The notes beneath the pieces were generated by a model. It worked only from the letters and a program-made list of their open reading frames with translations. It did no database searches and was not told the DNA's origin. Made by a program: the position numbers and the translations under genes. From positions 1-64,000 of the forward strand of contig CALDHM010000001.1 in the NCBI GenBank assembly GCA_937941455.1: DNA of 64,000 nt, written 5' to 3'. Shown here piece after piece: positions 1-64,000 of this stretch. Numbering within the stretch: position 1 is the first letter of the stretch; each line of letters starts with the position of its first letter. This stretch comes from an uncultured Pirellulaceae bacterium (GTDB lineage Bacteria > Planctomycetota > Planctomycetia > Pirellulales > Pirellulaceae).

Positions 1-508
1 GCTTTGAAAGAGTCGCCGGCCCGCATGGCCAACAAAGAGGACGGCTGCAAAAGGACGTTTTGGGAAGGCCGCTACAAATCGATCGCCGTTTTGGATGAAG
101 AGGCACTTTTGGCCACCTGTGCCTAAATTGACCTGAACCCGATGGCAGCGGGGATCGCGGCTACGCGCGAGACGAGTCGGCACACGTCGCGAGGATCTTC
201 GGGGGAAGGAGTCGAGCCGCGAGGGGATGCTGGAGAATTTTTCGTTGGGAAGTTATTTGATGTTGGTGGACTACACGAGTCGATGGTGTCGGACGGGCAA
301 GGCGAAAGTTTCTGGGGAAGTGGGGGGAATTTTCGAGCGCTTGGGGACAAGCGCGGAGTATTGGGGCGATCGCTTGATGCGATTGTTATCGCGGCCGCGG
401 TTGATGGGCAGTTACGTCACGACGCAATCGTCCCGACTGAAAGAGATCGCGTTACGTCGGGGCGTGCATCACGTCGACAATGCGGCGGGCGGGTTGGTCT
501 CGGGATAA
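1..508 (+). pseudogene. REP-associated tyrosine (IS200-like Y1) transposase remnant, 5' end cut by window edge
   Basis: Frame 1 reads ALKESPARMANKEDGCKRTFWEGRYKSIAVLDEEALLATCA*IDLNPMAAGIAATRETSRHTS, the typical FWEGRYKSxAVLDExALLxCxxYIDLNPxxAGIA signature with an in-frame TAA at 123-125 where Tyr is expected. The C-terminal part continues in frame 2 (MLENFSLGSYLMLVDYTSRW...GVHHVDNAA). Confidence 0.8.
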
Positions 509-1148
509 CTTGGGTCGCATTGTCCATCAACTTAGATCAAATTCTTGCAGCCCGTTTCACCGCTGCGCATCAGGCTGCCTTTTCGCAGCCATTCAGGGAC
601 AAACCAGCCCGGATTCCACATCTTTCGCCCAATTTTTCAGCCTCTCGCCTCGCTTCAACCAACGTTTTGCGGCAAACGCTGAAAATCTCCTCCGTAAAAT
701 AATGCCTGTCCGTTTCATTCCTTTTTTCTCATTCCTTTTTTCTTGTTCTTATTAGCGAGTGCGGAACGGTGGAAGTCGCTGGGTGCTCCGTCGGCTGAAA
801 TGTTCGTCAATTCCACTGGTGGCCTTACCACACCCTAGATGTAACCTCAGATAGTCTGTCCTTTTCCTTCGTTCCTTCCTTCGTTCCTTCGGCATCGACT
901 CGGCCGAGCGTCCCACGGAGCGAGTCGAGAGGGACAAGTACGATATCAGTGTGGCGACCCAGATCATTGTCCACAAATATGCTTACAATCGGCCGTTGAT
1001 TCGGCACCGAGAGCGGCAAGACCACGTCACGAGCAAACATCGTCGGCGTCAACACCGCCGAGCCCAGACCACCGAGCACCTCCCCTTAACCCCAAATAAC
1101 CAACAACGGCACTGGCGTACGCTTATTTTGCCCTGTCAAGTTTATGTA

Positions 1149-2111
1149 CTAACGCCCAACCCAGCGGCCGATATATTCGCGGAGCATGAGGGTTACCGTT
1201 TCCAAGTTTGCCGCACTGGGGATCAGCAGGGAAGGGGAGGGTTTCGGTGGCGATGACAGGCTGTCCGCAGCAATGGGGATGACGTTGACTCCGTTGCGTT
1301 CGAATTGACTCACGGCCCGCTTCAAATGCCAAGTCGAAGTGACCAGTCCGATTCGCGGTGTCTGAGGGAAGGATTGACGGTCGAGCCACACGCGAAACGA
1401 TTCAGCTTCCTCGCGTGTGTTACTCCCTTTCAGCATCGTGATGGCACGTTCGGGAATTCCCAAACTAACGAGCAGCGATTGAGCTTCCTCGCAAGGGTGC
1501 CGATCCCGCTCGTCGACCAATCGAAAATCTGTGCCTGACAGGACAATTTGTTTGCACTTGCCATTGTGGAACAATCGGGCGGCCGTCACGATTCGCTCAC
1601 CCGCGAACGTTACCTGGGGCTGCCCATTCATTTTCGTGCTGGTGGCTCCACCGAGGACAACCAGTACGTCGACCGGCTCTTCCAGGGGAGGCATTGCCAA
1701 ATACTCGGATTCGAGAGAATCGACCAAAGCCCGTTTCACGTAATCGTTACCGCCGAGCGTGACAAGGAGAAACAGGCCGGCTGTCACCAAAAATGATTTT
1801 CCGCAACGATACACGCCGTAAAAATAAAGCATGCCGAACAGAATCAGCCAAACGATCCCCAAGGGAGCGAATAAATTCTGCAGCGTTTTCTCCGCCAGTT
1901 GGCGACCCGAGACGGCCCAGACGGCTCCGAGGAAGACGATTGGTAAGATCGCCAAGAACGCAAGGTGAATCCAAGCGCGGGGTTGTTCGACGGCGATTCG
2001 TTCCGGCCGATCGCTGTAGGCCTCGTCGTAAGTGTCTTCCCAGCTCTTTCGCTTGCCGAACATCGTGATGAAGATATCGCCTGAGATGGTGTGATTGTAA
2101 CAAACGTGCAA
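1149..2111 (-). CDS. YdcF/ElyC/SanA-like DUF218 family membrane protein
   Basis: 320-aa ORF with N-terminal TM segments and DUF218-like motifs (VDVLVVLGG..., ERIVTAARLFHNGKCKQIVLSG, LVTSTWHLKRAVSQFERNGVNVIPI). Confidence 0.8.
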   Translation of the reverse strand: MHVCYNHTISGDIFITMFGKRKSWEDTYDEAYSDRPERIAVEQPRAWIHLAFLAILPIVFLGAVWAVSGRQLAEKTLQNLFAPLGIVWLILFGMLYFYGVYRCGKSFLVTAGLFLLVTLGGNDYVKRALVDSLESEYLAMPPLEEPVDVLVVLGGATSTKMNGQPQVTFAGERIVTAARLFHNGKCKQIVLSGTDFRLVDERDRHPCEEAQSLLVSLGIPERAITMLKGSNTREEAESFRVWLDRQSFPQTPRIGLVTSTWHLKRAVSQFERNGVNVIPIAADSLSSPPKPSPSLLIPSAANLETVTLMLREYIGRWVGR

Positions 2112-2192
2112 GCTGGTTGCTTACAGTCAAGGGTCAGAGATAATGATTGACTGATCTACGCCAAAATTTAGAAACCGATGTGATGATGCAAC

Positions 2193-2768
2193 ATGTTGAA
2201 CTTGCAATCTGTTTCTCGCGAACGGTGGCTCAAACAGGTCGATGAGCACCTTCCCGAAATTCTGATCGATCACGCCCACTGTGAGAAGAAGGCCGCCGCC
2301 TGCGCGATGAATTTGATCATGGCTTACGTTAACCATACGGAATTGGTGGATGAGCTGGTGACGATTGTCAACGAAGAGCTTGCCCACTTCCAGCAAGTCT
2401 TGCAACTGCTGGAAAAACGAAACATTCACTTCGGTCGCCAGCAGGCAGGCGGCTACGGTCGGCAACTCAATGACTTGGTCCGTAAATTTGAACCTTATCG
2501 AGCTATCGATCGGTTTTTGATCGCGAGCCTGATTGAGGCGCGCTCCTGCGAGCGGTTCGCCCTGTTGCGCGACCACGTCTCTGACCCGGAGCTTGCCGAC
2601 TTCTACGGCAGTTTGTTTGAATCGGAGGCCAGGCACCACACGACTTACGTGCGGATGGCCAAAACGTTTGGGAGTGAAGAAGACGTAAAGGAACGGCTGG
2701 AGGAGCTTTCTGCGCTGGAGGCTGAAATCATCTACCGCGGCGATCCTCTGCCGAGAATGCACAGCTGA
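2193..2768 (+). CDS. miaE: tRNA-(ms[2]io[6]A)-hydroxylase family protein (MiaE)
   Basis: 191-aa ORF; diiron ferritin-like motifs (HCEKKAAA, EELAHFQQV, EARSCERF, ESEARHH) typical of MiaE. Confidence 0.88.
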   Translation: MLNLQSVSRERWLKQVDEHLPEILIDHAHCEKKAAACAMNLIMAYVNHTELVDELVTIVNEELAHFQQVLQLLEKRNIHFGRQQAGGYGRQLNDLVRKFEPYRAIDRFLIASLIEARSCERFALLRDHVSDPELADFYGSLFESEARHHTTYVRMAKTFGSEEDVKERLEELSALEAEIIYRGDPLPRMHS

Positions 2769-2827
2769 CGCGTTTGACCCGTTCCTTCGTCAAACTCTCA
2801 CTTCGGGACGGCGAGTTGTCGTTCCCC

Positions 2828-3574
2828 TCATTCGTCAGGATAATCGTATCCGTACTTTGTGCAACGGTACTCGTACTCGAAAGGACCGTGATGGCAGAAC
2901 CGATCTTTGCTCATGAGCGACTGGACGTTTGTCGGCTCGCGAGAGAATACGTTGCGTTCTTGCAGCACATCTCCAAATTTCTTTTTGGTGTCAATAGGCC
3001 GGCTCGCGATTAACGGCTGAGTGCGGCCCAATTGATTCCGCCTGCCATTGCCGAACGCCATGGCAAGCAACGTCTCAGGTACAAGAATCGATTCATTGAA
3101 ATCGCTCGCGGTTCGGCACTGGAATGTGCTTCGAATCACGACGTCTTTCGTGTTTGTGATGCGACGGACGATGAATCGAATCGTCGTGGAAAATCGGACT
3201 TGAAACAGATCGTGTCGATGCTCAGGCAATTGATCCAACGAACGGAAACCGTAGCAGAAGATCGAATCGAGTACGAGTATCGCGAAACTGAGTACGATTA
3301 CGAGGGAAACGACACCGCGAAATCCCGGCGAACCAACGGTATCACCGAGGCGGGCGATTGTGCAGTTGTCAGCAGTGGACCATCGACGTCGCCAGCCCGG
3401 TGATTCTAGAGGGTAGCCAGTCGCTCGCAAGGGGGAAGGGTCAAGCCACCCTGCAAACCGAAGCCGGAATGGCTGCCCAGTTTCAGCATGATCCCCTTGC
3501 CGAGTCGAATCGGAAGCGGCCGAGGAGTCTAAACACTTTCGCCAAGCTGGCCTGCCGACGGCGGTTCGGTCCAC
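2828..3574 (-). CDS. hypothetical protein, possible single-TM protein (start uncertain)
   Basis: 248-aa ORF with a hydrophobic stretch (VVSLVIVLSFAILVLDSIFCYGF) and plausible composition downstream; N-terminal ~85 aa look non-coding. No family recognised. Confidence 0.4.
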   Translation of the reverse strand: MDRTAVGRPAWRKCLDSSAASDSTRQGDHAETGQPFRLRFAGWLDPSPLRATGYPLESPGWRRRWSTADNCTIARLGDTVGSPGFRGVVSLVIVLSFAILVLDSIFCYGFRSLDQLPEHRHDLFQVRFSTTIRFIVRRITNTKDVVIRSTFQCRTASDFNESILVPETLLAMAFGNGRRNQLGRTQPLIASRPIDTKKKFGDVLQERNVFSREPTNVQSLMSKDRFCHHGPFEYEYRCTKYGYDYPDE

Positions 3575-4086
3575 CGCTAAGCCGCTTTAAATCCGCTGAA
3601 ATGCTCGCCTTTTTGCAAAAATCGGTTAAATGTCTCGGGAAATGGGCGGTTTTGCGGTCCTGCGGTGACCGTTATGGCTTGGAAATTGTCCGAAATCTGG
3701 GCCAGCTAGCGGTCTACCTTCGCCCGACACCGGTTTTCCCCGAAAAATTCACAGTTTTCGAGGAATTCAAGGATCTAAGTGAAATCTATGGTACAAATCG
3801 CGAAGTAATGTTAGGAATGGGGAAGCGTTGCTCGACTAGAAAACTGGCGGAGGCCTCGAATTAACTCCCGCGCCGGTTAGCCGGTAACCGTTTTTCGGTT
3901 AGTTTGCCAGTTGTAACGAGGGCATTGTTTCCAAAATCCTCAACTTGGGGCTGGTCAGCGAACGGCAAGGAAAGTTGTTTGTAACTGGCCCAAAGCACTG
4001 CGAAGCGAATAAATACTCATTGACGCTGTCGGGCGGCTAGGCCATCGGACTCAATCGATGCCAACGACTCCCTGCAATGCCCGAAG

Positions 4087-5760
4087 GTGTCGACAATGAC
4101 AGTAGCGACAATAGGAAAACGATTGAATTCTGGCATGAGCGTAACGGGCAGCAACCCGACCGGCCTATCTGCCGAGCTGGATTTGCTCGGTCAAACTGTC
4201 GGGGACTATTTGATTTTGCGTCGGCTTGGCTGCGGGGGCATGGCGTACGTATACCTGGCCGAGCAACGATCCCTCAAGCGGAACGTAGCCCTCAAAATCA
4301 TGCGGCGGGATTTCGTCAATGATCCCAATTATGTGAACCGCTTTATGCGCGAGGCCCAATCTGCCGCTTCGTTGAGTCAGGCCAACATCGTGCAGATTTA
4401 CGAGGTCGGTCAGGATGGCCCCTGGCACTACATCGCTCAGGAATACGTTGCTGGCAAGAACTTGAGGCAATATCTGGTGAAACACGGTGTACTGGAACCG
4501 ATCATGGCCTACAACGTGCTGCGGCAGGTGGCGCTCGCATTGCAGAAAGCCGCCGAGCAGGGAGTGGTGCACCGCGATATTAAGCCTGAGAATATCATGA
4601 TCGCAGCCAATGGCGAAGTCAAAGTCGCCGATTTCGGCTTGGCTCGCATCCAAAACAACCCTGGCCATTCCGACTTGACGCAAATCGGCATCGCCATGGG
4701 CACGCCGCTGTACATGAGCCCTGAGCAGATCGAAGGCCGCGCCGTCGATCATCGCTCCGACATCTATTCGTTGGGCGTGACGGCCTTTCATGTGTTGACT
4801 GGGAAACCTCCCTTCGAGGGCGACACACCATTGGCTGTCGCCCTGCAGCATGTGAATAAACTTCCCGAGCCTTTGTCCAAGTATCGCCCCGATCTTCCGG
4901 TCGAATTTTGCGCGCTTATCGAAAAGATGATGGCCAAAAAACCTGAAGACCGCATTCAATCGGCATCCGAACTGTTGCGCGAGTTGAGGAAAATTAGGAT
5001 TGACGATCAAGCGGATTGGGAGTCACTAGCCCAAAAATTGGCGGAGACGTCATGGGATGGTCAAAAAAATCTTGCCGGTGACCAACTCGCGGTGACCCGC
5101 CAATTGCAAACGATGCTCCAGGGGCATTTGCCATCATATTGGCGGAGCGGACGATTCTGGCTGCCGTTTTTGCTGGCGATCGCTGCCAGCATCGGCTGCG
5201 CGTTAGGTTTGGCCTACATCCAACCAATTCCGGAAATCAAATCAGCTCCGGCGATTGTCAACAAGAAATCGACCATCAAAGAGCAATATCAAGCGGCTTT
5301 TTGGAGCGGGAACCCCGACGACTATCGCGCTCTGTTGAAATTTTTTCCAGCCACCAGCGATACCGATTATGAGATCCTGCAATACCGGCATTATGCAATG
5401 AAAAATTTGGGCATCATTTTGCTGCAAAGCAAAGGGGAAAAGGAGTTGATGGAAGCGCTCAAGTACTTCCACGCGCTTAGTGAGGTCGAACTGCATCCGC
5501 CAACTCAGGCTGCCGGTTGGGCTGGCATCGCTTGCGTCTATGACGAGTTGCAAACAGCTATCCAAGAGGGCTCCAACGTCCGTATCGATCACTTCACTCC
5601 ACAAATCCGCGAGCATCTGGAAAAGCTCGACAGCATGTCGCCGCTGAATACTCCGTACTTCAATCTCCTCGATCGGTACTTGCAAGAACGCGTCATGCAG
5701 TTGATGGACCGCTATCACAGCGTTTTCGGCACGCTGCCATCGACATCACCAACCGCCTAA
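4087..5760 (+). CDS. serine/threonine protein kinase with C-terminal TM and extracytoplasmic region
   Basis: Hanks-type motifs: LGCGGMAYVYLAEQ, VALKIM, VVHRDIKPENIMI, VADFGLAR, GTPLYMSPEQ, DIYSLGVTAFHVLTGKPPF; TM at FWLPFLLAIAASIGCALGLAY. Confidence 0.95.
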   Translation: MSTMTVATIGKRLNSGMSVTGSNPTGLSAELDLLGQTVGDYLILRRLGCGGMAYVYLAEQRSLKRNVALKIMRRDFVNDPNYVNRFMREAQSAASLSQANIVQIYEVGQDGPWHYIAQEYVAGKNLRQYLVKHGVLEPIMAYNVLRQVALALQKAAEQGVVHRDIKPENIMIAANGEVKVADFGLARIQNNPGHSDLTQIGIAMGTPLYMSPEQIEGRAVDHRSDIYSLGVTAFHVLTGKPPFEGDTPLAVALQHVNKLPEPLSKYRPDLPVEFCALIEKMMAKKPEDRIQSASELLRELRKIRIDDQADWESLAQKLAETSWDGQKNLAGDQLAVTRQLQTMLQGHLPSYWRSGRFWLPFLLAIAASIGCALGLAYIQPIPEIKSAPAIVNKKSTIKEQYQAAFWSGNPDDYRALLKFFPATSDTDYEILQYRHYAMKNLGIILLQSKGEKELMEALKYFHALSEVELHPPTQAAGWAGIACVYDELQTAIQEGSNVRIDHFTPQIREHLEKLDSMSPLNTPYFNLLDRYLQERVMQLMDRYHSVFGTLPSTSPTA

Positions 5761-5781
5761 TTCGCCACGGACTCTGCACCC

Positions 5782-8700
5782 TCAATCGGCGGCGCGTAGT
5801 CGATGGATCGTGTTGTGGATTTTTCCCCGAATAGGCGAACCATCTGCACTTTTCAATTCATAAATCAACTCCATTCCCCAGGTAGGAGCTATCTCTGGAA
5901 TCTCGAGTTGGACGATGTTACCTGATTGGGTCAGCCGTGCCGATTTGATGGTCCAAGGTCGCTCGTTGATATGGTCCGAGCCATAGCGGGACGAACGGAG
6001 CAGATCCCAAACCTTGATCGCGTAGTTTTCCGGTTGGTTGGCGACTTCTGGATCAAGCGCTTCCGAAAATTCGATTTCAACTCCCCAAGTCCGTGCGAGT
6101 AATCTCAATGGAATCGACAGTGGGCGATGCTGATAGCGAATTCGGTACAAGCCACCGGGGTGAATCGCATTTCCGGCCCAGGCAAACATCCCGCAGGTGT
6201 AAAACTGTCCGTCGCCTGAATGGAATCGGCCGCGCATGATGCCCGTGGAAAACGCCGGAATGGGTAACTCGACCATTCCGCCTTGGCGAATTCCGTCGAC
6301 TTCTTCATGCAGAACCAAGAAAACTTTGCCGTAGCCATACGAGAGATTCAACAGGCCGCCTCGGAGTGGCCCCCAGGCAGGGCTGTCCACCCAAACCAAT
6401 TCTGCCGGACTGCGATCGAATTCATTGGTGATCCAGCAGAGGGGGGGCTCCATGGCCGCATCGGACGGATCCGTAACGTCGTGATAGCCGAGCATGTTGC
6501 CGAAAAATTTTGGTTTTCCAGCGACGCCCGGGACTACCCAGTTGATTCGGTTTTTGGGATTCCAGAATCCCTCTTGGTCAGTTACGACGAACGACCCGTC
6601 GGGATTCAAGCAGACGCCGTTGGCCGCACGAAAACCATTTGCCAGAATTTCAGTGCGCGAGCCGTCGGCGGACACTTTCAAGAGCGTTCCATGTTGGGGA
6701 ACAATGGCTGCTTTGCCATGGCAACCCGATTTCGCGTAATAAAAATTCCCCTCGGCGTCCGTCTGTAAGCCCATCGCAAATTCGTGGAAATGCTCGGTGA
6801 CTTGATGGTCATTGTTGAGGCACTCATAAAAGTCGGTTTCTCCATCGCCGTTCAGATCGTGCAGAACGGCCAGCTGATCGCGGCAGGTCAAATGGATTCG
6901 CCCGTTCTTTATTTTCAGGCCAAGCGGCTGGAAAAGACCGCTGGCCACTCGCCGCCATTCCAACGTCTCCCCCTGTGCCGAAGCGGAAGGTGTGACAACC
7001 CACACATCGCCATCCCAGCTACAGACCGCGATCCTGCCATCCGGAAAAAAATCGAGCCCGGTGAACCGCAGCTGCGCTAGCCAGGGGTTGATCTCGGGAG
7101 CCGTCAGAACATCGACGAGGAATGGCTGCTCCCCGGTGCCGATTCCGACGTTGGTCACGAGGCGAGTAGGCCAACGGGGGCTACTACCATGAACGAACGC
7201 GGACAAATCGATAGCGGGCTGGTCGAGCTCAGGGACAGAATTTTCGGGAAGCTTGTCCGTCAGCCAGATGCTGAAGTGGATCGCTTGGTTTCCCGCAGGA
7301 ATTCGCAATCGCAAATTTCCATCTTGCCACAACCAATCGGTGCCCGCCGGGGCAGCTGCTGTTCCGGCCACAAGTTGTCGGCTCGCTGGGCGATTATCGC
7401 CAGGCAACTGTTCGGTGAGTTGGACGATATTAGGGTATTGAGAAAACGGGCGGTCAAGACGGGTTTCTGGTGCGGTCTCGGCGATTTGCAAAATGAGATC
7501 TCGCTTGCGCGGGCCGATCGAGAAACTGCGAAAGAACCTTGGGGATTCTCCTTCATTGAATTGACCATGCAGCCATTCGAGGACGTCCGCTGAGCCGACC
7601 GAATAGGACAAGACCGTTCGCTGGTCATGATGGTATAGACCCTTGAACTTACCCCATGCAGGGGGCAACGGCCCGTATCGTCGGCCGTCACGCCCGACGA
7701 CACGTTGATCGTCATCCAGAAGACCTGTTTCTGGATGCGCCCAGCCAGGACCATTGGAATTGGAGAAAATCACCTCACCGACAATGCTTGGATGAATTCC
7801 GTGTTCGCCGTTGAATTGAATGGCTCGCCAATCGATGAACCGGTTGGATTGGTCTGGCTTTGATTGCCAACCAGCCGCCACGCGAAGGGTATCGGTGTCG
7901 AATACCATCCATTGATGACCTCGGGAAATTCCACCTGGGCCAGAGTCAAGCCGAACCGCGATACCCTTATAGGCGATATTCTTCTTCATTCCCGGAATTT
8001 CGTAGGTGTGTGTCAGGCTGGAACCGTAATCCATGGCGGACCAGGCCTCGATAGTACTCGGTTCCGGGCCGAACGTATCACCTTGCGGTAATGCGGACAG
8101 ATAGACTTCGTCGCATTCCACAAATTGCGTTGGATTGAACGGTTTAAGATAGGATTCTCGCAGATAGTGCACCACATCATACTTTTGCCGCGGGACCATC
8201 CAGGTTTGGGGTGCCATTTGGCCATACCCATGTGTGAGTGTCCGGTAAATCGACAAGGGATCACTGCCGTTTTTGAATAGGCCATCGGCGAATCGCAGTG
8301 AGGTTGGCAGCGAACCCGGTTGATCATGTGTGCCATGACAATTGGCGCAGACGCGCCGATAAATCACCTCACCGCGGCGAAATGCTTGCTCATCCCACGA
8401 ACGGATCAGCCCGGCGTGATCGACCCGCTGTTCGTACTCGGGCAGGGACCAAGTTAGCGCGGTCGGTGGAGGTTGCAGTTGAGCCGCCCGGGTACGGCCA
8501 CCGTCGCGAATTTCGCTGAGGTACTTGATTAAATCGTAGAACTGTTGGCGATCTTTCAGTTGGTTAAGTTGCCCGGCCGGCATGATGGACAGGGCATTTC
8601 GTTTAATCTCGTCGATTTCGGCAACAGCCAAGCTTATCAACTCCCCGTTTCCACTGGCATCGCGAAGAGATATAGTGTCGTCAGTCCGCTCGGCGACGAT

Positions 8701-9087
8701 ACCGGAAAAAACTCGACCGTCGACCATCAATATTGAAATCGATTCGAACTCTTTGGCAATCGTTTTCGAAGGAGACAACACAGACTCGATCAAGGATTCA
8801 TCGCTCACATCATTGCCAAGTGCCGTCAGGTCAGGCCCGAGGCCTCGCGAAGGCTCGGCAATTGAATGACAGCGGGAACAGGCCAAGCTCGGTTGATGGA
8901 AAATAATCGCGCCGCGTCCTGGATCACCTTTTTCCCGAGCTTGGCGAGCCAGAGCCGTCAAGCTCTCCTGCTGCAAAAGCCTCTCCAAATCTTGTGCGAG
9001 CGAACAACGGCCACCGATCACGAGCAAAATGAAAACAGCCAACGTCGCTACATGTTTAGTCAATTCGATGGTGGTACACAGTCGCAT
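5782..9087 (-). CDS. large PVC-type c-type cytochrome with heme-binding domains and beta-propeller-like region (DUF6797-like)
   Basis: ORF 5782-9222; likely start is the ATG at 9087 (MRLCTTIELTKHVATLAVFILLVIGGRCSLAQ, signal peptide). Two CxxCH motifs (CSRCH, CANCH), planctomycete heme-binding domain, DUF6797-like region, glucose/sorbosone dehydrogenase-like C-terminal part. Confidence 0.85.
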   Translation of the reverse strand: MRLCTTIELTKHVATLAVFILLVIGGRCSLAQDLERLLQQESLTALARQAREKGDPGRGAIIFHQPSLACSRCHSIAEPSRGLGPDLTALGNDVSDESLIESVLSPSKTIAKEFESISILMVDGRVFSGIVAERTDDTISLRDASGNGELISLAVAEIDEIKRNALSIMPAGQLNQLKDRQQFYDLIKYLSEIRDGGRTRAAQLQPPPTALTWSLPEYEQRVDHAGLIRSWDEQAFRRGEVIYRRVCANCHGTHDQPGSLPTSLRFADGLFKNGSDPLSIYRTLTHGYGQMAPQTWMVPRQKYDVVHYLRESYLKPFNPTQFVECDEVYLSALPQGDTFGPEPSTIEAWSAMDYGSSLTHTYEIPGMKKNIAYKGIAVRLDSGPGGISRGHQWMVFDTDTLRVAAGWQSKPDQSNRFIDWRAIQFNGEHGIHPSIVGEVIFSNSNGPGWAHPETGLLDDDQRVVGRDGRRYGPLPPAWGKFKGLYHHDQRTVLSYSVGSADVLEWLHGQFNEGESPRFFRSFSIGPRKRDLILQIAETAPETRLDRPFSQYPNIVQLTEQLPGDNRPASRQLVAGTAAAPAGTDWLWQDGNLRLRIPAGNQAIHFSIWLTDKLPENSVPELDQPAIDLSAFVHGSSPRWPTRLVTNVGIGTGEQPFLVDVLTAPEINPWLAQLRFTGLDFFPDGRIAVCSWDGDVWVVTPSASAQGETLEWRRVASGLFQPLGLKIKNGRIHLTCRDQLAVLHDLNGDGETDFYECLNNDHQVTEHFHEFAMGLQTDAEGNFYYAKSGCHGKAAIVPQHGTLLKVSADGSRTEILANGFRAANGVCLNPDGSFVVTDQEGFWNPKNRINWVVPGVAGKPKFFGNMLGYHDVTDPSDAAMEPPLCWITNEFDRSPAELVWVDSPAWGPLRGGLLNLSYGYGKVFLVLHEEVDGIRQGGMVELPIPAFSTGIMRGRFHSGDGQFYTCGMFAWAGNAIHPGGLYRIRYQHRPLSIPLRLLARTWGVEIEFSEALDPEVANQPENYAIKVWDLLRSSRYGSDHINERPWTIKSARLTQSGNIVQLEIPEIAPTWGMELIYELKSADGSPIRGKIHNTIHRLRAAD

Positions 9088-9106
9088 CGCAGGGCCCTCT
9101 TGCGAT

Positions 9107-10216
9107 TCATGTGACTTCCAGGACGCGCGGTCCGATGGTATCCCAGCGCGGAGTGATGCCCAGGCCGGGCGCTGTACCGGCCCGCATAAATCCCTGCTCG
9201 CGCTGTGGTGCGCCCATGGCATTGCTGACGCTCACATAGCTATTGAAATCAGTGCTTGTGAAACGCAACTCCTCGGGTGTGCTGTGGGCCAGATGGGCGA
9301 TCGCCGCCGTCGTGATGTCGCCACCCCAGCTATCCTCGAGGGTCATTGCGATCCCGAGCGAAACGCAAAGATCGCGAATTTGTTTGGTTTTAGTAAGGCC
9401 CCCCAACTTGCTGATTTTCAAATTGACAACATCCATCGCCAGATCACTTTTGGCTCGCAAAAACATCTCGAGGCTATCGATGTTTTCGTCTAGGATAAAC
9501 GGATGGTCCGTCTGTCGGCGGACGGCCAAGCATTCTTCGTAGGTCAAGCAAGGCTGCTCAATGTAAACATCCAGATCGCGGACCGCGCGAACGACTCGGA
9601 CGGCTTCATGCTGCGTCCAACCCGTATTCGCGTCGGCCACAAGGCGATCGGTCGGTTCGATCATTCGGCGGGCAAGGCGAATGCGTTCGATATCTTCGTC
9701 GGGGTTGCCACCGACCTTCAGTTGGAACCGCGTGTAGCCCTGCCGACGATAACTCGCAACATTCTCGGCCATTTCTTCTGGCGGTAGTTGCGAAATGGCT
9801 CGATACAATCGAATCTGCTCGCCGAAGCGGCCACCGAGAAGCACACACACCGGCAGCCCCGTCGCTTGGCCCAGCAGATCCCAGCAGGCGATATCGATCC
9901 CCGATTTGACGTACGGGTGTCCCTTCAACGCCGCGTCCATCCGCTGGTTCAATCGCGTCAATTCCAGCGGGTCCCAGCCGATTAAATGCGGGGCAAGTTC
10001 ACGAAGGCCGGTGCGGACGCCTTCGGCGTAGGCAGGCAAATAGAATGGGCCCAGCGGGCAAACCTCCCCGTAGCCTACTCGCCCGCACTCTGTTTCTACC
10101 CCGACGATCGTGCTGTCGAATACGGACACCTCTTTGCCGCCCGACCAGCGATAGGCACCTTCGAGGAGTGGCAATTCAACACGATGCGCAAATATGCGAG
10201 CAATTTTCATGATCAA
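9107..10216 (-). CDS. mandelate racemase/muconate lactonizing enzyme family protein (possibly cis-3-hydroxyproline dehydratase-like)
   Basis: 369-aa enolase-superfamily [52 protein letters not shown]. Confidence 0.9.
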
Positions 10217-10429
10217 CGAGTTAATTCACTTTTTCGAAATATGACGCGATCATCCAGAGGGGCGCTGGAACGCGCTGGGCCCATTGTAGGCAAAACGGCT
10301 GGTGACAGGTAGCCATGCAAAGTCCGGGACGCAACCAAATTACAGAGCCAGAGCGGATTTTCAATTGCAGCGCATACCAGAGGTCGCTTGAGCCGTCAGC
10401 TCAATCGCTTTGCTTTTCTTCGATCTTGG

Positions 10430-10769
10430 CTGGGTAACAATGAGCGATTCAGGTTGGCTCTTGATTCATGAGAAATTGTTTGAGCCGGCGTTGCAGGTCT
10501 TCGGCGACTAGGGGAAAATCGCTTGTCAGACGCTCTAACATGTCCTACCCGCGTTCGCGTTCCTCGAGATACTCCGCAAACAGCAGATCCACCGCGATCT
10601 GAGCGTCCCCCTCGAGCGCGCATTCCCGAATCATGTCGGCAGAAGAAAGGACTTCGCAGAGCACCCGGCGACGCTTGACCTCGAGCAGCATCGCATAGCC
10701 GGGGACACCCACGCTCGGATCCCTTGCGCGAAGTTGACCTCCACTCAGATTGTCCAGATCATGAATCAT
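10430..10769 (-). pseudogene. remnant of planctomycete Ser/Thr kinase N-terminal region
   Basis: Reads ...ECALEGDAQIAVDLLFAEYLEERERG*DMLERLTSDFPLVAEDLQRRLKQFL*; resembles the xxLLDLIYAEFxLRExRGExPxLEEYLxRFPxxAExLRRQ segment that precedes kinase domains, but with an in-frame stop and no kinase domain. Confidence 0.6.
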
Positions 10770-10989
10770 CGAAACAAAGCCTTTTCTGCTTACGATTGTC
10801 TGCGTGTTGCGGCGGGCCTTGCGTCGGCGTCAATCAGCCCTGATGATTCATCGCAGGTAATCTGTCAACATTTCCCTAATAGCGATCCCCTGGAAATCCA
10901 CCGGCGCCGAAGCGATGGGCAAATCGTCACAGTCCCAGTCCGAACGAAATCCGGTGCAAGGCCCATGAGAGTTTGATACGGCAAGCGGA

Positions 10990-11435
10990 TGCCATCGATT
11001 TCATCCCACTAAAGGTTCTGTCGGCGATACTCCGCGATTTGCTGTTCGTCTTCGGATAGGCGATCTTGCGCCGACTCGATCAGTTCCCGCAATTCGATGA
11101 TTTTGCTGGGCGCCTCCTCGTGATCCAGGGACACCGCCAAGAGGCATTCGGACTGATCGACTTGCTTCTCGTCCCGTTTATCGCTAAGGATTCGCCGCGA
11201 GCCGGAGACTACTTTGTTCTTCGCCGTAGTCGTTTACTGACGGACCAAGTCCTGCTCTTTATGAAGTTCGAATTCGCCGTGCCGCACACGCAACGAGAAG
11301 CTGGCCATGAACCCTTGCACAAAATCAATCGAGTCATAGAACCGGGACAGCCGTGAATCGACCATTAGCAAGCGAATTTCGCGACGGACTAGGGGCTCAT
11401 ATTGCCTAACCAATTCTTCCGAGGCGGCAGCGTCA
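10990..11435 (-). pseudogene. decayed ECF-type RNA polymerase sigma factor
   Basis: Manual minus-strand translation: QGDAAASEELVRQYEPLVRREIRLLMVDSRLSRFYDSIDFVQGFMASFSLRVRHGEFELHKEQDLVRQ*TTTAKNKVVSGSRRILSDKR...ELRELIESAQDRLSEDEQQIAEYRRQNL*WDEI. Clear planctomycete ECF sigma pattern with two in-frame stops. Confidence 0.8.
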
Positions 11436-11813
11436 CCTTGGCTTGACGTTCAAACAAAATCAAGAAGGCGGACTGATCCTTGTTGCTGGATATCGCCCAT
11501 GGCAACCCAATGAGTATGGCATCATTTCATCGCAACACCTCCCAGAATTACTTTTCACGCACCCGCCAATAAGTTTTTTTGGCAGTCTGCCTGTGTCAAT
11601 ACTCGCCGAGATTGCTCCCGTATCAAGGCACCGCCGAATCAACCGTCTATGTTTTTAAACATGGCATTCAGACACGCAGCAGGGCCAAGCCGAAGAGTTG
11701 AGACGGGATCAGCCGCGACTTGATCCGCTGGGAGGCCCTACATCACCTATCGCAAATTGTCCGTCCGGCGCACCTACGGGGCCGGAAAAAATCCTGGCAA
11801 ATAAAAAATAAGC

Positions 11814-12968
11814 TCAACGCTGGTAGATCGGCAGCAGGCCGTGATCTAATTGCAAAATGATGAGGTTGCAGGCTGTGGCGTAAATGGCGTCGACCTCACC
11901 CGAATCCCAAGAACCGTTGGGCTTTTGTTGGTCGAGAATGCGGCGAAAGAGTTTGGCGCGAAAGGGGAGCCATTCGGCGTCACCTTGCCGATAGACCACT
12001 TGGCTGTAATACAGATAAGTGTAGTGCCAATGTCCGTACTGATTTCCGTTGCAGTCGTGCAACGTACGCTTGGCGTAGGCCCACATTTCGGGGATGTGGG
12101 GGCTTTGGTCGTCACCGGCGTTGTAGAGTGCTGCCAAGGCCGCGGCCGTAATCGGCGGCCGGCTATCGCCTAGCGAGGAAGAACTGTAGGAAATGCCCCC
12201 ATCCTTATTCTTGCATTTGTAAATGTATTGAATGGCATCGTCGATGACTTTCTTCGGCACGACCAGTCCCGCATTGCGACAGGCACGCAAGCCTTGCACT
12301 TGTGTGACGGTGGTTGAGCCTTCGTCAAAATCCTCTTGTTCGCCACTCACGTAGCCCCAGCCCCCCGCCTTGGTTTGGGCTCGCCCGCTGAACACGATCG
12401 CCCGATCGAGAACGTCGGTGAGTTCCTTGCGCCGTTCGGCGTCCTCTTCCTCTCCCAGGACTTGCGAAAGAAAGAGCATCGCGAAACCATGGCCGTAGGT
12501 GTAGCGATCGTCCTTCTGCGGGTCGCCAATCAATCCATTCTTGCGGCAGCGCGTCATCAGGAAATCGGCGCAAGCGCGAATCGGCTTCGAAAATGTCCCT
12601 TGCACCGTCGTGGAACCGGAACAGATCAAGGCGATGCCCGCTAATGCTGCGATCGCGGTCGGGTAATAATCGACATTCCAGTGACCGAGAGGCGTTTGTT
12701 GCGCGACGAGCCAGTCGAGGCCTTTGGTCAGGCCGAGTTGGAGGCGTTTCTCGAATTCAGGATTCTTCCGCGGTGGGACTGGTTCTTGGAAGCAAGCCGT
12801 GGCTGAGCTCGACATGGCCAGTGTCATCGGCAGGGACGATGCGGCCAACAGCCACTCCCGCCGCGAAACTCCACAGTCACGGCGAAACCAAGCGCCAGCG
12901 AAAGGACCGAGTAGCCACATACTGCACAAGAATACCGTCGAAAACTGGTAAACCAACTTCGGCGGCAT
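11814..12968 (-). CDS. prenyltransferase/squalene-oxidase-repeat protein (terpene cyclase-like), secreted
   Basis: 384-aa ORF; repeated GLDWLVAQQTPLGHWN, GGWGYVSG, KDGGISYSSSSLG, QKPNGSWDSGEVDAIYATA motifs. Confidence 0.82.
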   Translation of the reverse strand: MPPKLVYQFSTVFLCSMWLLGPFAGAWFRRDCGVSRREWLLAASSLPMTLAMSSSATACFQEPVPPRKNPEFEKRLQLGLTKGLDWLVAQQTPLGHWNVDYYPTAIAALAGIALICSGSTTVQGTFSKPIRACADFLMTRCRKNGLIGDPQKDDRYTYGHGFAMLFLSQVLGEEEDAERRKELTDVLDRAIVFSGRAQTKAGGWGYVSGEQEDFDEGSTTVTQVQGLRACRNAGLVVPKKVIDDAIQYIYKCKNKDGGISYSSSSLGDSRPPITAAALAALYNAGDDQSPHIPEMWAYAKRTLHDCNGNQYGHWHYTYLYYSQVVYRQGDAEWLPFRAKLFRRILDQQKPNGSWDSGEVDAIYATACNLIILQLDHGLLPIYQR

Positions 12969-13111
12969 CGCCTAAGCTTACCGCCCAGGAGTTCCATCCT
13001 AGGGTGGACACATTGAACCGACAACGCCAGGAGAGAAAATGCGGCGACAAGGGCGGGGCTTTACCGCTGGCGGAGGTCACAATTCCCAGCACCAGCGTCG
13101 GAAAACTGTAG

Positions 13112-13131
13112 CCACGGGTGCCAACCCGTGG
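13112..13131. repeat. REP-like hairpin CCACGGGT-GCCA-ACCCGTGG
   Basis: Perfect 8-bp inverted repeat; a related imperfect copy (CCACGAGTGCCAAAACGTGG) lies at 13187-13206. Confidence 0.6.
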
Positions 13132-13186
13132 AAAAATCACAGGCGACGCCAACGCCGAACGCGAAAATCCCGATAGCATACCGCAG

Positions 13187-13206
13187 CCACGAGTGCCAAA
13201 ACGTGG
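13187..13206. repeat. degenerate second copy of the REP-like hairpin
   Basis: CCACGAGTGCCAAAACGTGG, aligned without gaps to 13112-13131. Confidence 0.5.
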
Positions 13207-13284
13207 CCGAATAGATGCTGCGAACACACCACTTGCCAGAAAACGCTCAGCCGTGGCCGCAGCCCCAGCCAAGTGCATCACGAC

Positions 13285-13488
13285 CTATTTGAGCTGCCTG
13301 TAAGTCAGAAAACTAAAGGTGGCAATGGTCCCGGAACCGATCACAAAGATAATGTCCAGAATCACGTTCGTGTAACGAAAGGGAGCGACGTCGCTCATTC
13401 CCAGCAGGCCCAACAGCAAATCAGCAAAAAACAGGAGGAATACCAATCCCGCAACTGCCAAAGAAAATATGCAGAGGCCTTTCAGCAT
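13285..13488 (-). CDS. small membrane protein, hypothetical
   Basis: MLKGLCIFSLAVAGLVFLLFFADLLLGLLGMSDVAPFRYTNVILDIIFVIGSGTIATFSFLTYRQLK; two TM segments; internal Met in the 83-aa ORF taken as start. Confidence 0.7.
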   Translation of the reverse strand: MLKGLCIFSLAVAGLVFLLFFADLLLGLLGMSDVAPFRYTNVILDIIFVIGSGTIATFSFLTYRQLK

Positions 13489-13812
13489 TGCGCAATGATC
13501 CCTGTTCGAATACGCCAAGTGCCCAGCGGCAGTCATGTTTGCACCGAGCCCTACCCAATATCGGCAACTAGGTTAGTATAATTGGGCTTTTGTAACTGTC
13601 ACCCCCGCAGGATCGACGAAACCGGGCATTTTGTCACGATCGGGGGACTTTGACCAGCGGACGTTCGCCGTATTTGCCGGTTGTGCGGACCAAACAACTC
13701 AGAAATCGAGGGGGGAAACACCGACTGCCGAGCCGCACGGTTGTTGTCGGGGACACCGAGAAATGAATGTCAAGTTTCGCCAAAGCGGTTTCGATCAGCC
13801 TAGGGACACCGC

Positions 13813-14310
13813 ATGAAAATCGCAGTTTATACCGGATCATTCGATCCGATTACCCTCGGGCATTTGAATGTGATTCAGCGCAGTAGCGCACTGGTGGATC
13901 GCCTCGTGGTTGGCATTGGCGACAATCAGGACAAGCGTCCTTTGTTTGCGCCCCACGAACGGATGCAATTGATCCGGCGAGTGATTCGCGATTTGGAGAA
14001 TGTGGAAGTTCAAGTCTTTTCCGGACTGGCCGTCAACTTCGTCAAGGCGTGCGGAGCAACTGTCATGATCCGCGGGGTACGCCCGCTGACCGACATTGCC
14101 GCCGAGTTCACCATGTCGATGGCCAACCGCCGTCTTGATCCGGGACTGGAAACGATTTTTTTGATGGCTGACGGAGATTACGCCCATGTGTCGAGCAGCC
14201 TTATCAAACAGATTACGCCACTGGCTGACGATTATCAGTTGGCTCAATTTTTGCCTGCCGAAATCATCCCTGATTTGCGGGCGAAGTTGGCAGCGAAAGC
14301 CTCTGGTTGA
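13813..14310 (+). CDS. coaD: phosphopantetheine adenylyltransferase
   Basis: MKIAVYTGSFDPITLGHLNVIQRSS..., MIRGVRPLTDIAAEFTMSMANRRL, SSSLIKQI; full-length CoaD. Confidence 0.96.
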   Translation: MKIAVYTGSFDPITLGHLNVIQRSSALVDRLVVGIGDNQDKRPLFAPHERMQLIRRVIRDLENVEVQVFSGLAVNFVKACGATVMIRGVRPLTDIAAEFTMSMANRRLDPGLETIFLMADGDYAHVSSSLIKQITPLADDYQLAQFLPAEIIPDLRAKLAAKASG

Positions 14311-14335
14311 ACGCGGCAGTAACCGCCGTTAGACG

Positions 14336-15319
14336 ATGAATGTGCTGACCGCCGTATTGGAAGCGTTCGGTATTGCGGCCGCTGAAGTTCAAGCGGTGCC
14401 GCGCCCAGGCTTCAGTAGCGCTTCGGTCATCAAGGTTGTCGCGAGCGATCAATCGGAATATTGCGTGAAGCAAACCGCAACCGCGGCGACCACCAACGAG
14501 ACACTTTCGCTTGCGTATCGAGTGCTCAGCCAGGCGTATCAATCCGGGTGCGATTTTATTCCTGTTCCTCGCTTGGCGGTCAGCGGCCAACCGTGGTACG
14601 AACGGGGCGGATTACGGTGGGAGGTCTGCAACTGGCTCCCTGGAGCGGCGGATTTCAATCTGCGGCCGTCTCGCGAGAGACTGCATGCTGCCGTCGAGGC
14701 CGTCGCGCAATTCCATGCGGCCGCCCAGTGCGGCGCGGCCACTTGGGGAGTTTCCCCAGCCATCGCACGGCGGCTCGCGTTGCTTCGGCAACTGCCCGAA
14801 CGTTACCGCGCGCTGATTTCGGCGAACTTTACGACCACGATCGAGGAAAAACTTCCGGCGGCTCGAGTGTTACGGCGGATACCGGATCTGCACCCGGAAT
14901 GCCAACGACAAGGCGAGTTTTTCGCCAGTCGGCCATGGCAATTGCAGCCAGTGCATGGTGATTTGTGGCATGATCATCTGCTGTTCACAGGAAATCGGCT
15001 GGCGGGAATGATCGACTTTTCCGCGCTGAAAATCGACGTGCCCCAACTCGACTGGGGGCGCATGGTATCCAGTCTGCGCATCGAGGAGTGTATCCCACGG
15101 AACGAGTTTTTTTTGTCGCTCGAGGATTGTCGCCAACAAAGAATCTCACCGCATGAAATCCAAGCCATTCGCTGGTTTGGCCGAGTCACCTTAGTGCTCG
15201 GGACTTTGTACTGGATCGAAAGAATCCAGCGGACGGGTGCGGAGTGCGGCGACAGCAGCCACGCTTGGGAACGTTTCGCCGACCTATGCCATCAACTAGA
15301 ATTGGATCTCGGCGAATGA
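14336..15319 (+). CDS. phosphotransferase (APH family)
   Basis: 327-aa ORF; QPVHGDLWHDHLLFTGNRLAGMIDFSALKIDVPQLDWGRM, aminoglycoside-phosphotransferase-like catalytic core. Confidence 0.82.
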   Translation: MNVLTAVLEAFGIAAAEVQAVPRPGFSSASVIKVVASDQSEYCVKQTATAATTNETLSLAYRVLSQAYQSGCDFIPVPRLAVSGQPWYERGGLRWEVCNWLPGAADFNLRPSRERLHAAVEAVAQFHAAAQCGAATWGVSPAIARRLALLRQLPERYRALISANFTTTIEEKLPAARVLRRIPDLHPECQRQGEFFASRPWQLQPVHGDLWHDHLLFTGNRLAGMIDFSALKIDVPQLDWGRMVSSLRIEECIPRNEFFLSLEDCRQQRISPHEIQAIRWFGRVTLVLGTLYWIERIQRTGAECGDSSHAWERFADLCHQLELDLGE

Positions 15320-15358
15320 ATGTCCCGCTCCCAATGTTTTCGCAGAACTGAATCCGAG

Positions 15359-16813
15359 ATGAAAAAACGACAGAGCCAAGTAGAATGTGCCGTTTGGTTG
15401 ACACGCTATTTACTACTCAGCGCTGCTGCCTGTTATACTTTTTGGCCGAGCATCGCGGCAGCATGGCAGCAGGCGATTGGCGAAGCGCATGCAGCAGCGT
15501 TGGCCCGAATTGAAGAACCAAGTGTCGCGGCGAGTCTTAAATTTCTGGCGAGCGATGAACTTGCCGGGCGGGGTACGGGCACTCCCGAATACGCGATCGC
15601 AGCCGCTTATGTTGCAAGTCGTTTTCAAGCGGCGGGGCTTGAAGGGGGGGGCGACCAAGGGACGTTCTACCACACGAAAGAGATCCAATTGTCTTTGATG
15701 CCCGGCCGGGGAATCGAATTCGCCTCGCCGCAAGGGCAGACACTGCCGTTTCTCGGAGTGCTGGCAGCGACCGATCAAGAGGTTGCTGCTGCGGGGGCAG
15801 TGCAAAAGCTCAACCTCCGCGAAATTCCCGAGGACGGAGAGATCGCCGCAGTCGTCTTGGCTGAGCTCCGTTCGCCGTCGCCGCCAGCCCGCGCGGTCCA
15901 AGCCATTTTAGCAAACGCCGCGGCCAAACTAAGCGCACGGGGTGCGCGAGCGCTCCTGCTGGCTGTCGACCCCAACGACGATTTGGTGAAAAACTCGCTG
16001 AGAAGTACGATTCAGCCTCGTGTCGTTGATCCGCGAACCAATCTGGCGATTCCCATCGTGTTGATCGATCAAAACCTGACGAACCAACTCGAGCAAGTTC
16101 AACTCAAGGTGCCTCCAAGAATTCTGCAGTCCTATCGAGCGAAAAATGTCATCGGCATGATACGCGGCAGCGATCCTGTCCTGGCCGCAGAGGCCGTCGT
16201 CTTCTCAGCGCATCTCGATCACTTGGGACGTGCTCCGAACGATCCTGAACAGATCTACAACGGAGCCGACGACAACGCCTCGGGGGTTACTGCGGTGCTG
16301 TCGCTGGCCGATGCCTTTGGAGCCAGCGCGATACGCCCGCAGCGGACGTTGCTGTTCATGGCATTCTGGGGGGAAGAGTCGGGGCTGTTGGGATCGCGCG
16401 ACTTTGCCGCGCGGCCAACTTGGCCGTTGGAAAAAATCGTGGCCAACATCAATATCGAGATGATTGGACGGCCGGAACCAGGGGCTACGAAAAAGATTTG
16501 GGTAACGGGTTGGGAGAAAAGCGATTTGGGGACCATCATGAATGAGGCTTCTCAGGAAGTCGGCGTGACTATTTTTGAACACCCCAGGTACAGTTCGATG
16601 CTGTATCGCTCTAGCGATAATTGGTCGTTTGCCGAAAAGGGGGTGGTGGCCCATAGTTTTTCGGCAGGCTCGTTGCATGGAGACTACCATCAACCAACGG
16701 ACGACTGGGAGAAGCTGGATACGCAGCACATGACCGAGGTCATCCGCGGACTATATTTCGGCAGTTTGCCGCTCACGTCGGGCCAAGCCAAACCCAAGCC
16801 TGCTGCAAAATGA
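15359..16813 (+). CDS. M28 family metallopeptidase
   Basis: VVFSAHLDHLG, YNGADDNASGVTAVLSLADAF, MAFWGEESGLLGSRDF, NINIEMIGRP; signal-like N-terminus. Confidence 0.9.
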   Translation: MKKRQSQVECAVWLTRYLLLSAAACYTFWPSIAAAWQQAIGEAHAAALARIEEPSVAASLKFLASDELAGRGTGTPEYAIAAAYVASRFQAAGLEGGGDQGTFYHTKEIQLSLMPGRGIEFASPQGQTLPFLGVLAATDQEVAAAGAVQKLNLREIPEDGEIAAVVLAELRSPSPPARAVQAILANAAAKLSARGARALLLAVDPNDDLVKNSLRSTIQPRVVDPRTNLAIPIVLIDQNLTNQLEQVQLKVPPRILQSYRAKNVIGMIRGSDPVLAAEAVVFSAHLDHLGRAPNDPEQIYNGADDNASGVTAVLSLADAFGASAIRPQRTLLFMAFWGEESGLLGSRDFAARPTWPLEKIVANINIEMIGRPEPGATKKIWVTGWEKSDLGTIMNEASQEVGVTIFEHPRYSSMLYRSSDNWSFAEKGVVAHSFSAGSLHGDYHQPTDDWEKLDTQHMTEVIRGLYFGSLPLTSGQAKPKPAAK

Positions 16814-16863
16814 ATACTTATTGCAGCAATCGAGCTGCCAACGCAACAATGTAGTTATTCGCA

Positions 16864-17076
16864 TCAATAATGGGGTGGTTTGTCATCGACCAACGTTCGC
16901 GTCGGATCGATGCGGATCGTCTCGAGGAGGGACGACAAGCGGGCGACGGCCTGTTCCAGCAAATCGATGCGGCGCTTATCGACCAGCATCATCTCGTTTT
17001 GTTTTTCAAAGTCGCGTTGCAAGAGCCCTAAATTGGTTTCAAGCTCGATCAGCTTTCGCTCCAGATCTTTCGGCAT
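16864..17076 (-). CDS. slyX: SlyX family protein
   Basis: 70-aa coiled-coil ORF ending DDKPPHY (SlyX PPHY hallmark). Confidence 0.8.
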   Translation of the reverse strand: MPKDLERKLIELETNLGLLQRDFEKQNEMMLVDKRRIDLLEQAVARLSSLLETIRIDPTRTLVDDKPPHY

Positions 17077-17517
17077 GGAACTTCTCCTTGATGAAACAGT
17101 GCTGCGGTTCGCCGTGCGATGCTAGTCCCAACCTAAATGTCCCGTTCGCTCCTGTCACGAGGTGGCCGCCCGTTGCTGTTTACCCGAGAGTGAACGATGC
17201 ACCAACAAAACTTTGGGAAATTCGGTATTTGCCGACCAAAACTTCGCCGTTCGTGGGGAAGATGCGGGGTAACTATCGGCGAAGCTCAAGGTTTGGGAGA
17301 ACGTGCGACAGGTACGGATCAAATTTCGAGAATTCGCAGTCGCGGACGCTCCTGGCTCCGACGCGAGCGGTCGCAGAAAGTCGTGCCTGATACGAGCCTG
17401 ACGGAACCGGGGTGACACCAATCTGGTGAACCGAGATAGCCGCGGGGAACTGTCGCTAGTGCTGCGGGCTCGGATTTTAACGGGTGACCGGTCGCTACAG
17501 AGTTGGCTGTTGGGGAA

Positions 17518-17916
17518 TCAGGAGTTCTTTTGAGCGACGCGGAGTTGGGCGCGGGCTTGAGCCAAGGTGCGATTTTTCAGCTCCACCATCTCGAATTTGT
17601 CGTCGGCGTTGATCTTGACATCGTCGAGGATTTTGTGGGCCGCGGCGACATCGATTTTGTTGGGAAACTCTGAGCGGCCCGTGATGACCGAGACCCGGTT
17701 GTTGAGGACTTGGACGAAGCCCCCATCGACATAGAATCGAATGGTCTCATTTCCGGCCGTTACCCGCAACTCGCCCGGGGCTAGTCGCCCAATCATTGCC
17801 GCATGGCCCGCCAAGATGCCGGCCTCGCCATCAAACAGCGGGACGACGACCATTTCGGCCTCGCGGTCGAAGGTGGTCGATTCAGGCGTGACGATGGAAA
17901 CGTGCAGCTTGCTCAT
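17518..17916 (-). CDS. atpC: ATP synthase F1 subunit epsilon
   Basis: MSKLHVSIVTPESTTFDREAEMVVVPLFDGEAGILAGHAAMIGRLAPGELRV. Confidence 0.93.
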   Translation of the reverse strand: MSKLHVSIVTPESTTFDREAEMVVVPLFDGEAGILAGHAAMIGRLAPGELRVTAGNETIRFYVDGGFVQVLNNRVSVITGRSEFPNKIDVAAAHKILDDVKINADDKFEMVELKNRTLAQARAQLRVAQKNS

Positions 17917-17963
17917 GGCAGACCTTTGACGATGTCAGATAAACGCGATTCGACCGCTGTGAA

Positions 17964-20353
<2,390 letters not shown>

Positions 20354-20406
20354 GAGTGTCTGTCAATCTGCGAACGTGGGAACGTAACGAATAACGAGTC
20401 TGCCGA

Positions 20407-21936
20407 CTAGGGCCGGAAGTTGCGATTGAATTCCTCGATCACTTCCACGACGGCCTTGGTCGCGGGATGATCGCTTTTCTTCATCGCATCGCCATCGTTC
20501 TTGTGTTTGTCTACTAGATTCCAGACGTCTTGCTTCTTGTTGTGAACGAATTCGAGGAAGCTTTCCTCCCACTTCCGCACGGCGCTCACGGGGATGCCAT
20601 CGAGGTAGCCCTTGGTTCCCGCGAAGATCACCATGATTTGGTCAACGACGTGCAGCGGCTTGTACTGGTTTTGTTTGAGCAGTTCCACCATGCGGTAGCC
20701 GCGATCGAGGCGCGCCTGCGTCATGGCGTCCAGGTCGGTACCGAGTTGGGCAAAGGCTTCCAGCTCGCGGAAGGCCGCCAAGTCCAAACGGAGACCGCCG
20801 GCGACGTTCTTCATTGCCTTGACTTGTGCGGCACCGCCGACGCGAGAAACCGAGATCCCTGCATTCATGGCGGGGCGTACCCCGGCGAAGAACAAGTCGG
20901 GTTGCAAATAAATTTGGCCGTCTGTAATCGAAATCACGTTGGTGGGGATGTAGGCGGAAACTTCGCCTTCGAGCGTTTCGATGATCGGCAGCGACGTGAT
21001 GGAACCGGCTCCCAGAGCGTCGCTCAGCTTTGCCGACCGTTCGAGCAAGCGGCTGTGGCAGTAGAACACGTCACCCGGATAAGCCTCGCGGCCCGGAGGG
21101 CGGCGCATGAGAAGGGACAACTCGCGGTAGGCCTGGGCCTGCTTCGACAAGTCATCGTAAACGATCAAGCAATGCTGGCCCTTCCACATGAAGTACTCGG
21201 CCATCGCCGTTCCGGCGTATGGAGCGATGTATTGCAGCGGGGCAGGGGAGCTGGCACCGGCGACGATCACTGTGGTGTAGGCCATCGCACCCCGCTCGGT
21301 CAATTCCCGTACGACGTTGGCAACCGAGCTGTCCTTTTGTCCGACCGCGACGTAAAAACATTTCACGCCACTTTCTTTTTGGTTGATGATCGCGTCGATG
21401 GCAATGGCTGTCTTGCCCGTCTTGCGGTCGCCGATGATGAGTTCCCGCTGGCCGCGTCCGACGGGAGTCATCGCGTCAACAGCCTTGATCCCGGTTTGCA
21501 TCGGTTCGTGAACCGGCTTCCGCTCGGCGACCCCCGGTGCGATGACCTCGACAGGACGCGTTTCGGTGGAACTGATCGGTCCCTTGCCGTCCAGCGGATT
21601 ACCCAGCGGATCGATCACGCGACCGATCACGGCATCACCGACGGGCACCGACAACAGTGTGCCGAGCGCTTTGACCTGGTCTCCTTCGTTGATTTTGAGG
21701 TAGTCACCCAGGATGATCACCCCGACGGAGCTTTCCTCCAAGTTGAAGGCCAGTCCGATGATACCTCCCGGGAACTCGACCATTTCACCGGCCGAGACTC
21801 CGGTCAGGCCGTGGACGCGGGCGATACCGTCACCGACTTCGAGTACCGTCCCCACCTCGCGGACGTCGATTTGGCTTTCAAAGTTGGCGATCTCTTTTTG
21901 GATCACCGATGCGATTTCGTCAGCACTAATTTTCAT
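20407..21936 (-). CDS. atpA: ATP synthase F1 subunit alpha
   Basis: [51 protein letters not shown]. Confidence 0.97.
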
Positions 21937-22039
21937 GACAACCTCGTATGTTCAATTGAGCGGCTACCGGGAAGCCGCCCGCGATATGTATGTTGGTTTA
22001 GGGTTCAGACCTGTCGGCTGAACGCCAATTTGCCACCGA

Positions 22040-22666
22040 TTAAACCGCGTCCGTGACGAACTGGTCGATGGATCGACGAATGGAATCGGCAACCCCCTTC
22101 ACTGCCTTGACTTTGATTTTTTCCAAGCGATTCTTCACGCTGGTGTCATAGACGGTGTCGCCGATCCTCACAACCACGCCGCCCAGGATCTCCGGATCGA
22201 CACGGACGGTGACGAGGACTTGTCGACCAACCATCTGCGAAAGTTTTTCCTCGAGCCGCCGCACGGCATCGCCATCGAGCGGAACCGCCGAAACGACCTC
22301 GCCCCGCACACGTCCGGCGACCTCATCTTGGATGTCGCGTGCAGCCCGTTCGACGGCCAGAAAGCAATCGAACCTCCCGCGCTTCGCCAGAAGTTTGAGA
22401 CCGTTGATCAGCAACGGCTCGGCTCGGCCCTTGAGCGCCGCATCGATCACATTGGCTTTGGCATCGTAGGGGACCTTAGGGGACTCCAACGTCGCGCGAA
22501 GCTTGGGGAGTTGGCGGAGAACCTCGGCGAACTGCGTGAGTTGTTCCACAAGGAGATCGAGCTTCCCATGCTGCTGCGCCTCGTTGAGCCAGGCGCGAGC
22601 GTAGACCTCGCCGACCTGGGCCATCGAGGCGTCGAGAACGCTGGGGATTTTTTCCGCTTCAGTCAT
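22040..22666 (-). CDS. atpH: ATP synthase F1 subunit delta
   Basis: 208-aa ORF in the operon position; VTVRVDPEILGGVVVRIGDTVYDTSVKNRLEKIK. Confidence 0.92.
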   Translation of the reverse strand: MTEAEKIPSVLDASMAQVGEVYARAWLNEAQQHGKLDLLVEQLTQFAEVLRQLPKLRATLESPKVPYDAKANVIDAALKGRAEPLLINGLKLLAKRGRFDCFLAVERAARDIQDEVAGRVRGEVVSAVPLDGDAVRRLEEKLSQMVGRQVLVTVRVDPEILGGVVVRIGDTVYDTSVKNRLEKIKVKAVKGVADSIRRSIDQFVTDAV

Positions 22667-22720
22667 GTGTCGATTTCAGTTCAACCCGTTGAGCGTAGCC
22701 AGTTCCGTCGAACTGGCAAT

Positions 22721-23272
22721 TTAGACTCGTTTAATGAATCCGTTGATCGACTCGTCGATCAGTTGCCGATGATCATCTTTGTTCAGGGAGCGGCCGATGA
22801 TCGAGCCTGCCAAGCCGACAGCGGTCTCGGCACTTTTTTCGGCCAGTTCCCGCACTGCCGCGTCCTTGGCCGCCTTGATTTCGGCCAGGGCGCGATCGCG
22901 CTGGGCTTGAGCAGCCGCATTCGCCTCGGCCACGATTTTTTCCTTGGCGGCCATGGCGTCCTTGCGAGCCTCTGCGACGATGGCGTCAGCTTGTTCCGCT
23001 ACTGCCGCCAGTTTTTGCTCGTAGGCCTTGAGCGTTTCCTGAGCTTCGGCGTTGGCGCGTTGAGCCGCCTCGATATTTTCGGCAATCGATCTCTCGCGTT
23101 GATCGAGAGCCTGCAGCAACGGCTTCCACGCAAACTTGGTGAGCAAAAACAGCAACCCCAAGAAAATCAGGATGGAAAAAATCATCAAGTCCAAGTCGCC
23201 CTTGAACGGATCGACTTTGGCATCATCACCAGCCTTGGCCAACAACACCGCAACAGAACTGAGACTGCTCAT
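22721..23272 (-). CDS. atpF: ATP synthase F0 subunit b
   Basis: One N-terminal TM followed by a long Ala/Glu/Lys coiled coil, operon position. Confidence 0.93.
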   Translation of the reverse strand: MSSLSSVAVLLAKAGDDAKVDPFKGDLDLMIFSILIFLGLLFLLTKFAWKPLLQALDQRERSIAENIEAAQRANAEAQETLKAYEQKLAAVAEQADAIVAEARKDAMAAKEKIVAEANAAAQAQRDRALAEIKAAKDAAVRELAEKSAETAVGLAGSIIGRSLNKDDHRQLIDESINGFIKRV

Positions 23273-23312
23273 CGCATGCTCCGGAATGAAGTCCGAGAAA
23301 CGTTACCCGACG

Positions 23313-23606
23313 TTACTTTGCGGCACCGCCTTGGATCAGAGCCGTCAAGATGGCGAAGAATGCAGCACCTTCGATCAGAGCGGCCGCAATGATCATGGCC
23401 GTTTGAATCTTGCCGGCCATTTCGGGTTGGCGAGCGATCGCTTCGCAGGCCGAGCCGCCGATGCGACCGATACCCAAGCCAGCACCCAACACGGCCAGTC
23501 CAGCGCCGATCGCCGACAAGGTAGGCATCAGCGAATCGGCAGCCATCAAGGGCGAACCTACTGCACAAACTGCTGCAAACATGGAAGCCAACAACCACTT
23601 CGACAT
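23313..23606 (-). CDS. atpE: ATP synthase F0 subunit c
   Basis: GAGLGIGRIGGSACEAIARQPEMAGKIQTAMIIAAALIEGAAFFAILTALI; signal-like N-terminal extension. Confidence 0.95.
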   Translation of the reverse strand: MSKWLLASMFAAVCAVGSPLMAADSLMPTLSAIGAGLAVLGAGLGIGRIGGSACEAIARQPEMAGKIQTAMIIAAALIEGAAFFAILTALIQGGAAK

Positions 23607-23651
23607 TTAATTATCTCCGTCAAAAAGATGAACGAAAGTCAGTAAACCAAC

Positions 23652-24590
23652 TTAGTGAGCGTGTTGTGCAGAACCAATGAACAACGCCGCTAAAAACGTG
23701 AATACGTAAGCCTGCAAGAAGGCTACGAATAATTCCAAAACACTGATCGCGATCCCGGCCAGCACCGCTACCGGCGCCACCCCCCACACGAGATAGGTTG
23801 TCGAGACCGCGCCGATCAGTGCGACAAAGGCTGCCAGCACCAGGTGCCCAGCAAACATGTTCGCGAACAAACGAACGGCCAACACGAAGTGCTTGATCAA
23901 CAGCCCGAACATCTCGATCAACCAAATCCCCGGCACAATGATGATTTTCAACGCCGGCGGGAGATCCATATGCGGAGCCTGAGCTTTCAAGAACCCGACG
24001 ACCCCCATCTTTTTCATTCCCGAACCGACCACGACCAAAAAGGTCAGTACTGCAAAGGCCGCCGTCACCGAAATGGCACTGGTCACGCTCCCCAGCATCG
24101 GCACCATGCCGATCAGGTTCAGCGCGAGAATGAAAAAGAACAACGTCAGCAAAAACGGTAGAAATCGGTGAGCGTCGTGGGACCCAATCGCAGGCTTGGC
24201 GATTTCATCGCGGACAAATACGACGAACGATTCGAGCAAGTTCCACAATTTCCCTTGCGGTCGATTGCCATGAGCTACCCGCCGGGCCAACCAAACGAAG
24301 ACCAGCAGAACTAAAACCGCTGCCAAAACTTCCAGCACCATGAACTTGGTGATTTGAAAGCGGAACAACGATAGACCACCGGGTAACTGGATCAAGCCCG
24401 TGCCATTGTCGAAGAGCTGGGGGATATGCCACTTCCCACCTAGAAATGCCGGGACTTCGAAATAAGTTGCGTCTTGAACGTGATCGAACAGGTGCGATGG
24501 ACTGAGATGATAGGCCATGCCGCGCTCGATCCGCTCGCCAAACGAAGCAGCATCAAGCGACTTGTCGGAAATCTCTTTTACGTCAACCAC
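23652..24590 (-). CDS. atpB: ATP synthase F0 subunit a
   Basis: Multi-TM; LFANMFAGHLVLAAFVALIG and LQAYVFTFLAALFIG motifs. Confidence 0.95.
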   Translation of the reverse strand: MVDVKEISDKSLDAASFGERIERGMAYHLSPSHLFDHVQDATYFEVPAFLGGKWHIPQLFDNGTGLIQLPGGLSLFRFQITKFMVLEVLAAVLVLLVFVWLARRVAHGNRPQGKLWNLLESFVVFVRDEIAKPAIGSHDAHRFLPFLLTLFFFILALNLIGMVPMLGSVTSAISVTAAFAVLTFLVVVGSGMKKMGVVGFLKAQAPHMDLPPALKIIIVPGIWLIEMFGLLIKHFVLAVRLFANMFAGHLVLAAFVALIGAVSTTYLVWGVAPVAVLAGIAISVLELFVAFLQAYVFTFLAALFIGSAQHAH

Positions 24591-24676
24591 AATTCACACT
24601 CGCAGCAACGATGTCGAATGGATTTTTCGTTCGCGCCGTTGCCACGAAGCTACCCATGCGGATGTGTTCAGTGTCG

Positions 24677-24994
24677 TCAACGGTCGCGATTCACGTGGAC
24701 TGCACGTCCCACCGCCACGGAGACAGATACAAGATAGGCAATCAAGATCACGATGGCGTACGTGCTGATTCGGAAGGTCGTAGTGTATTCCATCAATAAC
24801 AGGATTCCGAGGGGCAGAATTGTGCGACAAATTGCCGCCAAACCTAGCCGCGCAAGGGCCAGTTCATTAGCGCTCAACCGCCGTTCGAGAATGCTGGTCA
24901 GTCCATAGCAAGCTGCGAATATGGCAATGACCAAAATCGTGTACATCGATGACGTCGCGCGATGGAAATCGATTCTCGGCAGTCGGATCGCCAA
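24677..24994 (-). CDS. small multi-TM protein in atp operon (AtpI-like position, family uncertain)
   Basis: 105-aa hydrophobic ORF directly between atpB and the AtpZ/AtpI-like gene, same strand. Confidence 0.7.
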   Translation of the reverse strand: MAIRLPRIDFHRATSSMYTILVIAIFAACYGLTSILERRLSANELALARLGLAAICRTILPLGILLLMEYTTTFRISTYAIVILIAYLVSVSVAVGRAVHVNRDR

Positions 24995-25273
24995 CTATTC
25001 TAATCGTTGAACGAGTTTATAAAGCTGCCATGTGCCGGCGATCGCGCCGAGGGCGAAGCCCAGACAGGTCAGCACCACTCCAGTCTTGAGCCATCGATCA
25101 AGTCCGTAGCCGATCAATGTTGGAATCACCAGTCCGAGACTGGCCGCGGTGATCTGCGAGACCTTGTCAATCGCCAAAGCCATTGCCGAACGGTCATCAA
25201 CCGATTCAGTCTCCACTGAGTCCGGCGGTGTCTTGTCCTGAGTGTGCGAGCTGGTTGGGGGAGTTGCGGACAA
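24995..25273 (-). CDS. AtpZ/AtpI family protein
   Basis: 92 aa; SLGLVIPTLIGYGLDRWLKTGVVLTCLGFALGAIAGTWQLYKL, typical two-TM AtpZ/AtpI arrangement. Confidence 0.85.
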   Translation of the reverse strand: MSATPPTSSHTQDKTPPDSVETESVDDRSAMALAIDKVSQITAASLGLVIPTLIGYGLDRWLKTGVVLTCLGFALGAIAGTWQLYKLVQRLE

Positions 25274-25396
25274 CGGGGGGCCTCAAAGTGCCATGAGTAG
25301 CAGAGTGTCCTCTGTCGGATTCATTCGAGGACGTTTTGGTCATTGCCGATTTATAGTTGAAAAATTCTGCGAGACCTAGCCCCTCCCGGTCCGCGG

Positions 25397-25461
25397 GTCT
25401 ATCCCAAAACTAGCCCACGCTTGGACTTCGGGCTACGGGTGAGATCGGTCTTGGGATAGAC
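25397..25461. repeat. structured inverted repeat upstream of atp operon
   Basis: GTCTATCCCAA (25397-25407) pairs perfectly with TTGGGATAGAC (25451-25461); inside it TAGCCC (25411-25416) pairs with GGGCTA (25430-25435). Confidence 0.55.
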
Positions 25462-25907
25462 GCTTCGGCGGCGGGCCGGAAGCGGCGGCATGAGCCCAAC
25501 CACCGTAACCCGTCGCTCTGCATCTTCAAGGCAACTAGAACAAGACAGCCAGAAAGCCGTGGCGGTCCCTTCCAGTGGCATGATAACGATTCAAACGGCT
25601 GTTCTTAGAAATTGGCCGTAAAAGTGGGGGGGACGGGAAAGAACGGGTATGCTCTCGAGCGGCAAACGTCGGTCGAAAACTCAAAATAATCGCGAAAAAT
25701 GCTCGGTTTCTCTTCCGAAACGCTGGGAAAAAAGAATTTTGCCATTATAATCGACAGGCGATCAAAACTGCCGCACCGTTCGTAAAGTATTCATAGACGA
25801 GCATGAATCGCACACCCCCAACTGGGGGAGTGGCGATTTGGCGACAGAGGTTACAAAGTTCTGGTTTTTGCAGCTTCCGAGTGCGAGCGGTGACTTAGGT
25901 TCGCCGG

Positions 25908-27122
25908 ATGGACTCGAACCCAGCAGGCCCAGGACTGCGACGACAATCGGGAGAGAGCACCTTGGTTACCCTTGCAAACCTACGATCCCAAACTTCGAAG
26001 GATTTGGCTCAATTGGCCCGCTCCAGTGGCGTAACCGGGTGGAGCTCGATGCGGAAGGAGCAGCTGATCAAGGCGCTGATGAAGGTGCTCAAAAAACGAG
26101 AAGCGAACCTCAGCAAGGCAGCCCAAAAATCTGCCAGCCCAGCCAAGGACGTCCGGCCGAAGAAAACGCCGACTACCAGCCAGAAATTGCCCACTCGCGC
26201 CAAAAGTACTGGTAAAACTCCCCCAAATTTGGAGGTCGAACGCTCAGCAATCGCCGCGAAACTGGAGCGGGAAGCCGTCGAGCGGGAACGTCTCAAAAAC
26301 TTAGCCTTAACCGCTTCGCTGGCCAAGGACGAAAAAAAGGTCGAGAAGGATCGACTGATCCTCATCGTCCGAGATTCGTTTTGGCTGCAAGCGTACTGGG
26401 AAGTCACCCCGGCGACGATCAGCCGCGCCAAAACCTCGCTGGAAAAAAACTGGCGCGGTGCGAAACCGGTACTGCGACTCTTCGAGATCATCGAGGAGAA
26501 TGATTCTCAAGTAGAAAAACTGGTCCGCGAGATTCCCATTCATAGCGGCGTCGATACTTGGTACATCGACACCCTCAACCCGCCGAAAACGTATCGGGCA
26601 GCGATCGGCTACGTTACCGAGGCCGGACGGTTCTTCTCGCTGTGCCGGAGCAATCGCGTGTCGACGCCGTCCACCAGCGTGAAAGCCCCGTCCAGCCACT
26701 GGGCGGACATTGCCGCCGATTGCGAAAATTATTTCGCAATGAGCGGCGGTTACGATCCGCTGGCCGAGACCAATGACTTGCGGGAAATTTTCGAAGAAAA
26801 ACTGAAACGGCCCATGATCGCGATGGGGCCAAACCATGCCGCATTGCTCGATCAGAATCTGGATTTCCCCTTCGAAGTGGACGCGCAGATGGTGATCTAC
26901 GGTGTCGCCAGCCCAGGGGCCAGCGTGACGCTCGCCGGCGAACCAGTGAAGGTGGATGCCGACGGCAATTTCTCCATCCGGCTGGACTTTCCCGACAAGC
27001 GGCAAGTTCTCCCGGTAGTCGCCTGCAGCCGCGACGGTTCACAGCAACGCACGACGGTCTTGGCGATCGAGCGAAACACCAAGGTCATGGAAGCAATCAA
27101 TATCGATTCCGACGATCTGTAG
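25908..27122 (+). CDS. DUF4912 domain-containing protein with Rho_N-like N-terminus
   Basis: SKDLAQLARSSGVTGWSSMRKEQLIKALMKVL (Rho N-terminal-like/SAP-like), then RLILIVRDSFWLQAYWEVTPATISRAKTSL... (DUF4912). Exact start uncertain. Confidence 0.85.
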   Translation: MDSNPAGPGLRRQSGESTLVTLANLRSQTSKDLAQLARSSGVTGWSSMRKEQLIKALMKVLKKREANLSKAAQKSASPAKDVRPKKTPTTSQKLPTRAKSTGKTPPNLEVERSAIAAKLEREAVERERLKNLALTASLAKDEKKVEKDRLILIVRDSFWLQAYWEVTPATISRAKTSLEKNWRGAKPVLRLFEIIEENDSQVEKLVREIPIHSGVDTWYIDTLNPPKTYRAAIGYVTEAGRFFSLCRSNRVSTPSTSVKAPSSHWADIAADCENYFAMSGGYDPLAETNDLREIFEEKLKRPMIAMGPNHAALLDQNLDFPFEVDAQMVIYGVASPGASVTLAGEPVKVDADGNFSIRLDFPDKRQVLPVVACSRDGSQQRTTVLAIERNTKVMEAINIDSDDL

Positions 27123-27149
27123 CTCGGGGTGTTTTTTCGGCCTTCGGCC

Positions 27150-27180
27150 GCGAGGATCATGGTAAAAAAATCCTCGCGTT
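27150..27180 (+). terminator. hairpin terminator-like element downstream of DUF4912 gene
   Basis: CGCGAGGAT-catggtaaaaaa-ATCCTCGCG followed by TTT. Confidence 0.5.
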
Positions 27181-27654
27181 TGGTGCAAGGTCACATCTCT
27201 CTACCGGGTTCGAATCGAACTCGAGTACCCTGCTTGGTTGTGGAGGGGAACCGTCTGACTCTCGATGTCCCACCGCTCTCCCGAAACCCGACGCCCGCCA
27301 AGCCCTAGCCCGCGGTTCCTGTACAAGACGTGCGTGGAGCGTCCCAGCCGTTTGTTTTGGGGCCACGCGTATCGTCCGCAATGTCCCCACCAGCGACGAA
27401 GTGGGCCTGCGGGTTCGGCGAAACGCCTGCCAGCGATTCGGTAGACAAAGAGCCTGTCCCAATACGTTCTCATCCCAATACGTTCTCAAATACGTTCTCA
27501 CGGGTGGACCCCGTGCCACTTGACTCGGGCAGGACCCCCGTGCCACAAGTTGGCAGTTTTGAGATAGGCTTAAAATTCTTGTCGGCCCGGGTACCGCAGC
27601 GGTACGCCAACCGTCCATCGATCATTGTGAATTAGCTACGAGCCATTCTTATTC

Positions 27655-29571
27655 ATGTCCCTACTATTGTCAGTCAGTCACATCCAAAAAACGTTCGCCG
27701 AGGAACCGGTGCTCGAGGACGTGTCGTTCGACATTCGCACCGAGGAAAAGGTCGCTCTGATCGGGCCAAACGGAGCGGGAAAAACGACACTTTTGAAAAT
27801 CTTGATGGGGCAACTTGAGCCCGATCGGGGGAGCGTGGAACTGGCCAAGGGGATCAAATTCGGTTTCTTGGCCCAGCGGCCCGAATTCGATGCCGAGCAG
27901 ACCCTCTGGCAAGTGGCCGAGTGTGCGGTCGCCGATTTGAAAGCAATGCAAGTCGAGGCGGAACGGCTCTCCGCTCAAATCGCCGCAGCGACCGATCGGG
28001 AGCAATTGGCCGCGCTAAGCAAACGCTTCGATGATCTGCACCATCAGATCGAACTCCGGGGCGGGTTCAAGCTCGACTACAAAATCGAACGCGTGCTGCA
28101 CGGTCTGGGGTTTCGCGACAGCGATTTTGAGCGTCCGGCCCGTTTGCTCAGTGGTGGCGAAGTCAATCGGCTGATGTTAGGCATGTTGTTGATCGAGGAG
28201 CCCGATTTGATGCTGCTCGATGAACCCTCCAACCACTTGGACATCGAGGCCACCGAGTGGTTGGAAGAGTTCCTGATCCGTTCTCGGCAGGCTTATTTAC
28301 TGGTCAGTCACGATCGTTATTTTTTGGATCGCTCGGTTTCTCGAACGCTCGAACTCGTCAATGGTACGATTGAGGATTACCCCGGCAACTTCTCGAAGTA
28401 TCAAACGCTCAAGGCGCAGCGGCTGCTCGTTCAGCAACGCACTTTCGAGAAACAACAAACGGAAATCGCTAAGATCGAGGACTTCATTCGCCGCAATCAC
28501 TACGGCCAGAAGGCCGCTCAAGCCGAGGACCGCCGCAAAAAGCTGGACCGGATTGAACGTGTCGCGTTGCCCCGGCAAATCACATTGCCGCCGATGCGAT
28601 TCGCCGAACCTTCCCGGACGGGCGATATCGTGTTGCGGGTGGAAAAACTGACCAAGTCGTTCGGGGGAAAAGTACTTTTCCGAGACGTGTCCTTTCAGAT
28701 CGAGCGGGGGGAGCGGTGGGGCATCTTGGGACCCAACGGTTGCGGCAAGTCCACGCTCCTGAACTGCTTGGTCGGAAAAGAACCGGCTGACGCCGGTCAG
28801 GTGGTGTTGGGCACTGGTGTGCGGCTGGGATACTTCGACCAGAAATTGCGAAGTATCGACGATCGTTTGCCGGCCTACGAAGCGGTGCGACCGCCGCACA
28901 AGGAAATGGTCGACCGCGAGCGGCGCGATTTGCTAGCGCTGTTCGGCGTGACGGGGGACCTGGCCTTGCAAACGGTGGCGTCCTTGAGCGGTGGGGAACG
29001 AAATCGGGTGGCGCTCGCACGACTGGCCGCCTACGATGCGAACTTTTTGGTTCTTGACGAACCGACCAACCATCTGGACCTGTGGTCCCGCGAGGCCTTG
29101 GAAAATGCGCTCAAGGCATTCGAGGGAACCTTGCTGGTCGTCAGCCATGACCGGTTTTTTCTCAACCAGATTTGTACGCATCTTTTGGTCTTCCGGCCCG
29201 ATCGCGTGCAGACTATCGCGGGAAACTTCGACACCTATCGCCAGCTCGAGCAAGCCAGAGCCGCCGAGGAACGCGAGCAGCGCGAGGGCGTCCGGCAGGG
29301 CGAAAAATCACGCGGTTCCCTGACGCCGTCAACTGGCGACTATCAGCCGTCCCGCAAGCGGAAATACAGGTACCGCAAAGTGGCAGACATCGAGGCCGAA
29401 ATCTCGGCGCGCGAGGCCGATATCGAACGGATTCATTTCGAACTGTCGAATCCCGAAGTGCTGCGCCAGGGGGCGCTGGTTGTTGCACTCAAACAACAAT
29501 TGGAGGAGCACCACGAACAGTTAACGCAACTCTACGACCATTGGCAGGAAGCCATCGAGCTTAACGGCTAA
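27655..29571 (+). CDS. ABC-F family ATP-binding protein
   Basis: Two ABC cassettes (GPNGAGKTTLL / GPNGCGKSTLL; LSGGEVNRLMLG / LSGGERNRVALA; LDEPSNHLDIEA / LDEPTNHLDLWS), linker between them, C-terminal coiled coil. Confidence 0.95.
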   Translation: MSLLLSVSHIQKTFAEEPVLEDVSFDIRTEEKVALIGPNGAGKTTLLKILMGQLEPDRGSVELAKGIKFGFLAQRPEFDAEQTLWQVAECAVADLKAMQVEAERLSAQIAAATDREQLAALSKRFDDLHHQIELRGGFKLDYKIERVLHGLGFRDSDFERPARLLSGGEVNRLMLGMLLIEEPDLMLLDEPSNHLDIEATEWLEEFLIRSRQAYLLVSHDRYFLDRSVSRTLELVNGTIEDYPGNFSKYQTLKAQRLLVQQRTFEKQQTEIAKIEDFIRRNHYGQKAAQAEDRRKKLDRIERVALPRQITLPPMRFAEPSRTGDIVLRVEKLTKSFGGKVLFRDVSFQIERGERWGILGPNGCGKSTLLNCLVGKEPADAGQVVLGTGVRLGYFDQKLRSIDDRLPAYEAVRPPHKEMVDRERRDLLALFGVTGDLALQTVASLSGGERNRVALARLAAYDANFLVLDEPTNHLDLWSREALENALKAFEGTLLVVSHDRFFLNQICTHLLVFRPDRVQTIAGNFDTYRQLEQARAAEEREQREGVRQGEKSRGSLTPSTGDYQPSRKRKYRYRKVADIEAEISAREADIERIHFELSNPEVLRQGALVVALKQQLEEHHEQLTQLYDHWQEAIELNG

Positions 29572-29589
29572 CCTAGGAGGCAGCGGCGC

Positions 29590-29626
29590 AAAAAAACGGG
29601 ACGGAATCGTGCGATCCCATCCCGTT
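29590..29626 (-). terminator. intrinsic terminator (minus strand)
   Basis: On minus strand AACGGGATGGGATCGCACGATTCCGTCCCGTTTTTTT: long stem followed by T-run, downstream of the 29665-29961 gene. Confidence 0.7.
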
Positions 29627-29664
29627 CGGTTACTTTTGCGGCAGAGGCGCTCACCGCAAAACGG

Positions 29665-29961
29665 TCACCAACACCGGTAATAGCCACCGGGGACGTAAAT
29701 CGGAGGTCGATAGTAGTAACCACTGCCGTAGAAGCCACGATGGTAGATGCTGTGATAGCGGATGGCGGGGAACGGATAAGCATAGCCCCAACCTGGTCCC
29801 CAAGCTAAACCAGGGTGGCCAGACCAATGGCCGAACCCGGCATTACCGAAGCCGACACTGATGAAGGTTCCGCCGCCGCGATGGACGACCTGAGCCGATG
29901 CGGGCTCGGACCAGACAGCCATCGTTACAACGGCCACAACAAGGGCACAAAATCGAATCAT
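29665..29961 (-). CDS. small secreted Gly/Tyr/Pro-rich protein
   Basis: 98 aa; signal peptide MIRFCALVVAVVTMAVWSEPASAQ followed by Gly/Tyr/His/Pro-rich mature region; intrinsic terminator downstream. Confidence 0.72.
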   Translation of the reverse strand: MIRFCALVVAVVTMAVWSEPASAQVVHRGGGTFISVGFGNAGFGHWSGHPGLAWGPGWGYAYPFPAIRYHSIYHRGFYGSGYYYRPPIYVPGGYYRCW

Positions 29962-30228
29962 GTTTGTTCTCCAACTCCTGGGGTTCCAACAAATTGGGCA
30001 GCGGGGGGAGCAACAGGCAGCCGTGCGCGATCGTGCCAGCCTTCGTCGTGGCGTGTTGCGCCTTCCGTTTCCCCGCCCTTTTCAGGAACCGCCATGCAGC
30101 TTGCGTGCCAACTGCGATGAACCTAGAATCCACCATAAGTTTCGGGTAAATCCGTCGTTCAGGCGATGCTTCAGCAGCTTGTGACTGTCGCCAATTGCAG
30201 ACAACCGTGGAATCAAATCGATCGCACC

Positions 30229-31251
30229 ATGAACGAGACCGAACCATCGAGATTGCCGCCTGGACAGCAGTTGGCGGCGATCGGCAAGTGGCCACTCATC
30301 GGCGAACGGGAGCCTCGGGACTCGGCGGCCCCCTGGACCTTGACGGTCGACGGGCTTGTGAAGTCGCCCCAGACGTTTTCGCTGGCACAATTGCGTGAAC
30401 TTCCCCAAGGCGACATGAAACTGGACATCCATTGCGTGACACGCTGGTCGCAGTACGACATGCCGTTTCGCGGGGTGCGTCTTGCTCAAGTGTTGGAGCT
30501 AACCGGCGTCTTGCCGGAGGCGAAATTCATTTCCTTCGTCTCGCGATCCACGCGTGATCATTCCAGTTCCCTTGAACTGGCGGTCGCCTTGCAGTTGGAG
30601 ACGCTGATCGCGCTGGATTTCGACGGTCGGCCCCTGGCCCGCGAGCACGGCGGGCCGATTCGGAACATCGTGCCTCGGCGATATTTCTACAAGAGCGTCA
30701 AATGGCTGGAAAGGATCGAATTGCTGGCCGTTGATCGCTTAGGATTTTGGGAGGCTGAATCGGGTTACCATAATCATGCGGACCCGTGGCGTGAGGAGCG
30801 GTACATGGCTCCCCAAATCGATCGACGATTGGCCCAACAGTTGATTGCTGAAAAAAAATTTGCCAATCTCGATCTGCGAAGCATCGATTGTAGCCTGCGG
30901 GACCTGTCGGGTCTCGACGCGCGGGGTGCTGCGTTGCGGGATGCCAACTTTCGAGAGGCTCGACTGGTTGGTGCGGATTTCTCGGGCGCCAATCTGTCGA
31001 ATGCCCATTTTGAGAGGGCCGACCTGCGTAATTGTCGCTTCCTCGGTGCCGATTTAGAGGGAGCCGATTTCAGTGGAGCGGATCTCCGCGGCGCGAATCT
31101 TACGGGGGCGTCTCTGACGGGAACAACCTTTGGCTCGGAGCGGGGGCTTTGTCGCTTGGATGCCGCCACGATCTTGCCCGATGAGATTTTGGGCCCTCTG
31201 ACTCCCGATCAAACCGCTGTCGTGCAACGACTCAAAGTCGACGCGATTTGA
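30229..31251 (+). CDS. molybdopterin-dependent (sulfite oxidase-type) oxidoreductase domain fused to pentapeptide repeats
   Basis: [50 protein letters not shown]... with conserved Cys and [16 protein letters not shown]; then A(D/N)Lxx repeats ([49 protein letters not shown]). ORF opens at 30166; ATG at 30229 preferred. Confidence 0.88.
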
Positions 31252-31276
31252 ATTCGCGACCAGGCAGCAGGTTTTT

Positions 31277-32515
31277 TCAAGGCGCGTATTTTTTGATGAT
31301 CAGCGAGGCGTTGTGCCCGCCGAAGCCGAAGCTGTTGCTCATCGCGTAGCGAATTTCCATGGGACGAGCGACATTGGGGACGTAATCCAGATCGCAGTCG
31401 GGGTCGGGATTGGTGAGGTTGATCGTGGGGGGGGCGATGGAATCGCGAATTCCCATGATGGTGATGATCAGTTCCAAGCCTCCACTGGCGCCCAGGGAGT
31501 GACCGAGTTGGCTCTTTGTGCTGCTGATGGCCAGCTTGCGTGCGTGCTGGCCGAACACGCTCTTGATAGCCAAGGTTTCGGCCTTGTCCCCCTGCGGCGT
31601 GCTTGTGCCGTGAGCGTTGATGTAATCGATATCGTTTGGTTGAAGTCCCGCGTCCTTGAGCGCTGCCGCCATCGCAGCCGCGGCACCGCTGCCGGTTTCG
31701 TCAGGAGAGGTAATGTGCCCGGCATCGCAAGTCGAGCCGAAGCCCACGACCTCGGCCAGAATTCGGGCCCCGCGCCGCTGAGCGAATTCGAGTTCTTCGA
31801 ATACCAGCAGGCCAGCTCCCTCAGCAAACACGAAGCCGTCGCGTTGCTGATCGAAGGGGCGACTGGCCAATTGCGGGTCCCCCTCGAACGTCGAGAGTGC
31901 TCGCATGTTTTGGAAGGCAGCCACGCCGATCCGCGTCAAGGCGGCTTCGCTTCCTCCCGTCAACACCAGATCGCACAGTCCGCCGCGGATATGTGCGAAG
32001 GCGTTGCCCATCGCGTTGGCCGCGCTAGCACAGGCGGTGGCCACCGAGTAATTGATACCCTTTAGCCCGAAGTGAATCGCCAAGTTCCCGCCCCCGGCGT
32101 TGAGCATCAGTTTCGGGATGGTCATCGGCGAGACTCGGCTTGGCCCCTTGGTGACGAGGCGTGCGACTTGCTCCTCAATCGTGCATAGGCCGCCGATGCC
32201 GGAGCCCAGCACAACGCCGAACCGGGAGGTATCACCGGAAACGTCGACACCAGCATCTTTCATGGCATCGATGCCGGCCACCAAAGCGAATTGCGCGAAG
32301 CGGTCGATACGGTTGCGGGTATGCTGATCCAGATGCGCGGAGCAATCGAAGTCGGGAATGTCGCCGCCAAAGGTAACCTTGAGGTCACCGACTTCGATGA
32401 TTTTGATCGGGCGGATACCCGATTCACCGGCGCGAATCCGTTGCCAACATTCCTCGACCTGGCATCCCAACGGGCTGACAATTCCCAAGCCTGTGACGAC
32501 CACTCGACGATTCAT
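31277..32515 (-). CDS. fabF: beta-ketoacyl-ACP synthase II
   Basis: MNRRVVVTGLGIVSPLGCQVEECW..., VATACASAANAMGNAF, NAHGTSTPQGD, KSQLGHSLGASG. Confidence 0.96.
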   Translation of the reverse strand: MNRRVVVTGLGIVSPLGCQVEECWQRIRAGESGIRPIKIIEVGDLKVTFGGDIPDFDCSAHLDQHTRNRIDRFAQFALVAGIDAMKDAGVDVSGDTSRFGVVLGSGIGGLCTIEEQVARLVTKGPSRVSPMTIPKLMLNAGGGNLAIHFGLKGINYSVATACASAANAMGNAFAHIRGGLCDLVLTGGSEAALTRIGVAAFQNMRALSTFEGDPQLASRPFDQQRDGFVFAEGAGLLVFEELEFAQRRGARILAEVVGFGSTCDAGHITSPDETGSGAAAAMAAALKDAGLQPNDIDYINAHGTSTPQGDKAETLAIKSVFGQHARKLAISSTKSQLGHSLGASGGLELIITIMGIRDSIAPPTINLTNPDPDCDLDYVPNVARPMEIRYAMSNSFGFGGHNASLIIKKYAP

Positions 32516-32519
32516 CGAA

Positions 32520-32759
32520 CTATTTTTCTTGTTGTTGTTTGATGTGGTCGATCGCCTGGCCTACGGTTTGGATCTTTTCAGCGGTTTCGTCCGGAATCTT
32601 GATGTCGAATTCTTCTTCGAGTTCCATGACCAGTTCGACCGTGTCGAGCGAGTCGGCCCCCAGGTCATTCACGAAATTAGAATCTCGGGTGATCTTGTCG
32701 CGATCGACTCCCAATTGCTCGGCTACGATATCAATAACGCGTGATTCAACCGATGACAT
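32520..32759 (-). CDS. acpP: acyl carrier protein
   Basis: 79 aa; [30 protein letters not shown] with the DSL phosphopantetheine site. Confidence 0.97.
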
Positions 32760-32934
32760 AAAATCGGCATCCTTCTAGTAAGTTTTCGATAAAACAACAA
32801 AGCCCGCGGAAGATCGGCGCGATCTCCCGCCGGTGTTTCTCGTGGCTACAGTTTGCATCAAGATAGACAATACTCGCAAATAGGGTCAAGGTAGGTATGC
32901 TGGGCCCGCCAAAAAACGGGAAAAACCGGCTACC

Positions 32935-33696
32935 TCAACAGGTCATCCCGCCGTCGACCGTCAGGGTCTGCCCGGTGACATAGCTGGCGGCCGGACTAGC
33001 CAAAAACAGGACACAAGCCGCGACGTCCTCGCCCGTGCCGATCCGCTGGGCCGGGATTCGCTTTTTGACCTCGCCGAGGACGGCATCCCCCAAGGCCTGC
33101 GTCATGTCGCTTTCGATAAATCCCGGAGCGACGGCGTTGACCGTGACCTTACGTTTGGCCAGTTCTTTGGCCAGGCTGCGGGTCAGTCCAATCATCCCGG
33201 CTTTTGACGCCGAGTAATTGGTTTGGCCGGCATTCCCGACCAACCCCGACACACTCGATATGTTGATGATCCGTCCGTAACGGGCACGCATCATCCGCTG
33301 GCTCGCGGCTCGGCAAAACAAAAACGCGCCGCGCAGGTTGGTGTTGATCACGTCATCCCATTGTTCATCGGACATTGCCGGAAGGAGCGTGTCGCGGGTG
33401 ATACCGGCGTTGTTGACCAGGATGTCCAAACGCCTCCAACCATCGGCGACCTTGTCGACGATAGCCTCGACATTTTCCTTTTGGTTGACGTCGCTGGCCA
33501 TCGCTTCGGCTTGGCCGCCGAAGGCCTGGATCGCGGCGACGGTTTCTGCCAGTTTGGTGGCGTTGCGAGCGACGCACGCGACCCGGGCATGGCATCTGGC
33601 CAGTGCGATGGCAATCGCGCGGCCCAATCCTTGGGAGGCTCCGGTGACGATTGCCGTTTGACCACTGAGATCAACCTTTAACGAATCCAAACTCAT
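32935..33696 (-). CDS. fabG: 3-oxoacyl-ACP reductase
   Basis: SDR: TGASQGLGRAIA, NNAGITRD, YSASKAGMIGLTRSLAKELA, QTLTVDGGM. Confidence 0.94.
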   Translation of the reverse strand: MSLDSLKVDLSGQTAIVTGASQGLGRAIAIALARCHARVACVARNATKLAETVAAIQAFGGQAEAMASDVNQKENVEAIVDKVADGWRRLDILVNNAGITRDTLLPAMSDEQWDDVINTNLRGAFLFCRAASQRMMRARYGRIINISSVSGLVGNAGQTNYSASKAGMIGLTRSLAKELAKRKVTVNAVAPGFIESDMTQALGDAVLGEVKKRIPAQRIGTGEDVAACVLFLASPAASYVTGQTLTVDGGMTC

Positions 33697-33842
33697 GTCG
33701 CATATTCCTCATTATAAATTGCATTCACACCGGCTCGGGGCCAGCGGCACCGAGCCAAACCGCACTTGATCGCCACCGGCCTACGGTCGGTCCAGTAAAT
33801 AAGGCGAATCGAAATCGCAAGTCCGGTCCGCTCGCCGTTACC

Positions 33843-34757
33843 CTACACATCCAACACACCATCGCAGGGAATCTTTCGGGAGATTCGTTTGAGCAGTCCC
33901 CGCAAGACGCGTCCCGGTCCCACCTCGTAAAAATGCTCGACACCGTGACCGAGCATGGCCAAGACACCGTCCTCCCATTGCACTGGCGAACAAACTTGTT
34001 GTACCAGCAACTGGCGAATCTCATTTGGATCGACATGCGGTCGCGCGTCGACATTGGAAAATACAGGAACCCGGGGGGGGGTGATGGGGACTTGGGCCAA
34101 GGCCCGCTCGAGCCGCTCGACGGCCGGTTGCATGATCGGGGTGTGAAAGGCACCGGCCACCGCCAGCCGTACCGTGCGCATGGCTCCCGCTGCCTCGGCC
34201 ATGGGGGCCAGTCGCTCGCAGGCTGCCAGATGGCCTGAGACGACGATATTCCCAGGGCAGAGCAAGTTGGCAATCTGCAGAATCTCGCCGGGTTGGCGGA
34301 CCTGATCGCACAACTCCTGGACCTTGGCGCGTTCAAGCCCGAGGACGCTGACCATCGCGCTGGGGATCGCGTCGGCGGCGGCTTGCATGGCGGAGCCACG
34401 TTCGTGGACCAACCGCAGTCCATCTTCGAACGTCATCGCTCCTGCCGCGACCAGCGCGGTGTATTCCCCCAAACTCAATCCGGCCGTAGCCACGCAATGC
34501 GATTCGATTTCCGGCCGATTGGCCTTGAGGTGATGAAGGGCGGCCAAACTGCAAACGAACAGGGCAGGTTGACTGTAGACCGTGCTGTCCAGTTTCTCGG
34601 CAGGCCCCTGAAAGCAGACGTCCGCCAAATCGTACCCCAAAATCTGTGCTGCGGCTGCGAACAGCTCGCGGACGGAGGGGTCGGCGTCGTGCAACTCGCG
34701 GCACATACCCACCGTTTGAGCCCCTTGCCCAGGAAACAAAAAACCGATTTTCGTCAC
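33843..34757 (-). CDS. fabD: malonyl-CoA ACP transacylase
   Basis: TKIGFLFPGQGAQTVGM, TAGLSLGEYTALVAAGAM; ORF opens at 34838, GTG at 34757 is the likely start. Confidence 0.93.
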   Translation of the reverse strand: MTKIGFLFPGQGAQTVGMCRELHDADPSVRELFAAAAQILGYDLADVCFQGPAEKLDSTVYSQPALFVCSLAALHHLKANRPEIESHCVATAGLSLGEYTALVAAGAMTFEDGLRLVHERGSAMQAAADAIPSAMVSVLGLERAKVQELCDQVRQPGEILQIANLLCPGNIVVSGHLAACERLAPMAEAAGAMRTVRLAVAGAFHTPIMQPAVERLERALAQVPITPPRVPVFSNVDARPHVDPNEIRQLLVQQVCSPVQWEDGVLAMLGHGVEHFYEVGPGRVLRGLLKRISRKIPCDGVLDV

Positions 34758-34794
34758 GTTGATCAGACTCCTTTTGCGAAAGCCGCCGCCATTG

Positions 34795-35814
34795 TCAATC
34801 AAACAGGCGCCCTTGAGAATCCCTTGGCAAGGCGACATTTAGGTGCTGGAAGGCTTTGGGGGTCGCAACTCGACCGCGGGGCGTCCGCAAAATCAGTTCG
34901 CTGCGGAGCAAAAACGGCTCGACCTCGTCCTCAAGCGTATCGCTGGAGGTGTTCATCGTGGCTGCAATCGATTCGATACCGACGGGGCCGCCACCGCAAA
35001 CGCGGACAACCGTTTCGAGGTAGCGCAAATCTTGGCGATCCAAGCCCAGGCGATCGATGCCCGCCATTTTCAGCGCGGCCTCTGCTACCTCGAAGTTGAT
35101 TTTCCCGTCGGCGCGGCTCTGGGCGTAGTCACGGACCCACCGCAAGCGATTGTTGGCGATGCGCGGAGTTCCGCGGCTGCGGTGGGCGATCAATTCGGCC
35201 GCGTCTTGGTCGAGTGCCACAGCCAGCTTGGCCGCATTGCGAAGCACCAACTGCGTCAGCTCCGCCAAGCTGTAGAAATCGAGATGCTCCCGAATTTGAA
35301 AGCGATCGCGGAGTGGTCCCGACAACATCCCCGCACGCGTCGTGGCACCGATCAGCGTGAAGGGCTTCAGTTTGAAATTGTGGGTCCGCGCGTTCAGGCC
35401 TTCTCCCAGAATCAGATCGATTCGGAAATCCTCCATCGCGGTGTACAGGTACTCCTCGACCGCCTTGGGGATGCGATGGATTTCATCGATGAACAAGACT
35501 TGCTTTGCCTGCAAGTTGGTCAAGTTCGGCACCAGATCCTTCGGGGCCTTGAGCGTGGGACCACTCAAGAAGTCGATCGGCACATTCAACTCATTGGGAA
35601 TGCAATGGGCGAATGTCGTTTTCCCCAGACCGGGAGGGCCATCGAACAGGATGTGTCCCAGTGTCTCGCCCCGCCGTTTCGCGGCGTCGATCGCGATCCG
35701 CAGACGCTCGATCACCTCGCACTGCCCGATCATTTGGCTCATCGCCGTTGGCCGCAGATTCGGATCATCCCCCTCGGTAGGCGGCTCTTTCGACATCAGC
35801 GGTACGCGGGTCAT
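34795..35814 (-). CDS. ruvB: Holliday junction branch migration DNA helicase RuvB
   Basis: HILFDGPPGLGKTTFAH, LFIDEIHRIPKAVEEYLYTAMEDF, GATTRAGMLSGPLRDRF. Confidence 0.96.
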   Translation of the reverse strand: MTRVPLMSKEPPTEGDDPNLRPTAMSQMIGQCEVIERLRIAIDAAKRRGETLGHILFDGPPGLGKTTFAHCIPNELNVPIDFLSGPTLKAPKDLVPNLTNLQAKQVLFIDEIHRIPKAVEEYLYTAMEDFRIDLILGEGLNARTHNFKLKPFTLIGATTRAGMLSGPLRDRFQIREHLDFYSLAELTQLVLRNAAKLAVALDQDAAELIAHRSRGTPRIANNRLRWVRDYAQSRADGKINFEVAEAALKMAGIDRLGLDRQDLRYLETVVRVCGGGPVGIESIAATMNTSSDTLEDEVEPFLLRSELILRTPRGRVATPKAFQHLNVALPRDSQGRLFD

Positions 35815-36022
35815 GGAGTTGCGATACGTTGTGAAGCCTGCGGGTTCGTCGGACGATCTCCCGGTCGACTCGTGCGGATTTTGCGGGGTAGATTCTGTTC
35901 GTTTTGGGGGGCGCAGCGGGCTTATGCTGCTCGCTCGCCGAGCCTTTCCAGTTAAGCTAAAGTTATATCAGACTTCTCTGCTTTAGCCTATTGTCGACAA
36001 ATGGCCGACAGCACCGGACCGT

Positions 36023-37471
36023 ATGCCCCGACCGCGTTCTCCCAAATCGAACCTCTTTCGGCTGCTAGAGTCCGCTCTACAGCCGATCTATGTGCTGGCC
36101 GACGATCAGTCGATATTGTTTGCCAACGAGTCCCTAGCTCGCTGGCTGGGTGTGGACGTCGACCAGGTCATCGGCAGGGTTTGCGAAGGGACAGGCAAGC
36201 CACCGGCTGATCCGATCGACGCCCTGGTGCGCGGGTTGGCGGCCGAACCGGGGCAGGGCGGGCGTGAGGAATTTGAACAAATCGTGTTTTGCTCGGCTCC
36301 CGGAAATCCGCTGCGGCGAAGCTCGGCGCGGTTTCAGCGGTTGCAGACAACGGACGGCTCGCTCGGTTGGCTGGTGGTGTTGGGAGCGGGTGGACTTGGA
36401 GAATCCCCCAGCGCCGCTACCACGTTGGCCGCGCAACTGGCGATTTTGGCACACGAGTTACTGCCCGGGCAGCCTCCAGCGACAGTCATCGGCCGAAGTG
36501 TCGTCGCGCGGCGATTGCTCCTGCAAGTCGACGCTGCCATCGAGGCTCGCCGCGGGGCGACAATCTTCGGCCCCGCAGGCTCGGAGCCCGAAGTTCTGGC
36601 CCGGTATATCTTCAGTAGGTTTCCCGGCGCGGATCAACTGGAACTCGCGCCGATCCGCGCCAATCAAGCCGACCAGGTGACGATCCAGGAGACGATCCGA
36701 CGGCTGTCCCGGATGGCACATGGGCAGCGGTCGCCGCGCAACGATGACTATGGCCAATGGCTGCTCCTGTTGGACGCGGATCGTCTGGAGCCGGCCGCTG
36801 CCATGGAGCTGAACGGATTCTTGGAATTGCCCAATAACCAAATTCGCATCTTGGCGACCGCTGATACGGCTGTTGAACACTGGCCGATTTGCGGTGATCT
36901 ACCGACGATCCTCCGCGCTCGACTGACGGCAGTGGAAATCGGTTTGCCCGCGCTCGCCGAACGGCGCGAGGATGTGCCGCTGATGTTTCAAGCTCTGCTC
37001 GAGGATCTGGCAAGGGAGCAAAGCGAGCCGGTCCCCACGCTTGCCCCCGCCGCCATCGAGATGCTGCTGGAGTATTCGTGGCCCGGGAATTTGACCGAAC
37101 TCCGCAACGCGGCGCGAGGAGTGATCAAGGGATTCTCGGCCGCTGGCGGGCGACGCACCGTCAATCCGGAGGACTTGCCCGAACGCCTGCGGCTGGCCAT
37201 CAAACACGGCCGCTTGGGACGAGCTCCGGTGGAGTCGATCGATCTCGAAACTCGGCTAGCGGCGATCGAGCGGGAATTCATCGAGCGGGCCCTCGGTCAA
37301 GCCAGGTACAATCGCGCTCAAGCGGCGAAGCTGCTCGGCATCAGCAGGGCCAAGTTGCTGCGACGCTGCGAGCAGTTATCCATCGAGCTGCCGAATCAGA
37401 CGATCGCCTTCGAAATCGTCGAGGAACCTGAATCGATCGAAAAAGTCGATTTCCAGGAGAGCGACGAATGA
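36023..37471 (+). CDS. PAS + sigma-54-interaction (AAA+)-like + Fis-type HTH regulator with degenerate ATPase motifs
   Basis: PAS-like N-term (LLESALQPIYVLADDQSILFANESLARWLGV); AAA+ bEBP-like region (ATIFGPAGSEPEVLARYIFSRFPG; WLLLLDADRLEPAAAMELNGFLE; ILATADTAVE; RREDVPLMFQALLEDLA; LEYSWPGNLTELRNAARG); Fis HTH (IEREFIERALGQARYNRAQAAKLLGISRAKLLRRCEQLSI). Confidence 0.85.
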   Translation: MPRPRSPKSNLFRLLESALQPIYVLADDQSILFANESLARWLGVDVDQVIGRVCEGTGKPPADPIDALVRGLAAEPGQGGREEFEQIVFCSAPGNPLRRSSARFQRLQTTDGSLGWLVVLGAGGLGESPSAATTLAAQLAILAHELLPGQPPATVIGRSVVARRLLLQVDAAIEARRGATIFGPAGSEPEVLARYIFSRFPGADQLELAPIRANQADQVTIQETIRRLSRMAHGQRSPRNDDYGQWLLLLDADRLEPAAAMELNGFLELPNNQIRILATADTAVEHWPICGDLPTILRARLTAVEIGLPALAERREDVPLMFQALLEDLAREQSEPVPTLAPAAIEMLLEYSWPGNLTELRNAARGVIKGFSAAGGRRTVNPEDLPERLRLAIKHGRLGRAPVESIDLETRLAAIEREFIERALGQARYNRAQAAKLLGISRAKLLRRCEQLSIELPNQTIAFEIVEEPESIEKVDFQESDE

Positions 37472-37929
37472 CGACCTCCTTGCGGCCGCTGGGCCAAATC
37501 CTGATGCTGGAATCGTCCGGCAAGTGGCGAGCGGCCTTGCGGCGCGTTTGGGATCAGCCGGCCATCGGCCTCGACGTGTTGCTCGACTCGAATGAGTTCC
37601 TGGCGCGTTGCGATCGTCTGCCAACTGTCGGAATTCTCGACTTGACCCCGGCACAAATCGGGGAGTTATCGCGGCGACTGAAGGAGCATCTTTGGGGGCG
37701 AAATCTGGCGATTTGGCTCGTCGTCGATGATGCCCGAGACGATGGCGACCAACTGGCGTCGTCTGCCAGGCGACTGGGCTACGCGGGAGTATTACATAGT
37801 CTGTCGCAACTGCCGTACCTGCATCGTGCCATCCAGCGGTTCTTTCGAAATGCCGCACCTGTCGAGCTGCCCCTAGAAGAGCGGATCGAATTACAATTCC
37901 CTTGGCGGCGACCTTCGCGACCGGTCTAG
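37468..37929 (+). CDS. degenerate response-regulator-receiver-like protein, translationally coupled to upstream regulator
   Basis: 153 aa, 4-bp overlap ATGA with previous gene; LGQILMLESSGKWRAALRRVWDQ...PTVGILDLTP...RRLGYAGVLHSLSQLPYLHRAIQRFF resembles a receiver alpha/beta pattern without the usual acidic pocket. Confidence 0.6.
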   Translation: MTTSLRPLGQILMLESSGKWRAALRRVWDQPAIGLDVLLDSNEFLARCDRLPTVGILDLTPAQIGELSRRLKEHLWGRNLAIWLVVDDARDDGDQLASSARRLGYAGVLHSLSQLPYLHRAIQRFFRNAAPVELPLEERIELQFPWRRPSRPV

Positions 37930-38183
37930 GGCAGCCCAGGGCCGCAAAATCGAGAGGGTTGTCGATTAGCGGCGGGATCTTGCCATGGGCCGCCGCAACG
38001 ATGACGAGTCCGATCGACCTGCCGCATGACGACCAAGGTTATATTTGCGGGTGATTGGCGGACAACCGGGGTAGTATCCAATGACGGCCTACTCTATCGC
38101 GGGCTCCGCGATCACACCGTCCCGTTCTCCTGCAACGATTCTCCTTATTCACCACGAAATTGACGACGAAACGAGCAAACCCG

Positions 38184-39248
38184 ATGAGTCTTGAAACTCT
38201 GCACCAAGCTTTGCAACGTTTTCCGGATCCGGAGACCGGCATCCCGCTGTCGGTAGGAAAACAGGTCCACGAGGTCCGCTGTGATGACGGTCACGTGTGC
38301 GTCACCGTCGCCTTCAGTTCGTATGTCGCCCCGCTGCGAACTGAGCTGCGTGAGAAAATCGCCGAGTTGGTAAGAACGCATTTGCCCGAGGCGCGGCAGA
38401 TCGATGTGGAGATCGTCAACCATCCTCGGCCGGCACTCCCCAGCGGCCAATTGGGTTTGACCGCCAAAAGCGTCGTTCTCGTCGGATCCGGCAAAGGGGG
38501 CGTCGGGAAAAGTACCGTGGCTCTCAGCCTGGCGCTGGCCCTCAAGCGGGCGGGCTGCGAGGTCGGGTTGCTCGACGCCGACGTCTACGGACCGAGCGTC
38601 CCGCAACTGACGGGCGTTCGCGGGCAGGCGACCAAGGCGGGGGACAAGATCGCGCCCTTTGACTATGACGGTATTCGCCTGATGTCGATCGGCTACATGG
38701 TTCCTCCCGACAAGGCGGTGATCTGGCGCGGGCCGATGCTGCACTCAGCCGTCTCGACATTCCTTCGCGACGTCGCTTGGGGGAATCTGGATTTCTTGAT
38801 CGTCGACATGCCGCCGGGAACCGGGGACATCGCCCTGACGTTGTCGCAGGTCATCCCTGGAGCGTGTGCGGTTGTCGTCTGCACGCCACAAGAGGTGGCG
38901 CTGATCGATGCGGTGAAGGCCGTCGCAATGTTTCAGCAAGTCAAGATTCCCGTCGTGGGCGTTGTCGAAAATATGAGCAGTTTCATTTGCCCCGACACTG
39001 GCAAGCGGTACGACATTTTCGGCAAGGGGGGGGCGAGGCAGTACGCCGAAGAAGCGGGGTTGCCGTTTCTCGGTGAAATCCCCATCAACATCGGAATTCG
39101 CGAGCGGGGGGACGAAGGGAATTCGGCGGCCAATTTTTCCGACCCGACCGTGGCCCCCTACCTGGAAAAAATCGCTTTTCAACTCGTCCGCTATTTGGCC
39201 CAAAAATCGGCTCAATCCCCCATCAAGGCCCAATTGCCCGTGTTGTAG
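38184..39248 (+). CDS. Mrp/NBP35 family P-loop ATPase (iron-sulfur carrier)
   Basis: GSGKGGVGKSTVALSLALALKRAG, LLDADVYGPSVPQLTG, IVDMPPGTGDIALTLSQ, VVENMSSFICPDTGKRYDIFGKGG; N-terminal MIP18/DUF59-like domain. Confidence 0.95.
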   Translation: MSLETLHQALQRFPDPETGIPLSVGKQVHEVRCDDGHVCVTVAFSSYVAPLRTELREKIAELVRTHLPEARQIDVEIVNHPRPALPSGQLGLTAKSVVLVGSGKGGVGKSTVALSLALALKRAGCEVGLLDADVYGPSVPQLTGVRGQATKAGDKIAPFDYDGIRLMSIGYMVPPDKAVIWRGPMLHSAVSTFLRDVAWGNLDFLIVDMPPGTGDIALTLSQVIPGACAVVVCTPQEVALIDAVKAVAMFQQVKIPVVGVVENMSSFICPDTGKRYDIFGKGGARQYAEEAGLPFLGEIPINIGIRERGDEGNSAANFSDPTVAPYLEKIAFQLVRYLAQKSAQSPIKAQLPVL

Positions 39249-39304
39249 TCGCGGTCGGTGTGGGCCGGGGATCGCCCTTGACGAGGGCGCAGGGCAAGAG
39301 GCCA

Positions 39305-39352
39305 AGGAAAAAGGCCAGGGGAAAAGGCCAGGGGAAAAGGCCAGGGGGCGTT
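39305..39352. repeat. short tandem repeat (GGAAAAGGCCAGG units)
   Basis: aaaaaggccagggg-aaaaggccagggg-aaaaggccaggggg read directly. Confidence 0.7.
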
Positions 39353-39377
39353 GCGAGCTCCAATTCCGGCTCGGCGC

Positions 39378-39404
39378 AAAAAAATAGGACTGCTAGGCAG
39401 TCCT
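39378..39404 (-). terminator. intrinsic terminator of the KA-rich micro-gene
   Basis: On minus strand: AGGACTGC-CTA-GCAGTCCT followed by ATTTTTTT. Confidence 0.85.
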
Positions 39405-39445
39405 GTCTCGTTGTTTCGATGAGTAGAAAGCGACGTTAGAAGAAA

Positions 39446-39547
39446 CTACTTCTTCTTGGCGGCTTTCTTAGCGGCTTTCTTAGGAGCTGCTGCTTTCTTA
39501 GCTGCCTTCTTAGGAGCTGCTGCTTTCTTAGCTGCTTTCTTGGCCAC
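39446..39547 (-). CDS. 33-aa Lys/Ala/Pro-rich basic microprotein, histone H1-tail-like
   Basis: GTG start: VAKKAAKKAAAPKKAAKKAAAPKKAAKKAAKKK*; GGAGG Shine-Dalgarno (GACGGAGGATTTATC-GTG) at proper spacing and an intrinsic terminator at 39378-39404. Below the length cut-off of the supplied ORF track. Confidence 0.8.
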   Translation of the reverse strand: MAKKAAKKAAAPKKAAKKAAAPKKAAKKAAKKK

Positions 39548-40274
39548 GATAAATCCTCCGTCAAAAAACCTTGGTGAATGCCGGACCGAAATCCATGATT
39601 CACCACCTAAATTACCGAACACGAAACAACACGTGTCGGATGGCTAACCACTCAAGGCATCATCTATTCCGAGACGACGCCAGTGTTTGCTCGATCAAGT
39701 CTGCTGCGTTTGGCCACGGCACACTCGACAACACAAACGAAGAGTGGCTTCCTTCGTTGACCTATTTTTTAAGCGATACCGCGAACGAATTCAATATTGG
39801 TTATCAAAAAAAATCAAAAATCATCACGCCTCGCGCCCTGACCTGCAGGATGGCCACGAGTCTCGCGCATCGCGCGTTGCGATCGTCAGCCAGCGCGGTG
39901 CGCGACCAGCGCAAGGGCTGCTTGATCCACCGCGGCAACACTCGCGAGCAACGATTCACGCAGTGGCACGACAACGTCGTGCTGCGCCGGTCGATGTGGC
40001 CAACCAGCATAAGAGGCAACTCGAGCGACAAGCCAAAAGCTCGAAATTTCTCGGGAAAAATCAAGATTTTCAGCGATTGACCACGGGCATCTCGCACGGC
40101 GAATGCTCGACTTGCAAGATTCATCGACCAACTGATCATGAGGCACTGCATGAGCATCACTCTCGCAGTAATCTAGTTGCTAAAAACACTTCGTCGATGT
40201 GTGTCTTGTCGTAGCATAGGATGACATGTGGATATCTGTTCGGCAACGAATACGACCACAGTTCCCCGCGAAAA

Positions 40275-40302
40275 AAAATTTTGAAAATTTTTCAAAAATT
40301 TT
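40275..40302. repeat. AT-only near-palindrome
   Basis: AAAATTTTGAAAATTTTTCAAAAATTTT inside a GC-rich background. Confidence 0.7.
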
Positions 40303-41092
40303 CGGTTGATGGCCTGATCCATGCGGCAGTCGATGGTGAATTCATCACGCGGTATGCTTGTGTTGATCGCGCGGATGCGTGAGTGAAGTCGTGCGTTGGT
40401 TCGCTTGAGCAAGCCCAACATGGGACGCGTCCGCACATCGTTCCGCATGGACGAACGACGAATGCCAGCCAAGCGATGTCCGTCCCCATCAACAAGGCGA
40501 CCGATGCCTAAAGCGACATGGCAGTCGGCTCGGCCATTTCGCACCCATGCGCATCGGTCGCAGGGCTTGGTCAAGGCCAGATATCGCAAAAAACCGCGGA
40601 AATTCGCGAGAAAACTCGCGGCATACGCTCGGGGAATGCTGATCGTTCCGCCATGCGGTGGCGAGGATCAAGCGTTCGGTGATCCGCGTTGGCGCGAGCC
40701 ATCCGTGGCTCTGTGCGCGATCGTCATTCTGACGCCGAGATTGCCAATGACGCGCAGCGAGAGACGCGAGTTTCTTGCGTGCAGGTCGATGTAGACCACC
40801 AGCGTTCGCGAAAGAATCGTTCCGAGGGCAAGTGCGGCGGACAACCTCCCCCCCGCAGCGGGACGGGTTTCGAAAAATAAACCCCGGGTAATAAGTTTCG
40901 CTGGCGGTCGCAATTAACTGGTGGGTGTTGAGCGACCAACTTTGTCCGCAGTCGATATCGGCGATGGTGACTTACCCGTCATCAGTTCCGGTCCGATCAA
41001 TAAACCAAACTTATTGATTCCCGGCGTTCGGAGCCTCGCTATCGATGTGCATCTTCTACCGATTCTCAAAATGAGACGGTCGCTTGAGGCAC

Positions 41093-41122
41093 AAAAAAAT
41101 CCCCGCCAGAGTTGGCGGGGAT
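41093..41122 (-). terminator. intrinsic terminator downstream of clpC
   Basis: Minus strand: TATCCCCGCCA-ACTC-TGGCGGGGATTTTTTT. Confidence 0.85.
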
Positions 41123-41162
41123 AATTTGCTCATTGAAGATCGAGGACGGCCGTGAGTATGGA

Positions 41163-43712
41163 TCAGTTGCCGGACGGAGCGGCATCGGCGGTTTCCGTCG
41201 ACGGTTGCGCCGCGTCGTCGCTGACCCCTTCGAATTTGAGGTGCTTGAATTTGCCGTCTTCGTCGCGCACCACGTCGACAAGGATTCTGTTTTTGCCCGC
41301 GAAGGAATTCTGCAACAACTCTTCCGAGAGGGGATCTTCGACGTAGTTTTCGAGGGCTCGGCGGAGCGGACGAGCACCGTAGTCGAGGTTTGTTCCCTTT
41401 TTGATGAGGAACTCCTTCGCATCGCTGGTCAACTCCAGAGTGTAACCCCGTTCGGCCAGTCGATCGCGAATCTTTTTCAGTTCCAGATCGATGACCAACT
41501 TGAGGTCCTTCTTTTCCAGATGCCGGAAGATGATTGGTTCCTCCGACAGGCGGTTGAGGAACTCTGGCCGGAAGGCCCGCTGGATTTCGTCGTACACGCG
41601 AGCCTTCATGCTTTCGAACGAGGCATCTTCGCCGGCACCGGGGAGCCCGAAGCTTGATTCATTCTTGATCGCGTGAGCCCCCACGTTGGTGGTCATGATC
41701 AAGATCACGTTGCGGAAGTCGACGTTGCGACCGAAACTGTCGGTCAATCGGCCTTCCTCCATCACCTGGAGCAACATGTTGAAAATATCCGGGTGCGCCT
41801 TCTCAATTTCGTCGAGGAGGACGACGGAGTAGGGTCGGCGGCGGATTTTTTCAGTAAGCTGCCCACCTTCTTCGTAGCCGACATAGCCCGGCGGCGCGCC
41901 GATCAGGCGGCTGAGGTTGTGTTTCTCCATATATTCGCTCATGTCGATGACGACCATTGCGTCGGGGTCACCGAACATGAATTCGGCGAGCGCCTTGGCG
42001 AGCAAGGTCTTACCGACACCGGTTGGTCCGGCGAACATGAAGGAGCCGATTGGGCGTTTGGGATCTTTGAGCCCGCTGCGGCTACGGCGGACCGCTTTGG
42101 AGACCGCTTTGATCGCCGCATCTTGGCTGATGACCGCCTTGTGCAGTTCGTCCTCCATGCGAATCAGACGCATCGAGTCCTCGACCGTCAAGCGAGTCAG
42201 GGGCACGCCGGTCATTTTGGAAATGACCTCAGCAATGACCTCTTCGTCGACGACGCCGTCAGTTTCTTGCGACTTCTCGCGCCATTCTCGCTTGATCTGA
42301 TCTTTCTTCTTGCGAAGTTTGTCCGATTGATCGCGGAGCGCGGCGGCTTTTTCGAAGTCTTGGTTGGCGACCGCGTCTTCTTTTTCCTTGTTCAACCGCT
42401 CGATTTCATCGTCGATTTCTTTGAGGTCGGGCGGCTTGGTCATCGATCGCAGGCGGACCCGCGCCCCAGCCTCGTCGATCACATCGATCGCCTTGTCGGG
42501 GAGGCAGCGGCCGGTGATGTACCGGCTGGACAGATCGACCGCGGCGGCGATGGCATCATCGGTGATTTGCACACGATGATGCTCCTCGTAGCGAGCGCGG
42601 AGCCCGCGGAGGATCGCGACCGTTTCGGAGATGGACGTCGGCTCGACGAGAATTTCTTGGAAGCGTCGGGCCAAGGCACTATCCTTCTCGATGTACTTGC
42701 GGTACTCGTCGAGAGTCGTCGCGCCGATGCATTGAATCTCGCCGCGAGCCAGTGCCGGTTTCAGCACGTTGGCCGCATCGATCGCCCCTTCGGCGCCACC
42801 TGCGCCGACGAGGGTGTGGAGTTCGTCAATGAACAGAATCGTGTTGCGATTCCGTTTGACTTCGTTCATCACGGCCTTGATCCGCTCTTCGAATTGGCCG
42901 CGGTATTTGGTGCCGGCGACCATCATGGCCAGATCGAGGACGACGATCCGTTTGTCGGCGAGAATTTCGGGGACTTCGCCATCGACGACCCGTTGGGCGA
43001 AACCTTCGACGATCGCCGTTTTGCCCACACCCGCCTCGCCCAGAAGTACTGGGTTGTTCTTGGTGCGGCGGCAGAGGACCTGGATCGCCCGTTCGATTTC
43101 GACTTGACGTCCGATCACCGGATCGAGCTTGCCTTGGCGAGCCAATTCGGTGAGGTCACGGCCGAAGCTGTCGAGGGCCGGGGTTTTGGACGAGCGCCCC
43201 TTGCCGGTTTGCGCTTCGCCTCCGCCACCAACACCCTCGCGGCCACCGCGTTCACCACCTTCGCCGCCTTCCAGGCCATTGCCCAGCAGGTTCAAAACTT
43301 CTTCGCGAACGTCTTCGAGTTTCAATCCCAAGTTCATGAGAACTTGCGCGGCGACTCCCTCATGCTCGCGCAGCAAACCGAGCAGCAAGTGTTCGGTGCC
43401 GACGAAATTGTGGTTGAGGTTGCGCGCTTCTTCCATCGAGTACTCGATGACCTTCTTCGCACGCGGTGTCTGCGGGAGCTTGCCGATCGTGATCATCTCC
43501 GGACCACTTTGGACCAGCTTCTCGACTTCGAGCCGAATTTTGCGGAGGTCGACGTCGAGGTTTTTCAAGACGTTGGCGGCGACGCCGGTGCCTTCCTTCA
43601 CCAAGCCCAGCAGCATGTGCTCGGTACCGATGTACTCATGGTTGAAGCGTTGGGCCTCTTGGTTGGCCAACTGCATCACCTTGCGTGCTCGGTCGGTAAA
43701 TCGTTCATACAT
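41163..43712 (-). CDS. clpC: ATP-dependent Clp protease ATP-binding subunit ClpC
   Basis: Double Clp_N, two Walker A ([31 protein letters not shown]), UVR motif ([27 protein letters not shown]), 849 aa. Confidence 0.96.
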
Positions 43713-43814
43713 GGGTTAATGTCCTCCTTGTCACCAGCGGCGGGTGACGAATGGTAAAGGTCAATCGTAAATCGTCGTGCCACTTGTCCGGCCGACATCC
43801 AGATTTCAGCGCGT

Positions 43815-44468
43815 TCAAGCAGCTCGTTGCTGTTGTTGTTGTGATTGCTCGGATGGTGTCGGTTCCGTCGGCAGCGGAAAGGTTTCAGCTTCTGAATGCA
43901 ATTCCTGTGCCGACACCGATTCCGGGACGTCAGCCTGCCGAGCGACGATCGCTGCGCGTTCGGCTGCAATTTCGAACTGCCACCCCTCTGATTCATCGAA
44001 TCGCTGGAGCGTGTCGAGTTCCTCAGTCGCCTCGGCCCATCGCTGGCGACGACGGTAAATCGTGGCGAGCAGGAGTCGGGCCTCTGCGTCTCGGGGACGA
44101 AATTGCAACCGGCGCCGCAACATCGTTTCCGCAGCGTCCCAGTTCCTCTTTAAGTATTCCCGTTGTGCCTGAATAAACAAGGTGTCGGGAACCGCCGCTG
44201 CTTCCTCGGCCGAATTTCTCCGAGCGTTAAGAATTTTAAGCTCATGCCGAGCGACCAGCGCCGAGACGACCCAAATTCCGGTCAAAATTGGCCAAATCAA
44301 AGTCGGAAATCCCGCCCCTAATAACTCCGGCCACCTCAAACTGCTGATTAGAGCCAAATTCAACAGGATCCCGAAGGCAACGGCAAAAATCAAAGAGGGC
44401 CATTCGCCCCGCGTCCATAACCGGGCCAATCCCGGCCAAAGACACAATAGCCACGACGAGTATGCCAT
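43815..44468 (-). CDS. TPR-containing membrane protein, hypothetical
   Basis: MAYSSWLLCLWPGLARLWTRGEWPSLIFAVAFGILLNLALIS... then YLKRNWDAAETMLRRRLQFRPRDAEARLLLATIYRRRQRWAEATEELDTLQRF (TPR-like). ORF opens further upstream but this ATG fits the hydrophobic start. Confidence 0.75.
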   Translation of the reverse strand: MAYSSWLLCLWPGLARLWTRGEWPSLIFAVAFGILLNLALISSLRWPELLGAGFPTLIWPILTGIWVVSALVARHELKILNARRNSAEEAAAVPDTLFIQAQREYLKRNWDAAETMLRRRLQFRPRDAEARLLLATIYRRRQRWAEATEELDTLQRFDESEGWQFEIAAERAAIVARQADVPESVSAQELHSEAETFPLPTEPTPSEQSQQQQQRAA

Positions 44469-44757
44469 CGACAAATCTCCGAAATCCTTCTCGTGTCCCA
44501 ACCTCCCTGCACGGCGTGGTCGGCCCCGCTCCAGGGCAACTCCCCGGTCGACGCGCGGCGGCTCGATGCGAGGGAGCCTCGGCCGGCCCCTTACCACGCT
44601 GATCGATCGATTATCAGTATCAAAACCTTTCGAAAATCGGTCAATCGCAAAAGGGTTTTTGGGGTCGCCTTCTATGCGGCTTCGTGCAAAAATGGCGGCT
44701 AGACGCCGGTCGATTTTTCTTGCCGTATTCTCCGAATGCCAGTTTGGCAGTGATAGC

Positions 44758-45819
44758 ATGCCACCATCCATCAACGACGCAGAATCCGCAGGCCCGCTGC
44801 GGGTCATCGATGCAGCACTCAATCGGGCCGCCGAGGGCTTGCGCGTCGTCGAGGATCACGCGCGGATGATTCTCAACGACGCTTACCTTTCCGAGCAATT
44901 CAAATCGCTGCGTCATCGCTTGTTCGCCGCCGCGCAAACATTCCACACCGCCGAGCGAGTGGCCAGCCGTGATACGTCCCACGATGTCGGCACGGCGATC
45001 GAGGTTGCCACGGAGCAGCGACGGGATTCCGCCGCGGGGCTCGTGCAAGCCAACCTGTCCCGCGTGCAACAAGCTCTGCGGACCATCGAGGAGTATTCGA
45101 AATTGGTCTATCCGGCAGCGGCAAAGGTCATCGAGCCGCTGCGCTACGAGTCGTACACGCTTGAGAAAGCCATTTTGACCACGATCCTCAGCCTGGCCAA
45201 CCTCAAGGACGCCCGGCTCTACGTGTTACTCGACGGTCGAGCCAGCAGCGATGAGTTCACCGCGATCGCTCGGCAATTGATTGACGGGGGGGCGGACCTT
45301 ATTCAATTGCGCGACAAGGAATTGTCTGCCCGGGAATTAATCCGACGAGGAAGAATCTTGCAGGAACTATGCCGTCCGCGAAACGTGCGCTGGATCATGA
45401 ACGATCGCGCCGATCTGGCGGTGGCTGCGGGCGCTGATGGAGTGCATCTCGGTCAAGATGATTTGACAGTCTTCGAAGCTCGTCAAGTCGTCGGGCCTGC
45501 CAAATTGATCGGCGTATCGACCCACAGTCTCGACCAAGCGCGGGCCGCGGTCCGCAATGGTGCCAATTACATCGGGGTCGGGCCAATCTTCTTCAGCCGC
45601 ACGAAATCCTTCAAAGAAACCGTCGGGCTCAAACTGGCCGAAGAAGTGGCTCGCGAAATTCGCTTGCCAGCGTTCGCCATCGGCGGTATCCATGAGGAAA
45701 ATCTACCCGCGGTGCTGGCTACAGGAATCAAGCGGGTGACCATCAAGGGGGCCATCACGGATAGCCCCGATGCGCGACAGCTGGCCCAGAACATCAAGGA
45801 GCGACTGCTGGCCGAATGA
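44758..45819 (+). CDS. thiE: thiamine phosphate synthase with N-terminal ThiD2-like domain
   Basis: N-term RVIDAALNRAAEGLRVVEDHARMI (ThiD2-like); C-term LIQLRDKELSARELIRRG, WIMNDRADLAVAAGADGVHLGQDDL, ANYIGVGPIFFSRTK, FAIGGIHEENL. The 44182 ORF start is rejected in favour of ATG 44758. Confidence 0.92.
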   Translation: MPPSINDAESAGPLRVIDAALNRAAEGLRVVEDHARMILNDAYLSEQFKSLRHRLFAAAQTFHTAERVASRDTSHDVGTAIEVATEQRRDSAAGLVQANLSRVQQALRTIEEYSKLVYPAAAKVIEPLRYESYTLEKAILTTILSLANLKDARLYVLLDGRASSDEFTAIARQLIDGGADLIQLRDKELSARELIRRGRILQELCRPRNVRWIMNDRADLAVAAGADGVHLGQDDLTVFEARQVVGPAKLIGVSTHSLDQARAAVRNGANYIGVGPIFFSRTKSFKETVGLKLAEEVAREIRLPAFAIGGIHEENLPAVLATGIKRVTIKGAITDSPDARQLAQNIKERLLAE

Positions 45820-46436
45820 TGCACAGTCAATCTACCGACGACACGACGCGCAGCACCGAGGTGGAACTGAAATTTCGCTTGACAGACCCCGCTGAGTTTC
45901 TGAAACGATTGGAGGGGATCGGTGCCGAGCGGTTCGGACCGGTCGAGGTCCATCTCGACGAATACTGGGCGCATCCACTCCGCGATTTCAAGGCCACCAA
46001 GGAGGCCTTGCGAATTCGCTCGATCAACGGAGAGCATCGATTTACTTACAAAGGGCCGCCGCGAGAGGGAGCGGCGAAGATCCGCCGGGAAATCGAGCTC
46101 CCGTTCACCCCGGGCACGCCATTGCAGGAAGTTCAAGAATTCCTCTCGCTTTTGGGCTTTACGTCCGTCGCGAGGGTTGCCAAAATCCGCCGATGTTTCC
46201 GGGTCCCCGCGACGAGCGGTAGGAACACGGGGCCTGTTGTGACGATCGATCGAGTTAACGAAATCGGCATGTTTACGGAATTGGAGCTGGTGAGTCCCGC
46301 GAACGACATCGCCGCGGCCGTCGCCGACCTTGCAAAACTGGCGGAAAAATTGGAATTGAATGATCCGATTCGGCGCAGCTATTTGACGATGCTGCTCGAA
46401 CATCGCTCACTGCGGCAGAAAGCAGAATCCAGATGA
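45816..46436 (+). CDS. CYTH domain protein (class IV adenylate cyclase / thiamine-triphosphatase superfamily)
   Basis: ExExK signature STEVELKFRL; KEALRIRSINGEHRFTYKGP; 4-bp overlap with thiE. Confidence 0.87.
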   Translation: MMHSQSTDDTTRSTEVELKFRLTDPAEFLKRLEGIGAERFGPVEVHLDEYWAHPLRDFKATKEALRIRSINGEHRFTYKGPPREGAAKIRREIELPFTPGTPLQEVQEFLSLLGFTSVARVAKIRRCFRVPATSGRNTGPVVTIDRVNEIGMFTELELVSPANDIAAAVADLAKLAEKLELNDPIRRSYLTMLLEHRSLRQKAESR

Positions 46437-47851
46437 ACCGCGGACCATCCACCAGACCCACTACCAAGGCTGATCGCAGTCGAGCGGCCAGCGAACCGCA
46501 TCCGACGACAGTGCCGACGGTTCGGGTACCAGAAGGCAATTCTTGCTCACCAGCTTCATCAGCGTCCCTCGATAAGGTCGAAGATAGTTCGCGACTGGGG
46601 GGCAACTTCTTCGTGATGAACTGGCATCAAATTCTGATGCGCACCGGTTGGATATTCAAAACGGAAAGCCTGGTCATGCCGGCTGTCTTGGATTCCTTGG
46701 GCGGGTCGGCTTGGCTGCGCGGTATGCTGCCGATGCTGAATCGGCTCGGACAAAGTATCCCTCCCGTGTTGGCCGCCCAGGCCATCCGTCGGTCGCGCTA
46801 CAAAAAGTGGCGGCTCGTGGCCAGTTCGATCACGATGGGACTGGTCTTTGGAGCACTCGCGGCGCTTTGGCTGTTTCGCGACATGATATCCAATGCCGCG
46901 ATGATCGCGGCGATTCTAGTGCTCTACGCGATTTTCTTTTCGAGCTTGGGCGTGAATCAGCTGATCCTCTCGGCGCTGATCGGCAAACTGATTCCCGTTG
47001 TCCAGCGGGGACGGCTGATGCAGTTCTCGAGCGTCATCGGCTCGCTGATCGCGATTGGCTGCGCGTGGGTGTTGCTGCGGCGGTGGTTGACCGCGGCAAG
47101 ACCAGAGTTTTTCTGGATCTTCGTTTTCTCTGCGGCACTGTTCGTCGCAGCGGGAGCGCTGGCGATGTTCTTTCGCGAACTGCCCGATGAGGCCCCTCCG
47201 CGGCATGCATCGGCGGTCGGAATTCTGTGCGAGTCGCTACGCTTGTTGTGTTCCGATCGCAATCTGGTTTTGATGCTGATCTCGGCAACGCTGTTTGGCA
47301 TGATGATGACCTTGTTCCCGCATTATCAATCGCTGGCCAGGTCGCGCTTGGAGCTAGGGTACGATAGCCTGGTGCCGTGGATCATCGCGCAGAATCTCGG
47401 CGTGGCCCTGTTCAGCCTGCCGGCAGGTTGGGCCGCGGATCGTTATGGGAACCGGATAGTGCTGCTGGTTCTGATGGGGTTCCTCGCCTCGGTGCCGCCA
47501 TTGGCCTTGGCTTTGGCCGGGCCAGTGAACTGGGGTGCCCATGGATTCATCCTGGTGTTCGGGTTGCTGGGATTAACGCCGATAACCATTCGAACATTCA
47601 ACAATTACACGCTCGAATTGACGAGCCGAGATCTGCATCCGCGGTACCTGAGTTTGCTGAGTTTGTTCATGGCGGGCCCGGCCGTGATAGGCTCCCTGGC
47701 CGTGGGGGCATTGATCGATAATTTTGGGTTCGAATGGGCTTTCGAGGCGATCGCTGCGATGCAAGCAATTGGTTTTGTTACCTGTTTTTGGCTGGCTGAG
47801 CCTCGAAAACATGTCCCGGGAGTTGACGCCGAGTTGTCCGACTGCGGATAA
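46433..47851 (+). CDS. MFS transporter
   Basis: Multi-TM ORF; start may be internal (ATG near 46615, MNWHQILMRTGWIF); 4-bp overlap with the CYTH gene. Confidence 0.83.
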   Translation: MNRGPSTRPTTKADRSRAASEPHPTTVPTVRVPEGNSCSPASSASLDKVEDSSRLGGNFFVMNWHQILMRTGWIFKTESLVMPAVLDSLGGSAWLRGMLPMLNRLGQSIPPVLAAQAIRRSRYKKWRLVASSITMGLVFGALAALWLFRDMISNAAMIAAILVLYAIFFSSLGVNQLILSALIGKLIPVVQRGRLMQFSSVIGSLIAIGCAWVLLRRWLTAARPEFFWIFVFSAALFVAAGALAMFFRELPDEAPPRHASAVGILCESLRLLCSDRNLVLMLISATLFGMMMTLFPHYQSLARSRLELGYDSLVPWIIAQNLGVALFSLPAGWAADRYGNRIVLLVLMGFLASVPPLALALAGPVNWGAHGFILVFGLLGLTPITIRTFNNYTLELTSRDLHPRYLSLLSLFMAGPAVIGSLAVGALIDNFGFEWAFEAIAAMQAIGFVTCFWLAEPRKHVPGVDAELSDCG

Positions 47852-47896
47852 TATTGCTGATCTGCAAGTGCGGTTTGGGTAAAACATGTTTCGATC

Positions 47897-48388
47897 ATGG
47901 AGCTAATTATGAAGTTGATGAAAATGTCGTCGTTGATGCTGGTTGCCGCGTTGGTCTTTTCGGCAGGAGCTTCAACCGGTTTGGCTCAAGAGGGTACGAA
48001 GGTCGATCTGACCAACGTCAAATGCTTCATTATGCCCGCCAAGGACACCAAAGAAGCGAATGCTGTCGATTACAAAGATGTGAAGGTCTATTTCTGCTGC
48101 CCGGGCTGCGTGAAGAAGTTTACGAAAGATCCCGATTCGTTCGCGACCAAGGCCAATCACCAGTTGGTGTTGACCAAGCAATTCGCTCAAAAGGCATGCC
48201 CGATTTCCGGCAGCGAAGTTGATCCCGAGCAATCGCTCGACATCGGTGGTGCGAAAGTCTCATTCTGCTGTGGCATTTGCAAGAAGAAGGTCGAAGACGC
48301 CAAAGATCTCGATGCGAAAGCCGCCTTGGTCTTCTCGGCAGAAGCTTTCGAAAAAAGCTTCGAAAAGAAAAAGGGTAACGGCAAATAG
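47897..48388 (+). CDS. secreted protein with two YHS/TRASH-like Cys-containing metal-binding repeats
   Basis: Signal peptide (MELIMKLMKMSSLMLVAALVFSAGASTGLAQ); VYFCCPGCVKKFTKDPDSF and VSFCCGICKKKVEDAKD repeats. Confidence 0.8.
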   Translation: MELIMKLMKMSSLMLVAALVFSAGASTGLAQEGTKVDLTNVKCFIMPAKDTKEANAVDYKDVKVYFCCPGCVKKFTKDPDSFATKANHQLVLTKQFAQKACPISGSEVDPEQSLDIGGAKVSFCCGICKKKVEDAKDLDAKAALVFSAEAFEKSFEKKKGNGK

Positions 48389-48442
48389 GTCAGCCGGTTG
48401 CTGTCAAGTACAGCGGTAGATCCTGCCGAAAATAAAAATATC

Positions 48443-48477
48443 AAACGGCCGAGTTGCTATCCAAGCCTCGGCCGTTT
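48443..48477 (+). terminator. intrinsic terminator
   Basis: AAACGGCCGAG ... CTCGGCCGTTTTCG, perfect 11-bp stem downstream of 47897-48388. Confidence 0.8.
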
Positions 48478-48587
48478 TCGCTTAGATGACGGAAAACATT
48501 GGCGTACGGAGCGGTCCGCGAAGCAGCCCGCCGCACGTAATGTGCCGACAGTTTTCGCTTGGTTGACAGAAAACTTTAGTGTAAGGA
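48474..48587 (+). repeat. pair of diverged 37-bp direct repeats upstream of galK
   Basis: gttttcgcttagatgacggaaaacattggcgtacgga (48474-48510) vs gttttcgcttggttgacagaaaactttagtgtaagga (48551-48587). Confidence 0.6.
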
Positions 48588-48734
48588 ATTCACGAGGCGT
48601 TGTGCTAAGACGCGCGGCCGCAGCGCGGTTGCTTCCGATTTTTTTGCCGAACCGCGTGAGAGCGGCCCCCGGCTGACGGATTTTGGGACTATGCCCAACG
48701 CAAAAGTTTGACTCGTTGCAGGTCGATCATTAGC

Positions 48735-49934
48735 ATGCTGGATCGTCAACAGTGGCAGGCAACAGCGCCGGGACGCGTGAACCTCATCGGAGAGCATACC
48801 GACTATAACGGCGGGTTCTGCTTACCCATGGCGATCGATCGATATGTCCGCGCCGCGGCACGTCCCAGTGCGATTGCAGATGAGCACGTGTTTCGCTCGA
48901 CGCGGTTCGCCGAGGTCGTTCGCTGTTCTCGGGACGGAACCCGATGTTTGAGCCATCGCGAGCCTCCCGTTTGGTCGAAGTATTTGGCGGGAGTTGTCCG
49001 CGAATTCATCGATTTGGACTGCCAAATTCCGGCATTGGAAATCGAAGTCGACAGCGATGTTCCGGTAGGTGCTGGTTTATCGAGTAGTGCCGCGCTCGAA
49101 ATGGCCGTAGCTTGCCTGTTGCAGAAAGTCAGCGGAAATATTCTCGATGGTTTCGCTACCGCATTGCTTTGTCAACGAGCGGAGAACCGCCATGTCGGAG
49201 TCCCCTGCGGCCTGATGGATCCCTTGGCCAGCGCGCTGGGGCGCGCGGAACATGCGCTGCTGATCGATTGCCAGTCTCAGGTCACGAGGCTTGTCCCCTT
49301 GCCGCGCGCACTCGCCGTCGTAATCGTCGACAGCGGCGTGAGGCGTCAATTGACGGACGGTGCATATCATCAGAGACGCCTCGAATGCGCGGCGGCTTGC
49401 CAAGCGTTGCAAGTTCCCACGCTGCGTCATGCCTTGGTTGAATCGTTGCCTGATCATGACCCGAAATCTGCGTCGGCGAATGCCGTCCTGCAGCGAGCCC
49501 GGCACGTCCTGACCGAAAACCAACGGACTCTTAACGCAGTTCGTTGTTTGGAAGATCAGGATTTGATCGGCTTCGGCGCACTGATGTACGAAAGCCACGA
49601 ATCGATGCGTACCGATTTTCAAATCAGCACCCCAGAACTCGATTTGCTGGTTGGCCTCGCACGCAGTGAAGGAGTCGAGCGGGGCGTGTACGGCTCGCGC
49701 CTGACGGGGGGAGGCTTCGGTGGTTGCACGGTGACGCTGGTACAAGCCGATCGAGCCGACGCATTCCTTAACACGGTGATTCGTCGTTATCGAGAGGAGA
49801 CAGGCCGAGATATCTGCGGCTTTGCATCGGCAGCCGTCGATGGGGCCATTTTGAGAAATTTTCCGGATCGGTCGGACTGGCCCTCCTGCCAGCAACGCAA
49901 GAGTCGTCAAGATTCAAGCGAGCGAAAGTCCTAG
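48735..49934 (+). CDS. galK: galactokinase
   Basis: TAPGRVNLIGEHTDYNGGFCLPMAID, DVPVGAGLSSSAALEMAVA, YGSRLTGGGFGGCTVTLV. ORF opens at 48708. Confidence 0.94.
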   Translation: MLDRQQWQATAPGRVNLIGEHTDYNGGFCLPMAIDRYVRAAARPSAIADEHVFRSTRFAEVVRCSRDGTRCLSHREPPVWSKYLAGVVREFIDLDCQIPALEIEVDSDVPVGAGLSSSAALEMAVACLLQKVSGNILDGFATALLCQRAENRHVGVPCGLMDPLASALGRAEHALLIDCQSQVTRLVPLPRALAVVIVDSGVRRQLTDGAYHQRRLECAAACQALQVPTLRHALVESLPDHDPKSASANAVLQRARHVLTENQRTLNAVRCLEDQDLIGFGALMYESHESMRTDFQISTPELDLLVGLARSEGVERGVYGSRLTGGGFGGCTVTLVQADRADAFLNTVIRRYREETGRDICGFASAAVDGAILRNFPDRSDWPSCQQRKSRQDSSERKS

Positions 49935-49942
49935 GCTTCACG

Positions 49943-49962
49943 AAGACGGATTCATCCGTCTT
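49943..49962 (+). terminator. hairpin downstream of galK
   Basis: AAGACGGAT-TC-ATCCGTCTT followed by TCGG; T-run weak. Confidence 0.5.
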
Positions 49963-50196
49963 TCGGTCGCCAGGGGCACTTACGAACTGCTTGCAAGCTA
50001 ACCGGCTCGAAACCTCGTTGTCTGCGGCGAATTCGGCCGGGTTAACGTCCTCGCTCGGATCAATTACAATCGTGATCCGGCGCGCTAAGCCGAAGGGTTC
50101 GACTGCCGAATGAGCATCGAATCGCTTGCAACCTAGTGCAACAGCAATAATGGCCCCCGTTCAACGATCGTTTTTCTTTTATCTGCAACTTTCGCA

Positions 50197-50784
50197 ATGA
50201 ATACGACTGTCTCTCAACCAAGCACACTTCTGTTTTCGCTCGTTTCAGCCAAGGCAACGACCAGCCGAATGGGACTTGCCCTGGTTTTCAGTTGGTTGAT
50301 TGCGCTGGCGGCTCAAGTCACGATTCCTCTGGTAGGCACCCCGGTTCCCGTAACCGGTCAATCGTTCGCCGTCTTGTTGACGGGAATTTTGCTTGGGCGG
50401 CGTTGGGGCACATTGGCCGTACTGCTTTACCTTGCCCAGGGTGGTTTGGGGTTGCCCTTTTTCCGTGGTGGAGCTGGCGGTGGTAGTCATCTATTTATGG
50501 CTGCCACGTCGGGCTACCTTTTGTCATTTCCCCTGGCAGCCGGACTGACCGGTTGGTTGGCGGAGCGCGGTTGGGACCGCAACTTCCTGTGGGGGATGGC
50601 TGCTATGGCCCTTGGGTCGTTCGTGATCTTGGGCTGTGGCTGGCTCTGGCTATCCGCGGCATTGGGATCATTCACCGCGGCGTTCCAAGGAGGTGTCGCT
50701 CCCTTCTTGGTGCCGGACGCGATCAAAATAGCCTTCGCCGGCATGGTATTGCCACTGGCTTGGCGATTGGTGCCACGGCAATAA
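50197..50784 (+). CDS. bioY: biotin transporter BioY
   Basis: 195-aa multi-TM; VGTPVPVTGQSFAVLLTGILLGRRWGTLAVLLYLAQGGLGLPFFRGGAGG. Confidence 0.93.
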   Translation: MNTTVSQPSTLLFSLVSAKATTSRMGLALVFSWLIALAAQVTIPLVGTPVPVTGQSFAVLLTGILLGRRWGTLAVLLYLAQGGLGLPFFRGGAGGGSHLFMAATSGYLLSFPLAAGLTGWLAERGWDRNFLWGMAAMALGSFVILGCGWLWLSAALGSFTAAFQGGVAPFLVPDAIKIAFAGMVLPLAWRLVPRQ

Positions 50785-51072
50785 ATCGAGTCCAGTGCGC
50801 TGTAGAGTTCGCCTCCGATATTCGAATGAACGATTGATCGGGTAACTTACGTTTCGCCGGGGACATTCTGCAACTCGATTCGGTCGAATCACTAAGGGTT
50901 GCTTGGCAAGCCATGCGCGGATTCTGGCGAGTTTCGTTCCAACGGCAGAATCGATGATCGCTCGCTCGTCGGTGGTCTTCGAGACTTTCGCATCGAAACT
51001 GCACCCGCCGGACGAACCATATCGGCAAGAGAAAGCACGTGTTTTTGCCACGCATTACGTTGGTGACGCCCT

Positions 51073-51106
51073 GCGGTCGATCGCTGTCCCGCGGTCGATC
51101 GCTGTC
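51073..51106. repeat. 16-bp direct repeat, two adjacent copies
   Basis: gcggtcgatcgctgtc at 51073-51088 and 51091-51106. Confidence 0.75.
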
Positions 51107-51758
51107 TGCTCTTCAGTCGGATTTTTCGTACGCCCTGGCCGGACCTTTCAAGATGCACCGACGGTCGGAGGGGGAACGATGGAGTGCCTGTCGGTCTAGC
51201 TGCCGATAAGCCGGCCTGCGGCCGGCATGTCGTGCCCGCGGCTTCCAGCGCTCGCCTGGCTGCAGGTGGTCTATCAAGCGCTTGGGGCAGATGTCGCTGC
51301 GTCACTTCGTTCCCTTCGCGACACAGCGGCGGGCACGAAAAAGCCGTCTTTCGAAGATGCCTCCCCTCATTACCCTTGCCGATGACCGAATCTCAATTAC
51401 TCGTTGTCCACGGTGGGGATCGGGCTTGTTTGAAAAAGGTTACCGAGATGAAGGGGGGCGGTGATAGCGGCAGGATCGTCGCATCAAGAAAGCTTGCCGA
51501 AATTTATCGGAGCTTTTCCAGTTTCACGGCAGCATTTTTGCCCCCCACGGACGGTTACGTCGGGATTCTCGCTTTTGGCTGCGCCATCGGTTGGACAAAT
51601 CATCGCAGTTGGGCAGGGGAAGTTTGGCACAATCCATTCGGAATTTGGATTGGTTTCTTGAAAACGATTATTTTCCTGCTATTCTATCTAAACGACTTGA
51701 ATTTCCTGTTTTGCCCGAATCTTGCAAAGCTTCAAGTTTTACAGAGGAGCCTGTCTAC

Positions 51759-52916
51759 ATGAAAAAATTGATTTTTTCGTTAAGTTTTGCGGCAGTCTTA
51801 GGACTGACCATCACGTTCGCTGCGGCGAGTGATTCGTTCGGTTCTTGGGGCAGTGGTTCTTCCGGTGGGAGCTTCGGCGGAAGCTTTTCTAGTTTTGGCA
51901 GCTCAGGAGGCGGCAGTAGCGGAGGTAGCCGAACTGGTCTTTTTGGCGGGTGGACGCCCGTCCGCAACTTGTTGGGTCGTATCCACGATCGAATTCATGG
52001 CCATAGCCGCGGCTCTAGCCACGGTAGCTGGGGATCTTCGGGCGGTTCCTCTGGCGGAAGTAGCGGTTATGCCAGCTATTCGGGTTTTTCCTACGCATCA
52101 CATGGCTCCTCGGGTGGCTCGTCAGGTGGCAGTTTCGGTTACTCGTCGGCTCTGAGCGGTTATCAGTCGACGGTTTCGACCTACGCGTCGAGCATGCCCG
52201 CTTCGACGGTAACCACGCCGGTGATTTATGGTTCGAGCACCTTGTCGCAGCCGTACACGGAAACCAACTTTGTACAGCCGACGACGAATTATCCGACGAT
52301 CTACTCGGCACCGACTCCGGTACAAGGAGACCGAAGCTTTCCCGCTGTAGAGCGCGACTATGAAGGCCCCCGACCGGAAAATGTCGAACCCGCGCAAAAC
52401 AACTCGGCAACGCTGATCCGCGTTCGCGTTCCGGCCGAGGCTCGCGTCTATGTGAACGATAAACGAACGACGTCGACGGGTGAATTGCGGGAGTTCGTCG
52501 CTCGAAAATTGGTACCTGGCAAGGTTTACACCTTTCCGGTCAAGGCCGTCATTGAAAAAGATGGTCGAGAGGTAGAACGCCAAGAAATCATTTCGGTACG
52601 TGGCGGGGAAGAGGCGTCTGTCGCGTTCAACTTTGATCAGCCGGCCGAATTGTATACCGCGATCGAAGTCAATCTGCCAGAAAACGCCAAATTGACGTTG
52701 GCAGGTAACGAATCACATCGCACGGGTTCCAAGCGAGTTTTCTCGACACGTCAACTGCAAGAGGGTGAATCGTGGGAAAGCTACAAGATCGTAGCCACCA
52801 TTGAGCGCGATGGGGAAACTCTCGTGCAAGAGAAAACGTTGACCGTTGTGGCGGGTGAATTTTACAAAGTCAATTTCGACTTTGACGCCAACGACGTCCG
52901 CGTTGCCGCGAAATAG
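51759..52916 (+). CDS. secreted Gly/Ser-rich protein with two TIGR03000-like domains
   Basis: Signal peptide MKKLIFSLSFAAVLGLTITFAAAS; Gly/Ser-rich low-complexity region; C-terminal TLIRVRVPAEARVYVNDKRTTSTGELREFVARKLVPGKVYTFPVKAVIEKDGREVERQEIISVRGGE and a second copy. Confidence 0.85.
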   Translation: MKKLIFSLSFAAVLGLTITFAAASDSFGSWGSGSSGGSFGGSFSSFGSSGGGSSGGSRTGLFGGWTPVRNLLGRIHDRIHGHSRGSSHGSWGSSGGSSGGSSGYASYSGFSYASHGSSGGSSGGSFGYSSALSGYQSTVSTYASSMPASTVTTPVIYGSSTLSQPYTETNFVQPTTNYPTIYSAPTPVQGDRSFPAVERDYEGPRPENVEPAQNNSATLIRVRVPAEARVYVNDKRTTSTGELREFVARKLVPGKVYTFPVKAVIEKDGREVERQEIISVRGGEEASVAFNFDQPAELYTAIEVNLPENAKLTLAGNESHRTGSKRVFSTRQLQEGESWESYKIVATIERDGETLVQEKTLTVVAGEFYKVNFDFDANDVRVAAK

Positions 52917-53298
52917 ATTTTCGAAGTCGATTCCCTCTCAGCCTCATCCCCACCTTCGTTTGAGGAGGAGTAGAGGGCGAGACGTGAGAAAATAGTTCGC
53001 AGCAGGATTCAAGTTCTCCGACCGTCGCCAAACATCGGTGGCGGTTTTTTTTGCGCATTTCCCGAAGATGTTTCGGCAGCGCCCCAAGGCGACGGCCCGG
53101 CGAAAGTGCAGCTCGCCTGCGTCAAAACGTTTGCGACAATTTTCGGGCGGCCGTTCCCCATTACGCTCGGTGCAGACGGATTCCCATTTATATTGGAGGT
53201 GTCGAGCGGTCGAAATACAGTTGACGGAATTACGCGGGTAACGAGACCGGAGGACGTCCCCGGGTGCCGCGCGATGTGTCGCAAAGGTTCCCAGTAGC

Positions 53299-54048
53299 GT
53301 GTCAAAAAAATTGATATCGAACGACGATACGGCGGAAGGCGAGTCGCCATGGTCGCTGACTACCCGCCGGGCTGTTTCGTTTTTACTGGCGGGCTATTTG
53401 TTCGTCTTGTTCTTTGGCCCGATGACCAATCCCATTGCGACCGAGGAACTGACCTTGCCGATCGCTCGCGCTCTTCGTCCGCTCCATCAGGCGCTGTTTT
53501 TGGGGCATGGTTATCGATTCTTCGCCCCCAATCCTGGGCCGAGTCATCTGGTGAGCTACAAGATTTACGACGGTGCGGATTTGCTGCGGGAGGGAAAATT
53601 TCCCGATCGTAGTCGGCATTGGCCGCGCGTGATTTACCATCGCTGGTTCATGCTCAGCGAGACGCTCTACGAAGAACTGAATCAAACACCGGATCAGGCC
53701 AGTTTTGATGAATCGCAGCGGCTGCTGTTGGAGGAGATCGCTCGATTCGAGCAAGCAGGCTTGACCCGAACAGCGCGAATCCTCAAGTCGCGTCAGGAAC
53801 GATTTGCTCGGCTGTACCCCGCCACACTGAAGCGGATTGACCAGCTCAAGCAGGCGATCGCCCAGAAATTGCTGGAAAAGTTCGGCGGTAATCGCGTGGA
53901 GTTGTTCGTCCAAGAGCGGCGATTGCCTTCGCCGGCCCAAGTCATCTTGGGAACCAAATTGAGCGATCCGCAACAGTTGAGCGAACCGATTCTGGTGGGG
54001 GAATACAAGCGGGACGAGGGCTTGCCCCCCGAAGCGAGGCAACCATGA
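53299..54048 (+). CDS. HTTM-associated membrane protein, hypothetical
   Basis: 249 aa with one TM (AVSFLLAGYLFVLFFGPMTNP) overlapping the downstream HTTM gene by 4 bp. Confidence 0.75.
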   Translation: MSKKLISNDDTAEGESPWSLTTRRAVSFLLAGYLFVLFFGPMTNPIATEELTLPIARALRPLHQALFLGHGYRFFAPNPGPSHLVSYKIYDGADLLREGKFPDRSRHWPRVIYHRWFMLSETLYEELNQTPDQASFDESQRLLLEEIARFEQAGLTRTARILKSRQERFARLYPATLKRIDQLKQAIAQKLLEKFGGNRVELFVQERRLPSPAQVILGTKLSDPQQLSEPILVGEYKRDEGLPPEARQP

Positions 54049-54971
54049 ATCGCGAGGTTCTGTCGGTCGCTGAGTATGCCCGCTCTTGGATTCAGCTGTG
54101 GGACCGGTTTTGGTTTCGACCAGCCGAATCGATTGTGTTGGGACTTGTGCGCTTGCTGGCCGGTTGCGTCATTTTCTACACGCATGTGGCTTGGAGCTTC
54201 GAACTCGAAACCTTTTTCGGGCCGAGTTCGATCATCCCGGCCGATCATCGCGGATTGCTGGCCGATGGTTGGAATTTTTACTGGAGCCATTTCGACTGGC
54301 TCCCTGGCTTTCTTCTGTGGCCGGCACATGTCGCGGCCTTGGTGATCATGGCGCTGTTCGCCTTGGGTTGGAAAACCCGCATCACGTCGATTCTGACGGC
54401 CTTACTGGTTATTTCCTATGCAAATCGAGCGACGGGGGCGCAGTTTGGCTTGGATCAAATCAACGCGTTTTTGGCGATCTATCTCGCTTTGGGACCATCT
54501 GGAGAATATTTTTCACTGGATCGCTGGCTGAGTGGAAGGGGCGAGGCGACTGCTCCCGTTCCGAGTGTCATGGCGAATTTATCGCTGCGGTTGATTCAGG
54601 TTCACATGTGCCTGGTGTATTTCTTCGCGGGCACGGGGAAACTGCTGGGACAAACCTGGTGGGAAGGGACAGCCATCTGGGGGGCTGTCGCGAATTTCGA
54701 ATATCAAACGCTCGATCTTACATGGTTGGCGGGCGAATTGTGGTTCGTCAATCTCTTGACCTGGATCACCTTGTTTTGGGAGGTCAGCTACTCGTTCTTG
54801 ATTTGGCCACGGCTTACTCGTCCGATCTGGATTCTGATTGCCGTCGCGGTCCATTTGGGTATCGGCGTGGCGATGGGCATGATGACCTTCGGCTTGATTA
54901 TGGTCGTGGGTAATTTGTCCTTCCTGACCGCGCCCTTCGTGCGTCGGTGGCTCGGACCGCTTGCCCGTTGA
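54045..54971 (+). CDS. HTTM domain protein (vitamin K-dependent gamma-carboxylase-like membrane family)
   Basis: 308-aa multi-TM; LGLVRLLAGCVIFYTHVAWSFELETFFGP, QVHMCLVYFFAGTGKLLGQTWWEGTAIW. Confidence 0.85.
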   Translation: MNREVLSVAEYARSWIQLWDRFWFRPAESIVLGLVRLLAGCVIFYTHVAWSFELETFFGPSSIIPADHRGLLADGWNFYWSHFDWLPGFLLWPAHVAALVIMALFALGWKTRITSILTALLVISYANRATGAQFGLDQINAFLAIYLALGPSGEYFSLDRWLSGRGEATAPVPSVMANLSLRLIQVHMCLVYFFAGTGKLLGQTWWEGTAIWGAVANFEYQTLDLTWLAGELWFVNLLTWITLFWEVSYSFLIWPRLTRPIWILIAVAVHLGIGVAMGMMTFGLIMVVGNLSFLTAPFVRRWLGPLAR

Positions 54972-55098
54972 GGAAGTCGTGAGTGGGATTTTATAATTCA
55001 GGCTTTTGTTGAGTGTGCCCTTGCCACTTGGCCTTCATCACGACGAAACGAGGGATCCGGTGCGGTCACTGAACGAATTTTTTAAAGAGGTTTAACGG

Positions 55099-56127
55099 AT
55101 GTCCTTGCGTCTTGCGGTAGCGGGTGCTACGGGAATAGTAGGCACGATCGTTCTCGAACAATTGGCCGCGCGCCAACTCGACTTTTCAACATTGAAACTT
55201 CTGGCGTCGGCCAAATCGGCTGGCAAAAAGCTTCAATTTCGCGGGGAAGAGTTGACCGTGGAGCCGTTGATCCCGGAAGCGTTTGACGGGATCGATCTGG
55301 TGATTGGATCAACTCCCGACGACGTGGCTGCCGAGTTTGTTCCCTGGGCGGTCGAGCGGGGGGCCGTCGTGGTGGATGAAAGTGGGTACCATCGAATGCG
55401 CGACGATGTTCCTCTGGTCGTTCCCGAGATCAACCCGCATGCGATCGCGCGGCATCGAGGAGTGATCGCCAGCCCGAATTGCTCGACGACCCAACTGGTG
55501 ATGGCGCTCAAGCCGCTGCATGACGCCGCGCGGGTCAAACGAGTCGTCGTGTCGACCTACCAGGCCACCAGTGGAGCGGGACTTCACGCGCAGTCCGAGC
55601 TGTTCAGTGCGACGCAGGCGGCACTGGCAGGGGAGTCCGCGCCTCCGCAACAATTTCAACATCCCATCGCTTTCAATCTGATTCCGCAGATTGGCTCTCC
55701 GAAGTATGAGGGATACACGTCGGAAGAGATGAAGATGGTCAGGGAGACACGAAAAATTCTGGAAGACGATTCGATCGAAGTCTGTCCGACGTGCGTCCGC
55801 GTCCCCGTGGCGAATTGCCATAGCGAGTCGGTGGTGGTAGAGACCGAGCGGCCGCTATCTGTCGCCGAAGCCCACGAGTTGTTTGGGTCCTTTCCAGGAT
55901 TGGTTGTGGTGGATGATTTGCCGGGACGCCGTTATCCAATGCCGCTGGATTGCCATGGCCGCGATGAGGTGTTTATCGGGCGGATTCGCAAGGATCTGAG
56001 TCACCCCCACGGGTTGGCGTTTTGGTGCGTCAGCGATAATTTGCGGAAAGGGGCTGCCACGAACGCCGTGCAAATCGCGGAACTGATTATGGCCGGCCAA
56101 TATGCGTCATGCGCTACATCAAGTTAA
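55099..56127 (+). CDS. asd: aspartate-semialdehyde dehydrogenase
   Basis: LRLAVAGATGIVGTIVLEQL, SPNCSTTQLVMALKPLHD, RVPVANCHSESVVVE, NLRKGAATNAVQIAE. Confidence 0.95.
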   Translation: MSLRLAVAGATGIVGTIVLEQLAARQLDFSTLKLLASAKSAGKKLQFRGEELTVEPLIPEAFDGIDLVIGSTPDDVAAEFVPWAVERGAVVVDESGYHRMRDDVPLVVPEINPHAIARHRGVIASPNCSTTQLVMALKPLHDAARVKRVVVSTYQATSGAGLHAQSELFSATQAALAGESAPPQQFQHPIAFNLIPQIGSPKYEGYTSEEMKMVRETRKILEDDSIEVCPTCVRVPVANCHSESVVVETERPLSVAEAHELFGSFPGLVVVDDLPGRRYPMPLDCHGRDEVFIGRIRKDLSHPHGLAFWCVSDNLRKGAATNAVQIAELIMAGQYASCATSS

Positions 56128-56870
56128 CGGTGGCCTACGACGGCAAGCATTACGTAGGATGGCAGGCCCAAAACAATGGCCCATCGATCCAAATCACCCT
56201 GGAGTCGGCTTGGCGACAGTTGACAGGTGAGTCGCGTCGCATTACTGCCAGCGGCCGCACCGATGCAGGAGTGCACGCCGAAGCTCAGGTGTGCAGTGTG
56301 CGGACGGAAACCAAGCTGCCGACCGAGGTGTTCGTCAAAGGGTTGAATGCCTACTTGCCGGACGATATCGCAGTTCTCACCGCGCAGGAAATGCCCGGCG
56401 ATTTTCACGCCATTCGCGACGCTGTGGGCAAGACCTATCGATATCAAATTCAGTCGGGTCCCGTTCGCCACGTGCTGCAACGGGAATTCTGGTGGTTCGT
56501 TCCGCCGCGGCTGAACGTAGCTGCCATGCAGACGGCGGCGCGATTCTTGGTAGGTCGACATGATTTCGCGGCATTTCAGACAACAGGATCCGATCGATTA
56601 TCGACCGTGCGCACGGTGACCGATTTGGTAGTCGAGGGGCGGGAGGAGCCACCGTATCAGTGGATTCGAATTTTTATTTCGGCCGATGGCTTTTTGTACA
56701 ACATGGTGCGATGCATCGCCGGAACGCTGGCAGAAGTAGGGAAGGAGAAGCGTCCGCCTGAGTGGTGTCGGGAGGTTTTGGCATCGCGAGATCGTACTCT
56801 CTCCGGCGCCACGGCGCCGGCACATGGGCTGTGCCTGGTGCGGGTCGATTACCCACCTTGCGACCGTTGA
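56109..56870 (+). CDS. truA: tRNA pseudouridine(38-40) synthase
   Basis: LTVAYDGKHYVGWQAQ, ASGRTDAGVHAEAQVCSV, FLYNMVRCIAGTLAEVG. Confidence 0.95.
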   Translation: MRYIKLTVAYDGKHYVGWQAQNNGPSIQITLESAWRQLTGESRRITASGRTDAGVHAEAQVCSVRTETKLPTEVFVKGLNAYLPDDIAVLTAQEMPGDFHAIRDAVGKTYRYQIQSGPVRHVLQREFWWFVPPRLNVAAMQTAARFLVGRHDFAAFQTTGSDRLSTVRTVTDLVVEGREEPPYQWIRIFISADGFLYNMVRCIAGTLAEVGKEKRPPEWCREVLASRDRTLSGATAPAHGLCLVRVDYPPCDR

Positions 56871-57778
56871 TTCACCGCTCGCTGGCGGAGTCGCAATGCC
56901 TCGAGCCGTCCATGATTCAGGCCCCACTCGGCCAGATGTGCAAACCATGTCGGCGAGGGAGCGTGCGCTCGTGTGCGGCGGAATCGCCAGGCATGCCAAT
57001 GGCTGCGGCAACGCAATCGCCAGCGGCTGCCCCCTGCGGCGGAGCCTAAACGAAATCCTTGACCGACGAAGTAACGCCAGACGTAATCGGTGGTCGCCCT
57101 CGTCGCCGGAATCAAGTGCTTGATCGCGTTGCCGGGGACCCAGCTACCCCGCAGACCGTCGGTCAACAGGCGTTGCATCAACTCGAGCTCGTCGCCACCC
57201 AAGACGAATTCGCGCCGCCGGCCGAGTTGGCTGTTGAAACGATACTGCCGTTGGACGTCGGTTCGCACGGCGAAGTTGGCACCGTAGGGCAAGCGGTCGC
57301 TGGTCAAGGGCAAGATTTGATCGCCGAGATCGCGCGCCGCGAAACATCCGGCGACGGCCTGCCAGTTCTCTTCGATCCATGTAGGTCGCCCGTCGATAAA
57401 CTCTGGCTCGATGGCCGCTCCCCAGAAAGTTTCGTCGCGATGGGACTCGGCGCGTTCGATGTAACGCTCCAGCCAGTGAGCGGGAACCAGCACGTCATCA
57501 TCAGTCCACACGACCAATTCGCCGCTCAACTCCTCGACGGCTCGATTTCTGGCGAGTGTGTGTCCAGGTCGCGATTCGTGCAGTGTGATGGTATCCGGAT
57601 GTTGTAGGACGATGTTCCGGAGGATGTCGGCGGTGTGATCGGTCGAGCCGTTATCGACGACCAGAATTCGGCGAGACCAGTCGGCAGGAACACGAGTTTG
57701 GAGGATCGAGGCGAGGGTGCGAGCCAGCAAATCGGCTCGGTTCCAAGTGCAGATGGCCACCTCGATGACCTTGCCCAC
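56849..57778 (-). CDS. glycosyltransferase family 2
   Basis: EVAICTWNRADLLARTLASIL, ILVVDNGSTDHTADILRN, VVWTDDDVLVPAHWLERYIE. Confidence 0.9.
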   Translation of the reverse strand: MGKVIEVAICTWNRADLLARTLASILQTRVPADWSRRILVVDNGSTDHTADILRNIVLQHPDTITLHESRPGHTLARNRAVEELSGELVVWTDDDVLVPAHWLERYIERAESHRDETFWGAAIEPEFIDGRPTWIEENWQAVAGCFAARDLGDQILPLTSDRLPYGANFAVRTDVQRQYRFNSQLGRRREFVLGGDELELMQRLLTDGLRGSWVPGNAIKHLIPATRATTDYVWRYFVGQGFRLGSAAGGSRWRLRCRSHWHAWRFRRTRAHAPSPTWFAHLAEWGLNHGRLEALRLRQRAVNQRSQGG

Positions 57779-57799
57779 GGTCTGCTCCCAGTTGTTTCG

Positions 57800-58927
57800 T
57801 TATTGGTTGAGGGCCAGTAGGCGTTTGCCGAAGTCCTCGATGGGATCGGCGGAGTATTTCGCTCGAATTGTCCGGCCGGCTTCCTCGCCGAGCTGTTTCC
57901 ATTCATGGCGTTTGGCCCAGGCCCGCTCAAGTGCGTTATCCAGCAAATCGATGGTGGCGTACGGCGCGATGAAACCGGTTCGATCGGGGCATAACAACTC
58001 GGAATTTCGTCCGGTATCGGTCGTGATGGCGATACGCCCGCACAGCATCGATTCGACCACGACCAAGGCGGCGCCTTCGTAACGCGACGGCAGCAGCAAG
58101 GCGTGATTTCGCCGCCAGATTTCTGCGACGTCAGTCATGAAGCCGCCAAGTTTGAGCTTGTCGCCAAGCCCGTGCAGTTTGATCAAGTCGACCAACTGCC
58201 GTTCATTTCCTTGATCCTTGCCATAAAACGTCACTTGAATCGGCCGATCTCGCCATTTGGCGCGGCTCAGCACGTCGACGACAAGATCTTGCCCCTTGGA
58301 TTGAAAGTGGATCCGGCCGACGCATGCCAAGCGAAAGATCCCATCGTCGGCAGGCCATTCGATTTGGGCGTCACGACTCACGTTAAATGGATTGTCGACG
58401 ATTTCGGCATTCGTCAACTTCATGGCGAGATTGGTTTCGACCTTGTGCTGGTTTTCTTGGGAAACGAAAAAGACCTTCTTCGCGTTCGAGTACCAGCGGC
58501 GGTAGGTGTCGATCGTATCGCTGTGGATAAAAAAGAAGTTGCTCGCGCTTTGGACATTGATCGCGTAGGGGACCTTCGCTGCCAGGCACTCGTCGGCGAC
58601 AGGGATGCGGTCGGGATGGTAGCCGAGGGTCACGAGGACGGCATCGGGTGCAAACTCTTCGATCCAGGACGAATCGCGTTGGCCCCCCCGCAATGCGGCG
58701 AAACGTTGCTTCTGGGTTTCCCAGAACGTCAACGGTCGATCGCGAAACCAGACACTTCCGCCGCAGTTCGCGATCTCGTTGAGTTGATCGGCGGCTCTGG
58801 GCCACCATTTGAAATTGACGCCGACCTGATGATTTTGTTGTTGCAACCATCGCGCCGTGCGAAACCACAGTTCTTCACTGCCGCCCCAAGGAACGCCGGA
58901 CATGCACGAATAAAAACCGAATTTCAC
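57800..58927 (-). CDS. glycosyltransferase family 4 (GT1 group)
   Basis: FRLACVGRIHFQSKGQDLVVDVLSRAKWRDRPIQVTFYGKD, HALLLPSRYEGAALVVVESMLCGRIAITTDTGRNSEL. Confidence 0.9.
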   Translation of the reverse strand: MKFGFYSCMSGVPWGGSEELWFRTARWLQQQNHQVGVNFKWWPRAADQLNEIANCGGSVWFRDRPLTFWETQKQRFAALRGGQRDSSWIEEFAPDAVLVTLGYHPDRIPVADECLAAKVPYAINVQSASNFFFIHSDTIDTYRRWYSNAKKVFFVSQENQHKVETNLAMKLTNAEIVDNPFNVSRDAQIEWPADDGIFRLACVGRIHFQSKGQDLVVDVLSRAKWRDRPIQVTFYGKDQGNERQLVDLIKLHGLGDKLKLGGFMTDVAEIWRRNHALLLPSRYEGAALVVVESMLCGRIAITTDTGRNSELLCPDRTGFIAPYATIDLLDNALERAWAKRHEWKQLGEEAGRTIRAKYSADPIEDFGKRLLALNQ

Positions 58928-58956
58928 AGACCACTCAATCGGATAAGACGAAGAAA

Positions 58957-59670
58957 TCAGGAATATTGCCGCGAAATTTCGCGATGGCTTGCCAAGGCGA
59001 AGTCGTAGACCTGCTTTAGCAAGGGGTAGTCACGATAAAACTGTTCTCGCAGCGATTCTGGAACTTTTTCATCGTAATTCGAGACGTTCATTTGCGGTAA
59101 GGCCCGTGCGGGTTTGCCCAAAATTTTCGCGAGATTTCGCAGTGTGGCATCCATCTCTTCAAAAATCCCCATGTAAACGAAGCGGTTTGGCAAGACATCT
59201 CGGTAATTCACCAACGTGACGTCCTGCGGCAGATGATGAAACAGCCAGTAAGGGTAATCTTTTACGTACTCGGTGACCGATGGATACAGCTTCGAGAAGT
59301 CCACCTGTTCGCCGCGGAACCAAAACCTCCCTTCCTTGCTCCGCCCCTTGGCAAAGAAGTACATCGAGACGATCAAATCGAACGGATCGCGAAGAATCGT
59401 GAAGTACTGCGTGATTTCGGGATAATAGTAGGGTAACCCGTAGCCCCGCCCGTGGTTGAAGTGACCGTGGATGCACTTCACGTTCGGCAGCCACCTGCCA
59501 TCAGCGTCTCGGGTCTCGACCTTGGGCAGTAGAATGTCTTGCCGTTCGTCTTGGTTCAGCTTGTGATAGGACGGACCGAACCATTCGGTGAGCAAGCGAA
59601 CCACGCTGGTCCCCGCACATTTGGGAATATGCGTGTAAATAATCGGTTCGTCAGGATTGTAGGCTTTCAT
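58957..59670 (-). CDS. sulfotransferase family 2-like protein
   Basis: IIYTHIPKCAGTSVVRLL (PAPS 5'-loop-like), ITQYFTILRDPFDLIVSMYFFA (3'-phosphate-binding-like). Confidence 0.85.
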   Translation of the reverse strand: MKAYNPDEPIIYTHIPKCAGTSVVRLLTEWFGPSYHKLNQDERQDILLPKVETRDADGRWLPNVKCIHGHFNHGRGYGLPYYYPEITQYFTILRDPFDLIVSMYFFAKGRSKEGRFWFRGEQVDFSKLYPSVTEYVKDYPYWLFHHLPQDVTLVNYRDVLPNRFVYMGIFEEMDATLRNLAKILGKPARALPQMNVSNYDEKVPESLREQFYRDYPLLKQVYDFALASHREISRQYS

Positions 59671-59819
59671 CCAGGGGCACCAGTTCTCTGCAGCGGGTTC
59701 AACGACGCTCCCACTTCAGTGTATCGTTTGCCGAATCGGCTGAGTAGTAACAGGGATGCCTCTCGCCGCGCGTGGAGCACGCTGCTTTGCCGCGGCGCGT
59801 CAACCATCTCGTCGCGGGG

Positions 59820-59851
59820 CCTCCCGAAATGGCGATCGCCATTTCGGGAGG
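59820..59851. repeat. perfect 32-bp palindrome
   Basis: CCTCCCGAAATGGCGATCGCCATTTCGGGAGG equals its reverse complement. Confidence 0.9.
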
Positions 59852-59865
59852 GGGACGATGGCCCA

Positions 59866-61224
59866 TCAGACGTCATCGCCAGCGTCCTTGGTTGCGTCCG
59901 ATTCCGGCGGCGGTCGATCCAACCGGAATACGCCAGTACGCCATTTCTTCAAGCGTTCCTTGGCGGCATTCAGGCGGTTTTTCGTATCCTCGTATTTTGC
60001 CTGCAGTTCATCGATGCGCTGATTGCGATCTTCGAGATTTTGCAGCGCCCGGAACAGCTGGTCGGGAATGTCTGCCAGGCGAGCCTTGAGCGCGTTCAAT
60101 TCCAACTGCACGCGTTCGAGTTCAGTATCGCGGAGAACAGGGTTGTCCGGGTACAGGTCCTGTAAGCGGAAACCTGTTTCGACAGCGGCGAATCCCCGTC
60201 GGGGATCGGTGACGATTCGCTCAGGTAGATGGAGGGGCTGGCCGGAGGCCAACGCAGTCTGTCGCGCCGCGATCATCTGCTCGATCAAAAAAAGCAGCCG
60301 GGGGGTCGCAGGGTCCTGGCATTCGAGTTGATCGTGCAACACATGATTTTGAAAGAGCATCTTCGCCGCCGGCGGCGAAGCCAATTCGCTGACGACTTGG
60401 AGGATGTGGCTGGCCGCGCTGATCGTCCATGCGGCAGGGACAAATTGGGGAACGTTATGGAAATCCAGGATCGCCGTCGGACGCTGCAGCAGAGCGCTCT
60501 CTAGGAATATGGTTGACGGGGTGGTGATGACAGCATCGCTCTCGTCGAGAACTTGCCATAAGGCCGGCCGCTCGTCTCGCGGCAGAGGCGGTGGAAGCTC
60601 CAACGCTTCATCCAATCCGTCGGTCAATCGCCAATTCACCCGCAGAGGTCGGCCTTGAATCTCGGGAGTGTTGGCCACGAAGTCGCGGAGGCAAATCAGC
60701 GACTGGATGACGGTGGTTCGTTGCTGTTCGGTGAACGCCGGCTTGTTCGCGCTGCAGACCAGCAAACGAAAGGGGCCGCTGGCAGCCGGTGGAACCAGCG
60801 TCCGCTGGAGCAACGGATCGAGACGCGGGAAGCCGACCACTTCGCATTTCCCCAAATTTCCCCACGATTCCACCACGCGAGCTTGGCCCCGTCCGAGGCA
60901 AGCCAACTTATGGCCGAGCAACGGTTGAAATATAGACCCAGCGGGCAAATCGGGATGCTCAAAAATGTTGCGGTATTCGAAAATTCCATCAGCCAAGATC
61001 AAAATCGGGATCTGGCCTATACTCAGGATTTTCCGCAGGCCGCTGATATGCTCCCAGCGATAATGTTCATGGGTGATCACGATGCCGCAATCGTCTGGCG
61101 GCTCCCACGATCCCGGGAATTCCTCGACGATTTCGTAGGGGCGGGTCAACTGCGGCAACCAGCTTTGGTACAGGCGGCTTTGCTGAGCGTAGCGCCACAA
61201 GATGTAGACCTTGAATTCCGACAT
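59866..61224 (-). CDS. GT-B-like/CDP-glycerol-transferase-like protein with C-terminal coiled coil
   Basis: 452 aa; VLDESDAVITTPSTIFLESALLQRPTAILDFHN (glycosyltransferase-like C-lobe), C-terminal heptad region LERVQLELNALKARLADIPDQLFRALQNLEDRNQRIDELQAKYEDTKNRLNAAKERLKKW. Confidence 0.72.
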   Translation of the reverse strand: MSEFKVYILWRYAQQSRLYQSWLPQLTRPYEIVEEFPGSWEPPDDCGIVITHEHYRWEHISGLRKILSIGQIPILILADGIFEYRNIFEHPDLPAGSIFQPLLGHKLACLGRGQARVVESWGNLGKCEVVGFPRLDPLLQRTLVPPAASGPFRLLVCSANKPAFTEQQRTTVIQSLICLRDFVANTPEIQGRPLRVNWRLTDGLDEALELPPPLPRDERPALWQVLDESDAVITTPSTIFLESALLQRPTAILDFHNVPQFVPAAWTISAASHILQVVSELASPPAAKMLFQNHVLHDQLECQDPATPRLLFLIEQMIAARQTALASGQPLHLPERIVTDPRRGFAAVETGFRLQDLYPDNPVLRDTELERVQLELNALKARLADIPDQLFRALQNLEDRNQRIDELQAKYEDTKNRLNAAKERLKKWRTGVFRLDRPPPESDATKDAGDDV

Positions 61225-61236
61225 CGACCTGTCAGA

Positions 61237-62109
61237 TCATTCCTTCGTTTCGGGAGCTGGAGCGGGGCCAGGCTGTGAATCTTTCGACCGGGCTAACTCG
61301 CGGCATTGTTGTGCTAGGGCTCGCAGTTGGTCAGCCAATTCATAGTACTCATCTCCCTCCATTTCATTCGCGATCTCATCGAGCCTCCGCGCATAGTTCC
61401 GCAGTTTAGCCTTGCGGTACTGATGGCCCACGAAAGGAGGGTGGTCGCCTGTGAAATGCATCGGCGAAACCCCAAAACCGGGGCCAGCGGGCATAATACC
61501 AGGAGGGGGCGCTGTGCCGGGTGTTTGTTCGAATCGCGGATGCCATCCTGGATGTGGAAAATTTGGGGGGGGGCTGGTCGGCGGGGTGGGGATCATGTTT
61601 GGCTGGGGCGGATCGGGCGGGCTTGGAGTCGCTGGGGGGCGCGGTGCCCCATGGTGATCGTTCGGTTCTTGTGGCCAGGAAATCGGGAAAGCTTCGCCCC
61701 GTATGGGCGAAGGGAGTTGCGTGTGGGCGATTTGCAGCAGTACTGATTGAAACTCTTGCTCGGAGACCTGTCCCAATTCGGAATCGCGAAACAGATCCCC
61801 CACAGCAGAACCGATTTGCCGACGGATCGTCAGAATTTCGTTTTCGATGGGATGTTGAGCGTTTGTTGCGTCGCTGATGGCTGTGTTCGAACCTGTCAGC
61901 TGAGTTGGTTCCTGAACGTTGGATCCTGACGAAATTTTCTGTACGTGCAACGAATGTGGGGCACTCGCGGTCTTGGCTACTCCATGTTTCGTGCGCGGGG
62001 ACGTCACCTGTTCCTGGCACGGCGTATTCGATTTGGCAGAAAAACCAAGCGCCAGGCCGACCGTCGTCAGCACACCCAAACGCAATAAATTCAACAAGAT
62101 TCGCTCCAT
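61237..62109 (-). CDS. secreted Pro-rich hypothetical protein
   Basis: N-terminal signal-like segment; central PPATPSPPDPPQPNMIPTPPTSPPPNFPHPGW; C-terminal helical segment. Confidence 0.72.
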   Translation of the reverse strand: MERILLNLLRLGVLTTVGLALGFSAKSNTPCQEQVTSPRTKHGVAKTASAPHSLHVQKISSGSNVQEPTQLTGSNTAISDATNAQHPIENEILTIRRQIGSAVGDLFRDSELGQVSEQEFQSVLLQIAHTQLPSPIRGEAFPISWPQEPNDHHGAPRPPATPSPPDPPQPNMIPTPPTSPPPNFPHPGWHPRFEQTPGTAPPPGIMPAGPGFGVSPMHFTGDHPPFVGHQYRKAKLRNYARRLDEIANEMEGDEYYELADQLRALAQQCRELARSKDSQPGPAPAPETKE

Positions 62110-62639
62110 CTTTTCGCCTTTCGTTGGTTCGAATCGAACGATGACTTACGCCAAAACCTATCCAATGCCGGGCGATAACCGGCGGTGGAAATGAAAATTG
62201 GACACCGCCGCATTCCAGTCAATGGTTTTGAAACGGCTCCTATCGCGGACAGTGTAATGCCATCAACCGTTGCCCCCAACGTCAAAGACTCGAAGCTAGC
62301 AGTCCAGGATTGATAGCTTGAATTTTTTTCCCCTTGGGCCGACCCGTTGCGATCGGGTAACTTACCAGGGCGATGGCGAACGCTGATGTGATGAACTATC
62401 GCTTGGCACTCGTCGCAGCAGTTACTGGAAGAAACCAGGTCTAGCCGCCTTAAGGTTGCTTCGTCGCACGACGACGGTCAGATCGAGCGATGCACTCGCG
62501 TTCGAAGTGTGGCTCGAAGAAAACCATTTTGGTTGGACTTGCGTAGCCATTTGAATCGATTGTGGTCCAGGAGGGATCACAGGCAAACACCACCAACGTA
62601 TGACTGGCCCATCAAAAGGGCCGTCGAGGAGAAATGAGC

Positions 62640-63746
62640 ATGGATGCTCGTCGACGACAGGCTGCCGCGCTGCTCGTATTGGCAGTTTTCTTTGCAGTTG
62701 GCCCCGCCGCGCTGGCGGCAACCGTTTATCGAGCCCAATCCAGGAATTTCATCGTCCTAGCCCCCGATGAAGTTTTGGCAAAGCAGGTGGCGCATCAAGC
62801 GGAGCGATATCGCCGCGAGTTGGCCGTGGAGTGGCTCGGCTATGAATTGCCCGATTGGCAGCAGAAGTGTCCGATTCACGTCGAGATCGGTCCCCATTCG
62901 GGTGGCGAAACGACCTTTGCTTTTGTGGGCCCCCCAGGTCAAGCGCAACCGATGGAGTGGTCGATGAGAATTTTTGGTCCCGCCAATCGCTTGCTTGATG
63001 CGGTACTCCCCCACGAGGTAACGCACACGATCTTTGCCACTCATTTCGGGCGCCCGCTCCCTCGGTGGGCCGACGAAGGGGCCTGCACGACCGTGGAGCA
63101 CGCTTCGGAGCGAAAAAAAATTCAGGAATTACTGATGGACTATTTGAGTGCTCGACCATCGCGCGGCATTCCCTTCAACCGCTTGTTCGTCATGATGCAA
63201 TATCCCGATGATATGTTGCCGCTGTACGCGCAGAGTTATTCGCTGGCGCAATTTTTGGTGAATCAGAAAGGCCGACAACATTTCATCAAGTTCGTCGAAC
63301 GCGGTCTCTCGATGTGCCCGCACGAGATGCAGACGGCAGCCTGGGATACGGCAGTGCGAGAGTACTACGGCTTCCAAGATTTGTCGGAATTACAAGTCGC
63401 TTGGGTGGCCTGGGTCAGGGCCGGCAGTCCGAGCGAGGTAGCTACGGCGACGGCGATCGCCTCCGCGAGACCAGAACCGCCACGTGAGCCGCGCATCGCC
63501 CGGCAGGAGGCTGCGTCAGGGACGCCTTCACAAACCGTGGGTAATTCGTGGTATCATCGACAGATGACCGTAGCCAATTCGCCGGTTCGCATCGCGGACT
63601 CCGTAAACGGGAATTCCCGTGACGCGGCATCCACCCGGGCCGAGCAAGCGAATGCCGTATCCGTCGTCGGATCGGAACGCGTCGAGTTCGCCCCACGCGC
63701 GGCGGCTGCGGATCGGGTGCAGCAAGGGCAAATTATGCGGCGGTAA
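62640..63746 (+). CDS. secreted gluzincin-like metallopeptidase domain protein
   Basis: VLPHEVTHTIFATHFGRPLPRWADEGACTTVE: HExxH zinc motif plus downstream WADEG; signal-like N-terminus. ORF opens at 62634. Confidence 0.78.
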   Translation: MDARRRQAAALLVLAVFFAVGPAALAATVYRAQSRNFIVLAPDEVLAKQVAHQAERYRRELAVEWLGYELPDWQQKCPIHVEIGPHSGGETTFAFVGPPGQAQPMEWSMRIFGPANRLLDAVLPHEVTHTIFATHFGRPLPRWADEGACTTVEHASERKKIQELLMDYLSARPSRGIPFNRLFVMMQYPDDMLPLYAQSYSLAQFLVNQKGRQHFIKFVERGLSMCPHEMQTAAWDTAVREYYGFQDLSELQVAWVAWVRAGSPSEVATATAIASARPEPPREPRIARQEAASGTPSQTVGNSWYHRQMTVANSPVRIADSVNGNSRDAASTRAEQANAVSVVGSERVEFAPRAAAADRVQQGQIMRR

Positions 63747-63768
63747 GCGGTTGGGATCGTTGGCCCCA

Positions 63769-64000
63769 TGCTCGAACGAATTTGGCATTGGTGGCGAAGG
63801 CGGCGCCGTTTTGAACTCTATCAAGATGCATTTTCATTGGACGTTGCCACGAAAGAGCGGTCCTTGCTATCGGCTGCTCGGCACTGCCTCGTTCGCGGTG
63901 AAGCGGTCTTGCTCATCGCCCACTTCCCCGCAACATTTTGGCGAATTCAGGATTTGCTGCACGAGCAAGCGGTTCCCTACGAAATCGCGGGCTCGAAAGT
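63769..64000 (+). CDS. unidentified protein, truncated by window end
   Basis: Open frame from ATG 63769: MLERIWHWWRRRRFELYQDAFSLDVATKERSLLSAARHCLVRGEAVLLIAHFPATFWRIQDLLHEQAVPYEIAGSK... Confidence 0.6.

Follow-up and report, generated by a model that had tools for sequence, protein, structure and literature searches.

The C-terminal tail of eukaryotic histone H1 is dominated by lysine, alanine and proline and is expected to be disordered, properties that recur in the lysine- and alanine-rich (K/A-rich) microproteins described here. Among bacterial nucleoid proteins, HupS and mycobacterial HupB are HU proteins with lysine-rich tails, basic repeats being carried in these cases on a nucleoid protein. 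Size variation through repeat number is known in the histone H1-like proteins Hc2 and BpH1 (PMC2848022), and Hc2 has been reported as an RNA-binding translation repressor (PMC2848022). KPAA-repeat peptides from the H1-like protein AlgP bind DNA in vitro, AlgP itself is located on polyphosphate granules, and the same study noted that trypsin leads to an underestimate of its candidates (PMC9239181). In planctomycetes, condensed nucleoids have been reported and searches for histone homologues have failed (PMC3440768). For the condensation of planctomycete nucleoids, a stand-alone H1-tail gene conserved over much of the class would offer a small candidate that is easily deleted or synthesised.

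The window analysed here is a 64,000-nucleotide stretch of DNA from an uncultured Pirellulaceae bacterium. Its minus strand holds a 33-codon K/A-rich open reading frame that starts with GTG (39547-39545), stops with TAG (39448-39446) and encodes VAKKAAKKAAAPKKAAKKAAAPKKAAKKAAKKK. A first-pass annotation had read a GGAGG Shine-Dalgarno sequence, a GTG start, this peptide and an intrinsic terminator at the locus, and each of these elements is present and its coordinates are all correct. The features of the locus are:

39446..39547, minus strand: K/A-rich microprotein ORF, 33 aa, GTG start, TAG stop; homologous stretches in G001 and G003
39555..39559, minus strand: Shine-Dalgarno GGAGG, 7-nt spacer before the GTG; GGAG(G) in relatives
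39563..39568, minus strand: six consecutive U, flanked by the leader hairpin and the Shine-Dalgarno sequence
39572..39605, minus strand: leader hairpin, 8-bp stem TGGTGAAT/ATTCACCA, a per-sequence stem with 8 pairs kept in three congeners
39615..39639, minus strand: second leader hairpin, CCGACACG..CGTGTTCGG, predicted; mostly conserved among congeners
39378..39404, minus strand: intrinsic terminator with a stem of 8 bp and a T7 tract; the same in G001 and G003 save one G001 loop base
38160..39248, plus strand: Mrp/NUBPL-type Fe-S P-loop NTPase (mrp), convergent neighbour; PF10609 E 9e-94, PF01883; start codon uncertain
41163..43712, minus strand: clpC, upstream neighbour on the same strand, about 1.6 kb upstream

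A longer reading of 58 aa from an upstream in-frame GTG is possible, but the Shine-Dalgarno sequence and the conservation are found only at the inner GTG. At 102 nt, the gene exceeds the 90-nt minimum applied by common gene finders. A search for sigma-70-like promoters in the window gave none. An A/T-rich palindromic stretch (AAAAAAAATTTTGAAAATTTTTCAAAAATTTT, window 40268-40305) lies in the 1.6 kb that separate clpC from the microprotein gene. By all sequence signs the microprotein gene is monocistronic and forms its own transcription unit.

Comparison with genomes of the same genus demonstrated how the locus varies. A DNA search matched nearly the entire 391-base query to G001 at 83% identity. 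The G001 ORF encodes 38 aa and differs from that of the window by two in-frame indels of 6 and 9 nt, the flanking indels outside the ORF include lengths of 1 and 2 nt, and all three substitutions between the G000 and G001 ORFs lie at third codon positions. In G003 the ORF has 32 aa and its AAKK/APAKK pattern is rearranged; the Shine-Dalgarno sequence, GTG and terminator core are as in the window. In both genomes mrp is convergent downstream. G004, of the same genus and 92% complete, has mrp and no K/A-rich ORF beside it; in G002 (77% complete) no mrp was found.

The wider family was assembled mainly from DNA. Searches with the 33-aa protein and with a 12-member HMM, which failed to recover the known positive G044, proved insensitive; their negatives therefore carry no weight, and the family was traced through DNA similarity, patterns and synteny. 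Filtering the results of a DNA search of 60 relatives and of pattern searches left 94 distinct free-standing ORFs, 19-119 aa long, with ORF, Shine-Dalgarno sequence, start and stop recurring in 94 distinct relatives. Because several searches had specified GTG, the start codon was retested through the mrp loci, an approach blind to the start codon. The mrp gene was located in 57 of the 60 relatives and adjoins a K/A-rich ORF in 32 of these 57; the start codon of the 30 complete mrp-linked ORFs is GTG in 29 and ATG in one. GGAG(G) precedes all 30, an SD-like motif having been required by the start filter. About a dozen more of the 60 genomes carry the K/A gene elsewhere than beside mrp. Among cultured planctomycetes, Rhodopirellula europaea, Thalassoglobus neptunius and strain K23_9 have the gene. 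In an RTG pattern search, GTG was the start of every short K/A-only ORF among the first 30 loci, and ordinary proteins starting MAKK mostly used ATG. An SD-GTG pattern scan across 85,462 species returned at least 120 places, assigned by count of record titles. Among the matches listed, at least 65 were planctomycete places, at least 63 of them K/A ORFs (four being truncated at the edge of the locus), and the 55 non-planctomycete places included two K/A ORFs of at least 19 aa plus five of 11-13 aa. In 13 genomes from three families of the same class (f22, f23 and f24), no K/A ORF with the SD-RTG pattern was seen among the 30 loci read, and its absence there is likely rather than proven.

The commonest downstream neighbour across the family is a convergent mrp (26 members in the cluster). 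Upstream, Pirellulales members have an M50-like peptidase (23) and an SGNH-like hydrolase (13), and another group has a sugar-phosphate isomerase-like gene (16); these names come from sequence reading, the Pfam check having covered mrp only. The first-pass annotation had suggested looking for synteny between mrp and clpC. The mrp side of this arrangement is conserved; clpC recurs on the G003 contig and is replaced by other upstream genes in the wider family. Linkage to mrp is evidence of orthology independent of the low-complexity sequence, and the recurrence of the M50-like and SGNH-like genes upstream adds to it. That annotation had also made its proposal depend on conservation of ORF, Shine-Dalgarno sequence and terminator; all are kept in relatives, but the mrp locus of G004 is without the gene. 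What had been described as a single 33-aa case is now one member of a family spread through much of the class. Judged by this conservation, the K/A microprotein is a genuine stand-alone gene family, conserved in most of the planctomycete relatives examined. A literature search with subscription papers mostly outside its scope found no description of a K/A microprotein family, which is apparently new to the literature.

Additional K/A-rich genes were encountered during these searches. One genome (G054; L054 / L064) carries three K/A genes that start with GTG, among them a 76-aa one whose C-terminus is not repetitive, indicating that paralogues exist. At nine loci (L072, L080, L083-L087, L089 and L032) ATG-start proteins combine a K/A-rich H1-like N-terminal tail with a conserved C-terminal domain (RLKAYWGVFNQSLKRVELFEYNERKQADKKA..KSPHFVQPVKE); it is possible that these are relatives of the tail-only protein.

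Over 11 close pairs, differences at codon positions 1, 2 and 3 number 18, 13 and 80 (80 of 111 at the third position); aligning by residues favours such an outcome, although the pairs are close. All four alanine codons are in use (GCA 364, GCC 457, GCG 140, GCT 505), and repeat units are gained in multiples of three nucleotides. The third-position bias shows that selection acts on the peptide. An accidentally open, slippage-prone AAG/GCN tract devoid of function would account for the free change of repeat number; we regard this as very improbable, the conserved GTG, Shine-Dalgarno sequence and 3' hairpin, the mrp linkage across families and the codon-position bias all speaking against it, and slippage artefact was rejected as contradicted by conservation. 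A gene on the opposite strand receives still less credence. A 63-aa TTG-start ORF does lie at 39456-39647 on the plus strand, where the repeat would encode a hydrophobic AAFLAAFLGAAAF peptide, but third-position changes in the K/A frame would change antisense residues, and this candidate was discarded with Shine-Dalgarno sequence, GTG, stop and terminator all conserved on the minus strand.

The 3' end of the gene is marked on the minus strand by the hairpin AGGACTGCCTAGCAGTCCT (39404-39386), after which come one A and seven T (39385-39378). A terminator scan of the 2.4-kb region gave 6 sites against 2.7 +/- 1.5 in shuffles, which taken by itself is weak evidence, so that conservation had to decide. 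The terminator core and T-tract are identical in the congeners G001 and G003 except for one loop base in G001. Across the family, 28 of 94 members have a strict terminator within 120 nt of the stop, against 0.6 expected from base shuffling. Relative to dinucleotide shuffles, the sequence beyond the stop averages a fold z of -3.79 and folds at z < -2 in 74 of 91 members; the member sequences, here as in the leader, are related and hence not independent trials. Hairpins follow the ORF in nearly all members, and in relatives the 3' hairpin is usually strong. Tandem GGCCAGGGGAAAA-like repeats were observed between the mrp stop and the terminator (window 39305-39348).

The leader upstream of the GTG is also structured. 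For the stem at 39605-39572, 8 of 8 pairs are kept in three species of the window genus, with three pairs altered on both sides, and slid versions of the stem pair at only 33-46%; the shuffle control gave 32/500, and with three sequences this is suggestive only. A U- or pyrimidine-rich stretch occupies the position of the U-run in many relatives, and an invariant GCCCGG core is common to many Planctomycetales leaders. For the family, mean fold z against dinucleotide shuffles came to -1.42 over the leader (-100..-12), to -1.29 over -188..-100 and to -0.27 farther upstream. MAFFT and RNAalifold applied to mixed leaders left the outer stems unaligned, and reliance was placed on the three congeners, per-sequence stems and fold z-scores. 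In Rfam neither the window leader nor eight relatives gave a match above the gathering score; anti-hemB and L20 leader matches near the locus were attributed to chance because they fell below gathering and away from the leader. About 190 nt upstream of the GTG lies a further hairpin (AACGAAGG..CTTCGTT, window 39736-39758), conserved in part among the congeners; it may indicate the region of the promoter or of the transcript start. In other planctomycete lineages, near-perfect sigma-70 promoters (TTGACA-16/17-TATAAT) precede the K/A ORFs at L160, L186 and L212, suggesting strong expression of these copies. Overall, the leader is read as structured and perhaps regulatory, and comparison shows that the gene codes for protein and is conserved together with its start, structured leader and 3' hairpin.

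This architecture raises the question of a leader peptide or dual-function RNA, in which the Lys/Ala-rich ORF would sense translation or belong to a regulatory RNA, with an inert peptide as its product. A structured leader, a very strong 3' hairpin and the suitability of lysine-rich leader peptides for attenuators are all compatible with such a role. We nevertheless judge it improbable: the terminator faces a convergent gene rather than an operon, no co-directional gene of the kind an attenuator would control follows it in the window or in the mrp-linked relatives (where convergent mrp is found instead), lengths range from 19 to 119 aa, and the third-position bias shows selection on the peptide.

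Outside the planctomycetes, a shorter gene was recognised in 13 of 95 Methylomirabilota genomes, consisting of GGAGGTGA-GTG and the 10-13 codons that come after it (VAKKKATKKKKK and its variants). These loci (L330-L332 and L338-L347) encode stand-alone VAKKKA(T/A)KKKKK peptides of 10-13 aa behind the Shine-Dalgarno sequence GGGAGGTGA and a GTG. In nearly all, a sigma-70-type promoter (TTGACA-17/18-TAGCAT) lies 37-56 nt upstream; strong downstream hairpins are present, mostly GGCCCTG..CAGGGCC; and among nine 12-codon copies 108 of 122 pairwise differences are at third positions. By sequence reading, a divergent radical-SAM-like gene often lies upstream and NrdR-like and GlyA-like genes face the copies; the location of the nrdR-like gene on the other strand in several of them is a further argument against a leader peptide. 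A search of Nitrospirota for the 12-aa form found it in the starting genome only (1/148). Homology between the Methylomirabilota and planctomycete genes is not decidable from such short low-complexity sequence. The Methylomirabilota version would rank among the smallest conserved protein genes, and at 10-13 aa it is very short for a compaction protein.

The 94 members consist of 53% Lys, 30% Ala, 5.5% Thr, 4% Val, 4% Pro and 2% Arg, and only one of them contains an acidic residue. The resemblance to H1 tails that had been claimed for the window peptide is right in composition and extends to the family (K 53%, A 30%, P/T/V 14%). With the look of an H1 tail that lacks its histone, the family is a candidate for condensing planctomycete chromosomes. 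From composition, the peptide would most likely act as an H1-tail-like polycation in DNA compaction or in the binding of other polyanions. We lean slightly towards the reading that the peptide is a free-standing, probably disordered K/A/P polycation, equivalent to the H1 C-terminal tail, which would help in nucleoid compaction or bridging. On this model, the peptide would bind DNA by charge neutralisation and turn helical once bound; length and affinity would depend on how many KKAA/APKK units are present, a number free to vary; and the leader, U-run, strong Shine-Dalgarno sequence and GTG start would set or regulate peptide synthesis. If DNA compaction is correct, a bare tail suffices.

Composition alone is without power to separate DNA from rRNA, mRNA or polyphosphate as the partner. 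It is possible, if rather unlikely in our estimation, that the peptide is real and its main partner is ribosomes/rRNA, mRNA or polyphosphate, for which it would act as a polyamine-like counter-ion or granule organiser. The RNA binding and translational repression reported for Hc2 (PMC2848022) and the granule location of H1-like AlgP (PMC9239181) are precedents, and the smallest members, at 19-30 aa in Planctomycetota and 10-13 aa in Methylomirabilota, have a size more suited to a counter-ion than to an architectural protein. Against this, the KPAA-repeat peptides bind DNA in vitro (PMC9239181), and none of the neighbouring genes points to a function, to ribosomes or to polyphosphate. The nucleoid-compacting reading, which we prefer, has limits of its own. 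Two HU genes are present in the host genome as well. No K/A ORF was seen at the G004 mrp locus or, by pattern, in f22-f24; the peptide is therefore not a universal planctomycete condenser, and nucleoids in those genomes need another agent. A bolder proposal, which we advance tentatively and with more doubt than conviction, is that undescribed tail-only H1-like microproteins, of 19-119 aa in Planctomycetota and 10-13 aa in Methylomirabilota, are strongly expressed behind a conserved structured leader, serve as a main chromosome-condensing polycation of Pirellulales and Planctomycetales, and have gone unseen because they are short, low-complexity and fragmented by trypsin. The family exposes a blind spot in which low-complexity filters, length limits and tryptic proteomics hide such proteins.

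Matches of longer members to the Hc2 and Burkholderia H1-like families were weak and all below the curated cut-offs. Against PF07382 (Hc2; cut-off 40 bits) the 33-aa member gave no match and longer members gave 11.1-29.6 bits or no match; against NF038053 (Burkholderia H1-like; cut-off 80 bits) three longer members scored 13.1-26.5 and the 33-aa protein nothing. The ORFs are repeat only, with no Pfam match to Hc1 (HctA) and no Hc1 N-terminal dimerisation domain. Likeness to Hc2 (HctB) lies in the Lys/Ala/Pro/Thr/Val repeats, evenly spaced charge and in-frame gain and loss of repeats (PMC2848022), the last seen here in the 6- and 9-nt indels between G000 and G001 and the 19-119 aa range; Hc2 differs in its 165-237 aa, its flanking regions and the Arg in its pentamers, whereas the K/A family is 19-119 aa, repeat only and built on Lys with little Arg. 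Bordetella BpH1 and the Burkholderia H1-like proteins share Lys-rich repeats of variable length, but BpH1 is larger (182-206 aa; PMC2848022). HU proteins with basic tails differ in that the two HU genes of the host genome are separate genes. The composition is that of an H1 tail, Lys/Ala/Pro-rich and acid-free, but the globular domain of eukaryotic H1 is absent, and homology to the H1 tail is not demonstrable because the sequence is low-complexity. The KPAA tails of AlgP and PhaF are H1-like repeat tails as well; those are joined to another domain (in AlgP a helical domain of 124 aa), whereas the K/A family consists of the tail without any other domain.
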